From Clostridium sp. (GTDB lineage Bacteria > Bacillota > Clostridia > Clostridiales > Clostridiaceae), in NCBI RefSeq assembly GCF_016650035.1, contig NZ_JAENWM010000011.1:1-63249 (forward strand): 63,249 bases of DNA. Direction: 5' to 3'. The translations under genes were made by a program, and so were the position numbers. The notes under the pieces were generated by a model. The model did not search any database and was not told where the DNA came from. It saw nothing but the letters and a program-made list of their open reading frames with translations. Numbering within the stretch: the stretch's first letter is position 1; each line of letters starts with the position of its first letter. Of this stretch, positions 1 to 63,249 are shown one piece after another.

Positions 1-136
1 TCATATTTAAATCTACCTTTCTGATTATCAACACCCCATTTGTACAATCTTATGAGGTATATTCTACACTATATTTTTGTATGTTTGGGACATAATCAAA
101 AACGGTATACTAAGACATTATCATAAACGGATCATA
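1..136 (-). mobile_element. Terminal fragment of an insertion sequence (left copy)
   Basis: This segment is an exact reverse complement of 63113-63248. The likely element tip is TGATCCG, read on the minus strand from position 134, so the element runs leftwards out of the window. Inside the tip there are two copies of CCGTTTWTGATWATGTC spaced 25 bp apart, a layout typical of transposase-binding subterminal repeats. A minus-strand reading frame opens about 30 bases from the window edge (GTG at 34-32 or TTG at 31-29) and reads LIIRKVDLNM, like the N-terminus of some clostridial ISNCY/IS1202-type transposases. The family call is a guess. What is seen is the repeat and its internal structure. Confidence 0.6.
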
Positions 137-163
137 ATATTGTAATATTTACAACAAAAAAAC

Positions 164-191
164 TTGAATGTTTTTGTTTTTGATGTATAAT
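164..191 (+). promoter_or_regulatory. Sigma-A promoter for the flavodoxin gene
   Basis: TTGAAT at 164-169 and a perfect TATAAT at 186-191 are separated by 16 bp. The promoter lies just downstream of the IS fragment and about 50 bp before the flavodoxin start. Confidence 0.65.
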
Positions 192-241
192 TAAAGGGTA
201 TTAAAAACTATCTACTAATATATATTCGTGAGGTGATTGTA

Positions 242-667
242 ATTAAAAAATTAACAATAATTTATTGGAGTAATGGTGGAAATGTTGAAGTTTTGGCAAA
301 TCATATAGCCAAAGGAGCAAAAGAAGCAGGTGCAAAGGTACTAATTAAACTAGTTAGTGAAGCTACAGTGGAAGATGTAACTACTGCAGATGCAGTTGCT
401 TTTGGAAGCCCATCAATGGATAACAATAGGATTGAGCAACATGAAATGCAACCTTACATTGAGAAATTTAAATTAATTCCAGTTGGTAATAAAGTTACAG
501 GATTATTTGGATCTTATGGCTGGGATGATGGAGAGTTTATGACCAAATGGATAAGTTTAATGAAAGATTACCAATTTAATGTTATTCAAAGTTTAACTGT
601 AAATGAAGCGCCTACGAGTGAGCAATTAGTGCTAGCTGAGGAAATGGGAAGAAGTTTGGTTAAATAA
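242..667 (+). CDS. Flavodoxin, short-chain clostridial type (probable ATT start)
   Basis: This is an FMN-binding electron carrier of about 141 aa, similar in length to the 138-aa Clostridium flavodoxin. The N-terminal IIYWS strand leads into an FMN phosphate loop that reads SNGGNVE instead of the usual SGTGNTE. The aromatic FMN-binding loop FGSYGWDDGE is conserved. The gene sits directly upstream of PFOR, which reduces flavodoxin or ferredoxin, so it is a plausible partner. Start choice: the ribosome site AGGTGAT lies at 231-237, so the in-frame GTG at 233 falls inside it. The codon at normal spacing is ATT at 242, giving M-K-K-L-T-I-I-Y-W as in relatives. If ATT is not used, GTG 233 is the fallback. 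The function call is secure; the start is not. Confidence 0.9.
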   Translation: MKKLTIIYWSNGGNVEVLANHIAKGAKEAGAKVLIKLVSEATVEDVTTADAVAFGSPSMDNNRIEQHEMQPYIEKFKLIPVGNKVTGLFGSYGWDDGEFMTKWISLMKDYQFNVIQSLTVNEAPTSEQLVLAEEMGRSLVK

Positions 668-755
668 CATTTAATTATAAAAATGCTTGTGACTATGCAA
701 AGAAAAGATAATTTGTGAGTAAATTATCATTTACATAAGGTTATTTTTAATTTGG

Positions 756-830
756 ATAAAAGCTCTTTACATGGTCAAACTAAAAACTAAGCGTAAAAAA
801 TGACTCTATTAAGCTTTTATCTATTATAAT
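756..830 (+). promoter_or_regulatory. Inverted repeat and -10 box upstream of PFOR
   Basis: ATAAAAGCT at 756-764 is matched by AGCTTTTAT at 812-820. An inner GGTCA/TGAC pair could extend the foldback. A TATAAT box lies at 825-830, with only a weak -35 (ATGACT, about 19 bp upstream). This could be an operator or an mRNA foldback. No Rex-type TTGTTAA-N4-TTAACAA site was seen. Confidence 0.35.
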
Positions 831-857
831 ATTATTTAATGAAAGAAGGTATATTAA

Positions 858-4376
<3,519 letters not shown>

Positions 4377-4387
4377 TATTTAAAATT

Positions 4388-4440
4388 AAAATTTCAAAGG
4401 AAGATGGATTAAATTCCACCTTCCTTTGAAATTTTAGCTC
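4388..4440 (+). terminator. Rho-independent terminator after PFOR
   Basis: A long stem of about 16 bp pairs AAAATTTCAAAGGAAG (4388-4403) with CTTCCTTTGAAATTTT (4420-4435). Each arm begins or ends in an A/T run, so it could work in both directions. Confidence 0.85.
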
Positions 4441-4547
4441 ATAATAAAATTTAACAATAATTTAATAAAAAGAATTCGAAAAACACTATTAATATTGCAT
4501 GATTAAGGGTAGAATTATAACATACTCAATATAGGAGGTATTACATT

Positions 4548-4952
4548 ATGAATGAAGAGAAAAATGCATCTTGCGGATGCGGTTGTGGTTGTAATGAAGA
4601 GGAAACTGAAGTAGAAAACCAAGGTTGCGGATGTGGAAGCAATGAAAATGATGGTTGTGGATGCGGAGGTCATGAACATGACGATGAAGATTGTGGTTGT
4701 GGTTGTGGAGAAGGTGAAGCATTAACAGTAGATTTAGAAGATGAAAATGGTAATGTAATTCCATGTGAGGTAGTAGATGGATTTACTTATAAAGATAATG
4801 AATTTGCATTAGTTCAAAATCCTGAGGATGATTCAATTTATCTTTTCAAGGTAGTTGGAGATGCAGAAACAGGAGAACTCGTTATTCCTGAAGATGAAGA
4901 ATTTGCAGAAGTAACTGCATATTACGAAAAAATGATTAAAGAAGAAAAATAA
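4548..4952 (+). CDS. DUF1292 protein with a Cys-rich N-terminus
   Basis: The 134-aa acidic protein has two parts. Residues 1 to about 62 carry four Cys-Gly clusters (for example CGCGCGC and DCGCGCGE, eleven Cys in total) interspersed with Glu, Asp and a HEHDDED stretch, which suggests metal binding. Residues from about 63 to the end match DUF1292 (VDLEDENGNVIPCEVVDGF, then the YLFKVVGD and EEFAEVTAYYEK regions), a small Firmicute family of unknown function. The start ATG has a strong AGGAGG site 10 bp upstream. It stands alone between two terminators. DUF1292 proteins usually lack such a Cys-rich extension as far as I recall, so metal storage or sensing is inference only. Confidence 0.85.
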   Translation: MNEEKNASCGCGCGCNEEETEVENQGCGCGSNENDGCGCGGHEHDDEDCGCGCGEGEALTVDLEDENGNVIPCEVVDGFTYKDNEFALVQNPEDDSIYLFKVVGDAETGELVIPEDEEFAEVTAYYEKMIKEEK

Positions 4953-4958
4953 TCTTAT

Positions 4959-4990
4959 AAAAGAGTCGTTGCATATGCATCGGCTCTTTT
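4959..4990 (+). terminator. Rho-independent terminator
   Basis: AAAAGAGTCG (4959-4968) pairs with CGGCTCTTTT (4981-4990), with a further self-complementary GCATATGC in the loop. A TTTTTTT run follows shortly after. Confidence 0.8.
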
Positions 4991-5072
4991 TAAAGTTTTT
5001 TTAAAAAGCATTAATAGTAAGCTTATGGTAACAATAACAATATTAATATGTTTTTTTAAGAAAGGAGAACTT

Positions 5073-5717
5073 ATGAAAGAAAAATTAGCTATTTTTGATG
5101 TGGATTACACTTTAACAAAGAGGGAAACATTAGTAGAGTTTTATCTTTTTATGATGAAAAAAAATCGTAGACTAATAAAATATTTACCTAAAAGTATATT
5201 TTCATCTATATTTTACGCTTTTAAGATATATGATGCTTCAAAATTAAAGAAAATTTTTATAAGATTTATTGACGGTATAGAGGAAGAGGAAATGAAGAAA
5301 ATTGTCAGTGAATTTTATGAAACACGGTTAAGTAAAATATTGTATAAGGATGCTATTGATACCATTAAAAAAATGAAAGCACAGGGGTACAAGATCTATT
5401 TGATCTCAGCTTCTGCGGAATTCTATTTAAGTGAGCTCTATAATATAAAGGAAGTTGACAAGGTAATAGGGACTAGGTTTTTGACTGATAGTGGATTTCA
5501 TAGAAATGAAATCATTGGGAAAAATTGTAAAGGCGAGGAAAAAGTAATAAGATTAAAACAAGTATTAAAGGAAGAAAATATCCAGGTTGATTTTGAAAGT
5601 TCATATATGTATTCTGATTCTCTATCAGATCTTCCACTTTTCAACCTAGTTGGTCATCCTTATTTAATAAACTTTAAGAAAACACACGATAAAATAGAAA
5701 TTTTAAAGTGGAAATAA
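5073..5717 (+). CDS. HAD-superfamily phosphatase, subfamily IB (SerB-like)
   Basis: This is a cytoplasmic Mg2+-dependent phosphohydrolase of 214 aa. Motif I is FDVDYTLT (Asp nucleophile and Asp acid/base), motif II is ISAS, the motif III Lys is probably in GKNCKGEEK, and motif IV is YSDSLSDLPLF. A helical cap follows motif I, as in HAD-IB hydrolases related to phosphoserine phosphatase. The substrate cannot be read from sequence. The start is ATG 5073, preceded by AAAGGAG; an in-frame ATG at 5025 lacks a ribosome site. The next gene, an aminotransferase, is 32 bp downstream and may be cotranscribed. Confidence 0.88.
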   Translation: MKEKLAIFDVDYTLTKRETLVEFYLFMMKKNRRLIKYLPKSIFSSIFYAFKIYDASKLKKIFIRFIDGIEEEEMKKIVSEFYETRLSKILYKDAIDTIKKMKAQGYKIYLISASAEFYLSELYNIKEVDKVIGTRFLTDSGFHRNEIIGKNCKGEEKVIRLKQVLKEENIQVDFESSYMYSDSLSDLPLFNLVGHPYLINFKKTHDKIEILKWK

Positions 5718-5749
5718 AGAATTAATAAAGATACAAGGGGGATATATTT

Positions 5750-6631
5750 ATGGAGAAGTGTACAAATTCATATTTTTTATTCGGAGAGGAAATTAAAAAC
5801 AGTGGAGAATTTGACAGTTACTATAAGAGTGAAGGTAAAACCTTATATGAAGTTATACGAGTAAGTGATGGAATTCCTGTTTTTCTTATGGAACATCTAG
5901 ACAGGTTAGAAAATTCTGCGAACATTATGAGATATAGTCTCCATATTACAAGGGATGAAATTATAGATGGAATTATTAAATTAATAGATAAAAATAGTGC
6001 TCAAAACGAAAATTTAAAATTAATTATAAATTATGATCCAAGAGATGAGAAAAGTGGAAATAATACTTTCAGTGAAAGATTCTTAGCTTATTTTATTCCA
6101 CATGACTATCCGTCACTGGAACAATATGAAGAAGGTGTGAAAACCATTACATATCAGGTTGAACGTGAAAATCCAAATGCTAAAGTGATAAATAATAAAT
6201 TTAGAGAAAAGGTAGATCAAAAAATTAAAAGTGGAAAAGTATACGAGGCAATTCTTGTGGATAATCATGGCTTTATTACTGAAGGTAGTAAATCAAATAT
6301 TTTCATGATAAAAGGTTCTACTGTAGTAACTTCAAAGGGTTTAAAAGTGCTTCCGGGCATCACAAGACAATTTATTATAAAAGTTTGCAAAAATTTAAAT
6401 ATAGACTTTAGAGAAGACGATATTCACGAAAGTCATTTAAAGGGTTTAACAGGTTTGTTTATTTCAGGGACTTCACCAAAGGTATTACCAATAAAAAGTG
6501 TGGATGAGTTTTCTTTTAATTCATCAAAAAATTCTATTATAAATTCAATAATGGTGGGATTTGATGTTGAATTAAATCAAGATAAACAAAAATTTGTAAA
6601 GTTTCTTTATAATAGGACGATAAATAAATAA
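5750..6631 (+). CDS. Class IV aminotransferase (ADC lyase/BCAT-like)
   Basis: This is a PLP fold-type IV enzyme of 293 aa. Family marks are LYEVIRVSDGIPVFLMEHLDR near the N-terminus (substrate loop and helix), a region with candidate PLP lysines (K145 or K150), and the signature YEAILVDNHGFITEGSKSNIF followed by LPGITR. The family contains branched-chain aminotransferases, D-amino-acid transaminases and 4-amino-4-deoxychorismate lyase (PabC). The length and the motif TEGSKSNIF fit all three. No folate or branched-chain genes are next to it, so I do not assign a substrate. The ribosome site is AAGGGGG before ATG 5750. Confidence 0.85.
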   Translation: MEKCTNSYFLFGEEIKNSGEFDSYYKSEGKTLYEVIRVSDGIPVFLMEHLDRLENSANIMRYSLHITRDEIIDGIIKLIDKNSAQNENLKLIINYDPRDEKSGNNTFSERFLAYFIPHDYPSLEQYEEGVKTITYQVERENPNAKVINNKFREKVDQKIKSGKVYEAILVDNHGFITEGSKSNIFMIKGSTVVTSKGLKVLPGITRQFIIKVCKNLNIDFREDDIHESHLKGLTGLFISGTSPKVLPIKSVDEFSFNSSKNSIINSIMVGFDVELNQDKQKFVKFLYNRTINK

Positions 6632-6668
6632 AACATTTGGTATTATAAAGAAATATAAGGATAAATGA

Positions 6669-6677
6669 TGGTATAAT
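6669..6677 (+). promoter_or_regulatory. Extended -10 promoter of the chemotaxis operon
   Basis: TGGTATAAT is a perfect extended -10 (TGN-TATAAT), 26 bp before the fapA start. No good -35 is present, which is acceptable for an extended -10 promoter. It is the only promoter-like element seen at the head of the 6.7-17.2 kb operon. Confidence 0.5.
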
Positions 6678-6702
6678 TTCACTATAGAAAGAGGTGGTAT
6701 AA

Positions 6703-8655
6703 TTGGCAGGTAAAGTAGGCACTAAAAATTTTCAAGGAGTTAATGTTTCAGAGTGTTTGCAAAGTGCAAGTATTAGTTTAGGTGTACCAGTAGAAAAACT
6801 TAAATATTCAATTCTAGAGGAGAAAAATGGTTTTTTTAAGAAACATGCTGTGATTTCTATTGAGGATGTAGATTACTTAGAAAAAATAGAAATCCCTAGT
6901 GAAGAAACAAATGGAACTATAGAAGTTGTTCTTGGTGAAATTATTATAAAAAATCCTAAACAAGGTGGAAAACCAGCACTAATTTCTGCTACAAATAGTC
7001 TTACGATAATTCTAGATGGTGAAAAAGTAAACCTATATGCACCTGTATACGCGGAAAGTAATCTAGAAGTTTTACTTAAAGAAGATGAAGCTAAAAGGCA
7101 GATGGATTTAAGGACAAGTTTAGATAAGATGGAAGCTTATATTAGTATTATGTACGAACCTAATATTACTTATAAACTAAAAGATTTGAAGGCCGCAAGT
7201 TCAGTTGTATTAGAAACAGAAGTAAAAGAAGAGACTATGCCACCCAAATTCACCGCAGTTGAAATTGAAAACGAACTTATAAATCATAATATTAAATATG
7301 GTATTTTAAAAGCTGAAATTATAAAATGCTGCGAAGTTGAGATAATTTCTGAACTACTTATTGCAAAAGGAAAGAAGCCTATAATGAAAATAGATGATAG
7401 GTTTGAAATTAAGTATGATTTGGCACACAAAGAACTTTCTGAAAATCATGATACCAAACAAATTGTAGACTACAAGGCCATAGGAACCGTTAATGCAGTA
7501 GAAAAAGGACAAGTTTTAGCTATTCTTTATCCAGGAGCGGTTGGAGAAGATGGAATGGATATTATGGGTAAAATTGTAAAAACTAATAATGCAAAAAAAA
7601 TAGTATTAGCTGCTGGATCTGGAGCTGAAATGAAAGATGAATGCACAGTTGTAGCTAAAATTGAAGGTAGACCTTCAGTAAAAGGAAAAACTTTTTTTGT
7701 TTATAAAACCTATGAAGTAAATGGAGATGTGGAACTTAAAACTGGTAATGTTAAATTTTTAGGAGATATAATTATCCATGGCAGTGTACACGAAGGCATG
7801 AGCGTAGAAGCGGGTAATTCTATTTTAATTAAAGATAATGTAGCAGAAGCAATAATTATTGCTAATGGAGATATTGTAATACGTGGCAATATATTTCATT
7901 CAGCTATTTCTGCTGGTAAAGAAGATGTAATAACTCAAGAATATTTAAGCGATTTAATGAGCATGAAAAATGATTTAGAAAAAATAATAGCTTCAATAAG
8001 TCAATTGAAAGAAATGAACCTTTTAGAAAAGAATACTAGTGATGGTGAATTAATTAAAATTTTGCTTGAAACTAAATTTAAGAAACTTCCTAAAACATCA
8101 ATTAAGGTCCTTGAGAAAATATCACAGTCGGAAGGTGAAGAGGATCCATTAGTATTTATTATAAAACATAAAATACTTAATTTAGGACCTCTTAGTATAG
8201 AACACTATGAGGAATTAAATGATGCTGTGTCAATTATTGATAATAAAATCGTCACACTCTCAATAGATTTAACTCTTCCTGTGGATGTAGTTCTGGATTA
8301 TTGTCAAGATTCAATAATTAAGAGTTCAGGTAATGTAATTTTTAGTGGAAAAGGACAATACGTATCACAAATACATGCAAGTGATAGTGTGATATTTAAA
8401 AAAGATAAAAGTGTAGCCAGGGGTGGACTTATAAAAGCTGGGAAAGAAATTAAATGCAAAACAGTTGGTGGAAATGGGGGGGTATCAACTCAGCTTATTG
8501 TAGAAAACCATGGCCAAATATGGGCAGAAATTGCTTATTCAAATACTAGGTTTGTTATAGGAGCTAGAGAATACGTTTTAGATATTACTAGTAAAAATGT
8601 CCATGCTTATATAGATGATTCCGGAGAGCTAATTGTTGATAAATTACGATTATAG
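6703..8655 (+). CDS. fapA: FapA family protein (DUF342)
   Basis: The 650-aa protein has an N-terminal Jag-N/KhpB-N-like domain (about residues 1-50, QGVNVSECLQSASISLGV) and a FapA/DUF342 body made of beta-helix-like repeats (for example GDVELKTGNVKFLGDIIIHG and GNSILIKDNVAEAIIIANG). These are split by a helical stretch at about 405-530. FapA proteins are reported to influence flagellar assembly or polar localisation in Vibrio. In clostridia they are commonly found with chemotaxis genes. It starts at TTG 6703 behind AGAGGTGG. Position at the head of the che operon supports a motility role, but the biochemical function is not known. Confidence 0.85.
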   Translation: MAGKVGTKNFQGVNVSECLQSASISLGVPVEKLKYSILEEKNGFFKKHAVISIEDVDYLEKIEIPSEETNGTIEVVLGEIIIKNPKQGGKPALISATNSLTIILDGEKVNLYAPVYAESNLEVLLKEDEAKRQMDLRTSLDKMEAYISIMYEPNITYKLKDLKAASSVVLETEVKEETMPPKFTAVEIENELINHNIKYGILKAEIIKCCEVEIISELLIAKGKKPIMKIDDRFEIKYDLAHKELSENHDTKQIVDYKAIGTVNAVEKGQVLAILYPGAVGEDGMDIMGKIVKTNNAKKIVLAAGSGAEMKDECTVVAKIEGRPSVKGKTFFVYKTYEVNGDVELKTGNVKFLGDIIIHGSVHEGMSVEAGNSILIKDNVAEAIIIANGDIVIRGNIFHSAISAGKEDVITQEYLSDLMSMKNDLEKIIASISQLKEMNLLEKNTSDGELIKILLETKFKKLPKTSIKVLEKISQSEGEEDPLVFIIKHKILNLGPLSIEHYEELNDAVSIIDNKIVTLSIDLTLPVDVVLDYCQDSIIKSSGNVIFSGKGQYVSQIHASDSVIFKKDKSVARGGLIKAGKEIKCKTVGGNGGVSTQLIVENHGQIWAEIAYSNTRFVIGAREYVLDITSKNVHAYIDDSGELIVDKLRL

Positions 8656-8666
8656 GGGGAGCTAAT

Positions 8667-9149
8667 ATGGAGGACCAAGATATTAAAATCTTAATTTTTA
8701 GCGTAAATGATGAGTATTATGCTACTAATATTATGGAAGTAGAAAGAATACTAGGATACGAAAAATCGACTAAAATTCCAGATTCGCCAGCATTTGTTGA
8801 AGGTGTGATAAATTATGAGGGCAAAATTTTATCGGTTATATCAATATCAAAAAGATTCAATTTGCCTATAACAGAAACTTCAGAACAAACTAAGATAATA
8901 GTTGTGAAGCAAAACTATAGCAAAATAGGTATAATAGTTGATTTTGTTTCTGAAGTTAAGGATGTAAAGTGCAATAATGTAGAAGATTTACCAGAGATAA
9001 TTACTGGAATTTCAAAAAGATATATCAAAGGATTTATTAAAATTGATGGTAAAATAATTATATATTTAAATCTTTCAGGTATATTAACAGAACAAGAAAA
9101 AAATACAAATAATGTAAATAAGGTGTGGAGATGGAATATATTGAGATGA
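8667..9149 (+). CDS. cheW: CheW-like chemotaxis coupling protein
   Basis: A 160-aa single CheW domain: IKILIFSVNDEYYATNIMEVERI at the N-terminus, the loop IPDSPAFVEGVINYEGKILSVI, and a C-terminal GFIKIDGKIIIYLNLSGIL. CheW links chemoreceptors to CheA. This copy differs from the second CheW at 14508 and has a short extra C-terminal tail (residues about 143-160) which overlaps the cheD start. CheV-type proteins also start like this but have a receiver domain, which is absent here. The ribosome site GGGGAG precedes ATG 8667. It is the second gene of the operon. Confidence 0.9.
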   Translation: MEDQDIKILIFSVNDEYYATNIMEVERILGYEKSTKIPDSPAFVEGVINYEGKILSVISISKRFNLPITETSEQTKIIVVKQNYSKIGIIVDFVSEVKDVKCNNVEDLPEIITGISKRYIKGFIKIDGKIIIYLNLSGILTEQEKNTNNVNKVWRWNILR

Positions 9150-9619
9150 AAGTAGGGATTGCAGATCTAAATGTAGCATACTCTCCGGATAAACTAATAA
9201 CTGTGGGACTGGGATCTTGTGTTGGCATTGCAATTTATGATAAAGTACTAGCACTTGGAGGATTGGCACACATAATGCTTCCGGATAGTAATCAATTTAA
9301 CAAAGTAACCAATGAAATGAAATTTGCAGATTTAGCTATACCATTACTCGTCCAGGATATGATAAAAAAAGGAGCAAAGCTTAAAAATATGAGAGCTAAA
9401 ATAGCAGGTGGAGCTTCCATGTTTAATTTTGCGGATAAAAGTATAATAATGGACATTGGTAATAGAAATGGTATAGCTGTTAAAAATGCGCTTAAAGAAC
9501 TATCTATACCTATAATAGCAGAAGACATTGGCGGAAATAAGGGAAGAACTTTAATATTTGATACCGCTAGTGGAGTCCTGTCTATTAGAACTGTCGGTAT
9601 AGGTATCATTGAAATTTAG
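9131..9619 (+). CDS. cheD: CheD, chemoreceptor glutamine deamidase
   Basis: CheD deamidates glutamines in chemoreceptors and, in Bacillus-type systems, binds CheC and raises its CheY-P phosphatase activity. The protein is 162 aa from ATG 9131. Catalytic residues are visible as C30 in GLGSCVGIAIYD and H47 in LAHIMLPDS, plus the conserved KIAGGASMF-like stretch and the C-terminal RTLIFDTASG. The ribosome site is AGGTG at 9121-9125; an in-frame GTG at 9125 overlaps it and is less likely. The gene overlaps the end of cheW by 19 bp, suggesting coupling. CheC lies further down the same operon. Confidence 0.93.
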   Translation: MEYIEMKVGIADLNVAYSPDKLITVGLGSCVGIAIYDKVLALGGLAHIMLPDSNQFNKVTNEMKFADLAIPLLVQDMIKKGAKLKNMRAKIAGGASMFNFADKSIIMDIGNRNGIAVKNALKELSIPIIAEDIGGNKGRTLIFDTASGVLSIRTVGIGIIEI

Positions 9620-9651
9620 ATTTTATGCAAACAGCAATGGGGTGAAATATA

Positions 9652-10698
9652 TTGTTAAGAAAAATTAAAGTTATTGTAGTAGATGATTCAGCATTAATGA
9701 GAAAAATAATTTCTGATATGATCAATAGCGAGACAGAAATGGAAGTTATAGATACAGCAAGAAATGGAGAAGAACTGTTATCAAAAATCACCCTTGAAAA
9801 ACCGGATATAATAACTTTGGATATTGAAATGTCTAAAATGGATGGGATTGAAACCTTAGGGCAATTGCAAAAAAAAAATATTAACATACCAGTTATTATG
9901 CTTAGTAGTGTATCTAAAACTGGAACGGAACTCACTATGGAATGTCTACAGCTAGGAGCTTTTGATTTTATAGCCAAACCATCTGGGTCAATATCACTAG
10001 AATTTAATAAAGTTAAAAATGAACTGGTGCAAAAGATAAAATTGGCTTTTACTCGTAGGCAGGTTATAAACAAAGGAATTGAGAAAAAAAATAATTTAGC
10101 AATAGCACACACTACAAATACAGGAGCACACAGCATAGAGGCTATAGTTATTGCAGCTTCCACTGGTGGTCCCAAAGCATTATATAAAGTAATAACAGAA
10201 TTACCTAAAAATCTAGGGGTGCCAGTACTAGTAGTGCAACATATGCCAACAGGCTTTACAAAGGCGTTTGCGCAGCGACTTAATGTGAACAGTGAAATAA
10301 TGGTTGTAGAAGCACAAGATGGTGACACTGTAGAAAAAAATGTAGTATATATAGCTCCCGGTGGTTTTCACATGGAGATAGGGATTGACAAAAGGATACA
10401 TCTAAATACAGAACCTACCCTTTGGGGAGTTAGGCCCTGCGCAGATAAACTATTCTTATCTGCTACTAAAGTTTACGGACCTAGGTTATTAAGTGTTATA
10501 CTTACTGGAATGGGACGTGATGGAGCAAATGGAACCGTAGCGATTAAAGATAATGGAGGAATTACTATAGCAGAGCATAAGTCTACTTGCATCATTTATG
10601 GCATGCCAAAGGCAGCTTTTGAAACGGGTAAAGTGGATGAAATCATCCCACTTTCGGATATTGCTGAAAGAATTAGTGAAATTCTAGCAGGGAGATGA
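9652..10698 (+). CDS. cheB: CheB, receptor methylesterase response regulator
   Basis: CheB removes methyl groups from chemoreceptors when phosphorylated by CheA. The 348-aa protein has a receiver domain (residues 1-120) with acidic pair D11-D12, phospho-acceptor D57 in LDIEMSKMDG and K109. A linker and the methylesterase domain (about 160-348) follow, with the triad S170 (AASTGGP), H197 (VQHMP) and D290 (LTGMGRDG). All key residues are intact. It starts at TTG behind GGGGTG. CheR follows 7 bp downstream. Confidence 0.96.
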   Translation: MLRKIKVIVVDDSALMRKIISDMINSETEMEVIDTARNGEELLSKITLEKPDIITLDIEMSKMDGIETLGQLQKKNINIPVIMLSSVSKTGTELTMECLQLGAFDFIAKPSGSISLEFNKVKNELVQKIKLAFTRRQVINKGIEKKNNLAIAHTTNTGAHSIEAIVIAASTGGPKALYKVITELPKNLGVPVLVVQHMPTGFTKAFAQRLNVNSEIMVVEAQDGDTVEKNVVYIAPGGFHMEIGIDKRIHLNTEPTLWGVRPCADKLFLSATKVYGPRLLSVILTGMGRDGANGTVAIKDNGGITIAEHKSTCIIYGMPKAAFETGKVDEIIPLSDIAERISEILAGR

Positions 10699-10705
10699 GA
10701 TAGCA

Positions 10706-11470
10706 ATGGACTTAATATATTTTCAGCAATGGGTTTTAAAAGAATATAAGATAGATTTATCAGCATATAAATCTAATCAATTACATAGACGAATCCTAAG
10801 CTTAATGTCTAGAGTTGGAGTTAATTCTGTAGAGGAATATATTAATTTATTAAAGAGGGATCCTCTACAAAAGCAGAAATTCTTAGATTTCATCACAATA
10901 AACGTAACAGAATTTTTTAGAAATCCAGAAATATTTTCTGAATTTTCGAAAAAAATAGCATCTGAACTATCATATAGTTCAGGACTTAAGATTTGGAGTG
11001 CAGCATGTTCTGTTGGAGCTGAACCTTATTCGGTAGCTATGATTATGGATGATTTATATCCTAGAGCTAACCATAAAATTCTAGCTACAGACATAGATAG
11101 CACAATACTAGGAAAAGCTAATAATGGTGAATATGTTTATGCAGAAATTAAAAATGTACCAAGTGGATTTTTGGATAAATATTTTATAATTCAGGGAGAT
11201 AAATACTGTCTTAATTCTACAATTAAAAAAATGGTGGATTTTAAGAAGCATGATCTTATTTTAGACAAGTATGAGTGCAATTTTGATGTAATAGTGTGCC
11301 GAAACGTAGTTATTTATTTTAATGGAGACATTAAGGATAAAATATATAAAAAATTTAGTGAATCTCTGAAAAAAGGAGGATTACTGTTTGTAGGGGCTAC
11401 AGAAAGTATATATAATTATAAAGAGTATGGATTTGAAAAAGCATCTACATTTATTTATAAAAAAATATAA
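10706..11470 (+). CDS. cheR: CheR, chemoreceptor methyltransferase
   Basis: CheR methylates receptor glutamates using S-adenosylmethionine. The 254-aa protein has the N-terminal helical CheR-N domain with LHRRILSLMSRVG, then VTEFFRNPEIF, the SAM-binding loop IWSAACSVGAEPYS, the acidic loop ATDIDS, and CRNVVIYF near the C-terminal half. It lies directly after cheB, a pairing that balances adaptation. Confidence 0.95.
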   Translation: MDLIYFQQWVLKEYKIDLSAYKSNQLHRRILSLMSRVGVNSVEEYINLLKRDPLQKQKFLDFITINVTEFFRNPEIFSEFSKKIASELSYSSGLKIWSAACSVGAEPYSVAMIMDDLYPRANHKILATDIDSTILGKANNGEYVYAEIKNVPSGFLDKYFIIQGDKYCLNSTIKKMVDFKKHDLILDKYECNFDVIVCRNVVIYFNGDIKDKIYKKFSESLKKGGLLFVGATESIYNYKEYGFEKASTFIYKKI

Positions 11471-11500
11471 AAAGCATAACAATTAATGGGAGGGAAAAAA

Positions 11501-13504
11501 ATGGATACATCACAATATATGTCAATGTTTTTAGAAGAGTCAATAGAAAATTTGCAGACATTGAATGAATCTCTTCTTGAGCTAGAACAAACACCTGAAA
11601 ACATAGATAAACTAAATGAAATATTTAGAGTAGCTCATACTATAAAAGGTATGGCTGCAACTATGGGATTTAATCAAATGGCTGAATTAACACATAAAAT
11701 GGAAGATGTTCTATCTAAATTTAGAGAAGGTAAACTTAAAGTAACTGAAAAGGTGGTAACTGTTTTATTTAGATGTCTGGATACACTAGAAAAAATGGTA
11801 AATAATGTTTCGGAGGGAATATCTGAAGAACTTTCAATCCAGGATATAATAGATGACTTACATTCCATAGCAGAAGGAGATAATATTTCTGTGAAAACCC
11901 AAACAGAAACTCCTGTTACCAGTAATGCTAATTCTGCTACAAGTGATAAAATTGTCCTTAATGAATATGACATTGATATTGTTAAGCAAGCTGTGGAAAA
12001 AATGTATAATGCTTTTGATATAAAAATTTTAATAAGTGCAAATACGCTACTTAAATCAGCGAGAGCATTTCTTATTTTTAAGAGTTTAGAGGAGTATGGT
12101 GAAATAATAAAATCTATACCTGGAGCTGAGGATTTAGAAAATGAGAATTTTGAATTTGAAATAAAATTAATTTATATTACGAATAAAAATAAAGATGAAG
12201 TTGTAAACATTTTGATGAATATTTCCGAAGTGGATGAGGTAATAGTGAAAGAGGTTGTGCTGGAAAATAATGCTGATGATTTGACAGAAAACTTAGGGGA
12301 ATTTAAAAAAATTGAGGTAAAAGGCTCCGAAGTTGTCCAAAATGATGATAAAAAAGAAGCGGTAGTTCATAAAAAAGCTCATCAATCTGTAAGAGTTGAA
12401 CTAGATAGGTTAGATAGTTTTATGAATATGGTGTCAGAACTTGTAATTCATAGAACAAGACTAGAACAAATAAGTAGTGTTCATAAATTGGAGGATTTAA
12501 ACGAAACTTTAGAACAAGTAGGTAGGGCAACTTCAGAGCTGCAAGATTTAGTAATGAAAATAAGGATGCTTCCACTGGAAGTAGTATTCAATAGGTTTCC
12601 AAGGATGATAAGAGACTTATCCAAAAATCTTGAAAAAGAAATGGAACTTGAAATACAAGGACAGGAAACAGAACTTGATAGGACAGTTATTGATGAAATA
12701 GGGGAACCATTATTACATTTGCTTCGAAATGCAGCGGATCATGGTATTGAATCCAGCGCTGAGAGAATTTCCAAAGGGAAAAATCCTGTGGGAACTATTA
12801 AGCTTATAGCTTACGCTGAAGGCACTAAAGCCATAATAAAAGTGCAAGATGACGGCAAGGGGCTAGATGTTAATAAAATAGTGGCCAAAGCTAATAAAAT
12901 AGGTATAAACACTGAAGGAATGTCAGATACAGATATAAAGAATTTGATTTTTGCACAGGGATTTAGTACTAATGAAGAAGTGACAGATATTTCAGGGCGT
13001 GGAGTTGGCATGGATGTTGTTAAAACTAAAATTGCTGCTTTAGGTGGAAGTGTAGATGCTACTAGTGAAATTGACAAAGGTACCTCTTTTATTATAAGAT
13101 TACCTTTGACACTACAAATTATACAAGCTCTCCTTGTAAAAATTGGTGATGAAACTATGGCTATTTCTCTTGGATATATTGATAGGGTAATAGACTACAA
13201 GGAAACACTTATTAAGAAAACTAATAATAAAGAAGTTATTCTTTATAATGACAGCGTAATTCCATTAGTAAGGGTAAGTAAAAGATTACAAACAGAAACT
13301 GAGAGTAAAGCAAAGAAATACATCGTTATCGTAAAGGTGGGAGAGAAAACAGTAGGTCTTTTAGTAGATTCACTTCTAGGTCAACAAGAAATTGTAATTA
13401 AGCCCTTAGGGAAAACGCTCCATGGATTAAAAGAATATATAGGGGCAACGATTTTAGGAGATGGCCTAGTTACATTAATATTAGATGTTGCGGCTTTAGT
13501 CTAA
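11501..13504 (+). CDS. cheA: CheA, chemotaxis histidine kinase
   Basis: CheA autophosphorylates in response to receptor state and passes phosphate to CheY and CheB. The protein is 667 aa. Domains: P1 HPt (1-105) with phospho-acceptor H46 in RVAHTIKGMA; P2 response-regulator docking domain (about 150-250); P3 dimerisation (about 290-350, VELDRLDSFMNMVSELVIHR); P4 ATPase with N box LLRNAADHGIE, G1 DDGKGLD and G2 GRGVGMDVV; and P5 CheW-like domain at the C-terminus. The start is ATG 11501 because the ribosome site GGGAGGG sits between it and the in-frame ATG at 11486. Confidence 0.97.
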   Translation: MDTSQYMSMFLEESIENLQTLNESLLELEQTPENIDKLNEIFRVAHTIKGMAATMGFNQMAELTHKMEDVLSKFREGKLKVTEKVVTVLFRCLDTLEKMVNNVSEGISEELSIQDIIDDLHSIAEGDNISVKTQTETPVTSNANSATSDKIVLNEYDIDIVKQAVEKMYNAFDIKILISANTLLKSARAFLIFKSLEEYGEIIKSIPGAEDLENENFEFEIKLIYITNKNKDEVVNILMNISEVDEVIVKEVVLENNADDLTENLGEFKKIEVKGSEVVQNDDKKEAVVHKKAHQSVRVELDRLDSFMNMVSELVIHRTRLEQISSVHKLEDLNETLEQVGRATSELQDLVMKIRMLPLEVVFNRFPRMIRDLSKNLEKEMELEIQGQETELDRTVIDEIGEPLLHLLRNAADHGIESSAERISKGKNPVGTIKLIAYAEGTKAIIKVQDDGKGLDVNKIVAKANKIGINTEGMSDTDIKNLIFAQGFSTNEEVTDISGRGVGMDVVKTKIAALGGSVDATSEIDKGTSFIIRLPLTLQIIQALLVKIGDETMAISLGYIDRVIDYKETLIKKTNNKEVILYNDSVIPLVRVSKRLQTETESKAKKYIVIVKVGEKTVGLLVDSLLGQQEIVIKPLGKTLHGLKEYIGATILGDGLVTLILDVAALV

Positions 13505-13519
13505 GGAGGATATTATTAA

Positions 13520-14119
13520 ATGGATTATTCAAAGCTTAGTCCTATGCAATTAGATGTTCTACAAGAAGTAGGGAATATTGGTGTAGGAAATGCAGCTACT
13601 TCATTATCAAGATTATTGAACCAAAAGGTAGATATGACGGTTCCATCAGTAAATATTATTCCATTTGATGATATTTTTTCGAAAATCGGTGTGGAAGAGG
13701 TAGTAATTGGTGTAATTGTGCGAGTTCTTGGTGATATACCAGGTAATATACTGTATACTTTAGATAAGGAAACTGCTTTAAAATTCATTTCAGTACTTAT
13801 GGGTGAGAAACAGAAAGAAATAACAGAAATTGGAAGTTCAGCCTTATGTGAAATAGGAAATATTATTTCCAGCTCTTTCATGAATGCAATAGCAAAACTT
13901 ACAAATCTTGTACTTACTCCTTCGGTGCCTGCGGTTGCTTTAGATATGATGGGAGCAATACTCTCGACTACGTTTATTGAGGCAGGTCAATTTGATGAGT
14001 ATATACTTGATTTAGAAACACAATTTTTACAGGAAAATAAAAAAATCAGTGGGCATTTCTACTATATACCAATGCCCGGATCACTAGAAAAAATATTGAA
14101 TTCATTAGGTGTAAATTAA
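13520..14119 (+). CDS. cheC: CheC, CheY-P phosphatase
   Basis: CheC dephosphorylates CheY-P and partners with CheD. The 199-aa protein has two CheC motifs of the E-x-x-N type: LQEVGNIGVGNAATSLS near residue 15 and SALCEIGNIISSSF near residue 110. Both E and N residues are kept in each, so both active sites look intact. The ribosome site AAGGAGG precedes ATG 13520. The gene sits between cheA and cheY. Confidence 0.94.
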   Translation: MDYSKLSPMQLDVLQEVGNIGVGNAATSLSRLLNQKVDMTVPSVNIIPFDDIFSKIGVEEVVIGVIVRVLGDIPGNILYTLDKETALKFISVLMGEKQKEITEIGSSALCEIGNIISSSFMNAIAKLTNLVLTPSVPAVALDMMGAILSTTFIEAGQFDEYILDLETQFLQENKKISGHFYYIPMPGSLEKILNSLGVN

Positions 14120-14135
14120 TTGGAGGTAGTATAAA

Positions 14136-14495
14136 ATGGCTAAAGTATTAATTGTTGATGACGCAGCATTTATGAGAATGATGATAAAAGATATATTAGA
14201 GAAGAACGGGTTTGATGTTATAGGTGAAGCAAATAATGGAATAAAAGCTGTGGAAATGTATAAAGTAGAAAGACCAGATGTTGTTACTATGGATATTACA
14301 ATGCCAGAGATGGATGGAATTGAAGCTGTTAAAGCAATTAAAGCTTTTGATCCTACTGCAAAAATAATTATGTGTAGTGCTATGGGTCAACAAACTATGG
14401 TTATGGATGCAATAAGAGCTGGTGCAAAAGATTTTATTGTTAAACCGTTTCAAGCAGATAGAGTACTTGAAGCAATAAAAAAAGTTGTAGGCTAG
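14136..14495 (+). CDS. cheY: CheY, chemotaxis response regulator
   Basis: A 119-aa stand-alone receiver domain. D8-D9, phospho-acceptor D53 (MDITMPEMDG), S81 and K103 are all in place. CheY-P binds FliM and FliY at the flagellar switch to set rotation. It sits between cheC, which dephosphorylates it, and cheW/fliM. Confidence 0.96.
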   Translation: MAKVLIVDDAAFMRMMIKDILEKNGFDVIGEANNGIKAVEMYKVERPDVVTMDITMPEMDGIEAVKAIKAFDPTAKIIMCSAMGQQTMVMDAIRAGAKDFIVKPFQADRVLEAIKKVVG

Positions 14496-14507
14496 GAGGG
14501 GAACATT

Positions 14508-14909
14508 ATGCAAGTACTTGTATTTAAGGTTAACGAGGAACAATTTGCAGTAGAATCATCTAAAGTTCAAAGTATTAATGATATGATGGAAATAACAAAA
14601 GTACCAAAGTCTCCAGAGTATATAAAAGGTCTAATTAATCTAAGAGGGACTATAATTTCTCTACTAGATATAAATATCCTTTTAGATATTGAAAATGGAA
14701 AAGAGATCCAAGAAAACATCATTATATTGAAACTAGAAGAAGAATTTGTTGGAGTTACTGTAGATCAAGTTGATGAAGTATTAGAAATTGAAGAAAATCA
14801 AATAGAAAAAATTGAAAATGAAAGAGATAAAGGTTACATTAAAGGTGTTATAAACTTTAAAGATAGAATTGTTACATTAATTGATATTAGTAAGCTTATC
14901 GAAGGATAA
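14508..14909 (+). CDS. cheW: CheW, chemotaxis coupling protein (second copy)
   Basis: A 133-aa minimal CheW domain: LVFKVNEEQFAVESSKVQSI, IPKSPEYIKG-like KVPKSPEYIKGLINLRGT, and the C-terminal YIKGVINFKDRIVTLIDISKL. It is shorter and closer to canonical CheW than the copy at 8667. The two may couple different receptor sets, which is inference. Its last codons and stop are tandemly duplicated just downstream. Confidence 0.94.
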   Translation: MQVLVFKVNEEQFAVESSKVQSINDMMEITKVPKSPEYIKGLINLRGTIISLLDINILLDIENGKEIQENIIILKLEEEFVGVTVDQVDEVLEIEENQIEKIENERDKGYIKGVINFKDRIVTLIDISKLIEG

Positions 14910-14946
14910 GAGCTTTTCGAAGGATAAGAGCTTTTCGAAAGATAAG
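14900..14946 (+). repeat. 18-bp tandem repeat at the 3' end of cheW
   Basis: The unit CGAAGGATAAGAGCTTTT occurs twice in full (14900-14917, 14918-14935) and a third time in part with one change (14936-14946). The first copy contains the cheW stop codon, so each copy brings its own in-frame TAA. This looks like a slippage duplication of the gene end. Confidence 0.9.
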
Positions 14947-14984
14947 AAAAATAATTCTAATATATATAGAAATGAGGTAGAAAC

Positions 14985-15980
14985 ATGGCAGAAGTATTAT
15001 CACAAAGTGAAATAGATTCACTTTTATCTGCCCTATCCTCTGGGGAAATAGAAGCAGATCAAATCCCGGGCGAAGATGAAAAACATAAAATTAAGCTATA
15101 TGATTTTAGAAGCCCTCAAAAATTCTCGAAAGACCATCTGAGAACGCTTGAGCTCATTCACGATAATTATGGAAGAATAATATCAAGTTATTTATCTGCG
15201 CAACTTAGAAACAATGTGAAGGTTAAAATTGAAAGTATTCAGCAAATAACCTATGATGAATTTATTCATTCAATTCCTAATCCTACAGTTTTAACTATAT
15301 TTAAAATGCCACCACTAAGCGGTTCTATATTATTTGAAACTAATCCTCAATTTGCGTTTCAAGTAATTGATATACTCCTTGGAGGGATGGGGAATAGAAA
15401 GATCAAATTAAAAGATTTTTCTGATATAGATAAAAACATATTGAAAAAGGTTAATGCTGGGCTTATATCTAACTTAAAACTTGCTTGGGAAGATGTTTTG
15501 GATGTACAACCAGAGATCGAGGCACTTGAGACCAACCCTGCACTTAATCAAACACTAGCTCCCAATGAACCTGTTGCACTAATTACTTTTTCGGTAGAAA
15601 TGATGAATACTAATAATTTCATAAATATTTGTATTCCTTATTTAAGTATTGAAAAAGTACTAGATAAACTTGTTGTGCAATATTGGTTTAGGAAAAATGA
15701 TGAGGAAATTGTCAGTGAATCTAGAGATAAATTAAAAGAACGGCTAAATATAGTAAGTGTTCCACTAACGGGACTTCTAGGTTCAACTAATATTACTGTA
15801 GATGAGTTTTTACAGTTAAATGAGGGTGATGTTATAACACTGGATAATACCAGCGATAGTCCAGTCAAAGTATTTGTGGAAGGACGATTGTGTTATACAG
15901 GTATTCCTGGTACTATAGGTAAAAATAAGGGGATTCAGATATTAGATATAATAGATAAGGATGTGGAAAATTATGAGTAA
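14985..15980 (+). CDS. fliM: FliM, flagellar switch protein
   Basis: FliM is part of the C-ring and binds CheY-P to switch rotation. The protein is 331 aa. The N-terminal CheY-binding helix LSQSEIDSLLSAL is followed by a middle CheC-like domain (about 45-235) and a C-terminal SpoA/FliN-like domain (about 255-331). The stop overlaps the fliY start in ATGAGTAA, so translation is probably coupled. Confidence 0.95.
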   Translation: MAEVLSQSEIDSLLSALSSGEIEADQIPGEDEKHKIKLYDFRSPQKFSKDHLRTLELIHDNYGRIISSYLSAQLRNNVKVKIESIQQITYDEFIHSIPNPTVLTIFKMPPLSGSILFETNPQFAFQVIDILLGGMGNRKIKLKDFSDIDKNILKKVNAGLISNLKLAWEDVLDVQPEIEALETNPALNQTLAPNEPVALITFSVEMMNTNNFINICIPYLSIEKVLDKLVVQYWFRKNDEEIVSESRDKLKERLNIVSVPLTGLLGSTNITVDEFLQLNEGDVITLDNTSDSPVKVFVEGRLCYTGIPGTIGKNKGIQILDIIDKDVENYE

Positions 15981-17160
15981 CGGCTTTCTTTCACAAGAAG
16001 AAATTGACGCTCTCTTAAATGGAGGCGACATGAGTTCGGAACCTGACATAACTCCTGAACCTATACAGGCGTTTGAGCTTTCTGATATTGAGAAAGATTT
16101 GCTAGGTGAAGTTGGAAATATTTCTATGGGATCAGCATCAACAGCTCTTTCTACTATAGTAGGGCAACCGGTGAATATAGCAACACCAGTGGTTTCAGTA
16201 AGTACACTTAAAAAATTGAAAGAAAATTATGAAGTTCCTAATATTTCACTAGACGTGAAATTTACAAGTGGTATAACAGGTGGAAACCTTTTAGTAATGA
16301 AAACTACTGATGCTGCTGTTATAGCTAGTTTAATGATGGGCGGGGATGGAATATTAGAAGGAGTACCAGTGCTATCAGAAATTGAAATTAGTGCTGTTTC
16401 AGAAGCTATGAATCAGATGATTGGGTCTGCGGCAACATCTATGGCGACAATGTTTGCTAGAGAAGTGAATATTTCACCACCAGTTTCTAGGATTTGGGAT
16501 GAAAGCACTTCACCTTTATGTGATAGTATAAATGAAGATGAGGAAATTGTTCAGGTAGCTTTTAAAATAACTATTGGGGATTTAATTGACAGTGTTATAA
16601 TGCAAGTACTACCTACTGAAACTGCTAAAAAAATAGTGGCTATTATGATGGGGACAGAAGAAACTAATGTAGCTCCTAAGGTAGAAAGTGCTCCAAAGGT
16701 AGAGAGTACTCCAAAGGTTGAAAGTGCTCCTAAGGTAGCACCTCATGCAAATGAAGTGCCACAATATGCACCAACGTATAACAATGTGCAGCCAGAACCA
16801 GAATATGAGCCAAAACCAATTGAGAGGCAGCAGCCGCAAGTAGAGGTTAGACAGGCAGAATTTAAACCTCTAACAAAGGCTCCAGTTTATAATGCTACTA
16901 GAAACATTGACTTAATATTAGATGTACCTTTAGGAATTTCCGTAGTTCTTGGAAAAACTAAAAAAAATATTAGGGATATTTTGAATTTGGGAACAGGTTC
17001 TCTAATTGAACTTGATAAGCTAGCTGAGGAGCCAGTAGATATATTGGTAAATGGCAAGAAGATAGCATATGGAGAAGTTGTAGTTGTAGATGAGAATTTT
17101 GGAGTTAGAATTACTAGCATAATTAGTGGAGAAGAAAGAGTTAAGGCAATAGTTGAATAA
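15973..17160 (+). CDS. fliY: FliY, flagellar switch protein and CheY-P phosphatase
   Basis: FliY replaces FliN in Bacillus/Clostridium-type switches and dephosphorylates CheY-P. The 395-aa protein has an N-terminal CheY-binding segment (LSQEEIDALLNGG), a CheC-like domain with two E-x-x-N centres (GEVGNISMGSAST and SEAMNQMIGSAAT), a Pro/Glu/Val linker, and a C-terminal FliN/SpoA domain (about residues 310-395). The linker contains a PKVES(A/T) hexapeptide repeated about four times (DNA about 16672-16743), a probable slippage region. The start ATG 15973 overlaps the end of fliM; an upstream in-frame ATG at 15961 is less likely. It is the last gene of the operon. Confidence 0.94.
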   Translation: MSNGFLSQEEIDALLNGGDMSSEPDITPEPIQAFELSDIEKDLLGEVGNISMGSASTALSTIVGQPVNIATPVVSVSTLKKLKENYEVPNISLDVKFTSGITGGNLLVMKTTDAAVIASLMMGGDGILEGVPVLSEIEISAVSEAMNQMIGSAATSMATMFAREVNISPPVSRIWDESTSPLCDSINEDEEIVQVAFKITIGDLIDSVIMQVLPTETAKKIVAIMMGTEETNVAPKVESAPKVESTPKVESAPKVAPHANEVPQYAPTYNNVQPEPEYEPKPIERQQPQVEVRQAEFKPLTKAPVYNATRNIDLILDVPLGISVVLGKTKKNIRDILNLGTGSLIELDKLAEEPVDILVNGKKIAYGEVVVVDENFGVRITSIISGEERVKAIVE

Positions 17161-17192
17161 GATTATATGAATTATATAATTATATATTTTAT

Positions 17193-17230
17193 AAAAGGGA
17201 TAATGAAAATTTATTCCTTTTTGTTTTTTT
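17193..17230 (+). terminator. Terminator after fliY
   Basis: AAAAGGGATAA pairs with TTATTCCTTTT (one G-U pair), followed by TTTTGTTTTTTT. It closes the chemotaxis operon before the sigma-D promoter. Confidence 0.7.
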
Positions 17231-17317
17231 AAGCTTTATTATATATAAGATACATTGTAAATCAAACCATTGGATTAAATGTATATGTAAATAAATCATT
17301 AATAATAAAATACTGTA

Positions 17318-17344
17318 TAAACTTTCGAAAGTTATATACGATAA
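17318..17344 (+). promoter_or_regulatory. Sigma-D promoter of the flgM late operon
   Basis: TAAA at 17318-17321, a 16-bp spacer, and ACGATAA at 17338-17344 match the flagellar sigma-D consensus TAAA-N15/16-(C/G)CGATAT closely. It lies about 60 bp before flgM, as expected for the late class. Confidence 0.8.
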
Positions 17345-17403
17345 TATAAATAGATAGAATACCGTGAAGACTAAAACATATAAAAAGCAAGGAGTGGATA
17401 TGA

Positions 17404-17676
17404 ATGAAAATAGATGGAGTGAAAAATAATGTAGTTAATTTCTATAAAAAAAGTGAAGCTAAAACACAGCCAAAGACAACTGCTGTAAAAAAAGACACAA
17501 TAGAGTTATCAACAGCCGGGAAAAGTCTAAGTGCACTATCATTAGATGGTAAAATTCACAACTCGAAAGAGAAAATAGAAGCAATTAAAAATGAAGTAAA
17601 TAAGGGTACTTACAAGATGGATTCAGCCTTAACTGCTAAAAAAATGATGGACATTATGAAGGGGAGAGACATTTAG
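17404..17676 (+). CDS. flgM: FlgM, anti-sigma-D factor
   Basis: FlgM binds sigma-D (encoded here at 54009) and blocks late flagellar transcription until hook completion. The 90-aa protein has a disordered N-terminus and the conserved C-terminal sigma-binding region: DTIELSTAGKSLSAL, then IEAIKNEVNKGTYKMD. The ribosome site AAGGAG precedes ATG 17404. It is first in a sigma-D-driven operon, giving feedback on its own regulon. Confidence 0.92.
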   Translation: MKIDGVKNNVVNFYKKSEAKTQPKTTAVKKDTIELSTAGKSLSALSLDGKIHNSKEKIEAIKNEVNKGTYKMDSALTAKKMMDIMKGRDI

Positions 17677-17678
17677 TT

Positions 17679-18089
17679 ATGAAAGATAAACTAAATACTG
17701 TTATGATTCAGGAAATAGAAGCTGTGACTACACTGCTGAGCGCACTTGAAGAGCAACATAGATGTATAATAAAAAATGATATCTTTGGAATGGAAAATTG
17801 CGTGGATACCATAAAAAAAGCTAATGCAAATATTGCAACTATGGAAGTTGCTCGAAGAAAGATTACTGCAAAAAGAGCTATGAGTGAGATAGTGGAAGAA
17901 TTTAGAGATGTAGAACTTGAGAAAAATTATTATAAGATTAAAGCCATATTACAAGAAGTTAAAGTTCAAAAGGATACTAACGAGTTACTTATAAAACAAG
18001 GTCTTAGTTTTACAAGTAGGATACTTAATATATTAAACCCAGTAAGAGAGAAAGCAACTTATAATTCCAGTGGCAAAATAAACAAATAG
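17679..18089 (+). CDS. flgN: FlgN-family export chaperone
   Basis: The 136-aa all-helical protein is of FlgN size and sits, as in relatives, between flgM and flgK. It has the early helix pattern IEAVTTLLSALEEQHRCIIKND typical of FlgN. FlgN chaperones the hook-filament junction proteins FlgK and FlgL, which are the next two genes. Sequence conservation in the family is weak, so the position is a large part of the call. Confidence 0.85.
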   Translation: MKDKLNTVMIQEIEAVTTLLSALEEQHRCIIKNDIFGMENCVDTIKKANANIATMEVARRKITAKRAMSEIVEEFRDVELEKNYYKIKAILQEVKVQKDTNELLIKQGLSFTSRILNILNPVREKATYNSSGKINK

Positions 18090-18104
18090 TGTGAGGTGAT
18101 TTAA

Positions 18105-19838
18105 ATGTCAGGATTATTTTCAACTTTTAATGTAGCTACAAGAGGTATGAGCGCTCAACAAAAGGCTCTTGATGTAACTGCTCATAACATATCTAATGCT
18201 AACACAGAAGGCTATTCAAGGCAAAGAGCTACTATGGAGACTACAAGACCTTTTGGTATGCCTAGTATGAATAATGCTATGGGCGTTGGACAACTCGGTA
18301 CTGGTGTACAGATATCCGCCATAGTAAGAATCAGAGATACCTTTTTAGATTATCAGGTAAGAACTGAAAATGGAACAATGGGTTACTACACAGGGCGTGA
18401 AAAATTTCTTTCAGAGATTGAGAGTATTATGAATGAACCTAGTGACAGTGGTGTGTCAAGTTTAATGGATGGAATGTTTAATTCTTGGCAATCGCTTGCC
18501 GGAAGCCCAGAAAGCTCTAATACAAGAACGGTAGTGGCAGAACAATCAAGAGCTCTTACATATGAATTAAATAATACTTATAATCAACTTATAAAAATAA
18601 AAGGCAATAGTCAGGATGTTATTAAGCAGGGAGTAGTGGATGTAAATAATATGCTTGATCAAATAAATGAGTTAAATACACAGGTTATAGCTGTAAAAGT
18701 TGGTGGAAATGAGCCAAATGATTTAATGGATAAAAGAGATTTGCTAGTAGATCAGCTAAGTTTCAAATTTGGTATTACTATAGATAAGAAAACGTTCGGT
18801 GGACAAGATATTAGAACAAATGAAGAAGGAATGGAAAATGCATACCTTGTAAAGTCTGGCCCTAGCGAGGATGTTAAAAGATTTTCTTATATAAATTCAA
18901 TTGAGCCAATAGGGACTCCAGATGAAGGCGAAGATCAAAATTACAAAATTACTTATTATAAAAAGGGTGATATGTCCTCGGATGATAAGGAAGAAGTTTT
19001 AGAAATGACATTAGATAGTGATCAATATAAAAGGTTAGATCAAGGTAGAGTTATTTGGGCAGATAAGGATGGCAATGCCATAGGTACAGATATAGAAAAG
19101 CCAGGATTTCTATTTACTCCGAAAACAGGAGAATTACAAGGTTATATGTCTGTACAAGCGGATATAGATAAATATGTAGGAGAATTAGATGCATTAGCTA
19201 AAGGTATTGCTTTTTCTATAAATGCTGTACATAGTGGTGAAAGTGATGCAGCTAAACCTACGGGTATACTTGATTTTTTTGTAAATAGTAAAGATGTAAC
19301 GGCAGCAGGAGTAACGACAGCAGCAGGGGAAGCTGAAATTACAGCGGGAAATATTACAGTTAATAAAAAAATACTTGAGGATCCAATGCTTATAAACACT
19401 GGGGAAAATGCTACATCTGGACCAACTGATAATACTAGAGCACTTGCTATTGCCCAGCTTCGATATATAAAATTAGAGATTCAAGGTATAGAAGAGGGTA
19501 CTACAAGAGAAGGGTTTTTGACCGGTGATAAAGTAAATATTGAGGATGGAAAAGTTAGTTCCATTAATTCATCATCAAATGGAACGACTATTAGCGGTTA
19601 TTTTACAGATGTCGTAAGTAGATTGGGAACTCAAACACAAACAGCTAAAAAAACTGTTACCAACCATGAAGCGCTACTAGCAGGATTAAATGAGTCGAGG
19701 GCCTCCATATCAGGTGTATCTTTGGATGAGGAAATGGCTAATATGATTCAATATCAACATGCTTATCAAGCTAATGCAAAGATTATTTCAACCGTTGATG
19801 AACTGCTAGATCTTGTTATTAATGGCTTAAAAAGATAA
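18105..19838 (+). CDS. flgK: FlgK, hook-associated protein 1
   Basis: FlgK forms the first hook-filament junction. The 577-aa protein has the N-terminal axial rod-protein motif (MSAQQKALDVTAHNISNANT) and the C-terminal D0 segment (SISGVSLDEEMANMIQYQHA, then AYQANAKIISTVDELLDLVI). The middle part is variable and carries an Ala/Thr/Gly stretch near residues 400-425. Secretion is by the flagellar export apparatus, without a signal peptide. Confidence 0.95.
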   Translation: MSGLFSTFNVATRGMSAQQKALDVTAHNISNANTEGYSRQRATMETTRPFGMPSMNNAMGVGQLGTGVQISAIVRIRDTFLDYQVRTENGTMGYYTGREKFLSEIESIMNEPSDSGVSSLMDGMFNSWQSLAGSPESSNTRTVVAEQSRALTYELNNTYNQLIKIKGNSQDVIKQGVVDVNNMLDQINELNTQVIAVKVGGNEPNDLMDKRDLLVDQLSFKFGITIDKKTFGGQDIRTNEEGMENAYLVKSGPSEDVKRFSYINSIEPIGTPDEGEDQNYKITYYKKGDMSSDDKEEVLEMTLDSDQYKRLDQGRVIWADKDGNAIGTDIEKPGFLFTPKTGELQGYMSVQADIDKYVGELDALAKGIAFSINAVHSGESDAAKPTGILDFFVNSKDVTAAGVTTAAGEAEITAGNITVNKKILEDPMLINTGENATSGPTDNTRALAIAQLRYIKLEIQGIEEGTTREGFLTGDKVNIEDGKVSSINSSSNGTTISGYFTDVVSRLGTQTQTAKKTVTNHEALLAGLNESRASISGVSLDEEMANMIQYQHAYQANAKIISTVDELLDLVINGLKR

Positions 19839-19871
19839 ATAATAAATTTAATTGTATGAAGGGGTGAAGAT

Positions 19872-20834
19872 ATGAGAGTAACTAATAAAATGCTATCAAA
19901 TAATTTTCTAAGGGATATGAGAACTAATTTAACTAATCTGAGCAGGATACAAAACCAAATGAGTTCTGGAAAACAAATAACAAAACCTTCAGATGATCCT
20001 GCTAAAGCTTCTAAAATAATGCAAATGTATTCAGAAATAGATGCAAATAAACAATATAATAGTAATATAAAAAATACAACAAATTGGCTTGATATGACAG
20101 ATGAAACACTTGATAGAATAGGTGGTGTAGTTGGAAGAATAGACGAACTTTTAGTTTCAAGCGGTAATGCTGGCTATGGTAATGAGCAAAGACAGGCTGT
20201 TAAGGATGAAGTAAATCAAAGGGTAGAGGAGCTGTCAAATTTACTAAATACATCTTTTGATGGTAAATATATATTTGGTGGGACAAGAGGAACTACTAAA
20301 CCTACTGAAATAGCTCCCGGTGGTACATATGGAAAAAATAGCCAATTAGTATATTCAATGGTTGGCGGAGGAAAATTAGATATTACCGGAGTAGGTGCTA
20401 CTGAGTACAATCAAATAAATTCAAAGGTCCAAGTTGAAGTATCTCAAGGTGTAACTATGGAATATAATGTAACAGCATCAGAAGTTATGAACTATGGGGA
20501 TAATAATCTTATGGAATTATTGGGTAATATTACAGACCACCTTGATGATAGTACTGTTAGTGAATTGACTGGTGGAGACTTAGAGGGCATTCAAAAAGCT
20601 ATGACAAATATACTAAAGTTACGATCACAAGTTGGAGCTAAGCAAAACAGAATGGAAAGCGCTGAATCTAGAAATGTAGATGCAAACTTTAATTTAACTG
20701 AAATTCTATCCGCAACAGAAGATATAGATATTACGGAAACAGTAATGGAATATGCTACTATGCAAAATATATATATGGCATCTCTTCAAACAAGTGCTAA
20801 GGTTATTCAGCCTACATTACTTGATTACTTATAA
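19872..20834 (+). CDS. flgL: FlgL, hook-associated protein 3
   Basis: FlgL is the second junction protein and seeds the flagellin filament. The 320-aa protein begins with the flagellin-like MRVTNKMLSNNFLRDMRTN and QMSSGKQITKPSDDPAKAS and ends with a flagellin-like helix (TETVMEYATMQNIYMASLQT). It follows flgK by 33 bp behind a GGGGTG site. Confidence 0.95.
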   Translation: MRVTNKMLSNNFLRDMRTNLTNLSRIQNQMSSGKQITKPSDDPAKASKIMQMYSEIDANKQYNSNIKNTTNWLDMTDETLDRIGGVVGRIDELLVSSGNAGYGNEQRQAVKDEVNQRVEELSNLLNTSFDGKYIFGGTRGTTKPTEIAPGGTYGKNSQLVYSMVGGGKLDITGVGATEYNQINSKVQVEVSQGVTMEYNVTASEVMNYGDNNLMELLGNITDHLDDSTVSELTGGDLEGIQKAMTNILKLRSQVGAKQNRMESAESRNVDANFNLTEILSATEDIDITETVMEYATMQNIYMASLQTSAKVIQPTLLDYL

Positions 20835-20899
20835 TTATAGTAGTGGAAAGTTGAGAGTTGATAGAAAAAAGATTTTTAGTAAAGGAGTTGTTTTGTAAT

Positions 20900-21334
20900 A
20901 TGGAGATAGTTACTAAGTACCATGGAGCACGAACATATAGTGATGAAGATGTTATAGAGTTTAAAAAAGGTTTGCCAGGCTTTAAGGAACTTAAAAAGTT
21001 TATAATTTTTCCATTGAAAGGTAATGAGGCTTTTAGCATATTACATTCAATTGAAAATATTGCAATCGGCTTAGTTTTGGTATCCCCATTTACCATAATT
21101 ATGGATTATGAATTTAAAATACCGGAAAGTAATTTAAAAGAACTTGGAATAGAGAGGCCTGAAGATGTAGAAGTATTAACAACAGTGACTTTAAATTCAA
21201 ATATAGAGAATATGACTACCAATTTAAAAGCCCCAATCATTATTAATATAAAAGCAAAGTTAGGGGAACAATTAATATTAGATAATGATAAATACAAAGT
21301 AAAAGAACCTCTATTTAAAGTGGTCAATAAATAA
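20900..21334 (+). CDS. fliW: FliW, flagellar assembly factor and CsrA antagonist
   Basis: FliW binds either free flagellin or CsrA. When flagellin is low it holds CsrA and lets flagellin translation proceed. The 144-aa protein has the family signature [19 protein letters not shown] and [10 protein letters not shown], and ends within the usual length range. The start is ATG 20900 with AAAGGAG upstream; an in-frame TTG at 20858 would add 14 atypical residues. csrA follows 40 bp downstream. Confidence 0.94.
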
Positions 21335-21374
21335 TAATTTTTATTATGCCAAAGAGAAGCAAGGGGGACAGGTA

Positions 21375-21590
21375 ATGTTAGTAATCAGTAGGAAAAAAGG
21401 TGAATCATTACTTATAGGTGAAGATGTAGAAATAACTATAGTAAAGATTGAAAACGGTTCAGTAAAAATTGCTATAAGCGCACCAAAAGAAATTGGAATA
21501 CTTAGGAAAGAACTTTATATAGAGATAACAGATGAGAACAAAAAGGCTATGGCCTTTGATGCGTCAGCATTAGAAAAATTAAAGAAATAA
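21375..21590 (+). CDS. csrA: CsrA, RNA-binding translational regulator
   Basis: CsrA dimers bind GGA motifs in hairpins and block ribosome access. The 71-aa protein has [20 protein letters not shown], then [19 protein letters not shown] with the RNA-contacting residues near R4 and the APKEI-R region. Its most likely target in this window is the flagellin leader (hairpin at 25433-25448). It pairs with fliW directly upstream. Confidence 0.97.
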
Positions 21591-21604
21591 ATTAGGGGGC
21601 AATT

Positions 21605-21952
21605 ATGGATATTGGGGGTATTAGTCAAAATAGTTCTGCAGATATAGATAGATTTTATAAAGCACCAGAAAATATTGCGGTTTCAAAATCTGTTGAAGTG
21701 AATAATTCATTTAATGCAAAAAATGATAGTGAAAAAGAAATTAAAAATGCAGTTGTTAAAATCAATAAATTTTTACTGGGTGAAGGCACCCATGTTAGAT
21801 ATCAAAAGCATGATGTGCTTAACCAAATGATTGTAAGTGTAATTGATAATAACACCAATGAAGTGATAAAAGAAATTCCTTCGAAAAAGATATTGGATAT
21901 GGTAGCTAAAATGTGTGAAATGGCTGGTATTTTAGTAGATAAAAAAGCATGA
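21605..21952 (+). CDS. flaG: FlaG family protein
   Basis: A 115-aa protein with a variable polar N-terminus (1-50) and the FlaG core: KINKFLLGEGTHVRYQKHDV, then MIVSVIDNNTNEVIKEIPSK and KILDMVAKM. FlaG proteins affect flagellar filament length. It lies in the usual position near fliS and fliD. Confidence 0.9.
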   Translation: MDIGGISQNSSADIDRFYKAPENIAVSKSVEVNNSFNAKNDSEKEIKNAVVKINKFLLGEGTHVRYQKHDVLNQMIVSVIDNNTNEVIKEIPSKKILDMVAKMCEMAGILVDKKA

Positions 21953-21981
21953 CCCCTTAGAATAAAGATAGGAGGGCTATT

Positions 21982-22272
21982 ATGGAATTTAAATTAAATA
22001 AAATTGATGTTGAATTAAGACAAAGAGTTAAGGAGACAACAAAGTCTGGTGTAGTTCATAGAAAAAATGCAATAACTGTAAATAAAGATAGAAATCCTAG
22101 AGATAACTCAAGTTCCTATGAAGAGTTTAAGTACAAGCTTTCAAAATATAAGAAGAAACATAAAATATCTGTAGGTGCGTCGAGAAATACTCAATATGAG
22201 ATTGAGGTTTTTAAAGAGGCATTGGAAAATGAGCAAAGAATCATTGGTAATTTTATAGATACTAAAAAGTAG
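21982..22272 (+). CDS. Hypothetical protein of the late flagellar operon
   Basis: A 96-aa basic, hydrophilic protein with no family I recognise. It is Lys/Arg-rich, with a central KYKLSKYKKKHK stretch and a predicted helical C-terminus (YEIEVFKEALENEQRIIGN). It has no signal peptide or membrane segment. A strong AGGAGGG site precedes ATG 21982, and only 12 bp separates it from fliS. Its place between flaG and fliS in a sigma-D operon suggests a filament-related role, possibly an export or chaperone accessory. That is inference from context. Confidence 0.75.
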   Translation: MEFKLNKIDVELRQRVKETTKSGVVHRKNAITVNKDRNPRDNSSSYEEFKYKLSKYKKKHKISVGASRNTQYEIEVFKEALENEQRIIGNFIDTKK

Positions 22273-22284
22273 GGGTGGAGGAGT

Positions 22285-22680
22285 ATGGCAATGAACGCTT
22301 ATGGAAATGCATTTAATACTTATAAAAGTAATAGTGTGAATTTTGCATCAAAGGATCAACTTCTTTTAATGCTGGTAGAAGGGGCTGCAAAGTTTTCAAA
22401 AATAGGTAGACAAGCAATCTTGGATAAAGATGTTAAAAAGGCTCATGAAAATATTATAAAAACTCAGAATATATTTTATGAATTAATGGCAACTATGGAC
22501 GTAGCAAAAGGTGGCGAATGGACAGAGAGTCTAATGAAGGTTTATGAATTTATAGTTAGAAGGCTTGCGGATGCTAATATTAAAAAAAGTGAAGAGATTA
22601 TGAATGAGGTAATTCCACTGATTGATGATGTTAGGGATACTTGGAGTGAGGCTTATAAAAGGACTAAAGGTGGGAAATAG
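22285..22680 (+). CDS. fliS: FliS, flagellin export chaperone
   Basis: FliS binds the flagellin C-terminus and prevents premature polymerisation. The 131-aa protein begins with NAYGNAFNTYKSNSVNFASK and QLLLMLVEGAAKFSK, the conserved FliS start, and is all helical. It precedes fliD, as usual. Confidence 0.95.
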   Translation: MAMNAYGNAFNTYKSNSVNFASKDQLLLMLVEGAAKFSKIGRQAILDKDVKKAHENIIKTQNIFYELMATMDVAKGGEWTESLMKVYEFIVRRLADANIKKSEEIMNEVIPLIDDVRDTWSEAYKRTKGGK

Positions 22681-22707
22681 GCAATTGAATAAGGGGGTTG
22701 ATAATAT

Positions 22708-24711
22708 ATGTCGAGTATTTATCCAAGCAGCAGTAGTACTTCAAGTGCTAATTTAATGAGAATATCGGGGATGGCATCTGGTATTGATACAGATGCACTA
22801 GTTAAATCTATGGTTTCAAACTACCAATCTAAGATTGATAAAGCAAACCAAGCTAAGCAGACAGTACAGTGGCAGCAAGAAGGGTATAGAGAAATTATTA
22901 CAGGAATAAAAGGATTGCAGGATTATTTTGATCCTCTTTCAAGTAAGTATATGATGTCTGGGAATTCTTTTAATACAAATTCAGTAACTAATTCGGATAG
23001 TGCTATTGTTTCAGCAACTGTTAGTTCAAGTGCAAAGGTTGGAAATTATAAGGTTAATGTTCAACAATTAGCAGAACAGGCTAAAATATCCGGGTCATCG
23101 TTAAATTCTATGATAGAAGTCACAGATGGCGAACTATGGAATGGCGCTAAATTGACTTTAGGGTCTACTGAGATAACGTTAGATGCTAAAATACTAAATG
23201 GTAATTCAAATGATACAAATATAGATGAAGTGGTTGCAAATATTAACAGCAAAATATTTGAAAACCCAGATTTAAATGGTACAGTTTCGGCATCATATGT
23301 TAATGATGTATCTGGTGGTTATATAAAATTTAATAGTGCAAGTTCCATTAGTTTAACTGCAAAAACATCTGAGGATGTGGAATTAGCTTCAATAACATCT
23401 ATTAATAGCGGTATTTCATCATCTTCAAAATTGTCTGATTTGGGGATTACAACTACTCTTAGTTTTTCTTTATCCTACGATACAGCCACAAATACAACAC
23501 CTATAAGTATAAATGCAAGTAGTGCGACCACAATTACGGAGTTAATGGATCAAGTCAAAAGTGCAACTGGTGGAGCAGTTACAATGAGTTTAGATGATAC
23601 AACTGGTAAAATTTCATTCCAATCTAACAATTATGGATCTTCTTCAGGTATTACAATTAAAAATAATAGTAGTAACATAGGTAATCTTGGAATAACAATT
23701 GAAGATAGTATTGCTGGAATAACCAAAACAGGAAAAGATGCCATAGTGGCAATTACTGCTCCAGGACAAACTATACCTACAACTACAACTCAAAGTTCGA
23801 ATAAATTCACTGTAAATGGTGTTTCTTATAATCTTGCTGGAGTTAGTGAATTAGAAAAAACCTCAAATGTAAATGTAACATCAAATTCAGACACTGTTGT
23901 TACCAATGTGAAAAAATTCATTGAAGATTATAATACTATAATATCAACAATTAACACCAAATTAACAGAAACGAAAGATAGGGATTATGCTCCATTAACT
24001 GATGATCAAAGAGAAAGCATGAGTGATGATCAAATCAAAACATGGGAAGCTAAAGCTAAGGTTGGAATACTTAGGAAAGATGACTATTTAAGTAGTTTAA
24101 TGTCGCAACTACGAGGAACACTTTATTCACCTGTATACAGTAGTTATGATAATAAAGATAAAAGCTCTGGGAAAGTATCCTTAAGTTTTGGTAGTTATGG
24201 CACTGGGGCTGTAGGTATAGAAACATCAGAGGATCTTACAGACGGCGGTAAACTTGTAATTAAGGATGAAGAGATATTAAAAAATGCTATTGAAAATAAT
24301 ATGGAGGACTTTAAAAAACTATTTATTGGGTCTTCTAATAGCACTATAGATTCGAGTACAGCATATATAGGCTCAGCAAAATACAATGAAGATGGTATAT
24401 TTAAAAGGATGGACACAATAATAAGAGACTATGTTGCATCACCTGGACTTGGTAAAGATGGTACTTATACTACCGCTGGATATATGAATATATTTGTAAA
24501 TAAGCAATATGATTTCAGTAGTTCAGGTTCTTCTGGTAAAAATACACTCCCTGACCAAGTATATAATAAAGTTTTAAATGTTAGTAAATTTCAAGCTCAA
24601 CTTGAAGCTGCACAAACTAGGTATTATGCTAAATTCACAGCGCTAGAAACAGCTATGAATGCTTTAAATACACAGCAGAGTGCACTTACGTCTATGCTTG
24701 GAACAAGTTAA
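22708..24711 (+). CDS. fliD: FliD, filament cap protein
   Basis: FliD caps the growing filament and folds flagellin subunits into place. The 667-aa protein has the N-terminal FliD-N signature (RISGMASGIDTDALVKSMV), a large variable Ser/Thr/Asn-rich middle, and the C-terminal FliD-C region that ends in coiled coil (KFTALETAMNALNTQQSALT). It is somewhat longer than typical (450-550 aa) owing to the middle domains. Confidence 0.94.
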   Translation: MSSIYPSSSSTSSANLMRISGMASGIDTDALVKSMVSNYQSKIDKANQAKQTVQWQQEGYREIITGIKGLQDYFDPLSSKYMMSGNSFNTNSVTNSDSAIVSATVSSSAKVGNYKVNVQQLAEQAKISGSSLNSMIEVTDGELWNGAKLTLGSTEITLDAKILNGNSNDTNIDEVVANINSKIFENPDLNGTVSASYVNDVSGGYIKFNSASSISLTAKTSEDVELASITSINSGISSSSKLSDLGITTTLSFSLSYDTATNTTPISINASSATTITELMDQVKSATGGAVTMSLDDTTGKISFQSNNYGSSSGITIKNNSSNIGNLGITIEDSIAGITKTGKDAIVAITAPGQTIPTTTTQSSNKFTVNGVSYNLAGVSELEKTSNVNVTSNSDTVVTNVKKFIEDYNTIISTINTKLTETKDRDYAPLTDDQRESMSDDQIKTWEAKAKVGILRKDDYLSSLMSQLRGTLYSPVYSSYDNKDKSSGKVSLSFGSYGTGAVGIETSEDLTDGGKLVIKDEEILKNAIENNMEDFKKLFIGSSNSTIDSSTAYIGSAKYNEDGIFKRMDTIIRDYVASPGLGKDGTYTTAGYMNIFVNKQYDFSSSGSSGKNTLPDQVYNKVLNVSKFQAQLEAAQTRYYAKFTALETAMNALNTQQSALTSMLGTS

Positions 24712-24776
24712 TATATATAAGGGACAGCTGGATAATATTCATTGATAATTCTAATTAAAATAAAGCTGGTGGTAAA

Positions 24777-25112
24777 TTGAATTTAGAGGAAAACTTTATT
24801 AAGTATAAAAATATAACTTTGATTATTATTAAAATAGTTAAAGCAGAAGAATATGAGAAATTAGAAGAGAGTTTTGCGCAAAGGCAGTTAATTTTGAACG
24901 ATATTAGTAAAATGAGTTATTCAAAGGAGGAACTGAAGAAATTCTATTTGCAATATGAAATTGAAAATTTAGAAAAAGTATTAACTTCTGAAATGAAAGT
25001 TAGAAAAAGTGATTTATTGAAAAAAATAAAACAAAACGAGCAAAAACAAGTAGGAATGGCAGGATATAATAATATATCTGCTAAAGCTGTATTTTTGAGT
25101 AAAGAAATTTAA
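24777..25112 (+). CDS. FliT-like flagellar protein
   Basis: A 111-aa helical, charged protein that starts at TTG 24777 behind GGTGG. The pattern of a short helix, a QRQLILNDISKM segment and a Lys-rich C-terminus resembles FliT, the FliD chaperone. Its position directly after fliD matches. Similarity is weak, so the name is context-based and I give no symbol. Confidence 0.6.
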   Translation: MNLEENFIKYKNITLIIIKIVKAEEYEKLEESFAQRQLILNDISKMSYSKEELKKFYLQYEIENLEKVLTSEMKVRKSDLLKKIKQNEQKQVGMAGYNNISAKAVFLSKEI

Positions 25113-25183
25113 CAACATTACATCTCAGCAGGAGATAATTTAATTCCGATTACATTCTTTTAAAATATATTTTTAAAAAGGTA

Positions 25184-25210
25184 TAAAGTTATTATTTATT
25201 GTAGCGATAT
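25184..25210 (+). promoter_or_regulatory. Sigma-D promoter of the main flagellin gene
   Basis: TAAA at 25184-25187, a 16-bp spacer, and GCGATAT at 25204-25210 form a near-perfect sigma-D promoter. Transcription should begin about 25217, leaving a leader of about 260 nt before the flagellin start. The 25113-25475 gap thus holds this promoter, a short ORF, a hairpin (AGTTAG...CTTAACT, 25389-25417) and the CsrA site. Confidence 0.88.
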
Positions 25211-25256
25211 ATATAATAGCAACAAAAACAAAAATGACTTAAGTATATATTAAAAA

Positions 25257-25394
25257 ATGACGGCAGAAGGTTGCCTAACTGTTGAAAATCAACTGGATGT
25301 TTACAATGCTCTGAAAGCCTTGATATCACAAGATGATGAAATTCAACAAAGAAGTAACAAGGACAATCTGAAAAGCAACATTTCAACAAGTTAG
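25257..25394 (+). CDS. 45-codon ORF in the flagellin leader
   Basis: An open frame of 45 aa starts at ATG 25257 (MTAEGCLTVENQLDVYNALK at its start) and ends at TAG 25394. It lies wholly inside the transcribed leader of the flagellin gene. The composition looks protein-like and hydrophilic (QDDEIQQRSNKDN), but no ribosome site is visible before the ATG (only A/T). It could be a decayed gene, a leader peptide, or chance. Coding is not established. Confidence 0.3.
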   Translation: MTAEGCLTVENQLDVYNALKALISQDDEIQQRSNKDNLKSNISTS

Positions 25395-25432
25395 TACGGC
25401 TCATAGCGAGCTTAACTATAAATAACCAATAG

Positions 25433-25466
25433 AGGACAAGGATGTCCTACTAAAATTTCAAGGAGG
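25433..25466 (+). promoter_or_regulatory. CsrA-binding hairpin and second site over the flagellin ribosome site
   Basis: AGGACA (25433-25438) and TGTCCT (25443-25448) form a stem that puts AGGA in the loop. The core ACAAGGATGT equals the established CsrA SELEX consensus ACARGGAUGU. A second GGA lies in the ribosome site CAAGGAGGAA (about 25459-25466). Two spaced GGA sites, one in a hairpin and one over the ribosome site, is the arrangement known for Bacillus hag repression by CsrA. Confidence 0.75.
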
Positions 25467-25475
25467 AATATTATT

Positions 25476-27932
25476 ATGATAATCAATCACAACTTAGGTG
25501 CGATGAACGCTAACAGAAACATGAACATTAATTCAAATAAGGCTTCAAAATCAATGGAAAAACTTTCATCAGGTCTTAGAATTAACAAAGCAGGAGACGA
25601 TGCAGCAGGTCTTGCTATATCAGAGAAAATGAGAGGACAAATTAGAGGACTCGACCAAGCTTCAGCTAATGCTCAAGATGGCATTTCTATGATTGGAACA
25701 GCTGAGGGTGCATTAAGCGAAACTCACAGCATACTTCAAAGAATGAGAGAACTTGCAGTTCAATCATCAAATGATACTAACGTATCAGTAGACCGTGGAG
25801 AAATTCAAAAGGAAATGGATCAATTAACTAAAGAAGTAAGTAGAATATCAAACAATACTGAATTCAATACTCAAAAACTTATAAATGGTGGAATATCTGA
25901 TGATGGAATTAAATCAGCTACATTCCATGTTGGAGCAAATTCAGGTCAAGGTATAACATTATCAATTAATGCAATGGATGCAAAATCTTTAGGAATATCA
26001 AGAGACGTAAGTCAAGCAAGTATTGATACTGATAATAATCCAGCAAAACTTGCAACTGTAAGTTCTGATTCAGTTGATGTTGCAAAGACACTCGCAGATG
26101 GAAAATATCAAGTTGCATTAACTGCATCAGATGCAGGAGCAACAACTGCTACAGACGCTACTGGAACTGCTGTTGCTAATTTAGTTTCTGGTACTGCAAC
26201 TGCAGATACAAATATTACATTAACCTATACAGACCATGGAACTGCAGCTACAAATACAGCAGCAGGAGTTATAGATGCTACGACTAATGATATGTCTGCT
26301 GTAGGAACAGGATCATTAAAAATTAATGGAGTAACTGTTGGCTTGACTAACACTAAAGCTGTAACTGGTACTGAGGCTGAGGTAGTTACTGCATTGCAAA
26401 AGGATATTGACAGCAGTGCATTAGGGGCAGGTAAATATAAAGTTAGTGTCGGTGCTGATCATAAATTGTCAATTGCTAGTGTAGCAACAGGTTCTGCAAC
26501 AAAAGTTGATTTAACAGGTTCAGATATTACTGCAGCTACAAAATTAGGATTTAGTAGTTTAACATCAGAAAAAGGTGCTGCAACAGGCGGAACTAAAGAT
26601 TGGGTAGCTACAGGTTCATTAGGTGGAGTTGTTTCAGGAGGAAATAATACAGTTAATGGTATAACAATTGATCAAACTAAACTATCTACTACTGCAGCTT
26701 TAGGAGAGAAAGTAACGGTTAAAGGCTTTAAGGATGCATCTCTTTCAGCTCAATTACAGTCTGTAGGTACAGCAGGTACCGTAAATACATCAAAAACTGG
26801 TGCTGTTGCTGTTGCTACAGATGCAGTTAAAGGTACTGCATCTGCTGATGTAAATGGGACTTTAGTTTATCATGAAGCAACTACTGCAGCACCTGCTACT
26901 ATTGCAGATGCTCAAGCTGGCGCACTACTAGCAGATACATTATCATTTGCTTCTGGCGCTAATAGTGATTCATTCAATGGAGTTACAATAGAATTTTCAG
27001 GTGCAGGACAGGCTGGAGCTCCAACAGCTATATGGGATGATGTAAATGATAAGGTAATAATTTCATTAGATACTGCAGTAACAAATAATACAGCAGCATT
27101 AATTTCAACAGCTATTACTGATTTAGGAGATCAAATTAAAGCTGATGGTTCAGCTATTGATTTAAGCACTGTTGTAGCAACAGCTGGTGTAGGTGGAGCT
27201 TTTGATACCACTACTACTTTTGCTAACTCTTCTTCATTCGTTTCAGCTGCATTTGCAGATGGTGTAAATACAACAGTTGCTGCAGGTTGGAATGGGACAG
27301 GAGATTTAACAGGCACAAACCTTACTACAGGTACTCAAACAGTTAATGATGTAATTATTGATATTGCTAAGCTAACATCAATGGCTGATGGAGATACAGT
27401 AAACATCAAGGCATCAGTTGGAGCAGATATAGGTAAAGCTACAACGATTGATCAGAAAAATGGTGGTAGTTATGTAATAGGCGATGCTAATGGCGCTGGA
27501 CAAATGAAGATTGGAATTACAGCTGGTACAGCAGTTGAGGGAACATCAACTGTAAATCTAACAACAGATGTAGCAACATCAGCTACAAAACAAGCAAATG
27601 GATCAATGTCTGAGGCAACAGTTGTTGCTGGACTAGATATTTCCACACAATCTAAAGCAAGTGCAGCTGTTACAACAATTCAAACTGCAATAGAAAGTGT
27701 TTCAGCTGAAAGATCTAAACTTGGTGCTTACCAAAACAGATTAGAGCACACAATAGCTAATTTAGGAACTTCAAGTGAAAACTTAACATCAGCTGAGTCA
27801 AGAATCAGAGACGTAGACATGGCTAAAGAAATGTCAACATTCTCAAAGAACAATATTCTTAATCAAGCTGCTCAAGCTATGCTTGCTCAAGCTAACCAAC
27901 AACCACAACAAGTTCTTCAATTATTAAGATAA
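25476..27932 (+). CDS. hag: Flagellin, main filament protein (large form)
   Basis: Flagellin is the filament subunit. This 818-aa form is well above the usual 270-550. D0/D1 N-terminus: residues 1 to about 170 with MIINHNLGAMNANRNM, KLSSGLRINKAGDDAAGLAI and SNNTEFNTQKLINGG. C-terminal D1/D0: residues about 725-818 with SAERSKLGAYQNRLEHTI and ending QQPQQVLQLLR. The roughly 550-residue middle is Ala/Thr/Gly/Val-rich and is the surface-exposed variable part. No Cys is seen in it. It has its own sigma-D promoter and CsrA-regulated leader and is followed by a terminator. The chaperone FliS and cap FliD are encoded upstream. Confidence 0.96.
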   Translation: MIINHNLGAMNANRNMNINSNKASKSMEKLSSGLRINKAGDDAAGLAISEKMRGQIRGLDQASANAQDGISMIGTAEGALSETHSILQRMRELAVQSSNDTNVSVDRGEIQKEMDQLTKEVSRISNNTEFNTQKLINGGISDDGIKSATFHVGANSGQGITLSINAMDAKSLGISRDVSQASIDTDNNPAKLATVSSDSVDVAKTLADGKYQVALTASDAGATTATDATGTAVANLVSGTATADTNITLTYTDHGTAATNTAAGVIDATTNDMSAVGTGSLKINGVTVGLTNTKAVTGTEAEVVTALQKDIDSSALGAGKYKVSVGADHKLSIASVATGSATKVDLTGSDITAATKLGFSSLTSEKGAATGGTKDWVATGSLGGVVSGGNNTVNGITIDQTKLSTTAALGEKVTVKGFKDASLSAQLQSVGTAGTVNTSKTGAVAVATDAVKGTASADVNGTLVYHEATTAAPATIADAQAGALLADTLSFASGANSDSFNGVTIEFSGAGQAGAPTAIWDDVNDKVIISLDTAVTNNTAALISTAITDLGDQIKADGSAIDLSTVVATAGVGGAFDTTTTFANSSSFVSAAFADGVNTTVAAGWNGTGDLTGTNLTTGTQTVNDVIIDIAKLTSMADGDTVNIKASVGADIGKATTIDQKNGGSYVIGDANGAGQMKIGITAGTAVEGTSTVNLTTDVATSATKQANGSMSEATVVAGLDISTQSKASAAVTTIQTAIESVSAERSKLGAYQNRLEHTIANLGTSSENLTSAESRIRDVDMAKEMSTFSKNNILNQAAQAMLAQANQQPQQVLQLLR

Positions 27933-27960
27933 TTGATAAACTTATAAAAGTAATATCAAG

Positions 27961-27990
27961 GAGTCAGGGTGAAAACTCTGGCTCTTTTTT
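27961..27990 (+). terminator. Terminator after flagellin
   Basis: GAGTCAGGGT (27961-27970) pairs with ACTCTGGCTC (27975-27984) through two G-U pairs and is followed by TTTTTT. The YjfB gene starts only 29 bp later, so its expression may rely on read-through. Confidence 0.8.
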
Positions 27991-28018
27991 CAAATAAAGA
28001 TAAGTAGGAGGAATAACT

Positions 28019-28207
28019 ATGGATATAGGGGCACTATCAATGATAATGAGTCAATCAAGAGTTCAACAATCAGTTGGCATAGAAGTGATGAAGATGGCAA
28101 TGAATACTGGTAAGGAAAATGCTACACAGATGACAGATATGATAGATATGATAGAGAATGTTGCAATAGATTCTAATGTAGGACAAAATTTGGATGTGAG
28201 GGCATAG
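28019..28207 (+). CDS. YjfB-family putative motility protein
   Basis: A 62-aa protein of the YjfB type: MDIGALSMIMSQSRVQQSVG at the start, then VMKMAMNTGKENA, and ending NVGQNLDVRA. The YjfB family (PF14070) is small, Firmicute-specific and often under sigma-D, with unknown function. A strong AGGAGG site precedes it. The next gene starts 2 bp after its stop, so they should be translated together. A related copy is fused to the second gene at 28544. Confidence 0.82.
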   Translation: MDIGALSMIMSQSRVQQSVGIEVMKMAMNTGKENATQMTDMIDMIENVAIDSNVGQNLDVRA

Positions 28208-28209
28208 GT

Positions 28210-28449
28210 ATGGGTGAAAAAGAAGAACTAAAGATGGAATTGAATAGGGTAAAATATAGACATAATATGCTAGGCATCATGGAGGTAAAGCTACTGCAAA
28301 TGAAGGAAATAGCTGAACAGGCTAAAGAAGAGAATTTGAGTGTATTAGAGAGTGAAGCTCTAAATGCTAGGCTAAACGATTTAGCAGCACAGGTAAATGA
28401 AATAGATCAAGAAAGTAAAAATGTAGTAAACGAAGGAGCAGTTGAATGA
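28210..28449 (+). CDS. Small coiled-coil protein, partner of the YjfB gene
   Basis: A 79-aa charged helical protein with no family name I know. Its core EVKLLQMKEIAEQAKEEN, then LNARLNDLAAQVNEID, is clearly related to the C-terminal half of the protein at 28544 (EVKLLQMRSIAEQGKQ and LNHRLDNLASQISAID). The heptad-like Leu/Ile spacing suggests a coiled-coil hairpin. It starts 2 bp after the YjfB stop. The fused homologue next door supports a physical or functional link to YjfB. Confidence 0.78.
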   Translation: MGEKEELKMELNRVKYRHNMLGIMEVKLLQMKEIAEQAKEENLSVLESEALNARLNDLAAQVNEIDQESKNVVNEGAVE

Positions 28450-28517
28450 GTACTAGGGCTACAGAAATATCAGTCCAAGCTAGGAAAGCTCATGCAACTA
28501 GAATAACGGTGACCTGA
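28446..28517 (+). CDS. Possible 23-codon ORF overlapping the previous stop
   Basis: An ATGA overlap with the 28210 gene opens a 23-aa frame (MSTRATEISVQARKAHATRI at its start) ending at TGA 28517. Translational coupling is possible, but nothing else supports it. It may be the eroded start of another copy of the module. Confidence 0.2.
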   Translation: MSTRATEISVQARKAHATRITVT

Positions 28518-28543
28518 AAAAAATAGTGTTAGGAGGTAATCAT

Positions 28544-28963
28544 ATGGATATAGCAGCACTAGCAAAGGTTCAACAACGGGCTGACAAAGTAGAAATGAAA
28601 ACAGCTATGGATACAGGCGAAGAAAATAATAACCCAATAATAGAAAAGACTCATATTGATGCAATAGACTCTAATATCGGACAGAATTTAGACGTAATTG
28701 CAGATAAACAAATGGATAATAAGGAAGAACTACATAAGCAACTACAACAGGAAATAGAATGGGCACAGGAAAAACAGAAGCTGCTTAAACTCAAAGAAGT
28801 AAAGCTGCTACAAATGAGATCGATAGCGGAACAAGGTAAGCAAGTCACTGTTACGCCACTACAACTAAGAAATTTGAATCATAGGTTAGACAATTTAGCA
28901 TCACAGATTAGTGCAATAGATAGCGATAGCAGAAGAACAAAAGACGGACAAAAGTTAGAGTGA
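28544..28963 (+). CDS. Fused YjfB-like and coiled-coil protein
   Basis: A 139-aa protein that joins both parts of the preceding gene pair. Residues 1 to about 50 are YjfB-like (MDIAALAKVQQRADKVEMKT, AMDTGEENN, NIGQNLDVIA) and the rest is the coiled-coil module (KLKEVKLLQMRSIAEQG). The junction passes from NLDV through IADKQMDNKEEL. The MDNKEEL there matches MGEKEEL, the start of the free module, so the fusion point is visible. ATG 28544 has AGGAGGT upstream; a GTG at 28526 would put that site inside the gene. Function is unknown. The setting between flagellin genes suggests motility. Confidence 0.8.
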   Translation: MDIAALAKVQQRADKVEMKTAMDTGEENNNPIIEKTHIDAIDSNIGQNLDVIADKQMDNKEELHKQLQQEIEWAQEKQKLLKLKEVKLLQMRSIAEQGKQVTVTPLQLRNLNHRLDNLASQISAIDSDSRRTKDGQKLE

Positions 28964-29003
28964 GCATTAGTGGCTATTAGATTAGCTGCTGGTGCTTATT
29001 TTT
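28962..29003 (+). repeat. REP-like hairpin, copy 1
   Basis: A stem pairs GAGCATTAGTGGCTA with TAGCTGCTGGTGCTT (several G-U pairs), and a T run follows. It overlaps the stop of the 28544 gene and can serve as its terminator. The sequence belongs to the three-copy family TGAGCATYAGTRGCTAT. It opens the 307-bp gap 28964-29270, which also holds copy 2, a GC palindrome (CACCCCAGGGGTG, 29018-29030), a hairpin (ACTCTA/TAGAGT, 29112-29132) and two GGTGTAAAATTT repeats. Confidence 0.7.
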
Positions 29004-29017
29004 GTTGTGTTGGTAAG

Positions 29018-29030
29018 CACCCCAGGGGTG
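29018..29030. repeat. Perfect GC palindrome
   Basis: CACCCCAGGGGTG is a perfect 6-bp inverted repeat around one base and is very GC-rich for this AT-rich DNA. It lies between REP-like copies 1 and 2. Its last bases run into the first GGTGTAAAATTT direct repeat (29027-29038); the second is at 29209-29220. Confidence 0.55.
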
Positions 29031-29057
29031 TAAAATTTGGAAATTATAGATTATATT

Positions 29058-29099
29058 GAGCATCAGTAGCTATATAAATAGCGCTGGTGCCTATTTTTT
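29058..29099 (+). repeat. REP-like hairpin, copy 2
   Basis: GAGCATCAGTAGCTA pairs with TAGCGCTGGTGCCT with one bulge, and a run of six T follows (29094-29099). It has the same sequence family and orientation as copies 1 and 3, but no gene ends immediately before it, so termination alone does not explain it. Confidence 0.7.
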
Positions 29100-29270
29100 G
29101 TCGTGGTTATGACTCTATTTGATAAGTAGAGTTAAGTCGGTCCTATCATACTAGCTCTTAAAATTGAAAAGGTTATTAAATATATACATACATTCACAAA
29201 TGCTCTGCGGTGTAAAATTTAAAAATCTGGCAATAATCATTAATACCATAATAGGGTGGAGGTTTTGAAT

Positions 29271-29828
29271 ATGCCAACAATAAAAAGAGAATGGTATCCT
29301 GGTGCAAGCTATCATGTTACAGCAAGAGGTAATCACAGAAATGATATATTTAAAGATGAAGAAGATTTTGTATATTATCTAACTTTAATGAAAGAAACCT
29401 TAGATTATTATACCTATGATAAATATGAAATAATAAGTTATTGTTTAATGGATAACCATGTGCACATATTGATTAAAACAGCAGAAAAGCCTTTAGGGCA
29501 ATTTATAGGTAAATTAAGTAGTAAATATGCAAAGTACTATAATAAAAAATATAATTATATTGGACATCTATTTCAAGATAGATATTTTTCGGAAATTATA
29601 GAATCAGATACTCAAATGCTTGAAACAAGCAGGTATATACATTTGAACCCTGTTAGAGCTAAAATGGTGGAAAAGCCAGATATTTACCCATGGAGTAGCT
29701 ACTCAATGTATATAGGTACTGAAAAAGAAAAGTTTGTTTCTAGTAATACAATATTATCTTATTTTAAAAACAACGATAGAGAATTATATAAAAAATATGT
29801 TGAGTATGAAATTACTATAAAAGGATAA
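29271..29828 (+). CDS. REP-associated tyrosine transposase (RAYT, Y1/HUH family)
   Basis: A 185-aa single-domain Y1 transposase of the TnpA-REP type. The start REWYPGASYHVTARGNHR is the RAYT/IS200-like signature. The HUH metal site is MDNHVHIL. The catalytic Tyr is expected in SRYIHLNPVRA, followed by PWSSY. All key residues look intact, so the enzyme could be active. RAYTs are domesticated single-strand transposases that act on palindromic REP sequences and usually occur once per genome without terminal repeats. Three related hairpins flank this gene, two upstream and one downstream. ATG 29271 follows GGTGGAGG. It interrupts the flagellin locus. Confidence 0.9.
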   Translation: MPTIKREWYPGASYHVTARGNHRNDIFKDEEDFVYYLTLMKETLDYYTYDKYEIISYCLMDNHVHILIKTAEKPLGQFIGKLSSKYAKYYNKKYNYIGHLFQDRYFSEIIESDTQMLETSRYIHLNPVRAKMVEKPDIYPWSSYSMYIGTEKEKFVSSNTILSYFKNNDRELYKKYVEYEITIKG

Positions 29829-29853
29829 GAAAAAGCAGTGTTAAAGCATCCCA

Positions 29854-29882
29854 CTAAGAGCAAGCTTAGTCGTTCCTTTTTC
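29854..29882 (+). terminator. Terminator after the RAYT gene
   Basis: ACTAAG (29854-29859) and CTTAGT (29866-29871) form a short stem, with a T run at 29878-29882. A separate GTGACTGTCAC palindrome lies shortly downstream. Confidence 0.5.
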
Positions 29883-30037
29883 ACAATGGTGACTGTCACT
29901 CGTCGAAAATTGTAAATTTGAACAATATAAATATGAATATATATAGACTGATTTTTCAAATGATGCAATAGACATTAAGGTAGGAATTTTGGAAGTTGTG
30001 CAAGAAATATAATTTATTATTTCAAATACAGTTGTGA

Positions 30038-30043
30038 TATAAT
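30038..30043 (+). promoter_or_regulatory. -10 box upstream of the coiled-coil gene
   Basis: A perfect TATAAT lies 28 bp before ATG 30071. No convincing -35 was found. Confidence 0.4.
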
Positions 30044-30070
30044 AAAAGAAAAGATTTAGGTGGTGAATTT

Positions 30071-30373
30071 ATGGAGAAAGAAGTTTTAGATATTCTAAAA
30101 GCAATGCAAAGTGATGTGAAATCAATGCAGGGTGATATGAATTTAATGCATGGAGATATTAATTCAATTAAAACCACACAAAATGAACATACTCAAATAT
30201 TGAGAGCTTTAGGGCATAAGACTGATGTAATATCAGCTGAACAGGAAAATATGAAGCATGATGTTGCAGAAATTAAAGGTGAAGTTAAGAGTATGAGAAA
30301 AGACATGAGTAGTGTGGAAATTATTACAGCAAGTAATTGGTCAGATATTGCTAAATTAAAGGCTATAAAGTAA
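30071..30373 (+). CDS. Coiled-coil protein of unknown function
   Basis: A 100-aa hydrophilic protein dominated by short heptad-like repeats of the type MQSDVKSMQGDM, LMHGDINSIK and IKGEVKSMRKDM. It is probably one long coiled coil, with a conserved-looking centre LRALGHKTDVISAEQENMKH. There is no signal peptide or membrane segment. Similar small coiled-coil proteins are common in clostridia, often without a name. AGGTGG precedes ATG 30071. REP-like copy 3 follows about 70 bp after the stop. Confidence 0.8.
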   Translation: MEKEVLDILKAMQSDVKSMQGDMNLMHGDINSIKTTQNEHTQILRALGHKTDVISAEQENMKHDVAEIKGEVKSMRKDMSSVEIITASNWSDIAKLKAIK

Positions 30374-30445
30374 CTTATATATTGTTAAATGATATTTTTT
30401 AATTAGTAAGTTTAGACCAGAAGAATATATGATAAAATACTGAAA

Positions 30446-30490
30446 TGAGCATCAGTGGCTATATTGAATTAGCTGCTGATGCTCATTTTT
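30446..30490 (+). repeat. REP-like hairpin, copy 3 (best copy)
   Basis: TGAGCATCAGTGGCTA (30446-30461) pairs with TAGCTGCTGATGCTCA (30470-30485) over 16 positions with two G-U pairs, and a T run follows. It is the most regular of the three copies and lies about 620 bp downstream of the RAYT gene, between convergent genes. A terminator role is also possible. Confidence 0.75.
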
Positions 30491-30523
30491 ATATTCTTAA
30501 GTTCAAACCTCATTTGCCATCAT

Positions 30524-30940
30524 TTAAAGAATTATTTCATCTGTAGAGCTAGCATTAAGTCGTTTGATTTCAATATTTAGTGTACTTATTTCATCAGTTG
30601 AAATTTTATTGTTACTTTCTAATAGTTCTATTTTGTTTTTATAAGTTTCATTTTCAACCGTTAAATCAGTATTTTTACTTTTAATGGTTTCAATTTCTTC
30701 TTCAAAATTATGAGCCTCTTTTGTGAGCCTCTTATTACCACGACTTAATACGAATTCCTTTTGTAAACCCAATAAAGTCACAATAATAGCACCTATAATT
30801 GCAGATATAAAGATTACAAGAGACAATGAAACATCAAACTTTGCAGAAAAGAAATTAATTGTAGTAATTGAAGCATTCTGAATACCAAATAATGTTACTA
30901 TAATAGCAAAAATCAAAGAAAGTATAAAGCCAAATCTCAT
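30524..30940 (-). CDS. LapA-domain (DUF1049) membrane protein
   Basis: A 138-aa protein on the minus strand, against the flagellar genes. It has two membrane helices (about residues 4-22 and 40-60: FGFILSLIFAIIVTLFGIQN and LSLVIFISAIIGAIIVTLLG) with the LapA/DUF1049 pattern. A cytoplasmic coiled coil rich in Glu/Lys/Asn (about 70-130) follows. In Gram-negatives LapA works in LPS assembly. In a Firmicute that role cannot apply, so only the domain is assigned. The ribosome site GGGGG and an extended -10 lie upstream. Confidence 0.85.
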   Translation of the reverse strand: MRFGFILSLIFAIIVTLFGIQNASITTINFFSAKFDVSLSLVIFISAIIGAIIVTLLGLQKEFVLSRGNKRLTKEAHNFEEEIETIKSKNTDLTVENETYKNKIELLESNNKISTDEISTLNIEIKRLNASSTDEIIL

Positions 30941-30977
30941 AAAAATTACCCCCTTAGTTACTTATTTTATTTATTAA

Positions 30978-30986
30978 ATTATAGCA
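30978..30986 (-). promoter_or_regulatory. Extended -10 promoter for the LapA-domain gene
   Basis: Read on the minus strand this is TGCTATAAT, a perfect TGN-TATAAT, about 40 bp before the start codon. Confidence 0.55.
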
Positions 30987-31150
30987 TATTTGTTACATCA
31001 TTAATACTAAAATTAAAAGCATACTTTATTTGTAATATATTCAAAAAAAATTAATATATTATATATAATTGATTTTTTAAAATTCTAATAAAAAGCGGCT
31101 AATAATGGTTGAAAAACGAGAAAATTGGGTTGTTTAACACTAGATGTATC

Positions 31151-31178
31151 TTAACAAGTAGAAATTACTATCTATTCT
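31151..31178 (+). promoter_or_regulatory. Possible sigma-A promoter for the 31-aa gene
   Basis: TTAACA (31151-31156), a 16-bp spacer, and TATTCT (31173-31178) lie 28 bp before ATG 31206. Match quality is moderate. Confidence 0.45.
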
Positions 31179-31205
31179 AAATCATTATACGAAGGAGGTG
31201 TAACT

Positions 31206-31301
31206 ATGAGTGGTCAAGCGTTGGCCTTTATGCTAGTAATGTGGGGAGCAATAATAACTGCGTCGTTCCTTTCTTTAAGAGCTGTATTAAGGAATAAGTA
31301 A
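31206..31301 (+). CDS. 31-aa single-pass membrane protein (possibly MetS-like)
   Basis: A very short gene starts at ATG 31206, 5 bases after a full GAAGGAGGTG site. It encodes one hydrophobic helix with a basic C-terminus: SGQALAFMLVMWGAIITASF, then LSLRAVLRNK. It is followed by a clear terminator, so a real one-gene transcript is likely. The length and the pattern (FM...WG..I) recall the MetS-type small subunits of NSS-family amino-acid transporters, but no transporter gene is adjacent. That name is therefore only a suggestion. Confidence 0.7.
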   Translation: MSGQALAFMLVMWGAIITASFLSLRAVLRNK

Positions 31302-31314
31302 GGGTATATAAAAT

Positions 31315-31359
31315 AATAGCCAATAGATAGTTACTTTAAACTATTTATTGGCTATTTTT
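31315..31359 (+). terminator. Terminator after the 31-aa gene
   Basis: AATAGCCAATAGATAGT pairs with ACTATTTATTGGCTATT along about 17 positions and ends in TTTTT. Confidence 0.85.
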
Positions 31360-31382
31360 AATAATATATATAAAGTTATTAG

Positions 31383-31409
31383 TAAATCAAACGAAATATA
31401 AACAGATAT
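31383..31409 (+). promoter_or_regulatory. Sigma-D promoter upstream of the 113-aa gene
   Basis: TAAA (31383-31386), a 16-bp spacer, and CAGATAT (31403-31409) differ from the consensus CCGATAT at one position. The spacing equals that of the three other sigma-D sites in this window. It places the unknown gene at 31462 in the flagellar regulon. Confidence 0.6.
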
Positions 31410-31461
31410 AATAAATTTTAATATGTGTTATAACATTATAAACATAAAGAGGTGATGTTGT

Positions 31462-31803
31462 TTGAGTGGCAATGAGCAAATTACAATTTCAGTACAACAA
31501 GCAGAAGAAATTATTGAAAAACTAAAACAAATAAGCAGTCTTTGTTGTGAGTCTAATCTGAAAACGAAAATCGAAGTACTACAAAGTTTTGTTTCTAGTA
31601 TCCTGAATCCCGCAGGTGAACTTTCTGTTCAAGAAGTTATATACGAAAAAATGGTAGAAGTGAAGCTCAGTAATCCAGATCTTCATTTAAAGTTATATAT
31701 GTTATATAGAAATCTTATGAATAGTAAGATCTCAGAAATAGATGCAATGGATTCCTTTGAAAATGCCTTAAGTATGTATCCGCCAGATATAATACTATAT
31801 TAG
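31462..31803 (+). CDS. Hypothetical protein, probable sigma-D regulon member
   Basis: A 113-aa soluble, mostly helical protein with no family I recognise. Notable parts are ITISVQQAEEIIEKLKQISS at the start, a Cys pair (LCCESN) and a C-terminal NPDLHLKLYMLYRNLMNS followed by FENALSMYPPDIILY. It starts at TTG 31462 behind GAGGTGATG. A sigma-D-type promoter lies about 50 bp upstream and the second flagellin gene follows. The helical character would suit a chaperone or adaptor for that flagellin, but this is inference. Confidence 0.72.
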   Translation: MSGNEQITISVQQAEEIIEKLKQISSLCCESNLKTKIEVLQSFVSSILNPAGELSVQEVIYEKMVEVKLSNPDLHLKLYMLYRNLMNSKISEIDAMDSFENALSMYPPDIILY

Positions 31804-31827
31804 TTATAGTAAGCTACAAAATACTTC

Positions 31828-31854
31828 TAAAGTAAAACTATATATACACGATAT
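31828..31854 (+). promoter_or_regulatory. Sigma-D promoter of the second flagellin
   Basis: TAAA (31828-31831), a 16-bp spacer, and ACGATAT (31848-31854). A 13-bp unit GTAGATAGCAAAT occurs twice just downstream (about 31861-31887), in the short leader. Confidence 0.82.
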
Positions 31855-31911
31855 ACTAAAGTAGATAGCAAATGTAGATAGCAAATAAAAAATTTTAACG
31901 GAGTTGATCAT

Positions 31912-32763
31912 ATGAGAATAAATAAGAATATTGCCTCTTTAAATATATATAAAGCATATAGCCAGAATATTAAAAAGCAAAGTGCATCCTTAGGGCGGAT
32001 ATCTTCTGGTGTTAAAATAAATAGTTCCAAAGAGGATCCTAATGCGATTGCTCAAAGTGAGAGACTTAGAATGCAGATAAGAGGACTTCAAATGGCAGCA
32101 AGAAATACTCAAGATGGTGTTAGTATGCTTCAAACGTCGCAAGGTGGTATGAATGGGATTACTGAAAGTTTACAAAGAGTTAGAGAATTAGTAGTAAAAG
32201 CTGGAGGAACCACAAGTGATGCAGATAAAGGTATTATTCAAAATGAAATAAACCAAATGATTCAGGGTGCTGATGATCTGGCAAATAATACTGAATTTAA
32301 CGGAGTTAAGCTTTTAGTCGGAGGCGCAAATAATGGTTCAGTATCTATAGAAACTGTTACAGGTGCTAATGTAGGAGAAAAAATTGACATACCAAAATAT
32401 AATCTAAATGCAGAGGGCTTAGACCTTAACTTTACAGATGCGGATGGTATAGATGTGAAAAATATAGATGTGAATGATATAGATGGGTCTTTACAAAGTA
32501 TAGATACTGCACTTGATGTAGTTATCGGTGCTAGAAGTAAATATGGTGCTTTAGAGAATAGATTTGAAAGTAGTTATAATTCTACAATGGGGATGGCAGA
32601 GAAAATACAATCTGCCGAAAGTGGTATAAGAGATACAGACATGGCAGAAGAAATAATGGAATATGCAAAGTATAATATTCTAATAGAAGCTTCTACCGCT
32701 ATGATGGCTCAATCCAATAGATTTCCACAGGATGCATTAAAAATTCTTGAAAATGTTAGATAG
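31912..32763 (+). CDS. Second flagellin, short form
   Basis: A 283-aa flagellin close to the minimal D0-D1 size. The N-terminus is MRINKNIASLNIYKAYSQNI with LGRISSGVKINSSKEDPNAI, and D1 has TEFNGVKLLVGG. The C-terminus is GIRDTDMAEEIMEYAKYNIL and MMAQSNRFPQDALKIL. It differs from the main flagellin in key places: its N-terminus lacks the usual NTN/NHN..A motif and it ends in ILENVR rather than LQLLR. It may be a minor or alternative filament protein. It has its own sigma-D promoter and terminator. Confidence 0.92.
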   Translation: MRINKNIASLNIYKAYSQNIKKQSASLGRISSGVKINSSKEDPNAIAQSERLRMQIRGLQMAARNTQDGVSMLQTSQGGMNGITESLQRVRELVVKAGGTTSDADKGIIQNEINQMIQGADDLANNTEFNGVKLLVGGANNGSVSIETVTGANVGEKIDIPKYNLNAEGLDLNFTDADGIDVKNIDVNDIDGSLQSIDTALDVVIGARSKYGALENRFESSYNSTMGMAEKIQSAESGIRDTDMAEEIMEYAKYNILIEASTAMMAQSNRFPQDALKILENVR

Positions 32764-32801
32764 ATAAATTAATTATAAATAAAATTACATACAATAATAG
32801 C

Positions 32802-32839
32802 AAAAGGAGACTTGATAAAATTCAAGTCTCCTTTTTATA
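32802..32839 (+). terminator. Terminator after the second flagellin
   Basis: AAAAGGAGACTTGA pairs perfectly with TCAAGTCTCCTTTT, followed by more T. Confidence 0.92.
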
Positions 32840-32879
32840 TTGCAATTTACATATCTCTATTTAATATCAGTTATTCTAA

Positions 32880-32907
32880 TAGACAAATTACAACAATAAT
32901 GTATAAT
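32880..32907 (+). promoter_or_regulatory. Sigma-A promoter of the flgB basal-body operon
   Basis: TAGACA (32880-32885), a 16-bp spacer, and a perfect TATAAT (32902-32907). It would leave a leader of about 290 nt before flgB. The remaining gap up to 33206 is extremely AT-rich. It holds a second TATAAT (33075-33080, no -35) and a small hairpin (GAAATT/AATTTC, 33145-33165). I see no c-di-GMP riboswitch there. Confidence 0.55.
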
Positions 32908-33206
32908 ATAATAGTAGAATGTAAATATATGATGAATTATGTGAAAATTATTTACAAAGTAACATAACCTTTTGAAAATACATTTGAATAGTAAAAAAAT
33001 GACGGTTTGAATTAAGAATTTAATTAAATTAATAAAAAATAATAATAAAATTTCTCTAAGTCTAATAAAAGGTATATAATTAGAGCTATAAAGTGGAATA
33101 TATTAGAAATTTTCAATAAACTTAATGAATTCACAGTAAAAAATGAAATTTCAAGAAGGAATTTCGGATTATTTGTCAAACTAATAGATTAGGGGAGATG
33201 GTGATT

Positions 33207-33611
33207 TTGAATATAAATGGAAGTTCCACAAGTGAAAACACGTATAACTTGCTTACAAAGAGTATGGACGCTTCAGCACTGAGAGGTAAAGTTATTGCAA
33301 ATAACATTGCAAATATTAATACAAAAGGATATAAAAAGTTCTATGTTACGTTTGAGGAGACCTTAGAGGATAGCATGGGTGGAGATAGAATGAAAACTGA
33401 TAATAGCAAGCATATGCAAACAACTAGTAACAGCGGAGAAATCACAGTAAAAAGAGACGAAAGCACTAGCATGAGGCAAGATGGTAATAACGTAGATATA
33501 GACCTTGAAATGACCAATCAAGCAGCAAACACATTAATGTACAATGCTTTAGTTAAGCAAGTTAATAGTAATATTTCGCTTAAAAGTTATATTATATCGG
33601 GGGGGAGATAA
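33207..33611 (+). CDS. flgB: FlgB, flagellar basal-body rod protein
   Basis: FlgB is the proximal rod subunit. The protein is 134 aa from TTG 33207. It has the rod-protein motif ALRGKVIANNIANINTKGYK and the FlgB-type C-terminus NNVDIDLEMTNQAANTLMYN. The in-frame ATG at 33198 sits directly on the ribosome site GGGGAG, so TTG 33207 has the better spacing. It is first in the long operon that runs to flgG at 57035. Confidence 0.93.
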   Translation: MNINGSSTSENTYNLLTKSMDASALRGKVIANNIANINTKGYKKFYVTFEETLEDSMGGDRMKTDNSKHMQTTSNSGEITVKRDESTSMRQDGNNVDIDLEMTNQAANTLMYNALVKQVNSNISLKSYIISGGR

Positions 33612-33617
33612 TACATT

Positions 33618-34052
33618 ATGAATAATGTTTTTAACGGAATGAAAATAAGTTCTAGTGGACTAACAGCAGAAAGATTAAGGATGGATACAATTGCTTCAAA
33701 TATTGCAAATGCAACTACTACAAGGGGAGAAGATGGTAAGCCCTACGTAAGAAAAATAGCTGTATTTAAGGAGAATTTACAAAATGAATTAGATAAAACT
33801 AGCGGTACATATAAAACAAGTTTTAAAGGGGTACAGGCTGTAGGAATTGTGGACGATGACTCGCCTTTAAGGAAGGTCTATGATCCATCGCATCCAGATG
33901 CAGATGGCGAAGGGTATGTGACTATGCCTAATGTGAATATTTTAAATGAAATGGCAGATATGATTGCATCTACAAGAGCGTATGAGGCAAATGTAAGCTC
34001 TATAAACGCTCAAAAGAGTATGTTTTCTAAAGCTTTAGAAATAGGTAGATAG
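33618..34052 (+). CDS. flgC: FlgC, flagellar basal-body rod protein
   Basis: FlgC is a proximal rod protein of 144 aa. It has the N-terminal rod motif [20 protein letters not shown] and the C-terminal [20 protein letters not shown] and [20 protein letters not shown]. It sits directly between flgB and fliE. Confidence 0.96.
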
Positions 34053-34063
34053 GAGAATGGTTT

Positions 34064-34363
34064 ATGAATATTAGTACTTATATAAACAATGCGAAAATAA
34101 TTAATGAATCTCAAAAGAATGATGTAGAAAATAAAAGTGAAAATAGTGGCTTTCTAGACACTCTAAAAGAAAAATTGAGTGAAGTTAATGATAAACAATT
34201 AGAAGCGGATGATATTACTCAGAAATTTATAAAAGGTGAAGAAGAAGATATACATAAGGTTATGCTATCTACAGAAGAGGCTAAGCTGTCTTTAGAGCTA
34301 GCAGTGCAGATTAGAAACAAACTTGTAGAGGCATATCAGGAATTCAATGGAATGCAGATATAG
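34064..34363 (+). CDS. fliE: FliE, hook-basal body protein
   Basis: FliE joins the MS ring to the rod. It is 99 aa, with the family C-terminus EDIHKVMLSTEEAKLSLELA and VQIRNKLVEAYQEFNGMQI. The N-terminus is polar and variable. Confidence 0.94.
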   Translation: MNISTYINNAKIINESQKNDVENKSENSGFLDTLKEKLSEVNDKQLEADDITQKFIKGEEEDIHKVMLSTEEAKLSLELAVQIRNKLVEAYQEFNGMQI

Positions 34364-34378
34364 TAAGGGGTGCTAGGG

Positions 34379-35935
34379 ATGAATAAGCTACTTGAAATGA
34401 GAAATAAATTTTCTCAAAGTTGGAGCAAATTAAGTGGAAGTAAAAAAATAGCTTATAGTTTGCTTATGGTGGTAGTTACAGTAGCTCTTATCTATTTTTT
34501 AGTAGCAGCAACGAAAACTAAATATGCTGTCTTATTTTCTAATATGACAGCAGAGGACTCGGGTGCAATTGTAGCAAAGTTAAAAGATAATAAAGTTGAT
34601 TACAAGATCACAGGTGGCTCAATACTAGTTCCTAAGGCAGATGTTGATAGCCTTAGAATGGAGCTTATGTCAGAGGTCGAAATCACAGAAGGAAGCGATG
34701 GATTCGAACTTTTTGATAGTGGAAAAATGGCACCAACAGATACAGAAACTAAAATCATGTACCAAAGAGCCCTAGCTGGTGAAATTGAAAGAGCTATTAA
34801 GTCTTTTTCAGAAATTGAAGGAGCTAAGGTTAATTTGGTGTTACCAGAAAACACAGCCTTTGTTCGTGAAACTGAACCGGCTAGGGCTTCGGTTACCTTA
34901 GCACTTAAAGCAGGTACTAAACTTGATAATTCACAGGTGAAAGCTATAGTATCACTCCTAACTGGAGCTGTTCAGAATCTTCCAAAGGAAAATGTTAGTA
35001 TAGTATCTGATAAATTTGTGCTTTTAACAGAAGGATTATTTGATGCAGAACAAGATAACTTAACTGCATCTACAGATAAGCAACAAGTTTTAAAAGCACA
35101 GATTGAAAAGAATTTAGAAGCAAAAATAATGAATGTACTTGAGCCTATATATAAAGATGGAGTGAGAGTTTCTGTTAATACGGAACTGGATTTTGATGCA
35201 GTTGAAAGAAATACAGTTAAGTATGATCCAGAAGGGACAATTGTAAGTTTACATGAAATTGAAACATGGAATGATAATTCTGGCACTGGTTTATCCACTA
35301 GTCCTGTAGATGAAGCTTCGAAAAATACTATTGAAACAATCACGCCTGATGGAAATGTTGTGAACAGGGAGATTACAAGAAATAATGAAATCTCGAAAAT
35401 AGAAGAGACCATAATACAAGCACCAGGTTCAGTTAGTAAAATAACTACTTCAGTTGTATTAGATGGTAATTTAGATGAAGCAACTAGAGCTTCTGTAAAT
35501 AATTTAGTTGCTAGCACTATAGGATATTCTCAGGAAAGAGGAGATTCTATAAGTATAGAAGGATTGTTTTTTGACACTGAGAGTAAAAAAGCGGCGGAAC
35601 AAGCACTGCTTGATATTGATAGTGCTGACAAGTTAGCTGCTAGAAAAACGTTATATACCCGTATTGCATTTGGAGTTATAGGTATTATATTATTTATTAT
35701 AATGTTAGTTGTAATTCGAAAGGCTAGTAAGAAGAAAGATAAAACTTCTGCAAGCATTGATAGCTTAATTGGAGATAATATTGCTCCAAAGCAGCAAGAA
35801 TATTTTGAACCTATTCAATTTGATACGAACAATGAAAAATCAAACATGGAAAAACAAGTTAAAAAATATGCAGAAGACAAACCTGAACAAGTTGCAGATA
35901 TAATTAAGTCTTGGCTGACAGAAGATGAGAGGTGA
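34379..35935 (+). CDS. fliF: FliF, flagellar MS-ring protein
   Basis: FliF forms the membrane-supramembrane ring. It is 518 aa with two membrane helices (about residues 25-45, YSLLMVVVTVALIYFLVAAT, and about 425-447, FGVIGIILFIIMLVVI). The periplasm-side ring domains (YscJ-like, KLKDNKVDYKITGG and YQRALAGEIERAIKSF) lie between them. The C-terminal FliG-binding tail is KKYAEDKPEQVADIIKSWL. ATG 34379 is preferred over GTG 34370 because AAGGGG lies at correct spacing. Confidence 0.96.
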   Translation: MNKLLEMRNKFSQSWSKLSGSKKIAYSLLMVVVTVALIYFLVAATKTKYAVLFSNMTAEDSGAIVAKLKDNKVDYKITGGSILVPKADVDSLRMELMSEVEITEGSDGFELFDSGKMAPTDTETKIMYQRALAGEIERAIKSFSEIEGAKVNLVLPENTAFVRETEPARASVTLALKAGTKLDNSQVKAIVSLLTGAVQNLPKENVSIVSDKFVLLTEGLFDAEQDNLTASTDKQQVLKAQIEKNLEAKIMNVLEPIYKDGVRVSVNTELDFDAVERNTVKYDPEGTIVSLHEIETWNDNSGTGLSTSPVDEASKNTIETITPDGNVVNREITRNNEISKIEETIIQAPGSVSKITTSVVLDGNLDEATRASVNNLVASTIGYSQERGDSISIEGLFFDTESKKAAEQALLDIDSADKLAARKTLYTRIAFGVIGIILFIIMLVVIRKASKKKDKTSASIDSLIGDNIAPKQQEYFEPIQFDTNNEKSNMEKQVKKYAEDKPEQVADIIKSWLTEDER

Positions 35936-35941
35936 TAAATA

Positions 35942-36955
35942 GTGGCTAAGAGTGGGAAACTTACAGGAATCCAGAAGGCGGCTATATTATTTATAACTTT
36001 AGGTCCGGACGCTTCTTCGGGTATAATAAAAAAATTACCAGAAAAAGATATTCAAAAAATCACCTATGAAATTGCCAATATTACTTCAGTTAAATCTGAA
36101 CAAAGACAGACAATTCTAGACGAGTTTATGGAAATGAATAAAGCAAAAGATTTTCTTTTAGAAGGTGGAGTTGACTATGCAAAGAATTTGCTTTCTAAAG
36201 CACTTGGAACTCAAAGAGCAAAGGAAATATTAGATAAGGTTATGGAAGAAACACAACAATATAGACCATTTTCGATAGCAAGAAAAGCTGATGCACATCA
36301 ACTTTTGAATGTTATATCAAATGAACATCCACAAACAATAGCGCTTATTATGTGTTATATGCAATCGGATAAGGCTGCTCAGATATTGGCGGCACTACCA
36401 CTTGATTTGCAAAGCGACGTATCTTTTAGAATTGCAACCATGAGTAGTATATCTCCTATGGTTATCAAAGAAATTGAAAAAGTATTAAATGGTAAATTAT
36501 CCTCTGTTATTAGAACAGATACCGCTGTGGTTGGTGGCATTGAATCCCTAGTTGAGATTTTGAACCAAGTAGATAGAACTACAGAAAGAAATATTACCGA
36601 GGGGCTTGAGAGAGAAGACGCTGAACTTGCAGAAAAGGTTAAAGAATCTATGTTTGTATTCGAAGATATTATCACCTTGGATGATGTTTCAATACAAAGG
36701 ATTTTAAGAGAGATAGATAATAAGGACTTGTCTCTTGCATTAAAAGGATGTTCAGAAGAAGTTGCAAATAGTATATATAAAAACCAATCTAAAAGGGCGG
36801 CTGCATCATTAAAAGAAGATATGGAATTCCTAGGACCAGTTAGACTTATGGATGTTGAAAAAGCTCAACAGAAAATTGTTGGGGTGTTAAGGCGCTTAGA
36901 TGAAGCTGGAGAAATCGTACTTTCAAGAGGTGGAGAAGATGCAATCATCAATTAA
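35942..36955 (+). CDS. fliG: FliG, flagellar motor switch protein
   Basis: FliG connects FliF to FliM/FliY and receives torque from MotA. It is 337 aa. The N-terminal domain starts with LTGIQKAAILFITLGPDASS. The middle domain has the EHPQ motif in NEHPQTIALIMCYM. The C-terminal domain carries the charged torque helix region MFVFEDIITLDDVSIQRILR. GTG start. The end overlaps fliH by 17 bp. Confidence 0.96.
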   Translation: MAKSGKLTGIQKAAILFITLGPDASSGIIKKLPEKDIQKITYEIANITSVKSEQRQTILDEFMEMNKAKDFLLEGGVDYAKNLLSKALGTQRAKEILDKVMEETQQYRPFSIARKADAHQLLNVISNEHPQTIALIMCYMQSDKAAQILAALPLDLQSDVSFRIATMSSISPMVIKEIEKVLNGKLSSVIRTDTAVVGGIESLVEILNQVDRTTERNITEGLEREDAELAEKVKESMFVFEDIITLDDVSIQRILREIDNKDLSLALKGCSEEVANSIYKNQSKRAAASLKEDMEFLGPVRLMDVEKAQQKIVGVLRRLDEAGEIVLSRGGEDAIIN

Positions 36956-37685
36956 TGTCATAAAGAATTCAAGAATTATTAAGCAGGGCAATAGGGAAAT
37001 AAATACCCAGTTAAGTGTAGATGCTGGGGATTCACACTTACCCGGTGATAAGGATAGTTTTGACGTTAATATGGAAAGCTATGAAAACATTGCAAATAGT
37101 ATGTTAGAGAGTGCAAGAAGGCAAAGTGAAAACATTATATCCAAAGCCTACATAGATGCAGCAAAGGCAAAAACTGAGGCTTTTAAGGAAGGCTTAGATA
37201 ATGGAAACAAGGAAGGCTATGAAGCAGCATATAAAGATGCTCTTAGTGGTGCAACGGAAGAAGCAGAGGCAGTGAGAGCTAATGCTGATTTCATATTGAC
37301 TTCCGCAAAACATGAGTATACTAAATATTTAATAAAGAAGGAAAAACATATAAAAGCACTAATCGTAAATATAGCTGAAAATATATTAAAAAAAGAAGTA
37401 AAAGAAATGGATGCTTTAAACGAAATGATATTCAACACTATAAAAAATGAAAGAAACGTAAAATCATATGTAATAAAAATTAATAGTACTCATTTTATTA
37501 CCATAAAAGATGAAATTCAAAATTATAAAGACAGGCTTGCTTTTCAAGGTGATATATTTGTAATAGAAGATAATTTTTTAGATGACGGAACTGCTGTTAT
37601 TGAAAAAGAAACAGGCAAAAGTATTGTAAGTATAGCTTATGGTATAGAAAAAATAATAGAAGTTTTTCAGGAAGAACAAATATAG
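36939..37685 (+). CDS. fliH: FliH, flagellar export ATPase regulator
   Basis: FliH binds the ATPase FliI and links it to the export gate. It is 248 aa: a disordered N-terminus, a helical Ala/Glu-rich middle with GxxxG-like spacing (KEGLDNGNKEGYEAAYKD), and a C-terminal FliH domain (ILKKEVKEMDALNEMIFNTI and TAVIEKETGKSIVSIAYGI). The start ATG 36939 lies within the end of fliG behind GGTGGAG. Confidence 0.92.
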   Translation: MQSSINVIKNSRIIKQGNREINTQLSVDAGDSHLPGDKDSFDVNMESYENIANSMLESARRQSENIISKAYIDAAKAKTEAFKEGLDNGNKEGYEAAYKDALSGATEEAEAVRANADFILTSAKHEYTKYLIKKEKHIKALIVNIAENILKKEVKEMDALNEMIFNTIKNERNVKSYVIKINSTHFITIKDEIQNYKDRLAFQGDIFVIEDNFLDDGTAVIEKETGKSIVSIAYGIEKIIEVFQEEQI

Positions 37686-37702
37686 AAAGGTCGAGAACAA
37701 TT

Positions 37703-39010
37703 ATGATAGCTCTAAATTTTGAGTATTTAATGAATAAAATTCCTGATATTAATTACACTTATTCTGAAGGTGTGGTAGTTAATGTTATAGGACTTACTAT
37801 TGAAGTTCAAGGAATAACAGCTTTTGTGGGTGAAGTGTGTAAAATTTATAATAAGTCAAATGATGAAATCTCTTGTGAGGTTGTAGGTTTTAGGGAGATG
37901 GATGTAATTCTAATGCCTCTGGGAGAGCTTGTGGGTATTGCACCAGGTTGCAGAGTAGTGCCAACGGGAAGTCCCTTAAATGTTAAATGTTCTGAGGAAC
38001 TATTTGGAAAAGTCTTAGATGGTTTAGGAAACCCATTAAACGGTTCAGAAATTACTAAATATACTGCTTATTCACTTAATGCATCTCCGCCAGATCCACT
38101 AAAAAGACGTAGGATAACAGAAATTATACCTACCGGAGTGAGAGCCATTGATGGATTTTTAACTTGTGGTGAAGGGCAAAGGATTGGTATCTTTGCAGGT
38201 AGTGGAGTAGGTAAGAGTACCACACTTGGGATGATAGCAAGAGAAGCAAAAGCTGACGTAAATGTTATTGCACTTATTGGAGAAAGAGGAAGAGAAGTAC
38301 GAGATTTCCTTGAAAAAGATTTAGGAGTAGAGGGAATGAAAAAATCAATTATTATATGTGCAACATCCGATAAGCCTGCCCTAGTAAGAATAAAAGGTGC
38401 ATTTACAGCTACAGCTATTGCAGAATATTTTAGAGATCAAGGTAAAAAAGTAATCTTAATGATGGATTCAGTAACAAGATTTGCAATGGCACAGCGAGAG
38501 GTTGGACTAGCAATAGGAGAACCTCCAGCTACTAAAGGATATACTCCATCAGTGTTTGCAATGTTACCTAAATTAATGGAACGTAGCGGGATGTCAGATA
38601 AAGGATCTATTACAGCTTTTTATACAGTACTTGTAGATGGTGATGATTTCAATGAGCCAATAGCAGATGCTGTAAGGGGGATACTAGATGGGCACATAGT
38701 TTTATCAAGAGCACTCGCTGCAAAAAATCATTATCCTGCTATTGATGTTTTAGCTAGTGTAAGTAGGTTAATGTCTGAAATTGCTACAACAGAACATAAA
38801 CAGGTGGCATCTATAGCAAGAGAGTTTATGGCAACTTATAAAGACTCCGAAGATTTAATAAATATTGGGGCCTATGTAAAAGGTAGTAGCACAAAAATTG
38901 ACAATGCAATTAAATATAATGATAGTATAGAGGCTTTTTTAAAGCAGGGTATTAATGAAATTGCAGACATTGATGAAAGTTTAAATATGCTGAAAAATAT
39001 ATTTAATTAA
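37703..39010 (+). CDS. fliI: FliI, flagellum-specific ATP synthase (export ATPase)
   Basis: FliI energises protein export through the flagellum. It is 435 aa, related to F1-beta. Walker A is AGSGVGKSTTLG, Walker B is VILMMDSVTRFAMAQRE, and GERGREVRDFLE is conserved. It sits between fliH and fliJ, its partners. Confidence 0.97.
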   Translation: MIALNFEYLMNKIPDINYTYSEGVVVNVIGLTIEVQGITAFVGEVCKIYNKSNDEISCEVVGFREMDVILMPLGELVGIAPGCRVVPTGSPLNVKCSEELFGKVLDGLGNPLNGSEITKYTAYSLNASPPDPLKRRRITEIIPTGVRAIDGFLTCGEGQRIGIFAGSGVGKSTTLGMIAREAKADVNVIALIGERGREVRDFLEKDLGVEGMKKSIIICATSDKPALVRIKGAFTATAIAEYFRDQGKKVILMMDSVTRFAMAQREVGLAIGEPPATKGYTPSVFAMLPKLMERSGMSDKGSITAFYTVLVDGDDFNEPIADAVRGILDGHIVLSRALAAKNHYPAIDVLASVSRLMSEIATTEHKQVASIAREFMATYKDSEDLINIGAYVKGSSTKIDNAIKYNDSIEAFLKQGINEIADIDESLNMLKNIFN

Positions 39011-39069
39011 AGTATCAAAGAAATGATCGTATATATGGCCTTTAAGATGTTCAGAGAGGAGTTTTTAAG

Positions 39070-39516
39070 TTGGCAGATATTTATAAATTTAGACTGCAAA
39101 AGCTTCTTGATATTAGAAAAGATAATGAGGATAAAAGCAAATTAATATTTAAAGAAGCCCAAAGAGATAGAAATATAATGCAAGAAGAGCTAAGTGATCT
39201 AAAAATAAAGTATAAAACTCATAGAAGTATAGATGTGCATCAACCTATTATTCAGCAAAAAATGAAACAGAATTATTTAAATGCATTAAATTTGGCTATT
39301 GATAAAACCTCGGTGCTCTTAGAGGATAAAGAAGAGATATTAAAGCAAAAAAGATGTGAATTAAAACAATGCCAAGTTGAAAAAAAGACAGTTGAAATTT
39401 TAAAGGAAAATCAGAAGTGTGCTTTTATAAAGCAGCAAAATTTAATTGAACAGAAAACCAATGATGAGTTTGCGTTATATGCTTATATTAGAAATAACCA
39501 TAGGGAGAGGAGGTGA
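39070..39516 (+). CDS. fliJ: FliJ, flagellar export chaperone
   Basis: FliJ is a small coiled-coil protein that fits into the FliI ring. It is 148 aa, almost entirely helical and charged, beginning YKFRLQKLLDIRKDNEDKSK, the family hallmark. TTG start behind AGAGGAG. It ends in TGA at 39516, which is part of the ribosome site of fliK. Confidence 0.9.
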   Translation: MADIYKFRLQKLLDIRKDNEDKSKLIFKEAQRDRNIMQEELSDLKIKYKTHRSIDVHQPIIQQKMKQNYLNALNLAIDKTSVLLEDKEEILKQKRCELKQCQVEKKTVEILKENQKCAFIKQQNLIEQKTNDEFALYAYIRNNHRERR

Positions 39517-39521
39517 AAACA

Positions 39522-40910
39522 GTGAACGTAAATATGAATGTTAATGTGAATACCTATGCTGCTTCTAAAAAGCAGGAGATTTCAAACGGAGCAAATAAAA
39601 GTGAAGAATTTAAAAAGGTTTTAGATAATCATGAATTGAGCTCTAAGAATTCTTCAAATGAAAATGTTCAGAATAAGGACACTGAAAACAGTGATGTTGA
39701 CAAAACAGCAGTTGAGGGTACTCCCGCAAAGAATTTAGAAGACTCTGAAGATAATAAAGAGTTAAAAACAAAGATAATTAATCTTATAGAAGAAGCTATA
39801 GATAAACTTAAAAAAACCGCAGAAGAATCATCGAAAGAATTGGAAGGCACGGATGAATCTGTGTCACAAATGGAGCAAATCCAGCAGTTACTTCAGTTGT
39901 TGAATTCTATGCTTCAAAATGATTCTAAATCTTCAACTACGATGCAGCCGGAAAGCGAACTTAATTCTATTAATATAGAAAGTTTAAAGGTTAGTGAACA
40001 ATTAATGTCTAATCCAAAGAATGATTTAATAAAAAGTAGTCTTAGTGAAATAGTTGCAATGATGGAGCAATCAAAAGAAAATAACGTTAAGCCTTCTGAA
40101 ATAATTGATGTGCTACAAAAATTAACTACAGTGGTGGATGAGTTAAAGGGAGATTTGAGCTTGTTAAAAGTCCCTAGTGTGCATGTTCCCAGCGGAAATA
40201 GTGAGGATAGTTCAACAAAAGATAATTTGATTAAAAAGGTAATGGAAGTGTGTACTAAGACCACGTCTGAAACTCTTCCTAAGAGCCAAATGCAAAGTTC
40301 AAGTGATTCTTCAAAGGGAGATAAATCCTCAGGAAATAGTTTTTATGAAGAAAAATTCCTTAAAAACCTGTTAGGTGGAGATAAGGATGATGTGAAAATA
40401 TCAAAAGCAGTTAGCTTTATGAATCAATTTGAAAATGTGAAGGGTTTAGATACATCGAAGGTACAAACTACAAATTTAGTAATTGATAAAAATGATTTTA
40501 CTGTAGATGTAATCAAATCTATAAAATTTATGGAAGTTAATAACATGAAGGATTTAACTGTAAAAATGGATCCTAAGGAGCTTGGAGAAATAACTATAAA
40601 GCTTACTATGGAAAGTGGGATTATGAAGGCTAGTATATCTGCTTTAAATAAAGACACTTATAATTTATTAAATCAAAATTTTCAAGATATACGTGATAGT
40701 CTGAAAAATATGGATATCAAAATTCAAAGCTTAGATATAAATATTTATGAGGATTCAACATTTTTTAGCAAAGATTCTAATGAGAAAAACAACAACGGAG
40801 GGAAAAATAATAACAGTGATACAAAAATGGCTTTAGAAGAAGATGATGATGATATGTCTATAATAAGTAACTATGCTATACAAGAAAATCAGGTTTACAA
40901 ATTTGTTTAA
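39522..40910 (+). CDS. fliK: FliK, flagellar hook-length control protein
   Basis: FliK measures hook length and switches export specificity. It is 462 aa with a long Ser/Asn/Lys-rich N-terminal ruler (about 1-330) and the compact C-terminal domain Flg_hook (DLTVKMDPKELGEITIKLTM and LNQNFQDIRDSLKNMDIKIQ). The start is GTG 39522 because GGAGGTGA (39509-39516) is its ribosome site; a GTG at 39513 overlaps it. The N-terminus has an unusual NVNMNVNVN repeat. Confidence 0.92.
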   Translation: MNVNMNVNVNTYAASKKQEISNGANKSEEFKKVLDNHELSSKNSSNENVQNKDTENSDVDKTAVEGTPAKNLEDSEDNKELKTKIINLIEEAIDKLKKTAEESSKELEGTDESVSQMEQIQQLLQLLNSMLQNDSKSSTTMQPESELNSINIESLKVSEQLMSNPKNDLIKSSLSEIVAMMEQSKENNVKPSEIIDVLQKLTTVVDELKGDLSLLKVPSVHVPSGNSEDSSTKDNLIKKVMEVCTKTTSETLPKSQMQSSSDSSKGDKSSGNSFYEEKFLKNLLGGDKDDVKISKAVSFMNQFENVKGLDTSKVQTTNLVIDKNDFTVDVIKSIKFMEVNNMKDLTVKMDPKELGEITIKLTMESGIMKASISALNKDTYNLLNQNFQDIRDSLKNMDIKIQSLDINIYEDSTFFSKDSNEKNNNGGKNNNSDTKMALEEDDDDMSIISNYAIQENQVYKFV

Positions 40911-40945
40911 TAATAAAATGATTATTAAAACAAGGAGTGATAAAA

Positions 40946-41590
40946 ATGGCAACTGATATATCAACAGCACTTGCAAGTTCAGCTAGGGCAACTGATAGAG
41001 GGACTGAAATTGTAAAAGAAGGTCAGGCAATGGACCAAAATTCTTTTCTGAAAATACTTTCTGCGGAACTTTCTAATCAGGATCCAACCGAGGCCACGGA
41101 CGGTACGGAATTTGTAGCTCAAATGGCTCAATTTGCATCACTAGAACAAATGTCTAATATGAATAATACTATGGCTTTTCAAACCTCATCTGCACTAGTT
41201 GGCAAGATGGTAGCTTTTAGTAGTTATGATGCAAGTGGAATGCAATATGGAGGCACTGTTAAGGCAGTTTATAAAGAATCAGGTACAACCTATATGGCGG
41301 TGCAATTGTCTGATGGCATTATAAAGGATTTCCCCGCTGATACCTTATCAGATGTTATAGATGTACCAGATACTACATTAGGTAATTTAAATGGCAATGC
41401 AGGATTTTCCGCTGCTATAAGTTTAATGGGTAAACAAGTTGAGACTGCAGCAACAGATGATGAAAAAGCATATTCAGGAACAGTTAAAAGTGTTTCCAGA
41501 GATTCAAAGGGAATTAATCTAACTATAACTAATGTGGAAAATGGTGAGGAATGCATTATAAGCTATGATGACATCTCAAAAGTGAAATAA
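40946..41590 (+). CDS. flgD: FlgD, hook assembly (cap) protein
   Basis: FlgD caps the growing hook. It is 214 aa. The N-terminal signature is MDQNSFLKILSAELSNQDPT and EFVAQMAQFASLEQMSNMNN; a Tudor/Ig-like C-terminal half follows (VGKMVAFSS, YAGTVK-type loops). ATG 40946 with AAGGAG upstream; a GTG at 40937 is less well placed. Confidence 0.94.
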   Translation: MATDISTALASSARATDRGTEIVKEGQAMDQNSFLKILSAELSNQDPTEATDGTEFVAQMAQFASLEQMSNMNNTMAFQTSSALVGKMVAFSSYDASGMQYGGTVKAVYKESGTTYMAVQLSDGIIKDFPADTLSDVIDVPDTTLGNLNGNAGFSAAISLMGKQVETAATDDEKAYSGTVKSVSRDSKGINLTITNVENGEECIISYDDISKVK

Positions 41591-41628
41591 ATAAACAATT
41601 AATTGTGATGGTAAGGTGATGGTAATAT

Positions 41629-42051
41629 ATGTCTTTTAGGGTGGTGAATGGAAAACCGTATTCAACGGTGGACTTTACGGAGTATTCAGGCATAGGACTC
41701 CAAAATAAAAATACTAAAGTTAACAAAGAAGAAGATATATTTAATAAAGATAAAAGTACATTTAATAAAATTTTAGACAAACAAATAAAAAAAGAAGAAT
41801 GCTTCATCATATCTTCGCATGCGGCACAACGACTTAATAGTAGAAATATTAATTTTAATGATGCTGATTTGAAGAAAATTAACGAAGGAATAAATATGGC
41901 GGATAGTAAAGGCGCAAAACAATCATTAATATTATATAAGGATATGGCTCTTATAACTAGTATTAAAAATAGGACTGTAATTACCGCTTTAGATAAAAAT
42001 CAAAGCCAGGCAAGTGTAGTAACCAATATAGATAGTGTAGTTATGATATAA
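41629..42051 (+). CDS. Flagellar operon protein, TIGR02530 family
   Basis: A 140-aa protein of the family TIGR02530, found between flgD and flgE in Firmicute flagellar operons. The core reads FIISSHAAQRLNSRNINFND and ALITSIKNRTVITALDKNQS. Its role is not established; the fixed position suggests hook assembly. Confidence 0.88.
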   Translation: MSFRVVNGKPYSTVDFTEYSGIGLQNKNTKVNKEEDIFNKDKSTFNKILDKQIKKEECFIISSHAAQRLNSRNINFNDADLKKINEGINMADSKGAKQSLILYKDMALITSIKNRTVITALDKNQSQASVVTNIDSVVMI

Positions 42052-42076
42052 GCTGGACCTTTTAGGAGGCTTAACT

Positions 42077-42145
42077 TTGTGGAAATACAGAAGCAAAGTG
42101 AATAATAAAAAATCAAAACTACAGTATAACTCTATTGGGATTTAA
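42077..42145 (+). CDS. Possible 22-codon basic peptide before flgE
   Basis: The 116-bp gap between the previous gene and flgE has a full AGGAGG site at 42064-42069. A TTG at 42077 with ideal spacing opens a 22-aa basic frame (MWKYRSKVNNKKSKLQYNSI). A GTG at 42080 in another frame gives only 8 codons. The strong ribosome site with no long gene behind it is what is seen; coding is uncertain. Confidence 0.3.
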   Translation: MWKYRSKVNNKKSKLQYNSIGI

Positions 42146-42167
42146 CTAAAAAAATGGGGGTAATATT

Positions 42168-43532
42168 ATGTTAAGATCATTATATGCTGGAATAAGTGGA
42201 ATGAAAGTAAATCAGACAAAATTGGACGTTATAGCAAATAACATAGCTAACGTTGGAACTACCGCGTTTAAAAGTTCAAGAATTAGATTTCAAGATATGA
42301 TAAGCCAAAGCATGTCTGATGCATCTTCACCCTCAACTAATACAGGTGGAATTAACCCAAAGCAAGTAGGACTAGGAGTACAAGTTGCGGGAATAGACAC
42401 TATGGTAGGTCAAGGAATGATGCAGCCCACTTCGAGAAATCTAGATGTTGCTATGGATGGAGAAGGGTATTTAATAGTTGCTAGTGGACCTATTAATGGA
42501 AAAATACCAGTTGATTCAGATAAACACACTATGGGTAGTGGAACATTAAATACATCATATACAAGAGATGGAGCTTTAACACTAGATTATGAAGGGAATT
42601 TGTTAACTTCAGATGGATTTAGGGTTATGGGTTACTCTGTAGGTTCAGGTGCAGGTTCAGATTTGAGTTTAGAATATAATGGAGATAAACTTACTGCAAG
42701 TTTTGTAGATGGAAATGGTAAAGGTGCTATAGAAGCAGATACTAACCTTATGCCATTATCAATACCAAATGAAATAACTATTCCTTCTGCTGCTGAGGCT
42801 GCTGGTAATGCTGCGGGTATCAAGGCTGCTGCTCTTACTGGTGCTACTGCTGTTAGTATTGCGGCGGCTATTACTGCTGCTAAGACTACTGCTGTTACGG
42901 ATGCTGGTGTTGATGCTAAGGCTGTTGCTGATACTGCTGCTGCTACTGCTAAGGCTGCTCAGGGTATTACTGCTGCTGCTCTTGTTGCTGCTCAGGCTGC
43001 TGATACTGCTGGTACTACACCGACAACTGTGGCTACTCTTGCTTCTGCTCAGGCTGATGATACTGCTGCTCAGGCTGCTGATACTGCTGCTACTGCTGCT
43101 GCTGCTACTGCTACGGTTGATGGTGAAGCTGCTGCGCAGGTTTCAACTACAGCCAAGGTAACAACTTTTGCTATAGAAAAGGATGGAACTATTAAAGCCA
43201 CTTTAGATGATAATACGGTAACTGTAATTGGACAGATTGCTATGGCATCCTTTAACAATCCGGCAGGATTAAGTAAGACTGGTAAAAATTCATATGTAAG
43301 TACTTCTAACTCTGGAGAACCAGTGGTTAGATCTGGAATTGGAGCTGATTCTACTGCTGATAACAGCGGAAGCTATGCCGATATGCTTTCAGGAATGCTT
43401 GAAATGTCAAATGTTGATTTAGCTGAGCAGTTTACAGATATGATAGTTGCAAGTAGGGCCTTTCAGGCAAATGGTAAAGCAATTACCACAGGAGATGAAA
43501 TATTACAGGATATAATAGGTTTAAAGAGGTAG
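42168..43532 (+). CDS. flgE: FlgE, flagellar hook protein with Ala-rich insert
   Basis: FlgE builds the flexible hook. It is 454 aa. The N-terminal rod-type motif is KLDVIANNIANVGTTAFKSS, with the family region NLDVAMDGEGYLIVA. The C-terminus has FNNPAGLSKTGKN and VDLAEQFTDMIVASRAFQAN. Between about residues 207 and 325 lies a low-complexity Ala/Thr/Val insert (see the separate repeat). D0 and D1 appear normal, so the insert should sit on the outer surface of the hook. Clostridial hook proteins of similar length exist, but this insert is compositionally odd. Confidence 0.94.
   Translation: MLRSLYAGISGMKVNQTKLDVIANNIANVGTTAFKSSRIRFQDMISQSMSDASSPSTNTGGINPKQVGLGVQVAGIDTMVGQGMMQPTSRNLDVAMDGEGYLIVASGPINGKIPVDSDKHTMGSGTLNTSYTRDGALTLDYEGNLLTSDGFRVMGYSVGSGAGSDLSLEYNGDKLTASFVDGNGKGAIEADTNLMPLSIPNEITIPSAAEAAGNAAGIKAAALTGATAVSIAAAITAAKTTAVTDAGVDAKAVADTAAATAKAAQGITAAALVAAQAADTAGTTPTTVATLASAQADDTAAQAADTAATAAAATATVDGEAAAQVSTTAKVTTFAIEKDGTIKATLDDNTVTVIGQIAMASFNNPAGLSKTGKNSYVSTSNSGEPVVRSGIGADSTADNSGSYADMLSGMLEMSNVDLAEQFTDMIVASRAFQANGKAITTGDEILQDIIGLKR
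42787..43140 (+). repeat. GCT-biased Ala-rich low-complexity insert in flgE
   Basis: About 350 bp is built from GCT, GCT-rich and NNT codons, with short repeated words such as GCTGCTGATACTGCT and GCTCAGGCTGCTGAT. Most third positions are T, unlike the A/T-mixed third positions of the rest of flgE. It encodes motifs such as AAQAADTA three times with variation. It looks like expansion by slippage or recombination of a short unit. Long open frames in the other frames here are by-products. Confidence 0.88.
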
Positions 43533-43554
43533 TAAATTTTAAACTGAATTTGTA

Positions 43555-43589
43555 ATAAGTCTCAAATGCTTTCAGTGTTTGAGATTTAT
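43555..43589 (+). other. Hairpin between flgE and flbD
   Basis: ATAAGTCTCAAA pairs with TTTGAGATTTAT over 12 positions (one G-U). No T run follows, so it is more likely an mRNA processing or stability element, or a weak attenuator, than a full terminator. It separates flgE from the flbD-mot part of the operon. Confidence 0.55.
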
Positions 43590-43667
43590 CAAATTCCTTA
43601 AGATTCAGTTGTTTTTTCGAAATACATAATAAATTATAAATTGTAATAGTACATATTAGGAGGTCCT

Positions 43668-43859
43668 ATGATAAAACTTACAGGATTAAATAAAGTAGAA
43701 TTCATATTAAATGCAGAAGTTATTGAAAAAATCGAAACAGTTCCAGACACTTTAATAACTTTAATAAACGGTAAGAAGTATCTTGTACTTGAGAGTACTG
43801 AGGTCATAATCGAAAAGGTATTAAAGTATAAAAAGAAGATATTTACTGGGGAGTTATAG
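43668..43859 (+). CDS. flbD: FlbD family flagellar protein (SwrD-like)
   Basis: A 63-aa protein: MIKLTGLNKVEFILNAEVIE, then VPDTLITLINGKKYLVLEST. This family, called FlbD or SwrD (YlzI) in Bacillus, increases motor torque. It lies just before motA and motB. AGGAGG precedes ATG 43668. Confidence 0.9.
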   Translation: MIKLTGLNKVEFILNAEVIEKIETVPDTLITLINGKKYLVLESTEVIIEKVLKYKKKIFTGEL

Positions 43860-43870
43860 GGGGAAATGGC

Positions 43871-44683
43871 ATGAAAAAACATGATATGTTGACCGGTGTT
43901 GGTCTTTTTATAGGGGTAATTTTAATGCTCTGGGGTATGGCATCTGGTGGAGCGAGTTTGAAAATATTTTATTCGCCTTCTTCAATAGCAATTACCGTAG
44001 GGGGATCCTTTGCTGCACTGCTCATAGCTTACCCCCTATCAGCAATGAAGAAGGTAATTAAAATTCTTGTACAGTCTTTTAAAGAAGGTACAATGTCTAG
44101 TACAGAGATTATTAATAGTTTTACTAATTTATCTAAAAAAGCAAGAAGAGAAGGACTTTTATCTCTGGAAGATGAGATGGAACAATTAACAAATGAGTTT
44201 TTAAGAAAAGGACTTCAAATGGTAGTTGATGGACTGGAACCTGAAACAATAAAGGACATTATGGAACTAGAAATAGATGAAATGGAGAGACGTCATACTG
44301 ATGGCGCTAATATGCTAAAAGCTTGGGGAGCTTATGCACCTGCTTTTGGTATGCTGGGTACTCTTATAGGACTTATTCAAATGTTAGCAAATTTAAGTGA
44401 CTCCACAGCGCTAGCTTCTGGTATGGGGAAAGCATTAATAACTACATTTTACGGAGCGCTCCTAGCAAATTTAGTGTTAATTCCAATGGCTCAAAATTTG
44501 AATTATAAATCTAGTATTGAAGTGAATAATCGCGAAATGATGCTTGAAGGAGTACTTGCAATTCAATCTGGAGTAAATCCAAGAATTGTTGAAGAAAAAT
44601 TAACATCCTATTTATCACCTTCTGAAAGAGTTATATTTTACGAAGAACAAGCCAAAGTAGCTGGGGTGAGCGAAGATGTCTAG
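43871..44683 (+). CDS. motA: MotA, flagellar stator protein
   Basis: MotA with MotB forms the ion channel that drives rotation. It is 270 aa with four membrane helices (about 5-25, 33-52, 150-172, 183-205). The cytoplasmic loop between helices 2 and 3 has the charged residues that contact FliG. Conserved segments are GMLGTLIGLIQML and MGKALITTFYGALLANLVL. The end overlaps motB by 8 bp. Confidence 0.96.
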   Translation: MKKHDMLTGVGLFIGVILMLWGMASGGASLKIFYSPSSIAITVGGSFAALLIAYPLSAMKKVIKILVQSFKEGTMSSTEIINSFTNLSKKARREGLLSLEDEMEQLTNEFLRKGLQMVVDGLEPETIKDIMELEIDEMERRHTDGANMLKAWGAYAPAFGMLGTLIGLIQMLANLSDSTALASGMGKALITTFYGALLANLVLIPMAQNLNYKSSIEVNNREMMLEGVLAIQSGVNPRIVEEKLTSYLSPSERVIFYEEQAKVAGVSEDV

Positions 44684-45416
44684 AAAAAAAAGTGGTAAGG
44701 AAGAGATACGAACTGATGCGTGGATTACTACTTTTTCAGATACCATGACACTACTTCTAACTTTTTTTGTTTTATTATATTCCTTTTCAACAGTTGATGC
44801 AGCTAAGTTTGAACAAATTGCATCTTCTCTTCAATCAGTATTAACAGGTGAAACTAAAACAAGTATTATGGATTTAAATATAAAAAGTGGGGAAGTTCCA
44901 TTAGTTGGTGAACCTATGCCAACTACAGACGATACAACAGCTAATACTGAGACGGAAGACATATATGAAAAAGTCCAAAGTTTTATAAAAGAGAAAAAAC
45001 TAGAAAATATAGTTATGTTAAAATCTGACGATAGAGGGGTTATAATTCAACTTAGGGAAAACATTTTATTTGAAAGTGGAAAAGCAGAAATTATAGAAAA
45101 AATAAAACCTGTTTTAAAAACAATAAGCGGCCTTGTATCTTCTTTCCCTAATGATATTGTAATAGAAGGGCATACGGATAATATACCAATTAGCAATTAT
45201 GAATATAAAAACAACTGGCAATTATCTTCTGCAAGGGCATTAAATGTACTTGAGTATTTTGTGGGTATTAATGACCAAATGCATCCAGAGCGATTTACGT
45301 CTGTTGCTTACGGTGAATATCAGCCAATTGCACCGAATAATAACGATGTAAACAGAACTTTAAATAGAAGAGTAAATATTTTAATTGTTGCAAATGAAAA
45401 GGAGGTCACTAAATAA
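44676..45416 (+). CDS. motB: MotB, flagellar stator protein
   Basis: MotB anchors the stator to peptidoglycan. It is 246 aa: a single N-terminal membrane helix holding the ion-carrying Asp in WITTFSDTMTLLLTFFVLLY, a plug/linker region, and a C-terminal OmpA-like domain (FESGKAEI, then IEGHTDNIPIS and SSARALNVLEYF). Whether the ion is H+ or Na+ cannot be decided with certainty. Confidence 0.96.
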   Translation: MSRKKSGKEEIRTDAWITTFSDTMTLLLTFFVLLYSFSTVDAAKFEQIASSLQSVLTGETKTSIMDLNIKSGEVPLVGEPMPTTDDTTANTETEDIYEKVQSFIKEKKLENIVMLKSDDRGVIIQLRENILFESGKAEIIEKIKPVLKTISGLVSSFPNDIVIEGHTDNIPISNYEYKNNWQLSSARALNVLEYFVGINDQMHPERFTSVAYGEYQPIAPNNNDVNRTLNRRVNILIVANEKEVTK

Positions 45417-45865
45417 TGAGTGATAAACCTAAAAACGGAAATGCGTTTAAAATAGTCATTATAGTTTTGTTAGTATTAGTCGTACTTGGCGGTGCAACTT
45501 TTGGAACTATGTATTTCTTGAAAAAAGATTCTGGCGCTGCCGCTGAGCCAAAGGTAATTGTTGAGCAAACTTATCCTTTAGGTGAATTTACCATAAACCT
45601 TTTAGATGACAGTGGGAAAAGGTTTATTAAAGTGAATATTTACATAGGATATGAAACTAATGAGAAATTAACTACAGAATTAGAAGAAAAAAACGAGCCA
45701 ATTATTAGAGACGCAGTTAATACATATATTAGAGCAAAGCATGCTACAGACTTTAGTGTTACGGGTCTTGATGTTATAAAAAAAGAGTTGATTAAAAGTA
45801 TAAATTTAAATTTAACTAAGGGCATAATTATTAATATATATTTTAATGATATATTAATACAGTAG
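45416..45865 (+). CDS. fliL: FliL, flagellar basal-body-associated protein
   Basis: FliL supports stator function. It is 149 aa with one membrane helix (about residues 10-32, VIIVLLVLVVLGGATFGTMY) and an outer domain YPLGEFTINLLDDSGKRFIK. It overlaps the motB stop by one base. Confidence 0.93.
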   Translation: MSDKPKNGNAFKIVIIVLLVLVVLGGATFGTMYFLKKDSGAAAEPKVIVEQTYPLGEFTINLLDDSGKRFIKVNIYIGYETNEKLTTELEEKNEPIIRDAVNTYIRAKHATDFSVTGLDVIKKELIKSINLNLTKGIIINIYFNDILIQ

Positions 45866-45873
45866 GTGATGAA

Positions 45874-46236
45874 ATGATAGAATTTTGGACACTCATTTTT
45901 AAAATTATAATATTTTTACCTTTTATATTAGTTTTGATGTACCTATCTTTAAAATATGGCAGTACTAAACTTCAAAAATTACAAGATGGTAAATATATGA
46001 AAATATTAGATAGGGTTGCACTATCTAAGGAAAATAGCATTGTAGTTGTAAAAATTGGTGGAAAAGCATACGCTATATCTTCTAGTTCCCGAGAAATACG
46101 TATTTTATTTGAGTTGCCGCCTGAAGAGGTTACTTCCATTGAGAGTAGTAAAGACATACCGCAGCTTGAAGACGTGAAGAATTTATTTAAAAAACATATT
46201 ATTAAAAAGGATGTAAAAAATGAAAATAAAAAATAA
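45874..46236 (+). CDS. fliO: FliO, flagellar export-gate assembly protein
   Basis: A 120-aa protein with one N-terminal membrane helix (IIIFLPFILVLMYLSLKYG) and a small cytoplasmic domain with the FliO pattern MKILDRVALSKENSIVVVKI. In Bacillus it is called FliZ. It helps assemble FliP. The end overlaps fliP by 17 bp. Confidence 0.9.
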   Translation: MIEFWTLIFKIIIFLPFILVLMYLSLKYGSTKLQKLQDGKYMKILDRVALSKENSIVVVKIGGKAYAISSSSREIRILFELPPEEVTSIESSKDIPQLEDVKNLFKKHIIKKDVKNENKK

Positions 46237-47050
46237 AAACTTATTTATTTTTGCTTTAGGGTTACTTATAATAGGGATTGTTACAATAAAAGTTGTAAGT
46301 GCGACGACGCAGACATTACCAATACCTAAAATTAATATTTCAGTTGATAATGCAAATACGCCAACTGAATATGTTGATAATATTAAGCTGTTAATGCTTC
46401 TTACAGTACTTACACTTTTACCTTCAATTATTATAATGTCTACTAGTTTCGTAAGAATTATTGTAGTTCTATCCTTATTTAAAAGTGCTATAGGTGTTCA
46501 GCAAGCAATTCCCAAAGAGGTTATAATTGGACTTGCACTATTTTTAACATTTTTCACTATGGCACCAACATTTGAAAAAGTAAATACTGAGGCTTTAACT
46601 CCTTATTTAAATAATCAAATAACTCAGGAGGTTGCCATAGAAAAAGGGTCTGCGCCTATGAGGGATTTTATGTTAAGACAGACTAGAACAAAGGATTTAA
46701 AACTATTTTTAGAAGTGGGACAGAAAGAGGATACAGTCCAGAACGAAGTTGATGCGCAGGGTAATGAAATACTTACAAACGGGAAACCTAAACTTACTTA
46801 TGATAAAGTACCGATGTATGTGGTGATTCCTTCTTTTATAATAAGCGAACTAAGAAGAGCTTTTGAGATGGGATTCCTTTTATTCATACCGTTTATTATA
46901 ATAGATATTGTTACGGGTAGTATACTTATGGCTATGGGAATGATGATGCTACCGCCAGTTATGATTTCGCTTCCTTTTAAATTATTGTTATTCATTATGG
47001 TAGATGGATGGAATCTACTTGTAAAATCACTTATTATGAGTTTTAGTTGA
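46220..47050 (+). CDS. fliP: FliP, flagellar export-gate protein
   Basis: FliP is a main part of the export gate core. It is 276 aa with an N-terminal signal-like hydrophobic segment, then four membrane helices. Family marks are STSFVRIIVVLSLFKSAIGV, QAIPKEVIIGLALFLTFFTM and FIIIDIVTGSILMAMGMMML. The position fliO-fliP-fliQ-fliR is standard. Confidence 0.96.
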   Translation: MKIKNKNLFIFALGLLIIGIVTIKVVSATTQTLPIPKINISVDNANTPTEYVDNIKLLMLLTVLTLLPSIIIMSTSFVRIIVVLSLFKSAIGVQQAIPKEVIIGLALFLTFFTMAPTFEKVNTEALTPYLNNQITQEVAIEKGSAPMRDFMLRQTRTKDLKLFLEVGQKEDTVQNEVDAQGNEILTNGKPKLTYDKVPMYVVIPSFIISELRRAFEMGFLLFIPFIIIDIVTGSILMAMGMMMLPPVMISLPFKLLLFIMVDGWNLLVKSLIMSFS

Positions 47051-47060
47051 GGTGAATTAA

Positions 47061-47330
47061 ATGACCGAAAGTATTGTTTTAACTGTAATAACAGATGCTA
47101 TTCAAACCGCAATATTGGTAGCTGGTCCAATTCTACTTACAGCGACTTTAGTAGGACTATTAATAAGTATATTTCAAGCCACTACTCAAATTCAAGAGCA
47201 GACACTTACTTTTGTGCCAAAGCTCCTTGCAGTAGCTTTAATGGGATTATTAATGGGTAGCTGGATGCTCCGCACCATAGTTGCTTTTACAACTAGGATT
47301 TTTGAGCTTATGGCTAATATGGGAGGATAG
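47061..47330 (+). CDS. fliQ: FliQ, flagellar export-gate protein
   Basis: An 89-aa protein with two membrane helices (about 15-40 and 50-75) and the family core AILVAGPILLTATLVGLLIS and FQATTQIQEQTLTFVPKLLA. It is part of the FliPQR gate. Confidence 0.96.
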   Translation: MTESIVLTVITDAIQTAILVAGPILLTATLVGLLISIFQATTQIQEQTLTFVPKLLAVALMGLLMGSWMLRTIVAFTTRIFELMANMGG

Positions 47331-47344
47331 GTGGAAATGTATTG

Positions 47345-49180
47345 ATGAATACTGCTTATTATTTAGGCTTTATAATGGTACTCCTTAGAATATCAGGATT
47401 TTTTATGAGTACACCAGTTTTCTTTCCTAAGTATTCTCCTCCAATGGTAAAGGTTGGATTTTGTGTTATGTTCACGTTTTTGATTTTACCTGGCGTTAAC
47501 TATGAAAATGTAAATTTAATTAATAATAACGAAACTCTAATAATATTTTTTATATCGGAGGTTATCACTGGTTTAACACTTGGATATATAACAAAGTTTT
47601 GCTTTTTCTCAGCACAGATGGCTGGACAACTTATGGATTTTCAAGTAGGATTTTCTATGATGAGTATATTTGATCCTGTATCGAATGAAAATGTTACACT
47701 GTTTGGGCGGTTACTTTACTGGACAAGTATAGTAATGTTTTTTGTTGTAGATGGTCATCATATGCTAATAAGGGCTATTATTGAATCTTTTAATGTTGTA
47801 AAGATTGGTAAGTTTATACTGCTGCAAGAAACAGCTATGATGATGGTAAAAGTTTTTATTCAGTTTTTTACACTTGGACTAAAAATTGCAATACCAATTA
47901 TACTCATAATTATTATAACGGATTTAAGTATGGGGTTAGTATCAAGAACTGTACCTTCGCTAAATATTATTATTTTAGGTATGCCAATAAAAATACTAGT
48001 AGGCTTAAGTTGTTTTATTTTAGTTTTACCGTCTGCACTAAAGTTAATAGTAAATTCTTTTTATCTTATTCCAGATATAATAAATGAGTTTTACAGGGTA
48101 ATACCACTACTTATTTTTATCTCGGCGGATAGTGGTGAAAAAACTGAAGATGCTACTCCTAAAAAGAAAGCAGACTCAAAGAAAAAGGGACAAGTAGCAA
48201 AGAGTAAGGAATTATCTTCTACCTTTACGCTTTTAACAGTTACACTTGTGATGATTTTATTAGGTTCTTATGCACTAAACAATTTAAAAGGCATATTAAG
48301 TCTTTTTTTAGGAAATTATTTAACATTGCCTCTTACTGAGTATACTGTAAGATCTGTACATCTAACTGCTATAATAAGATTTTGCCTTCTTATTTTACCA
48401 CTTGTGGTTCCTATTATGATTATGGGGATTATTGCAAGTTTAATACAATCGGGTTTTATATTTACGGGTGATCCACTTAAACCTGATATAAAAAAACTTA
48501 ATCCTATAAGTGGATTTAAAAAAATATTTTCTACAAGATCATTGGTGGAGTTAGTAAGAAATTTAATTATAGTGTCCACTATAGTTTATGTAGCTTATGA
48601 TTTTATTAATAGTAATTATTTAGATATAATGAATTACGGAAGCCTTAAAATAGAAGCCATTTTAGTGGTTTTTGGAAAATTGGTCCTAGAGATGTTTTTC
48701 AAAATCGCTATAATCATGCTTATAATATCCATAGCAGATTTTGCTTATCAGAAATATAAACATAACAAAGAATTAAAAATGAGTGTACAGGAAATTAAAG
48801 AAGAATATAAACAACAAGAAGGAGATCCACAAATCAAATCTAAGATAAGACAAAAGCAAAGAGAAATGGCCTCTAGTAGAATGATGCAGGAAGTTCCAGA
48901 TGCCACCGTGGTTATTACAAATCCAACACATATTGCAGTTGCCATTAAATATGAGGGGGGAGGAGAAGGTGCACCTATAGTTGTAGCCATAGGTGCAGAT
49001 AATATTGCTATAAAAATAAAAGAGATCGCAAAAGAGAATGATGTCCCAATTATTGAAAATAAACCGCTAGCAAGGTTAATATTTAAGGAACTCGAGATAG
49101 GATCTGAAATTCCAGCTGATATGTATGAAGCTGTGGCAGAAATACTAGCAATAGTATACAAATTAAAGAAAAGAAAGTAG
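47345..49180 (+). CDS. FliR-FlhB fusion, flagellar export-gate protein
   Basis: One reading frame of 611 aa contains two normally separate gate proteins. Residues 1 to about 258 are FliR (LLRISGFFMSTPVFFPKYSP, GQLMDFQVGFSMMSIFDP). From about 261 to the end it is FlhB, starting SGEKTEDATPKKKADSKKKG, with four membrane helices and the autocleavage site NPTH (about residue 526) in VVITNPTHIAVAIKYE. FlhB switches export from rod/hook to filament substrates after cleavage. Such fusions are known in several Clostridium species and fit the observed 1:1 contact of FlhB with the gate. ATG 47345 is chosen over the TTG at 47342. Confidence 0.95.
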   Translation: MNTAYYLGFIMVLLRISGFFMSTPVFFPKYSPPMVKVGFCVMFTFLILPGVNYENVNLINNNETLIIFFISEVITGLTLGYITKFCFFSAQMAGQLMDFQVGFSMMSIFDPVSNENVTLFGRLLYWTSIVMFFVVDGHHMLIRAIIESFNVVKIGKFILLQETAMMMVKVFIQFFTLGLKIAIPIILIIIITDLSMGLVSRTVPSLNIIILGMPIKILVGLSCFILVLPSALKLIVNSFYLIPDIINEFYRVIPLLIFISADSGEKTEDATPKKKADSKKKGQVAKSKELSSTFTLLTVTLVMILLGSYALNNLKGILSLFLGNYLTLPLTEYTVRSVHLTAIIRFCLLILPLVVPIMIMGIIASLIQSGFIFTGDPLKPDIKKLNPISGFKKIFSTRSLVELVRNLIIVSTIVYVAYDFINSNYLDIMNYGSLKIEAILVVFGKLVLEMFFKIAIIMLIISIADFAYQKYKHNKELKMSVQEIKEEYKQQEGDPQIKSKIRQKQREMASSRMMQEVPDATVVITNPTHIAVAIKYEGGGEGAPIVVAIGADNIAIKIKEIAKENDVPIIENKPLARLIFKELEIGSEIPADMYEAVAEILAIVYKLKKRK

Positions 49181-49183
49181 TGG

Positions 49184-51259
49184 ATGATAACTGTGGCTGA
49201 AAATACAAGATTCAAATTAAAAAATAATTTAGATATTCTAGTTGCCTTTGGTGTAATCGGTATTGTTTTAATGATAATCATTCCATTACCACCAAAGATT
49301 CTTGATGTAATAATAGCAATGAATATAACACTGGCAGTTGTAATTTTACTTTTAACAATGTTTACAACAGAAGTTTTGCAATTTTCAGTATTTCCAACCT
49401 TACTTCTTATAACAACACTTTTACGCCTTGGATTAAATATTTCATCTACAAGGTTAATACTCACAGAAGCTTATGCAGGTGATATAATTGAGGCTTTTGG
49501 TGAGTTTGTTGTGGGAGGAAATTATGTAGTCGGAATAATTATTTTCTTAATAATAATCATTATACAATTTATAGTTATTACAGCTGGTGCTGGTAGAGTT
49601 TCAGAAGTCTCTGCTAGATTTACATTAGATGCTATGCCAGGTAAACAGATGAGCATAGATGCAGACCTCAATGCAGGGGCTATAACTGAAGAAGAGGCAA
49701 GAGGGAGAAGAACAAAACTTCAGGATGAAGCTAGTTTTTATGGAGCTATGGATGGAGCTTCCAAGTTCGTAAAGGGAGATGCTATAGCTGGTATAATTGT
49801 TACTATAATCAACATTTTTGGTGGGATAATTATAGGTGTTGTAATGCTTGGAATGCCAATTTCCGAGGCTACCTCGACTTATGTTAGGCTTACAGTAGGG
49901 GATGGTCTTGTAGGGCAGATTCCGGCGCTTTTAATATCAGTTGCTTCTGGTATTCTGGTTACAAGATCTGGTAGCACTACAAATTTAGGAACTCAAATAA
50001 CTTCGCAGCTTACGGCTTTTCCAAAGGTTATTGCACTGGCATCAGTTGTATTATTAGTTTTGGCTGCAATTCCAGGAATGCCCCACCTTGTTTTTATAGT
50101 ACTATCTATAATTACTGCAACAAGTTCATATTTTCTCTTTAAAGATGAAAAGGATCAAAAGATAATTAGAATAGAAAACGATGAACAAGAAAATTATGAA
50201 ACTGAAAATAGAGAACCTGAAGATGTAATGAATTTGATTTCTGTGGAGACTATGGAAATAGAAATAGGATATGGACTCATTCCCTTAGCAGATGAGGCTA
50301 CTGGAGGAGATTTACTTCAAAGAATTGCCTCAGTAAGAAGGCAGTGTGCATTAGAGATGGGAATTGTTGTTCAGCCCATTAGAATTAAAGATAATTTGCA
50401 GCTTAAAACAAATGAATACGTAGTTAAAATTCGCGGAACTGTGATAATTAAAGGAGACTTAATGCCAAGTATGCTTCTATGCATTGATCCAAGTTCTGAA
50501 GATATTAATATACACGGTATTAAAACCATTGAACCAACCTTTGGACTGCCTGCTGTGTGGATAAACAATGATCAAAGGGAAGATGCGGAAATCAAGGGAC
50601 TCACAGTTGTGGATCCAACTACTGTAATGGTAACTCATTTAACAGAAACTATTAAGAGTCATGCCTTTGAACTGTTAGGTAGGCAAGAAACTAAGCTTCT
50701 AATTGATTCAGTGAAAGAGAAATATGATACCGTAGTTGACGAGCTAATACCAGATCTTATGACTATTGGTGAGATACAAAAGGTACTTCAAAGTTTACTT
50801 AAAGAAAGAGTAGCTATAAAGGATATGGTTACAATTTTAGAGTCCTTAGCAGATAATTCTAGGATAACTAAGGATATAGAAGTATTAACAGAATACGTAC
50901 GTTTTTCACTTGGAAGAAGTATTTGTAATGGACTAGTTGATGAAAATGGGAGTATAACAATCATAACACTTTCACCTGAAGTTGAGAATGCTATATCTAA
51001 CAATATTCAGAAGTCCATACAAGGTTCTTTTCCAGCAGTAGATCCTGATACTACAGGCAAGATATTAAATTCTATTAAAAATAATATTAGCACGATTTAT
51101 TTTCATAATAATCAACCGGTAATACTGGTATCTCCAAAGATAAGACCAGCATTTAGGCGACTTATTGAAATGGTGTTTCCGAGTATTACAGTGCTTTCTC
51201 TTAATGAGATACCAAATGAAGTGGAGATTAAAACTGAAGGAGTTGTGACTCTACAATGA
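49184..51259 (+). CDS. flhA: FlhA, flagellar export-gate protein
   Basis: FlhA forms the nonameric ring of the export gate. It is 691 aa with eight N-terminal membrane helices (about 20-310), the FHIPEP region (SARFTLDAMPGKQMSIDADL, the family signature) and a large cytoplasmic domain that binds chaperone-substrate complexes. The start may be ATG 49184 or GTG 49193; the ribosome site is weak either way. The end overlaps flhF by 4 bp. Confidence 0.97.
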   Translation: MITVAENTRFKLKNNLDILVAFGVIGIVLMIIIPLPPKILDVIIAMNITLAVVILLLTMFTTEVLQFSVFPTLLLITTLLRLGLNISSTRLILTEAYAGDIIEAFGEFVVGGNYVVGIIIFLIIIIIQFIVITAGAGRVSEVSARFTLDAMPGKQMSIDADLNAGAITEEEARGRRTKLQDEASFYGAMDGASKFVKGDAIAGIIVTIINIFGGIIIGVVMLGMPISEATSTYVRLTVGDGLVGQIPALLISVASGILVTRSGSTTNLGTQITSQLTAFPKVIALASVVLLVLAAIPGMPHLVFIVLSIITATSSYFLFKDEKDQKIIRIENDEQENYETENREPEDVMNLISVETMEIEIGYGLIPLADEATGGDLLQRIASVRRQCALEMGIVVQPIRIKDNLQLKTNEYVVKIRGTVIIKGDLMPSMLLCIDPSSEDINIHGIKTIEPTFGLPAVWINNDQREDAEIKGLTVVDPTTVMVTHLTETIKSHAFELLGRQETKLLIDSVKEKYDTVVDELIPDLMTIGEIQKVLQSLLKERVAIKDMVTILESLADNSRITKDIEVLTEYVRFSLGRSICNGLVDENGSITIITLSPEVENAISNNIQKSIQGSFPAVDPDTTGKILNSIKNNISTIYFHNNQPVILVSPKIRPAFRRLIEMVFPSITVLSLNEIPNEVEIKTEGVVTLQ

Positions 51260-52482
51260 TTATAAAACGATATGTAGTTAACAATATGAATGAGGCTATG
51301 ACAAGGATAAGGTATGAACTAGGCATGGATGCGGTAATTATAAGCCAAAGAAAAATCCGAAAGCCGGGAATAAAAGGTTTATTTTCTCCGAAGATTGTTG
51401 AAGTAACGGTTGCTGTTGAAAATGAAATAAATACAGAGCAGAAAAATGTAAAAGATAGCATTGAAGCAATTAAAAAAGTTGTTCAGAAAGAAAGTGCAAT
51501 TAGTGGTTACCATAAAGAAGGCACAGAACAGAATAATGTAGTACATAATATTCCTATAAATGATGAGGATACCAGTAATAATTCCTCAAAACACATAATG
51601 GATGAAATGAAAGAAATGAAAAATATGATTAACGAACTAGCGAATTCTAATTCGCTCGCAAATGCTAACAAACAGGAAACTAATTGTAGTAATGAATCTA
51701 AAAGCTCAATAGGGCAAATACTTGAAGACAATGATGTAGATGGACAAAATATTGATTATATATTGAAGAAAATAGATGAAGCTTATGTAGAACCGAGTGG
51801 ATCTGAGTCAAACGAAACTGAAATCACCCAAATCGAAAAGACAAAGATTGTGTTAAAAGATATGATTCATGTTACTAAACCAGAATTACAAGGTAGAATA
51901 GTACTGGTAGGGCCAACAGGTGTAGGTAAAACTACTACTATTGCAAAACTTGCAGGAAGACTTGCACTAGTTGAGAAAAAAAAGGTAGGATTAATTACTG
52001 TAGATACTTATAGAATCGGTGCAGTAGAGCAGCTAAAAACTTACGCAGATATTATGGACATACCTTTTAGCGTTGTATATAATATGAATGATATGGACAA
52101 GGAAATTGAAGGGATGAGTGATCGAGAGGTAATTTTAATTGATACTACAGGACGTAGTAGTAAAAATAAAATGCAAATCTCTGAACTTCGAACATTTGTA
52201 GAAAAGGCTGATACCGAAAATATCCATTTAGTGCTAAGTTCTACAACAAAGAACAAAGATATTAAATATATTATTGAAGGATATCAAATTTTACATTATA
52301 ATAGTATAATAGTAACTAAATTAGACGAAACTTCCACTTATGGTTCCATACTTAATATACTTAGGCTTGCGAAAATACCGTTAAGCTTTGTGACAACGGG
52401 TCAAAACGTACCTGATGATATTAAGGAACTATCCAAGGACAAGCTTGTTAGTCTTATTTTAGGAGAGGATACTATATGCTAG
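51256..52482 (+). CDS. flhF: FlhF, SRP-type GTPase for flagellar placement
   Basis: FlhF is an SRP-family GTPase controlling flagellar number or position. It is 408 aa: a basic B domain (1-85, MIIKRYVVNNMNEAMTRIRY), a long variable linker, and the NG domain with P-loop VGPTGVGKTTTIAKLAG, LITVDTYRIGAVEQLKTYA, DTTGRS and TKLDETS. The ATGA overlap with flhA indicates coupling. Confidence 0.95.
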   Translation: MIIKRYVVNNMNEAMTRIRYELGMDAVIISQRKIRKPGIKGLFSPKIVEVTVAVENEINTEQKNVKDSIEAIKKVVQKESAISGYHKEGTEQNNVVHNIPINDEDTSNNSSKHIMDEMKEMKNMINELANSNSLANANKQETNCSNESKSSIGQILEDNDVDGQNIDYILKKIDEAYVEPSGSESNETEITQIEKTKIVLKDMIHVTKPELQGRIVLVGPTGVGKTTTIAKLAGRLALVEKKKVGLITVDTYRIGAVEQLKTYADIMDIPFSVVYNMNDMDKEIEGMSDREVILIDTTGRSSKNKMQISELRTFVEKADTENIHLVLSSTTKNKDIKYIIEGYQILHYNSIIVTKLDETSTYGSILNILRLAKIPLSFVTTGQNVPDDIKELSKDKLVSLILGEDTIC

Positions 52483-53339
52483 ATCAAGCACAAAGACTTA
52501 GACAAATGGCAGTGCAAAACGTTTCAAATAATGCCACGAGTAAGCCTAGAATTATAACTGTTACCTCTGGTAAAGGAGGAGTTGGAAAAAGTAATATAGT
52601 AGTAAATTTATCTATTGCACTCCAAAAGATGGGTAAGAAGGTTATGATTTTTGATGCGGATATAGGGATGGGAAATGATGATATTATAATGGGATGTTCT
52701 TCTAGATATAATGTTTTTGATGTTATAAGTAAAGGCAAAGAAATTCAGGATGTTGTTCTAACTGGACCTTTTGGGGTGAAACTTCTAGCAGGTGGTTCAG
52801 CACTTACAAAAGTTGAGGATATAACAGAAATTGAAAGAAATTTGTTTTTAAATAAGCTCTCAGCTTTAACAGGATTTGATTACATAATAATGGACACGGG
52901 TGCTGGTGTAAATAAAAGTGTTTTGGGATTTATTGCTTGCTCAGAAGATTTAGTAATAGTAACCACGCCAGAACCTACATCACTAACTGATGCATATAGT
53001 CTGCTTAAGGCTGTTAAACATTTTAACATTAAAGATTCTGCTAAGGTTATAGTAAATAGATCTCTAGATAACAAGGAAGCATACCTTACCTATAATAAAT
53101 TTAATAATGCTGTTACTAAATTTCTTGGCATGGAGCTAGAGTATTTAGGTAAAATAAGTGAAGATAAGAAATTAGCTTATGCAGTAAGAACACAACAACC
53201 AGTAATTATAAGCTACCCGAATTCTGAAGTAGCTCAGGATATAAACAGAATTGCAAGAGAAATCGAGGGTAATAGCCACAAACCAAGTGGTATGGGGGTA
53301 GAAGGTTTGTTTAAGAAAATCTTCAGCATTTTTTCATAA
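52476..53339 (+). CDS. flhG: FlhG, MinD-like ATPase (YlxH)
   Basis: FlhG is a MinD/ParA-type ATPase that stimulates FlhF and helps C-ring assembly. It is 287 aa. The deviant Walker A is TSGKGGVGKSNIVVNLS, and DADIGMGNDDII and DTGAGVNKSV are conserved. The N-terminal DQAQRLRQMA motif is the known FlhF-activating segment. It overlaps flhF by 7 bp. Confidence 0.95.
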   Translation: MLDQAQRLRQMAVQNVSNNATSKPRIITVTSGKGGVGKSNIVVNLSIALQKMGKKVMIFDADIGMGNDDIIMGCSSRYNVFDVISKGKEIQDVVLTGPFGVKLLAGGSALTKVEDITEIERNLFLNKLSALTGFDYIIMDTGAGVNKSVLGFIACSEDLVIVTTPEPTSLTDAYSLLKAVKHFNIKDSAKVIVNRSLDNKEAYLTYNKFNNAVTKFLGMELEYLGKISEDKKLAYAVRTQQPVIISYPNSEVAQDINRIAREIEGNSHKPSGMGVEGLFKKIFSIFS

Positions 53340-53351
53340 GGGGTGGGGGCA

Positions 53352-53996
53352 ATGACTAAAGTGGATTTTATCATAAATAAGAAGTTAGAAATATTAGTTG
53401 GAGAGGAATATTTTAAGAGTAATATACAAGATATAACAGAACAATATATAGCAATTAGCATTCCTATTAATTCAGGAGAATATCTTCCACTGTCTAAGGG
53501 GACTTTGATAGATGTAATTTATTATGAAGAAGAAAATCTATATAAATTTAAGTCAGTAGTTATAGGACGTAAATTTGAAAATATACCTATTTTACTTATA
53601 GCAAATCCTGTGGAAATAAAAAAAATTCAGAGAAGGAAATATGTTAGAGTATCTACAATAGGTAAAATTAAATATATAAATCTTAAAAATGAGCAAAGGA
53701 CGAGTCCTAGTACTATACAAGATAGCGAATATTCGAAGGCTATATTACTAGATTTAAGTGGTGGTGGCATGAAGGTTAAAATCACAGAAGAAATTAAATT
53801 GACAGAATTTCTTTTGGTATGTTTAACTATTAATAATGAAGACATACTTATAGTAGGACAAGCAATGCGAATCGTTAAAGATGATGAAGGTAGATTTAAT
53901 TGTGGACTAAGTTTTAAATTCTTAGATAATGCTACTCGTGAAAAAATTATTAAGCTCACATTTCAACTTATGAGAGAACAGATGAAAAAAAGTTAG
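53352..53996 (+). CDS. PilZ-domain c-di-GMP receptor (YpfA/YcgR type)
   Basis: A 214-aa protein with an N-terminal YcgR-like domain (1-95) and a C-terminal PilZ domain. The c-di-GMP site is visible as QRRKYVRV (RxxxR) and DLSGGGMKV (DxSxxG). Homologues act as motor brakes (YcgR, DgrA/YpfA). In this operon it would let c-di-GMP slow the motor. ATG 53352 follows GGGGTGGGGG. No c-di-GMP riboswitch was seen in the window. Confidence 0.9.
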   Translation: MTKVDFIINKKLEILVGEEYFKSNIQDITEQYIAISIPINSGEYLPLSKGTLIDVIYYEEENLYKFKSVVIGRKFENIPILLIANPVEIKKIQRRKYVRVSTIGKIKYINLKNEQRTSPSTIQDSEYSKAILLDLSGGGMKVKITEEIKLTEFLLVCLTINNEDILIVGQAMRIVKDDEGRFNCGLSFKFLDNATREKIIKLTFQLMREQMKKS

Positions 53997-54008
53997 GGAG
54001 GCGTAGAT

Positions 54009-54737
54009 ATGTCCATAGCAAGTGTAGCTTCTGCACGCGAACAAATTGTGAAACAACATATACCTCTAGTTAAATATATTGCGTCTAGAGTAATAATTGG
54101 TAAAACTAAATATGTTGAATATGAAGATTTAATTAGTTATGGTATGCTAGGACTTATGGATGCACTAGGGAAATTTGATGATACTAAAGGTATGAAGTTT
54201 TCAAGCTATGCATCAATTAGGATAAAGGGATCTATGATTGATGAACTCAGGCGAAATAGCCCTATATCTAAAGGTGCAATGGATAAGCTAAACAAATATA
54301 ATGGAGCTATTGAAAGGCTACAAAAACGTCTTTATAGAGAACCACTAAATCATGAAATAGCATGCGAACTAAATATTACAATTGATGAGGTTGCTGGCAT
54401 TGAGAATACCATAAATTATATATCGATAGTATCACTTGAAGATTTAATATTTTCTGATGAGGATGACATGCCACTTAGTGGTACAATAAAAGATGATAAG
54501 AGTCCAAGTCCAGAAAAAACTCTAGAAGAAAAAGAGCAAATTGAATACTTAGCGCTAGGTCTTGATCACCTAAAGGAAAAAGATAAATTGGTTATAACCC
54601 TTTATTATTATGAAGGGCTTACTTTAAAAGAAATAGGAAACATATTAAGTGTATCTGAATCAAGAGTTTGTCAACTTCATAGTAGGGCCCTTATAAATCT
54701 AAGAAAAGCTCTAGCAAAACTAAAATATGAAATATAA
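54009..54737 (+). CDS. fliA: Sigma-D, flagellar RNA polymerase sigma factor (FliA/SigD)
   Basis: A sigma-28 family factor of 242 aa. Region 2 includes YEDLISYGMLGLMDALGKFD and KFSSYASIRIKGSMIDELRR, region 3 follows, and region 4 has LTLKEIGNILSVSESRVCQL. It should recognise the TAAA-N16-CGATAT sites at 17318, 25184, 31383 and 31828 in this window and is inhibited by FlgM (17404). It starts behind GGGAGG. Confidence 0.96.
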   Translation: MSIASVASAREQIVKQHIPLVKYIASRVIIGKTKYVEYEDLISYGMLGLMDALGKFDDTKGMKFSSYASIRIKGSMIDELRRNSPISKGAMDKLNKYNGAIERLQKRLYREPLNHEIACELNITIDEVAGIENTINYISIVSLEDLIFSDEDDMPLSGTIKDDKSPSPEKTLEEKEQIEYLALGLDHLKEKDKLVITLYYYEGLTLKEIGNILSVSESRVCQLHSRALINLRKALAKLKYEI

Positions 54738-54766
54738 TATAATTTTTAAAAAATGGAGTGAATTAT

Positions 54767-55231
54767 ATGCCATGGTTGTTGATTTTTATTGGATTAATTC
54801 TTGTGATTTTAAATGTCTTAGCTATAAAAAAACACAATAGATCCTTTAATGGAGTGCTAGGGAACGCTATGGGAAATATTAATGATGAAGATATTAGAAT
54901 AGGAGAACTTAGACGAGAATTTTCTGAAAGTATTTTAGAACTTCAAAGTGAAATAATGGATATGAAAAGGATTATGGGAACAAATATCGAATTACATAAT
55001 AATAGTAATGAATTACATAAAACAAGTGAATTACCTAAAGAAGATAGTGAGATAATGTATAATAAAAAAGAAAGTATAATAGCTGAAACAAATATTAGTA
55101 ATAGTAATAGTGAGAAAACCCAGCAAATAATAAAATTATTTGAGGAAGGATACTCTGAGGATTCAATATCAGAAATGCTACATCTAGGTAAGGGGGAAGT
55201 GCTATTAATAAAGGATTTATATATAAGATAA
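54767..55231 (+). CDS. DUF6115/SwrB-like membrane protein
   Basis: A 154-aa protein with one N-terminal membrane helix (WLLIFIGLILVILNVLAI), a coiled-coil and Asn/Glu-rich middle, and a C-terminal segment QQIIKLFEEGYSEDSISEML with HLGKGEVLLI, a helix-turn-helix-like DUF6115 motif. The position directly after sigma-D is that of SwrB in Bacillus, which promotes assembly of the basal body. The architecture also matches. The name remains tentative. ATG 54767 is preferred to GTG 54758, which overlaps the ribosome site. Confidence 0.75.
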   Translation: MPWLLIFIGLILVILNVLAIKKHNRSFNGVLGNAMGNINDEDIRIGELRREFSESILELQSEIMDMKRIMGTNIELHNNSNELHKTSELPKEDSEIMYNKKESIIAETNISNSNSEKTQQIIKLFEEGYSEDSISEMLHLGKGEVLLIKDLYIR

Positions 55232-55431
55232 AAAAAATAATAGACTTTCTAAGTGATAGAAAACTTTTAATAGGAATAGGCATAGGTATGATTTTATCAA
55301 CTATTTTATTAAGTGGTGCAAAGATAAATTATGAAATGAGTAAAGGAAAAATTGAAATAAAAGCTAGAGGATATGGAATGCGTTATCCTGATGAAATGCC
55401 AATTATTACTAATAAGGATGTGGAAAAATGA
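55204..55431 (+). CDS. Small membrane protein between SwrB-like gene and flgG, probable ATT start
   Basis: A frame without ATG near its start reads MNKGFIYKIKKIIDFLSD if ATT 55204 initiates, then a membrane helix (LLIGIGIGMILSTILLSGA) and a polar tail ending in KARGYGMRYPDEMPIITNKD; 75 aa in all. The ribosome site AAGGGGG lies 7 bases before ATT 55204, and the stop overlaps the next ATG as ATGA, so translation is almost certain somewhere in this frame. The next in-frame ATG (55288) would cut through the membrane helix. The tail resembles short MltG-type (YceG-like) membrane proteins of clostridia, low confidence. It overlaps the previous gene by 28 bp. Confidence 0.65.
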   Translation: MNKGFIYKIKKIIDFLSDRKLLIGIGIGMILSTILLSGAKINYEMSKGKIEIKARGYGMRYPDEMPIITNKDVEK

Positions 55432-56210
55432 TTAGAGGGCTTTATACAGCAGTTACAGGACTCATAACGGGAGAGGCTAAACAAAGTGTAGTAACTAATA
55501 ACTTAGCGAATGCTAATACAACTGGGTTTAAAAGTGATAATCTTTCTATTAAAAAATTCGATGATGTGCTAATACAAAATTACGACAAACTTGTAAACGG
55601 TGTGAATACTAAAAGTACTATTGGCTCCTTAAGCATGGGAAGTGAAGTAGATGATTTAAATACATATTTTACTCAAGGAGTAATTCAAAATACGGATAAA
55701 TCCACAGATTTTGCCATTGAGGGAAATGGATTTTTTACAGTACAAAGAGATGATGGCATAGATAATAAAAATTATTATACTAGAAGTGGTGATTTTCATG
55801 TCGATGGAAAGGGATATTTAGTGACGGATAGTGGAGATAAGGTATTAGGTGAAAATAAACTAACAAATGCAAACGAACCAATATTTGTGGGTGAAGGCAT
55901 GATGGTATCTGATAAATATGGGAATATTTCAGTTAACGGTGAAAACAAATATAAGCTTAATACTGTAGACTTTGAAGATTACAAAAGCATGAAAAAAATT
56001 GGAGATAATTTGTTTGAAGCAGCAAATCCAATCCAAAATGCTAATGTTACAGTTAGACAAAATGCATTAGAAAAATCAAATGTCAATGTGACAACTGAAA
56101 TTGTAAATATGATGACAATAATGAGGAATTTCGAAAGTAACCAAAAGGTTGTACAGGCTATAGATGAAACACTAGGAAAAGCAGTAAATGAAGTTGGTAC
56201 AGTAAGGTAG
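55428..56210 (+). CDS. Flagellar hook-basal body protein, FlgF/FlgG type (FlhO-like)
   Basis: A distal-rod type protein of 260 aa with the N-terminal motif AKQSVVTNNLANANTTGFKS and the C-terminal VNVTTEIVNMMTIMRNFESN. The middle has AIEGNGFFTVQ and YYTRSGDFHVDGKGYLV. It is one of a pair with the next gene, like flhO and flhP in Bacillus. FlgF and FlgG cannot be separated by eye with certainty. ATGA overlap with the gene before it. Confidence 0.9.
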   Translation: MIRGLYTAVTGLITGEAKQSVVTNNLANANTTGFKSDNLSIKKFDDVLIQNYDKLVNGVNTKSTIGSLSMGSEVDDLNTYFTQGVIQNTDKSTDFAIEGNGFFTVQRDDGIDNKNYYTRSGDFHVDGKGYLVTDSGDKVLGENKLTNANEPIFVGEGMMVSDKYGNISVNGENKYKLNTVDFEDYKSMKKIGDNLFEAANPIQNANVTVRQNALEKSNVNVTTEIVNMMTIMRNFESNQKVVQAIDETLGKAVNEVGTVR

Positions 56211-56237
56211 TTACTAAATGAGGGTGGTGAGGCGTAA

Positions 56238-57035
56238 ATGTTAAGACTTTTAGAGAATAGTCGAAGTTCTATGATGGCCCAACAGGAAAAATTAGATAGT
56301 ATATCAAATAATATTGCAAATGTAAATACCAACGGGTATAAAAAAACTAATGTTAATTTTAAGGATCTAGTTTACGAATCTCTTGATAGAGCAGGGTACC
56401 CTGTATCTTCCGATAGTGATGGCAAAGCAATACTACAAAATGGTACTGGTGTTAGGGTGGGGGAATGGACGCGAGATACTTCCCAAGGAAATCTTACAGC
56501 CACTGATGTTCCAACAGATTTAGCTATAGATGGAATAGGCTATTTTGAAGTAGTACAATCAGACAATAGTAAGGCTTATACAAGAGCTGGTGATTTTACA
56601 ACAGATGCAAATGGTAATATAGTTGACCCCAAGGGAAATAGACTTAGTATAATAGATGATTCTGGTAATAATATTAATACATTCGATGGAACTTATAAAT
56701 TCCAAAGAAACAATTTTGTTGTAGATTCAAAAGGAGTTGTATCTATAAAAGACCCCACGGGCGATTTGGCCGTGGGAAAAGTGAAAATTTCAAATGTTAT
56801 AGGTGACAATTCGATGGTTTCTATAGGAGACGGCCTATTTATGCCAAGGCCTGGTTCAGAGGCTATAGATAGCACCGATTATTCAATTAGACAAGGATTT
56901 TTAGAACTGTCAAACGTTGATATTACAACAGAGATGACCCAAATGCTTATAACTCAAAGAGCTTTTCAACTTAGTTCTACAACTTTAAAAACGGCTGATG
57001 AAATGTGGCAAATGGCTAATAATTTGCAAAAATAA
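56238..57035 (+). CDS. flgG: FlgG-type distal rod protein (FlhP-like)
   Basis: A 265-aa rod protein: EKLDSISNNIANVNTNGYKK near the start, DLAIDGIGYFEVVQ and YTRAGDFTTDANGNIVDPKG in the middle, and a C-terminus VDITTEMTQMLITQRAFQLS. It is the last gene of the long operon and is followed by a strong terminator. Confidence 0.92.
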   Translation: MLRLLENSRSSMMAQQEKLDSISNNIANVNTNGYKKTNVNFKDLVYESLDRAGYPVSSDSDGKAILQNGTGVRVGEWTRDTSQGNLTATDVPTDLAIDGIGYFEVVQSDNSKAYTRAGDFTTDANGNIVDPKGNRLSIIDDSGNNINTFDGTYKFQRNNFVVDSKGVVSIKDPTGDLAVGKVKISNVIGDNSMVSIGDGLFMPRPGSEAIDSTDYSIRQGFLELSNVDITTEMTQMLITQRAFQLSSTTLKTADEMWQMANNLQK

Positions 57036-57044
57036 ATAAATATA

Positions 57045-57079
57045 AAAATAGACATGCTCTTGTGAGTATGTCTATTTTT
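57045..57079 (+). terminator. Terminator of the flgB-flgG operon
   Basis: AAAATAGACATGCTC pairs with GAGTATGTCTATTTT (one G-U), ending in TTTTT. Confidence 0.9.
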
Positions 57080-57179
57080 ACTTTTAGAAAATAATAATTG
57101 AGAAATAGTTTTAATTAATGAAAATCCCTCATATATTATTAGTAAAGTCTGTAACAATATGAAATAGGAGGGATGAAGC

Positions 57180-57941
57180 TTGGGGATAGGATATTTAGTT
57201 GGGTGTTTAATTAGTATATTACTCTGGAAACTCGATAGGCAAGGTATAATAAGCTTTGTTAACAAGAAAATAAGGAAAAAAATTAAAAACCCTTATGTGA
57301 TACAATTTTTATATTTATGTGCTTTAATTGCTATATATATGGGGCTTTTTATTGTGAAAAATAATGAGATATACAATGCCATCACAGCTTTTATAGTATT
57401 AGATATAAGTAATACAGAGAGAAAAAATATAAATAACACCGAAAGGAAGCATTTTTATGACACCATGTCCACTATATCTAGAGCACTAGTTTGTGGATTT
57501 ATTGCACCGCTATTTTATATTGTAATTTTTGGAAACGCGTCAGCTATTGTATTTACTTTACTCTACAATATTAGCTTTGATGAGGAACTTAATTTAATAG
57601 GTATAATTGTATCTATAGCTAACATAATTCCATCATTAATAACAGAAGTTTTTTTATATATAATTTATGTTTTAAAGAATCGAAAGTTAAAGATAAAATT
57701 TAAAGGCGATTATATTAATAATCTTTTTAAGATGCCTATGTTAAATGTGGATATAATAGCTGCTTATATAGGATCTGTTAATTTTTACTTTCATTATAAT
57801 GGGAAAAATATGCATTACCTAAAATCCTATGGCAACTATAACAATAAGATCGATGATGTATGTATTAAGAATTATTTAAGTATTAGTTATTCTATATGTT
57901 TTATGATTTTTACAGCTTTTGTAGTGGTATATTTATTATAG
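57180..57941 (+). CDS. Membrane protein of unknown function
   Basis: A 253-aa very hydrophobic protein that starts at TTG behind AGGAGGGA. It has about six predicted membrane segments (near residues 3-17, 42-60, 65-75, 103-128, 137-165, 240-253). A hydrophilic stretch NTERKNINNTERKHFYDTMS carries a short repeated NTERK(N/H) word. I do not recognise a family. It stands alone between two terminators and outside the flagellar operon, so a motility role is not implied. Confidence 0.7.
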   Translation: MGIGYLVGCLISILLWKLDRQGIISFVNKKIRKKIKNPYVIQFLYLCALIAIYMGLFIVKNNEIYNAITAFIVLDISNTERKNINNTERKHFYDTMSTISRALVCGFIAPLFYIVIFGNASAIVFTLLYNISFDEELNLIGIIVSIANIIPSLITEVFLYIIYVLKNRKLKIKFKGDYINNLFKMPMLNVDIIAAYIGSVNFYFHYNGKNMHYLKSYGNYNNKIDDVCIKNYLSISYSICFMIFTAFVVVYLL

Positions 57942-57948
57942 AACATAT

Positions 57949-57990
57949 AAAATGGAAGCATTTATTTTTTAAAAATAAATGCTTCCATTT
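57949..57990. terminator. Bidirectional terminator between convergent genes
   Basis: AAAATGGAAGCATTTATTTT pairs with AAAATAAATGCTTCCATTTT over at least 20 bp with A and T runs on both sides. It serves the membrane-protein gene on the plus strand and the pyrophosphatase gene on the minus strand. Confidence 0.93.
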
Positions 57991-58014
57991 TTATATTAAC
58001 TTAAATTACTAAAT

Positions 58015-59658
58015 TTAAGTTGCTTTATTTATGGCATCTGTAATAGGGGGTATAACTTGTTTTTTTCTTGAAATTAGACCAGGAATGTATATTCCGTTAT
58101 CAGTTAAAGTAACATTAAAGGCTTTTGAAATAACTTCTTTATGTTCACCAACGGCTATTAATGTGGAACCGCCATTTAGTATGTCGGTTAGCATTAGTAA
58201 AATGATGTCAAAGCCACTTTCTTCGGCTTTTTTATTCATTAATTCTATCATGTCATCTTTCATTGGGTCGAAGCCTTCAATGTACATTGTGCCAACTTGT
58301 GATACTCCTATTTTTAAATTATTAAGAGTAAAAACCTTAAAGTCTTGGTAAAAAATTTCCTTAGCAGTTTTACCTTCAAGGGAAGTACCAGCTTTAAACA
58401 TTTCTTTGGCAAATTCTTCTATATTTAAATTTGCAATTGTAGATAATCTTTTTAATATAAGTTTATCTATTAAAGTTGAAGTAGGAGATTTTAGAAGTAG
58501 AGTATCAGAAATAATTGCTGCACATAGAATACCTGCTGCTTTTTTAGAGGGTCTAATCCCATTTTCAAAGAATATGGATGCAATAATTGTTGAGGTACTA
58601 CCTACAGGTTCATTTCTAAAATATATCGGGGTACCAGTTTGTACATCTGCAATTCTATGGTGGTCTATTATTTCTAATAGCTCAGCATCTTCAAGCCCTG
58701 TTACTGACTGAGTTTTTTCATTATGATCTACAAGAATGACTTTTTTTCTGTTTTGTGATATTAAATGATATCTAGATACTGAACCGACAACTTTATTGTT
58801 TTCATCAATAACTGGATAACTTCTGTATCTAGTTTCAAGCATAATATATTTTATCTCATCAATAAAATCCTCTGTATGAAAACTTAAAACATTTTTTTTA
58901 GTCATAACATAACTTATAGGGATACTTTGTGTTATAAGTCTAGAAGCTGTAAATGTGTCAAAAGGGGTTAACACAATTGTACATTCATTAGTTTCGGCTA
59001 GTTTAATAATTTCCTTAGTGGGAGCATGGTTTCCTGTAATTATTAAGAGAGCAACTTTAGATGTAATCAGTAAATGTTGGGAGTCTTCTCTATCTCCACA
59101 TATGGCAATATCGCCAGGTTCAATTATAGCTTTTGTACTATCCGGATGCATGGCAGCTACGATAATCTTTCCTATTATTTTAAAAGGTATGTCAGGTTTG
59201 TACACACATTTAGCTGATAAAGTATCTAAAATATTCTCAAGGGTCGTATTGCTTTTGGCAAGAATAGAATTATCCCAAATATCTAGATAGCTTGCAGCAA
59301 GATTAGAAACTGATGCTACACCAGCTAACCTATCATTTTCATCTATAACAGGTAAAGTCTTTATACTATTTTTTTTCATAATAGACCAGGCCATTTTAAG
59401 AGAAATATCGGGGGAAATAGGAGCTACAACATCAATATCCAAGTCGGAAATTTGAGTTTTAACTGTAGTTATAAGTTTCGGCTCCTCTACTTTAAAATAA
59501 TTAAGAATAAATTGAGTTTCACGATTAATTTCTCCAAGTCTTATAGGTAGTGCATGAATTTTTCCGGTCTTATTTTTAAACTCTGCATAGGCAATTGCAG
59601 AACAAATTGAATCTGTATCTGGATTTTTATGCCCCGTGATATAAATAACGTTTTTCAC
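58015..59658 (-). CDS. ppaC: Mn-dependent inorganic pyrophosphatase with CBS and DRTGG domains
   Basis: This enzyme hydrolyses pyrophosphate (family II, DHH type) and is regulated by adenine nucleotides through CBS domains. It is 547 aa: N-terminal DHH part with TGHKNPDTDSICSAIAYAEF, then CBS1 (about 65-120), a DRTGG domain, CBS2 (about 245-300), DHNEKTQ, the DHH motif IDHHRI, AAIISDTLLLKSPTST and a DHHA2 C-terminus. The long form is typical of clostridia. AMP/ADP inhibit and ATP or diadenosine polyphosphates activate such enzymes. GGAGG lies before the start. Confidence 0.95.
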   Translation of the reverse strand: MKNVIYITGHKNPDTDSICSAIAYAEFKNKTGKIHALPIRLGEINRETQFILNYFKVEEPKLITTVKTQISDLDIDVVAPISPDISLKMAWSIMKKNSIKTLPVIDENDRLAGVASVSNLAASYLDIWDNSILAKSNTTLENILDTLSAKCVYKPDIPFKIIGKIIVAAMHPDSTKAIIEPGDIAICGDREDSQHLLITSKVALLIITGNHAPTKEIIKLAETNECTIVLTPFDTFTASRLITQSIPISYVMTKKNVLSFHTEDFIDEIKYIMLETRYRSYPVIDENNKVVGSVSRYHLISQNRKKVILVDHNEKTQSVTGLEDAELLEIIDHHRIADVQTGTPIYFRNEPVGSTSTIIASIFFENGIRPSKKAAGILCAAIISDTLLLKSPTSTLIDKLILKRLSTIANLNIEEFAKEMFKAGTSLEGKTAKEIFYQDFKVFTLNNLKIGVSQVGTMYIEGFDPMKDDMIELMNKKAEESGFDIILLMLTDILNGGSTLIAVGEHKEVISKAFNVTLTDNGIYIPGLISRKKQVIPPITDAINKAT

Positions 59659-59935
59659 TTATGTTCCTCCTAGCATGCGTATGGTGAAGATAACAATTCT
59701 AAATTGTTAACTGGCCTTATTGATCATTCGCAATTATTGTTAGTATTAGTTTATAATGAAATGCCTATATTGTAAAGCAGAACCCAATATAAGTTAAAAT
59801 AATCCACTGTATGTTTTTTCATATGTAAGTAAAATAAGACATATATTATTAAAGAATGAAGAATATATTAACTTTAGGATAGGGTATCTTTTAGTAAAAG
59901 TTATCTATGTCAGTGGAGTAGAAGGGGGAGTTTAC

Positions 59936-62500
59936 GTGATTAATGAAAGATCGGCAAATAGTAATGAACTTTGGAGTGGACTTACATCGAAGCAGGCTGA
60001 AACTAGGCTTAAACAATATGGACTGAACAAATTAGAAAATAAAAAAAAGATATCCCCAATTCATATATTCTTATCACAGTTTAACGATTTTATTACTTGG
60101 GTCCTTATAGCAGCAACTGTGATTTCAGGATTTATGGGAGAGAAAGCTGATGCAATAACTATATTTATTATAGTTATAATGAATGGAATATTAGGATTTA
60201 TTCAAGAGTATAAAACAGAGAAGTCCTTAGAGGCACTTGGAAGGCTTGCAGCGCCAACTGCTAAAGTAATTAGAAATGGTGGTGTTTCAGTAATAAATGC
60301 TATATATTTAGTGCCTGGTGATTTAGTAGTTTTAGAAAGTGGGGATAGAATTCCGGCGGATTGTATGCTTATGCAAGATAATAATGCAATGCTAGATGAA
60401 TCTTTACTTACTGGAGAGTCTGCAGGAGTAAACAAAAGTTCTAGGTCTTCTGATAATAATATTTATATGGGAACAATACTTCTAACAGGAAAAGCTACAG
60501 CAAAAGTTCTAGCCACTGGTATGATGACTGAAATGGGTAAAATAGCCAATATGCTTCATAGCATTGAAAATGAACCGTCTCCACTAAAAGAAAGACTAGA
60601 ACATCTTGGAAAAATATTAGTTGCACTTTGTATAATTATTTGTGTGATTGTAACTGTAATGGGTATTTGGCGTGGACAAGATATGTATACAATGTTTTTA
60701 CTAGGGATAAGTTTAGCAGTAGCTGCAATTCCCGAAGGCTTAACGGCTATTGTTACAGTTGCACTAGCACTAGGGGTATCTAGAATGCTTAAAAGAAAAG
60801 CATTAATTAGAAAACTACCTGCAGTTGAAACGTTAGGGTGTACATCTGTAATATGCACAGATAAGACAGGCACGCTAACCCAAAATAACATGACAGTAAA
60901 GGCATTATATTTTAATAGTCGCGTTCATTATGTTGATAGTGATAAAATACCATTAAATTTATTAATGAAAAAAGCTTATACATACTGTAACGATTGCAAC
61001 TATGATTTTAATAAAGGTGATATGGAAAAATGTTTATTTGGTGATCCTACAGAAACTGCATTAATTAAAGCTTATTTTGTAAAGACACAGGATCTAAAAG
61101 AGTTTTTAAATAAATCTAAAAGGGTATATGAAAATCCTTTTAATTCAACAAGGAAAATTATGTCAGTTATTGTTAAAGAAGAAGGTAGTGAAGCTTGTTA
61201 TGTCAAGGGTGCTCCGGAAAGGGTTATAGAAAAATGTAAGTATATATATATTGACGGAGTCGTACAGCCTTTGCTTTTGAATTATAAAAATTCACTATTA
61301 AGGGCAGTGGAATCTATGTCTTTTAAGGCATTAAGGTGTATCGCCTGTGCCTATAAGGTTTCTGGCCTTACACGTAATGAGAATTTAGAGTCAAATTTAA
61401 TTTTCATAGGTGTTGTAGGTATAATTGACCCTCCTCGGCCCGAAGTGAAGGAAGCCGTCCAAAAGTGTAAAATTGCAGGTATTAAGCCTGTAATGATAAC
61501 TGGTGATCACAAAAACACAGCTTACGCTATTGGGAAGGAGTTGGATATATGCAAATCTCCAGATGAGGTTATAACGGGAGATGAGCTGGACAAATTAAAT
61601 GAAGTGGAACTTGATAAAACTATTGATGATTTTAGAATATTTGCAAGAGTAAGTCCAAAACACAAGCTGAGAATTGTAAAAGCTTTTAAACATAAAAATT
61701 ATATTGTTGCAATGACAGGGGATGGTGTAAATGATGCCCCGGCTATAAAAGAAGCGGATATTGGCATAGCTATGGGGATATCCGGAACAGATGTAACTAA
61801 AGAAGCAGCTTCAATGATTCTTTTAGATGATAACTTTGCCACAATAGTTGCAGCAGTTGAAGAGGGGAGGGTAATATATGATAATATAAGGAAATTTATA
61901 AGGTACTTATTATCCTGCAATTTAGGAGAAGTACTTACTATGTTTTTGGCTTCATTATTTTATTTAGATAATCCTTTGCTTCCAATTCAAATTCTATTTG
62001 TTAATCTAGTTACAGATGGGCTTCCTGCCATTGCACTAGGCGTGGATCCGGCGGGCAAGGGAATTATGCTCCAAAGGCCTAGAGAAAAGAGGGAAAGTGT
62101 ATTTTCAAGGGGGCTTACAGAAAAGATTGTAATTCGTGGGAGCCTCATTGGTGTATGTACAGTTTTAGCATTTATTGCAGGTGAATATTATGGTATGGAT
62201 CTTTCCGCATGTAGAACCTTGGCTCTAGGTACACTAGTTTTATCTCAACTTATACATGTGTTTGAATGTAGATCAGAAAAGCAATCACTTTTTGAGATTA
62301 ATCCCTTTACAAATTTGTACTTAATTGGAGCAGTAGGTATATCAATACTAATGCTAATTAGTATTGTTTATATTCCATTATTTCAGAATGTATTTCATAC
62401 AATACCTCTTAACTTCGGTCAATGGTTAATTATTCTGTTTTTCTCTGGCATTATATCCTTCATTAACAGTTTGTATTTATATTTAGTCCATAATCATTAA
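59936..62500 (+). CDS. Calcium-type cation-transporting P-type ATPase
   Basis: A P-type ATPase of 854 aa resembling SERCA/PMR1 Ca2+ pumps (YloB, LMCA1). The N-terminal cation domain is SGLTSKQAETRLKQYGLNKL, the actuator has LDESLLTGES, the M4 ion motif is AAIPEGLTAI, phosphorylation D309 is in CTDKTGTLTQNN, the nucleotide domain has VKGAPERVIEKCK, the hinge is GDGVNDAPAIKEADIGIAMG, and M6 has NLVTDGLPAIALGVDP. M4 reads PEGLT, where SERCA has PEGLP. Ca2+ is likely; Mn2+ is possible. GTG start behind AAGGGGGAG. I find no clear promoter in 59659-59935. Confidence 0.94.
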   Translation: MINERSANSNELWSGLTSKQAETRLKQYGLNKLENKKKISPIHIFLSQFNDFITWVLIAATVISGFMGEKADAITIFIIVIMNGILGFIQEYKTEKSLEALGRLAAPTAKVIRNGGVSVINAIYLVPGDLVVLESGDRIPADCMLMQDNNAMLDESLLTGESAGVNKSSRSSDNNIYMGTILLTGKATAKVLATGMMTEMGKIANMLHSIENEPSPLKERLEHLGKILVALCIIICVIVTVMGIWRGQDMYTMFLLGISLAVAAIPEGLTAIVTVALALGVSRMLKRKALIRKLPAVETLGCTSVICTDKTGTLTQNNMTVKALYFNSRVHYVDSDKIPLNLLMKKAYTYCNDCNYDFNKGDMEKCLFGDPTETALIKAYFVKTQDLKEFLNKSKRVYENPFNSTRKIMSVIVKEEGSEACYVKGAPERVIEKCKYIYIDGVVQPLLLNYKNSLLRAVESMSFKALRCIACAYKVSGLTRNENLESNLIFIGVVGIIDPPRPEVKEAVQKCKIAGIKPVMITGDHKNTAYAIGKELDICKSPDEVITGDELDKLNEVELDKTIDDFRIFARVSPKHKLRIVKAFKHKNYIVAMTGDGVNDAPAIKEADIGIAMGISGTDVTKEAASMILLDDNFATIVAAVEEGRVIYDNIRKFIRYLLSCNLGEVLTMFLASLFYLDNPLLPIQILFVNLVTDGLPAIALGVDPAGKGIMLQRPREKRESVFSRGLTEKIVIRGSLIGVCTVLAFIAGEYYGMDLSACRTLALGTLVLSQLIHVFECRSEKQSLFEINPFTNLYLIGAVGISILMLISIVYIPLFQNVFHTIPLNFGQWLIILFFSGIISFINSLYLYLVHNH

Positions 62501-62542
62501 AGCAGGAATACTTTAAATTAAAAAGCTTTATTTATAATAAAG

Positions 62543-62590
62543 AGCTATATGACAAAGTAAAAATTACCTTTGTCATATAGCTTCTTTTAT
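62543..62590. terminator. Bidirectional terminator between convergent genes
   Basis: AGCTATATGACAAAG (62543-62557) and CTTTGTCATATAGCT (62568-62582) pair perfectly, with GTAA/TTAC extending into the loop. T or A runs on either side. Confidence 0.93.
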
Positions 62591-63009
62591 TTAAGCCTTT
62601 TATCGGCTCTTACTCTTTGAACTTTTGGAGTAGCTCCGTTCATTGGAACTAAGTCTTTCTTTGTTGTTAAATTTCTAATGTTTACAATTTTAATTTGTTC
62701 TCTGTGTTCTTTTCCTTTTTTGCCCTTCATCCCTTGAATTATAACAGACTGTCCTTGAAGTACAGAAATAAAGTGAATTTTCTTAAACCAACGTTTTTTC
62801 ATAAATACGCATCTAGCAATAGACTTACTTCCGTCTGCCTTTACCAAGATGGTTACAGTTAATTTACTAAATATTCTAAAAAATTTCCAATAAATTTTTT
62901 CATCTACTTTGACAGATAGAACTCTACCTTGTGTTTGAGTAAGTCTATCTCCATATCTTTTCAAATAAGCATTTGTATAACTACTAGTTAATTTGTCTTT
63001 TAATCCCAT
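62587..63009 (-). CDS. Basic protein of unknown function
   Basis: A 140-aa protein rich in Lys and Arg with no family I recognise. It contains an Ile/Val-rich beta-like core (QGRVLSVKVDEKIYWKFFRI, then LTVTILVKADGSKSIARCVF and SVIIQGMKGKKGKEHREQIK). That pattern could be a small OB-like or SH3-like barrel with a basic tail, which would suit nucleic-acid binding, but this is inference. ATG 63009 has a GAGGGGT site on the minus strand. Its upstream region runs into the right IS end about 105 bp away. Confidence 0.7.
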   Translation of the reverse strand: MGLKDKLTSSYTNAYLKRYGDRLTQTQGRVLSVKVDEKIYWKFFRIFSKLTVTILVKADGSKSIARCVFMKKRWFKKIHFISVLQGQSVIIQGMKGKKGKEHREQIKIVNIRNLTTKKDLVPMNGATPKVQRVRADKRLK

Positions 63010-63112
63010 TAGTATTACCCCTCTACATTAAAAATTATAAAAAATCAATAAACTAATTATATCTTATGTTGTAATCAAACTCAAGTATTAAAATAGTCTA
63101 TTAAAATATTTA

Positions 63113-63249
63113 TATGATCCGTTTATGATAATGTCTTAGTATACCGTTTTTGATTATGTCCCAAACATACAAAAATATAGTGTAGAATATACCTCATAAG
63201 ATTGTACAAATGGGGTGTTGATAATCAGAAAGGTAGATTTAAATATGAA
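63113..63249 (+). mobile_element. Terminal fragment of an insertion sequence (right copy)
   Basis: This copy is identical over 136 bp to the reverse complement of 1-136 and starts at TGATCCG (63115). It holds the two 17-bp subterminal repeats (63119 and 63144, 25 bp apart) and the start of a plus-strand reading frame (GTG 63215 or TTG 63218) that runs off the window. Together with the left copy it shows the same IS end pointing outwards at both window borders. Confidence 0.6.

Follow-up and report, generated by a model that had tools for sequence, protein, structure and literature searches.

A short RAYT gene in a clostridial flagellin locus, its terminator-like hairpins and a candidate cognate palindrome

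RAYT-REP systems have been described mainly in Proteobacteria and Cyanobacteria, and the flagellin locus studied here, in a Clostridium genome, raises the question of which repeated sequence, if any, belongs to a clostridial RAYT. The window (the whole stretch of DNA that was analysed, 63,249 nucleotides) is one entire contig of a 3.97 Mb genome in 167 contigs. A first-pass annotation, made from the sequence alone, had described an intact RAYT-type gene surrounded by three look-alike hairpins in the same orientation, and had proposed that these are the REPs of the RAYT and double as terminators; its alternative was three terminators of common descent. The features considered below, with the evidence for each in brackets, are:

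28544..28963, + strand: u28544, a small YjfB-related gene of the flagellin locus, with H1 at its end
28957..29002, + strand: H1, a hairpin resembling an intrinsic terminator (terminator scan, fold, same stop-codon offset in nine loci)
29011..29057, + strand: P, the palindrome GCACCCCAGGGGTGTAAA, with its core at 29017-29034 and a conserved 3' tail (profile match of 41 bits, exact pattern match)
29060..29090, + strand: H2, a less stable member of the H family, placed between P and the RAYT gene (fold; model R1, 59.8 bits)
29206..29236, + strand: a possible degenerate P directly upstream of the RAYT gene (weak match, 10 bits, E 0.18)
29271..29828, + strand: an intact RAYT, a TnpAREP-like HUH (Y1) transposase of 185 aa (Pfam, NCBIfam, motifs, dN/dS)
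30071..30373, + strand: coil gene, encoding a small coiled-coil-like protein, with H3 at its end
30442..30489, + strand: H3, a terminator-like hairpin with the coil gene (+) and the LapA gene (-) converging on it (fold, terminator scan)
30524..30940, - strand: LapA-domain gene (Pfam LapA_dom), convergent on H3

The RAYT gene and its relatives

The gene at 29271-29828 proved to be intact, as first described, with an open reading frame whose product matches Pfam Y1_Tnp at 53 bits. Its NCBIfam score against REP_Tyr_transpos (76.1 bits) falls just short of the 80-bit cut-off. The NHVH and RYIHLNP motifs (HUH and Y---NP) are kept and are aligned in the relatives, and dN/dS ranged from 0.10 to 0.18 over ten pairwise comparisons, with dS up to 1.05. 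These data support its reading as a real clostridial RAYT that is under purifying selection. A sequence search of solved structures gave chance-level matches only, the E. coli TnpAREP chain 4er8 being found at E 0.56.

Relatives of about 80% identity stand in the flagellin locus of genomes G004, G008 (C. frigoris), G003 (with one stop) and G016 (C. tagluense, with two stops). The G011 gene is a 48-residue piece at a contig edge (94% identity), the G007 gene is a fragment, and the 80% relative in C. magnum lies outside the flagellin locus. Sequence related to the possible degenerate P at 29206..29236 occupies the same place in G004, G008, G016 and C. magnum. The genome of the window also contains four longer Y1 transposase genes (G000:C143, C155, C52 and C119), of about 291-313 aa and about 35% identical to the window RAYT.

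Of 26 loci with short RAYTs, many of them available with a flank of 1.5 kb only, nine have comM-like sequence after the RAYT and one more has dprA-like sequence only. The order RAYT, then comM-like and dprA-like sequence, was found in L168 (8001-11250), L169, L170, L172, L207, L232 and L233. In 5 of 12 genomes the comM beside the RAYT is a second copy, with about 48% identity to the usual comM. Neither gene adjoins the window RAYT. A combination of RAYT with ComM or DprA was not found among the top-ranked matches of a literature search, which is no proof of absence.

The H hairpins

The arm shared by the three hairpins occurs exactly at 28961, 29057 and 30446, always on the + strand; the placement first given to them thus stands, with two of the coordinates one base too high. 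Allowing up to 3 mismatches, the window holds five matches to the arm, one of which is the second arm of H3; 100 shuffles gave 0.88 on average and never more than 4. H1 and H3 both fold into a 20-bp stem (-25.7 kcal/mol, z -7.2, and -30.8 kcal/mol, z -8.9, respectively, against shuffles). H2 is weaker (-16.6 kcal/mol, z -2.1), with equally good folds in 7 of 200 shuffles. Judged as intrinsic terminators, by a stable stem and a T tract at a gene end, H1 and H3 have these properties and are flagged by the terminator scan, which misses H2. The 5' arm of H1 overlaps the TGA stop codon of the gene 28544-28963, for which the Pfam search of the window proteins matched no family. It is also correct that no gene ends directly before H2: the closest stop codon facing it is that of u28544, on the far side of H1.

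In nine flagellin loci an H hairpin extends over the stop codon of the u28544 orthologue, with an identical offset each time, and three of these loci are in genomes without a short RAYT (G006, G009 and G010). H also stands 3' of LapA genes (G016, G001, G002 and G009) and of coil genes (G002, G008 and G010). In total, 36 of 51 H hairpins are found 3' of an ORF and no more than 100 bp from its end, compared with 0.358 of random non-coding places; three of 54 had been dropped, each being less than 300 bp from the end of its locus. As a separate observation, the LapA gene has a different location in four related genomes (L139, L146, L147 and L152), with an H-type hairpin kept at its end.

A covariance model built from seven copies, with 150 first-look candidates scored per genome so that all counts are lower bounds, found H in at least 15 of the 17 genomes of the genus (E up to 0.1). 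Further copies in the genome of the window, for which the first-pass annotation had suggested a search, do exist: at least four strong ones lie outside the window (on contigs C63, C113, C135 and C5; 74-80 bits). By pairwise alignment, each of these has an extra conserved upstream stretch, about 100-140 bp in total, and this repeat is independent of P. It can be described as a dispersed element, 100 bp or more in length, with two hairpins of which the second is H-type, in four copies with 81-100% identity to the query:

Two-hairpin element, four copies (L032, L031, L033, L034): G000:C63:5570-5676, C113:928-1034, C135:22480-22583 and C5:15910-16012

No Rfam family matched the H and P regions in the window or in L006, L011, L012 and L017, and the same search over L208, L256, L249, L174 and L173 gave one unrelated RAGATH-18 match only.

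If the hairpins were the substrate of the RAYT, as first proposed, H would be expected to follow it. Some observations agree with this. H lies about 75-200 bp upstream of the RAYT, on the same strand, in five flagellin loci (window, G004, G008, G016 and G011), the family has copies elsewhere in the genome, and its copy number tends weakly to be higher where the RAYT is present. However, H is kept at the same stop codons in genomes that have no short RAYT, and it was detected in five of the six flagellin loci lacking the RAYT, against eight of the eight with the RAYT or its remnants (Fisher 0.43; G014, with no flagellin gene on its 4.7-kb contig, and G005 and G015, with no flagellin match at 1e-60, were left out of this table). 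Nor was H found in the vicinity of 12 further short-RAYT loci in the genus (E up to 0.1), in 13 of the 15 RAYT loci from the species scan, or in 13 P-rich regions. The first-pass annotation had itself named similar copy numbers in strains lacking the RAYT as evidence against its model, and this is largely what was seen: in a hand tally of lower bounds (at least 40 bits, one per place), the eight genomes whose flagellin locus contains this RAYT or remnants of it had at least 7, 8, 1, 6, 2, 4, 3 and 4 copies, and the four without a short RAYT (G005, G006, G009 and G010) at least 0, 4, 5 and 2. The means are 4.4 and 2.75 with overlapping ranges, so that there may be a weak tendency with the RAYT. 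A point against the terminator reading is the proximity of H to the RAYT in the five loci, for which it accounts by position alone. On balance we consider it very unlikely that H1-H3 are REPs of this RAYT that also serve as terminators.

Common descent of three terminators, the alternative first offered, fits these observations better, and the three look-alike hairpins are, from their sequence and placement, most likely ordinary transcription stop signals. H1 would end u28544, H3 would serve where the coil and LapA genes converge, and H2 would be a terminator that forms part of the segment from P to the RAYT. A similar arrangement is seen in C. frigoris, with an H between two Ps, 3' of the coil gene. 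The result for the window is that a terminator family can be told apart from a transposase substrate that looks similar by eye.

The palindrome P

Comparison of the flanks of the RAYT relatives led to the recognition of a second sequence, the palindrome P, GCACCCC(A/T)GGGGTGTAAAATTTGG. Written as GCACCCC(A/T)GGGGTGTAAA, it is matched exactly in the window at 29017-29034, between H1 and H2. A literature search with two spellings of the sequence did not find it. As a candidate stable hairpin, P was ruled out, since it folds weakly (5-6 bp) and no better than its shuffles.

In the flagellin loci, tabulated as for H, P was present in eight of the eight with the RAYT or its remnants and in one of the six without (Fisher 0.003), a count that is partly circular because RAYT flanks served to define P and flagellin loci supplied 9 of the 39 model seeds. 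The single RAYT-free locus with P is that of G006, with two weak matches. Across the genus, matches with at most one mismatch number 17, of which 13 are in flagellin loci with this RAYT or a fragment of it, one is in G014 and three are elsewhere. Of 25 short RAYTs, 12 have the P core no more than 450 bp away, with 20 matches in 21.6 kb of such sequence compared with 40 in 276 kb of the same loci; P near the short RAYTs of other species gives independent support for the proposed link between the two. The other 13 short RAYTs have no P nearby, and several of them have other palindromes.

Genome-wide, 11 named relatives had 61, 19, 15, 15, 13, 9, 9, 7, 6, 3 and 0 matches, with 0 or 1 for the control; these numbers include some places twice, because both strands match there. 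The highest number is that of C. tepidiprofundi, whose control count is 0. The genome of the window has one intact P and a single other match, with 3 mismatches (control, 1 match). C. frigoris, G003 and C. tepidiprofundi have P on either side of the RAYT; in the window, where P is upstream only, the profile search detected none 3' of the gene. A different sequence, GGTGACTGTCACTCGTCGAAAA, stands at 29888-29909, about 60 bp 3' of the window RAYT, and matches a palindrome on both sides of a different short RAYT (G007 C2:140571).

The orientation of P follows that of the RAYT. In 14 RAYT loci, P was on the strand of the RAYT in 59 of 63 cases, the significance of which is not to be taken at face value because the loci are partly related. 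All nine matches of C. carboxidivorans lie within about 9 kb around the RAYT and on its strand; those of C. muellerianum are mixed (3 of 6 on the RAYT strand). Within the C. carboxidivorans group of seven genomes, the four with a RAYT match have 9, 13, 15 and 9 matches to P, and the three without have 1, 5 and 1.

P could also be a passive local repeat, with deletions, swaps and duplications between Ps arising through ordinary RecA recombination of direct repeats of 50-290 bp and the RAYT an embedded bystander. C. carboxidivorans has five copies (L208 7132-9897) of a P-headed repeat that measures about 290 bp, long enough for homologous recombination, and a single copy is present in G028 (L256 10035-10313), a genome without a RAYT match. 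Clusters or single copies of P without a RAYT match are likewise seen in G030 and in G029, which has no RAYT match at E 1e-30 and yet has three Ps in 7 kb. Against this, RAYTs with 58-80% identity have P beside them although their chromosomal settings differ, the orientation of P follows theirs in 59 of 63 cases, and the RAYT is under purifying selection. We regard this explanation as unlikely.

Another explanation is that P acts at the transcript level, as a 3' UTR signal selected at gene ends and unrelated to the RAYT. P was at same-strand gene ends in 60 of 139 cases, compared with 0.228 of random non-coding places, at opposite-strand gene ends in 29 and inside ORFs in 11, and three ORFs of C. 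carboxidivorans terminate within P as ...TPGV. P tracks the RAYT locally, however, and a terminator-like hairpin follows P in 22 of 122 cases (0.103 at random places), no more often than at P-free gene ends (92 of 476, 0.193), as counted with a detector that also missed H2. We regard this reading of P as highly improbable. Two related candidates were set aside on the same counts: a universal location of P at gene ends, since no more than 60 of 139 are so placed, though this is above the control, and a unit of P plus terminator, which is not special because the hairpin is no commoner than where P is absent.

Homology between loci also tends to end at P. Between genomes, 39 of 845 homology ends fell at P in both loci, compared with 0.09 expected and a maximum of 2 in 300 shifted controls, a figure that overstates the breakpoint case because P is itself repeated and alignments tend to run to its edge. 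One species pair only, C. carboxidivorans and C. muellerianum, shows a possible cassette exchange at P. The two have a coil block (90%) and a RAYT block (89.5%) in common with different genes between them, a DUF4160/DUF2442 pair in one species and a Big_5 gene in the other. The break on the RAYT side is at the foot of P in both species. On the coil side, one species has the break at P; the other has it about 67 bp away from P, at a place that also shows a weak P-like match on the opposite strand. More generally, the genes near P include nucleotidyltransferase/HepT-like pairs, DUF4160/DUF2442 pairs, an M13 peptidase, and choline-binding, collagen-like, PD-(D/E)XK and coil proteins.

Proposed mechanism and known systems

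Taken together, we are fairly confident, on sequence comparison, that H1-H3 are intrinsic terminators of this Clostridium group and that, unrelated to them, P is the cognate repeat of the RAYT. The motifs of the enzyme, the association of P with it, the orientation of P and the breakpoints are observations; we infer that the RAYT would bind, cleave and transpose P, and that H would have terminator activity. By analogy with known RAYTs, the enzyme would act on single-stranded P: it would bind P folded in single-stranded DNA, nick beside it with formation of a 5'-phosphotyrosine, and join the strands at another P or P-like site. The outcome would be the local spread of P in one orientation and the loss, gain or exchange of the DNA between Ps. 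Such RAYT-P pairs in clostridia would offer compact substrates for asking what RAYTs do.

H1 and H3 resemble intrinsic (rho-independent) terminators in having a 20-bp stem and a T-rich tail at gene ends, and differ from them in that the H stems have sequence in common even where the genes are unrelated; the Rfam search gave no family for them.

P recalls the TIRtrons, in which tyrosine transposases (TIRYT) are flanked by untagged palindromic repeats with GGGGWSAS motifs, as described in PMC3733652. Other clostridial short RAYTs (L083 in G016, L073 in G012 and L084 in G002) have GGGGTCAG...CCCC palindromes on both sides, which fit the GGGGWSAS motif given there. P, in contrast, does not contain that motif, occurs mostly as direct same-strand copies and coincides with breaks in homology.

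A comparison with integrons is suggested by the same-strand palindromic sites with genes between them, the nearby gene for an enzyme acting on single strands, and the toxin-antitoxin-like and surface-protein cargo of the P arrays. It is possible, though we doubt it, that the short clostridial RAYTs form an integron-like system, in which P would be the recombination site, the same-strand P arrays would contain exchangeable genes, and the HUH enzyme would move them via single-stranded DNA. Just as tentatively, the cargo would consist of toxin-antitoxin-like pairs, surface proteins and coil proteins, with a second comM and a dprA beside the enzyme in some species. If true, the flagellin locus of the window would be a worn-down example, and exchange could have helped to reshuffle flagellin-linked genes; if the genes between P sites are truly exchanged, a task familiar from integrons would here be carried out by an HUH enzyme. 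Unlike integrons, which use a tyrosine recombinase, the enzyme here is HUH-Y1; P has given one candidate example of exchange, and most Ps have no adjoining gene end. RAYT or TnpAREP together with integron terms was not found among the top-ranked literature matches, again no proof of absence.

The closest comparison is with the REPtrons. GTAG repeats have been described in Proteobacteria, Cyanobacteria, Chloroflexi and PVC bacteria, besides the untagged TIR flanks, in PMC3733652, the main text of which does not contain the words clostridi or firmicutes. Eight TnpAREP subclasses, five with REP flanks and some without, are described in PMC6006769. According to PMC8266576, REPs with a 5-bp palindrome are known in Marinomonas, and the RAYTs characterised so far act on single-stranded REP, which they cleave and join at CT, for example. 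Unlike the REPs of REPtrons, P does not have GTAG or GTGG at its foot (found in 0 of the 39 seeds when both strands were read), occurs in very few copies in the genome of the window, is clustered near the RAYT and mostly in its orientation, and some of the relatives stand beside comM and dprA. Like the REPtrons of E. coli, Stenotrophomonas and Marinomonas, the clostridial loci combine an HUH-Y1 enzyme with the Y---NP motif and small palindromes beside the transposase gene, on both sides in three relatives and upstream in the window, that lie mostly outside genes and are also found elsewhere in the genome. The idea of a clostridial REPtron survives with P as the repeat and is not supported with H in that role, and the best reading of the locus is a REPtron-like system with a non-GTAG palindrome and H2 as an adjoining terminator. 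A clostridial RAYT branch with its own untagged palindrome would widen what counts as a REP.
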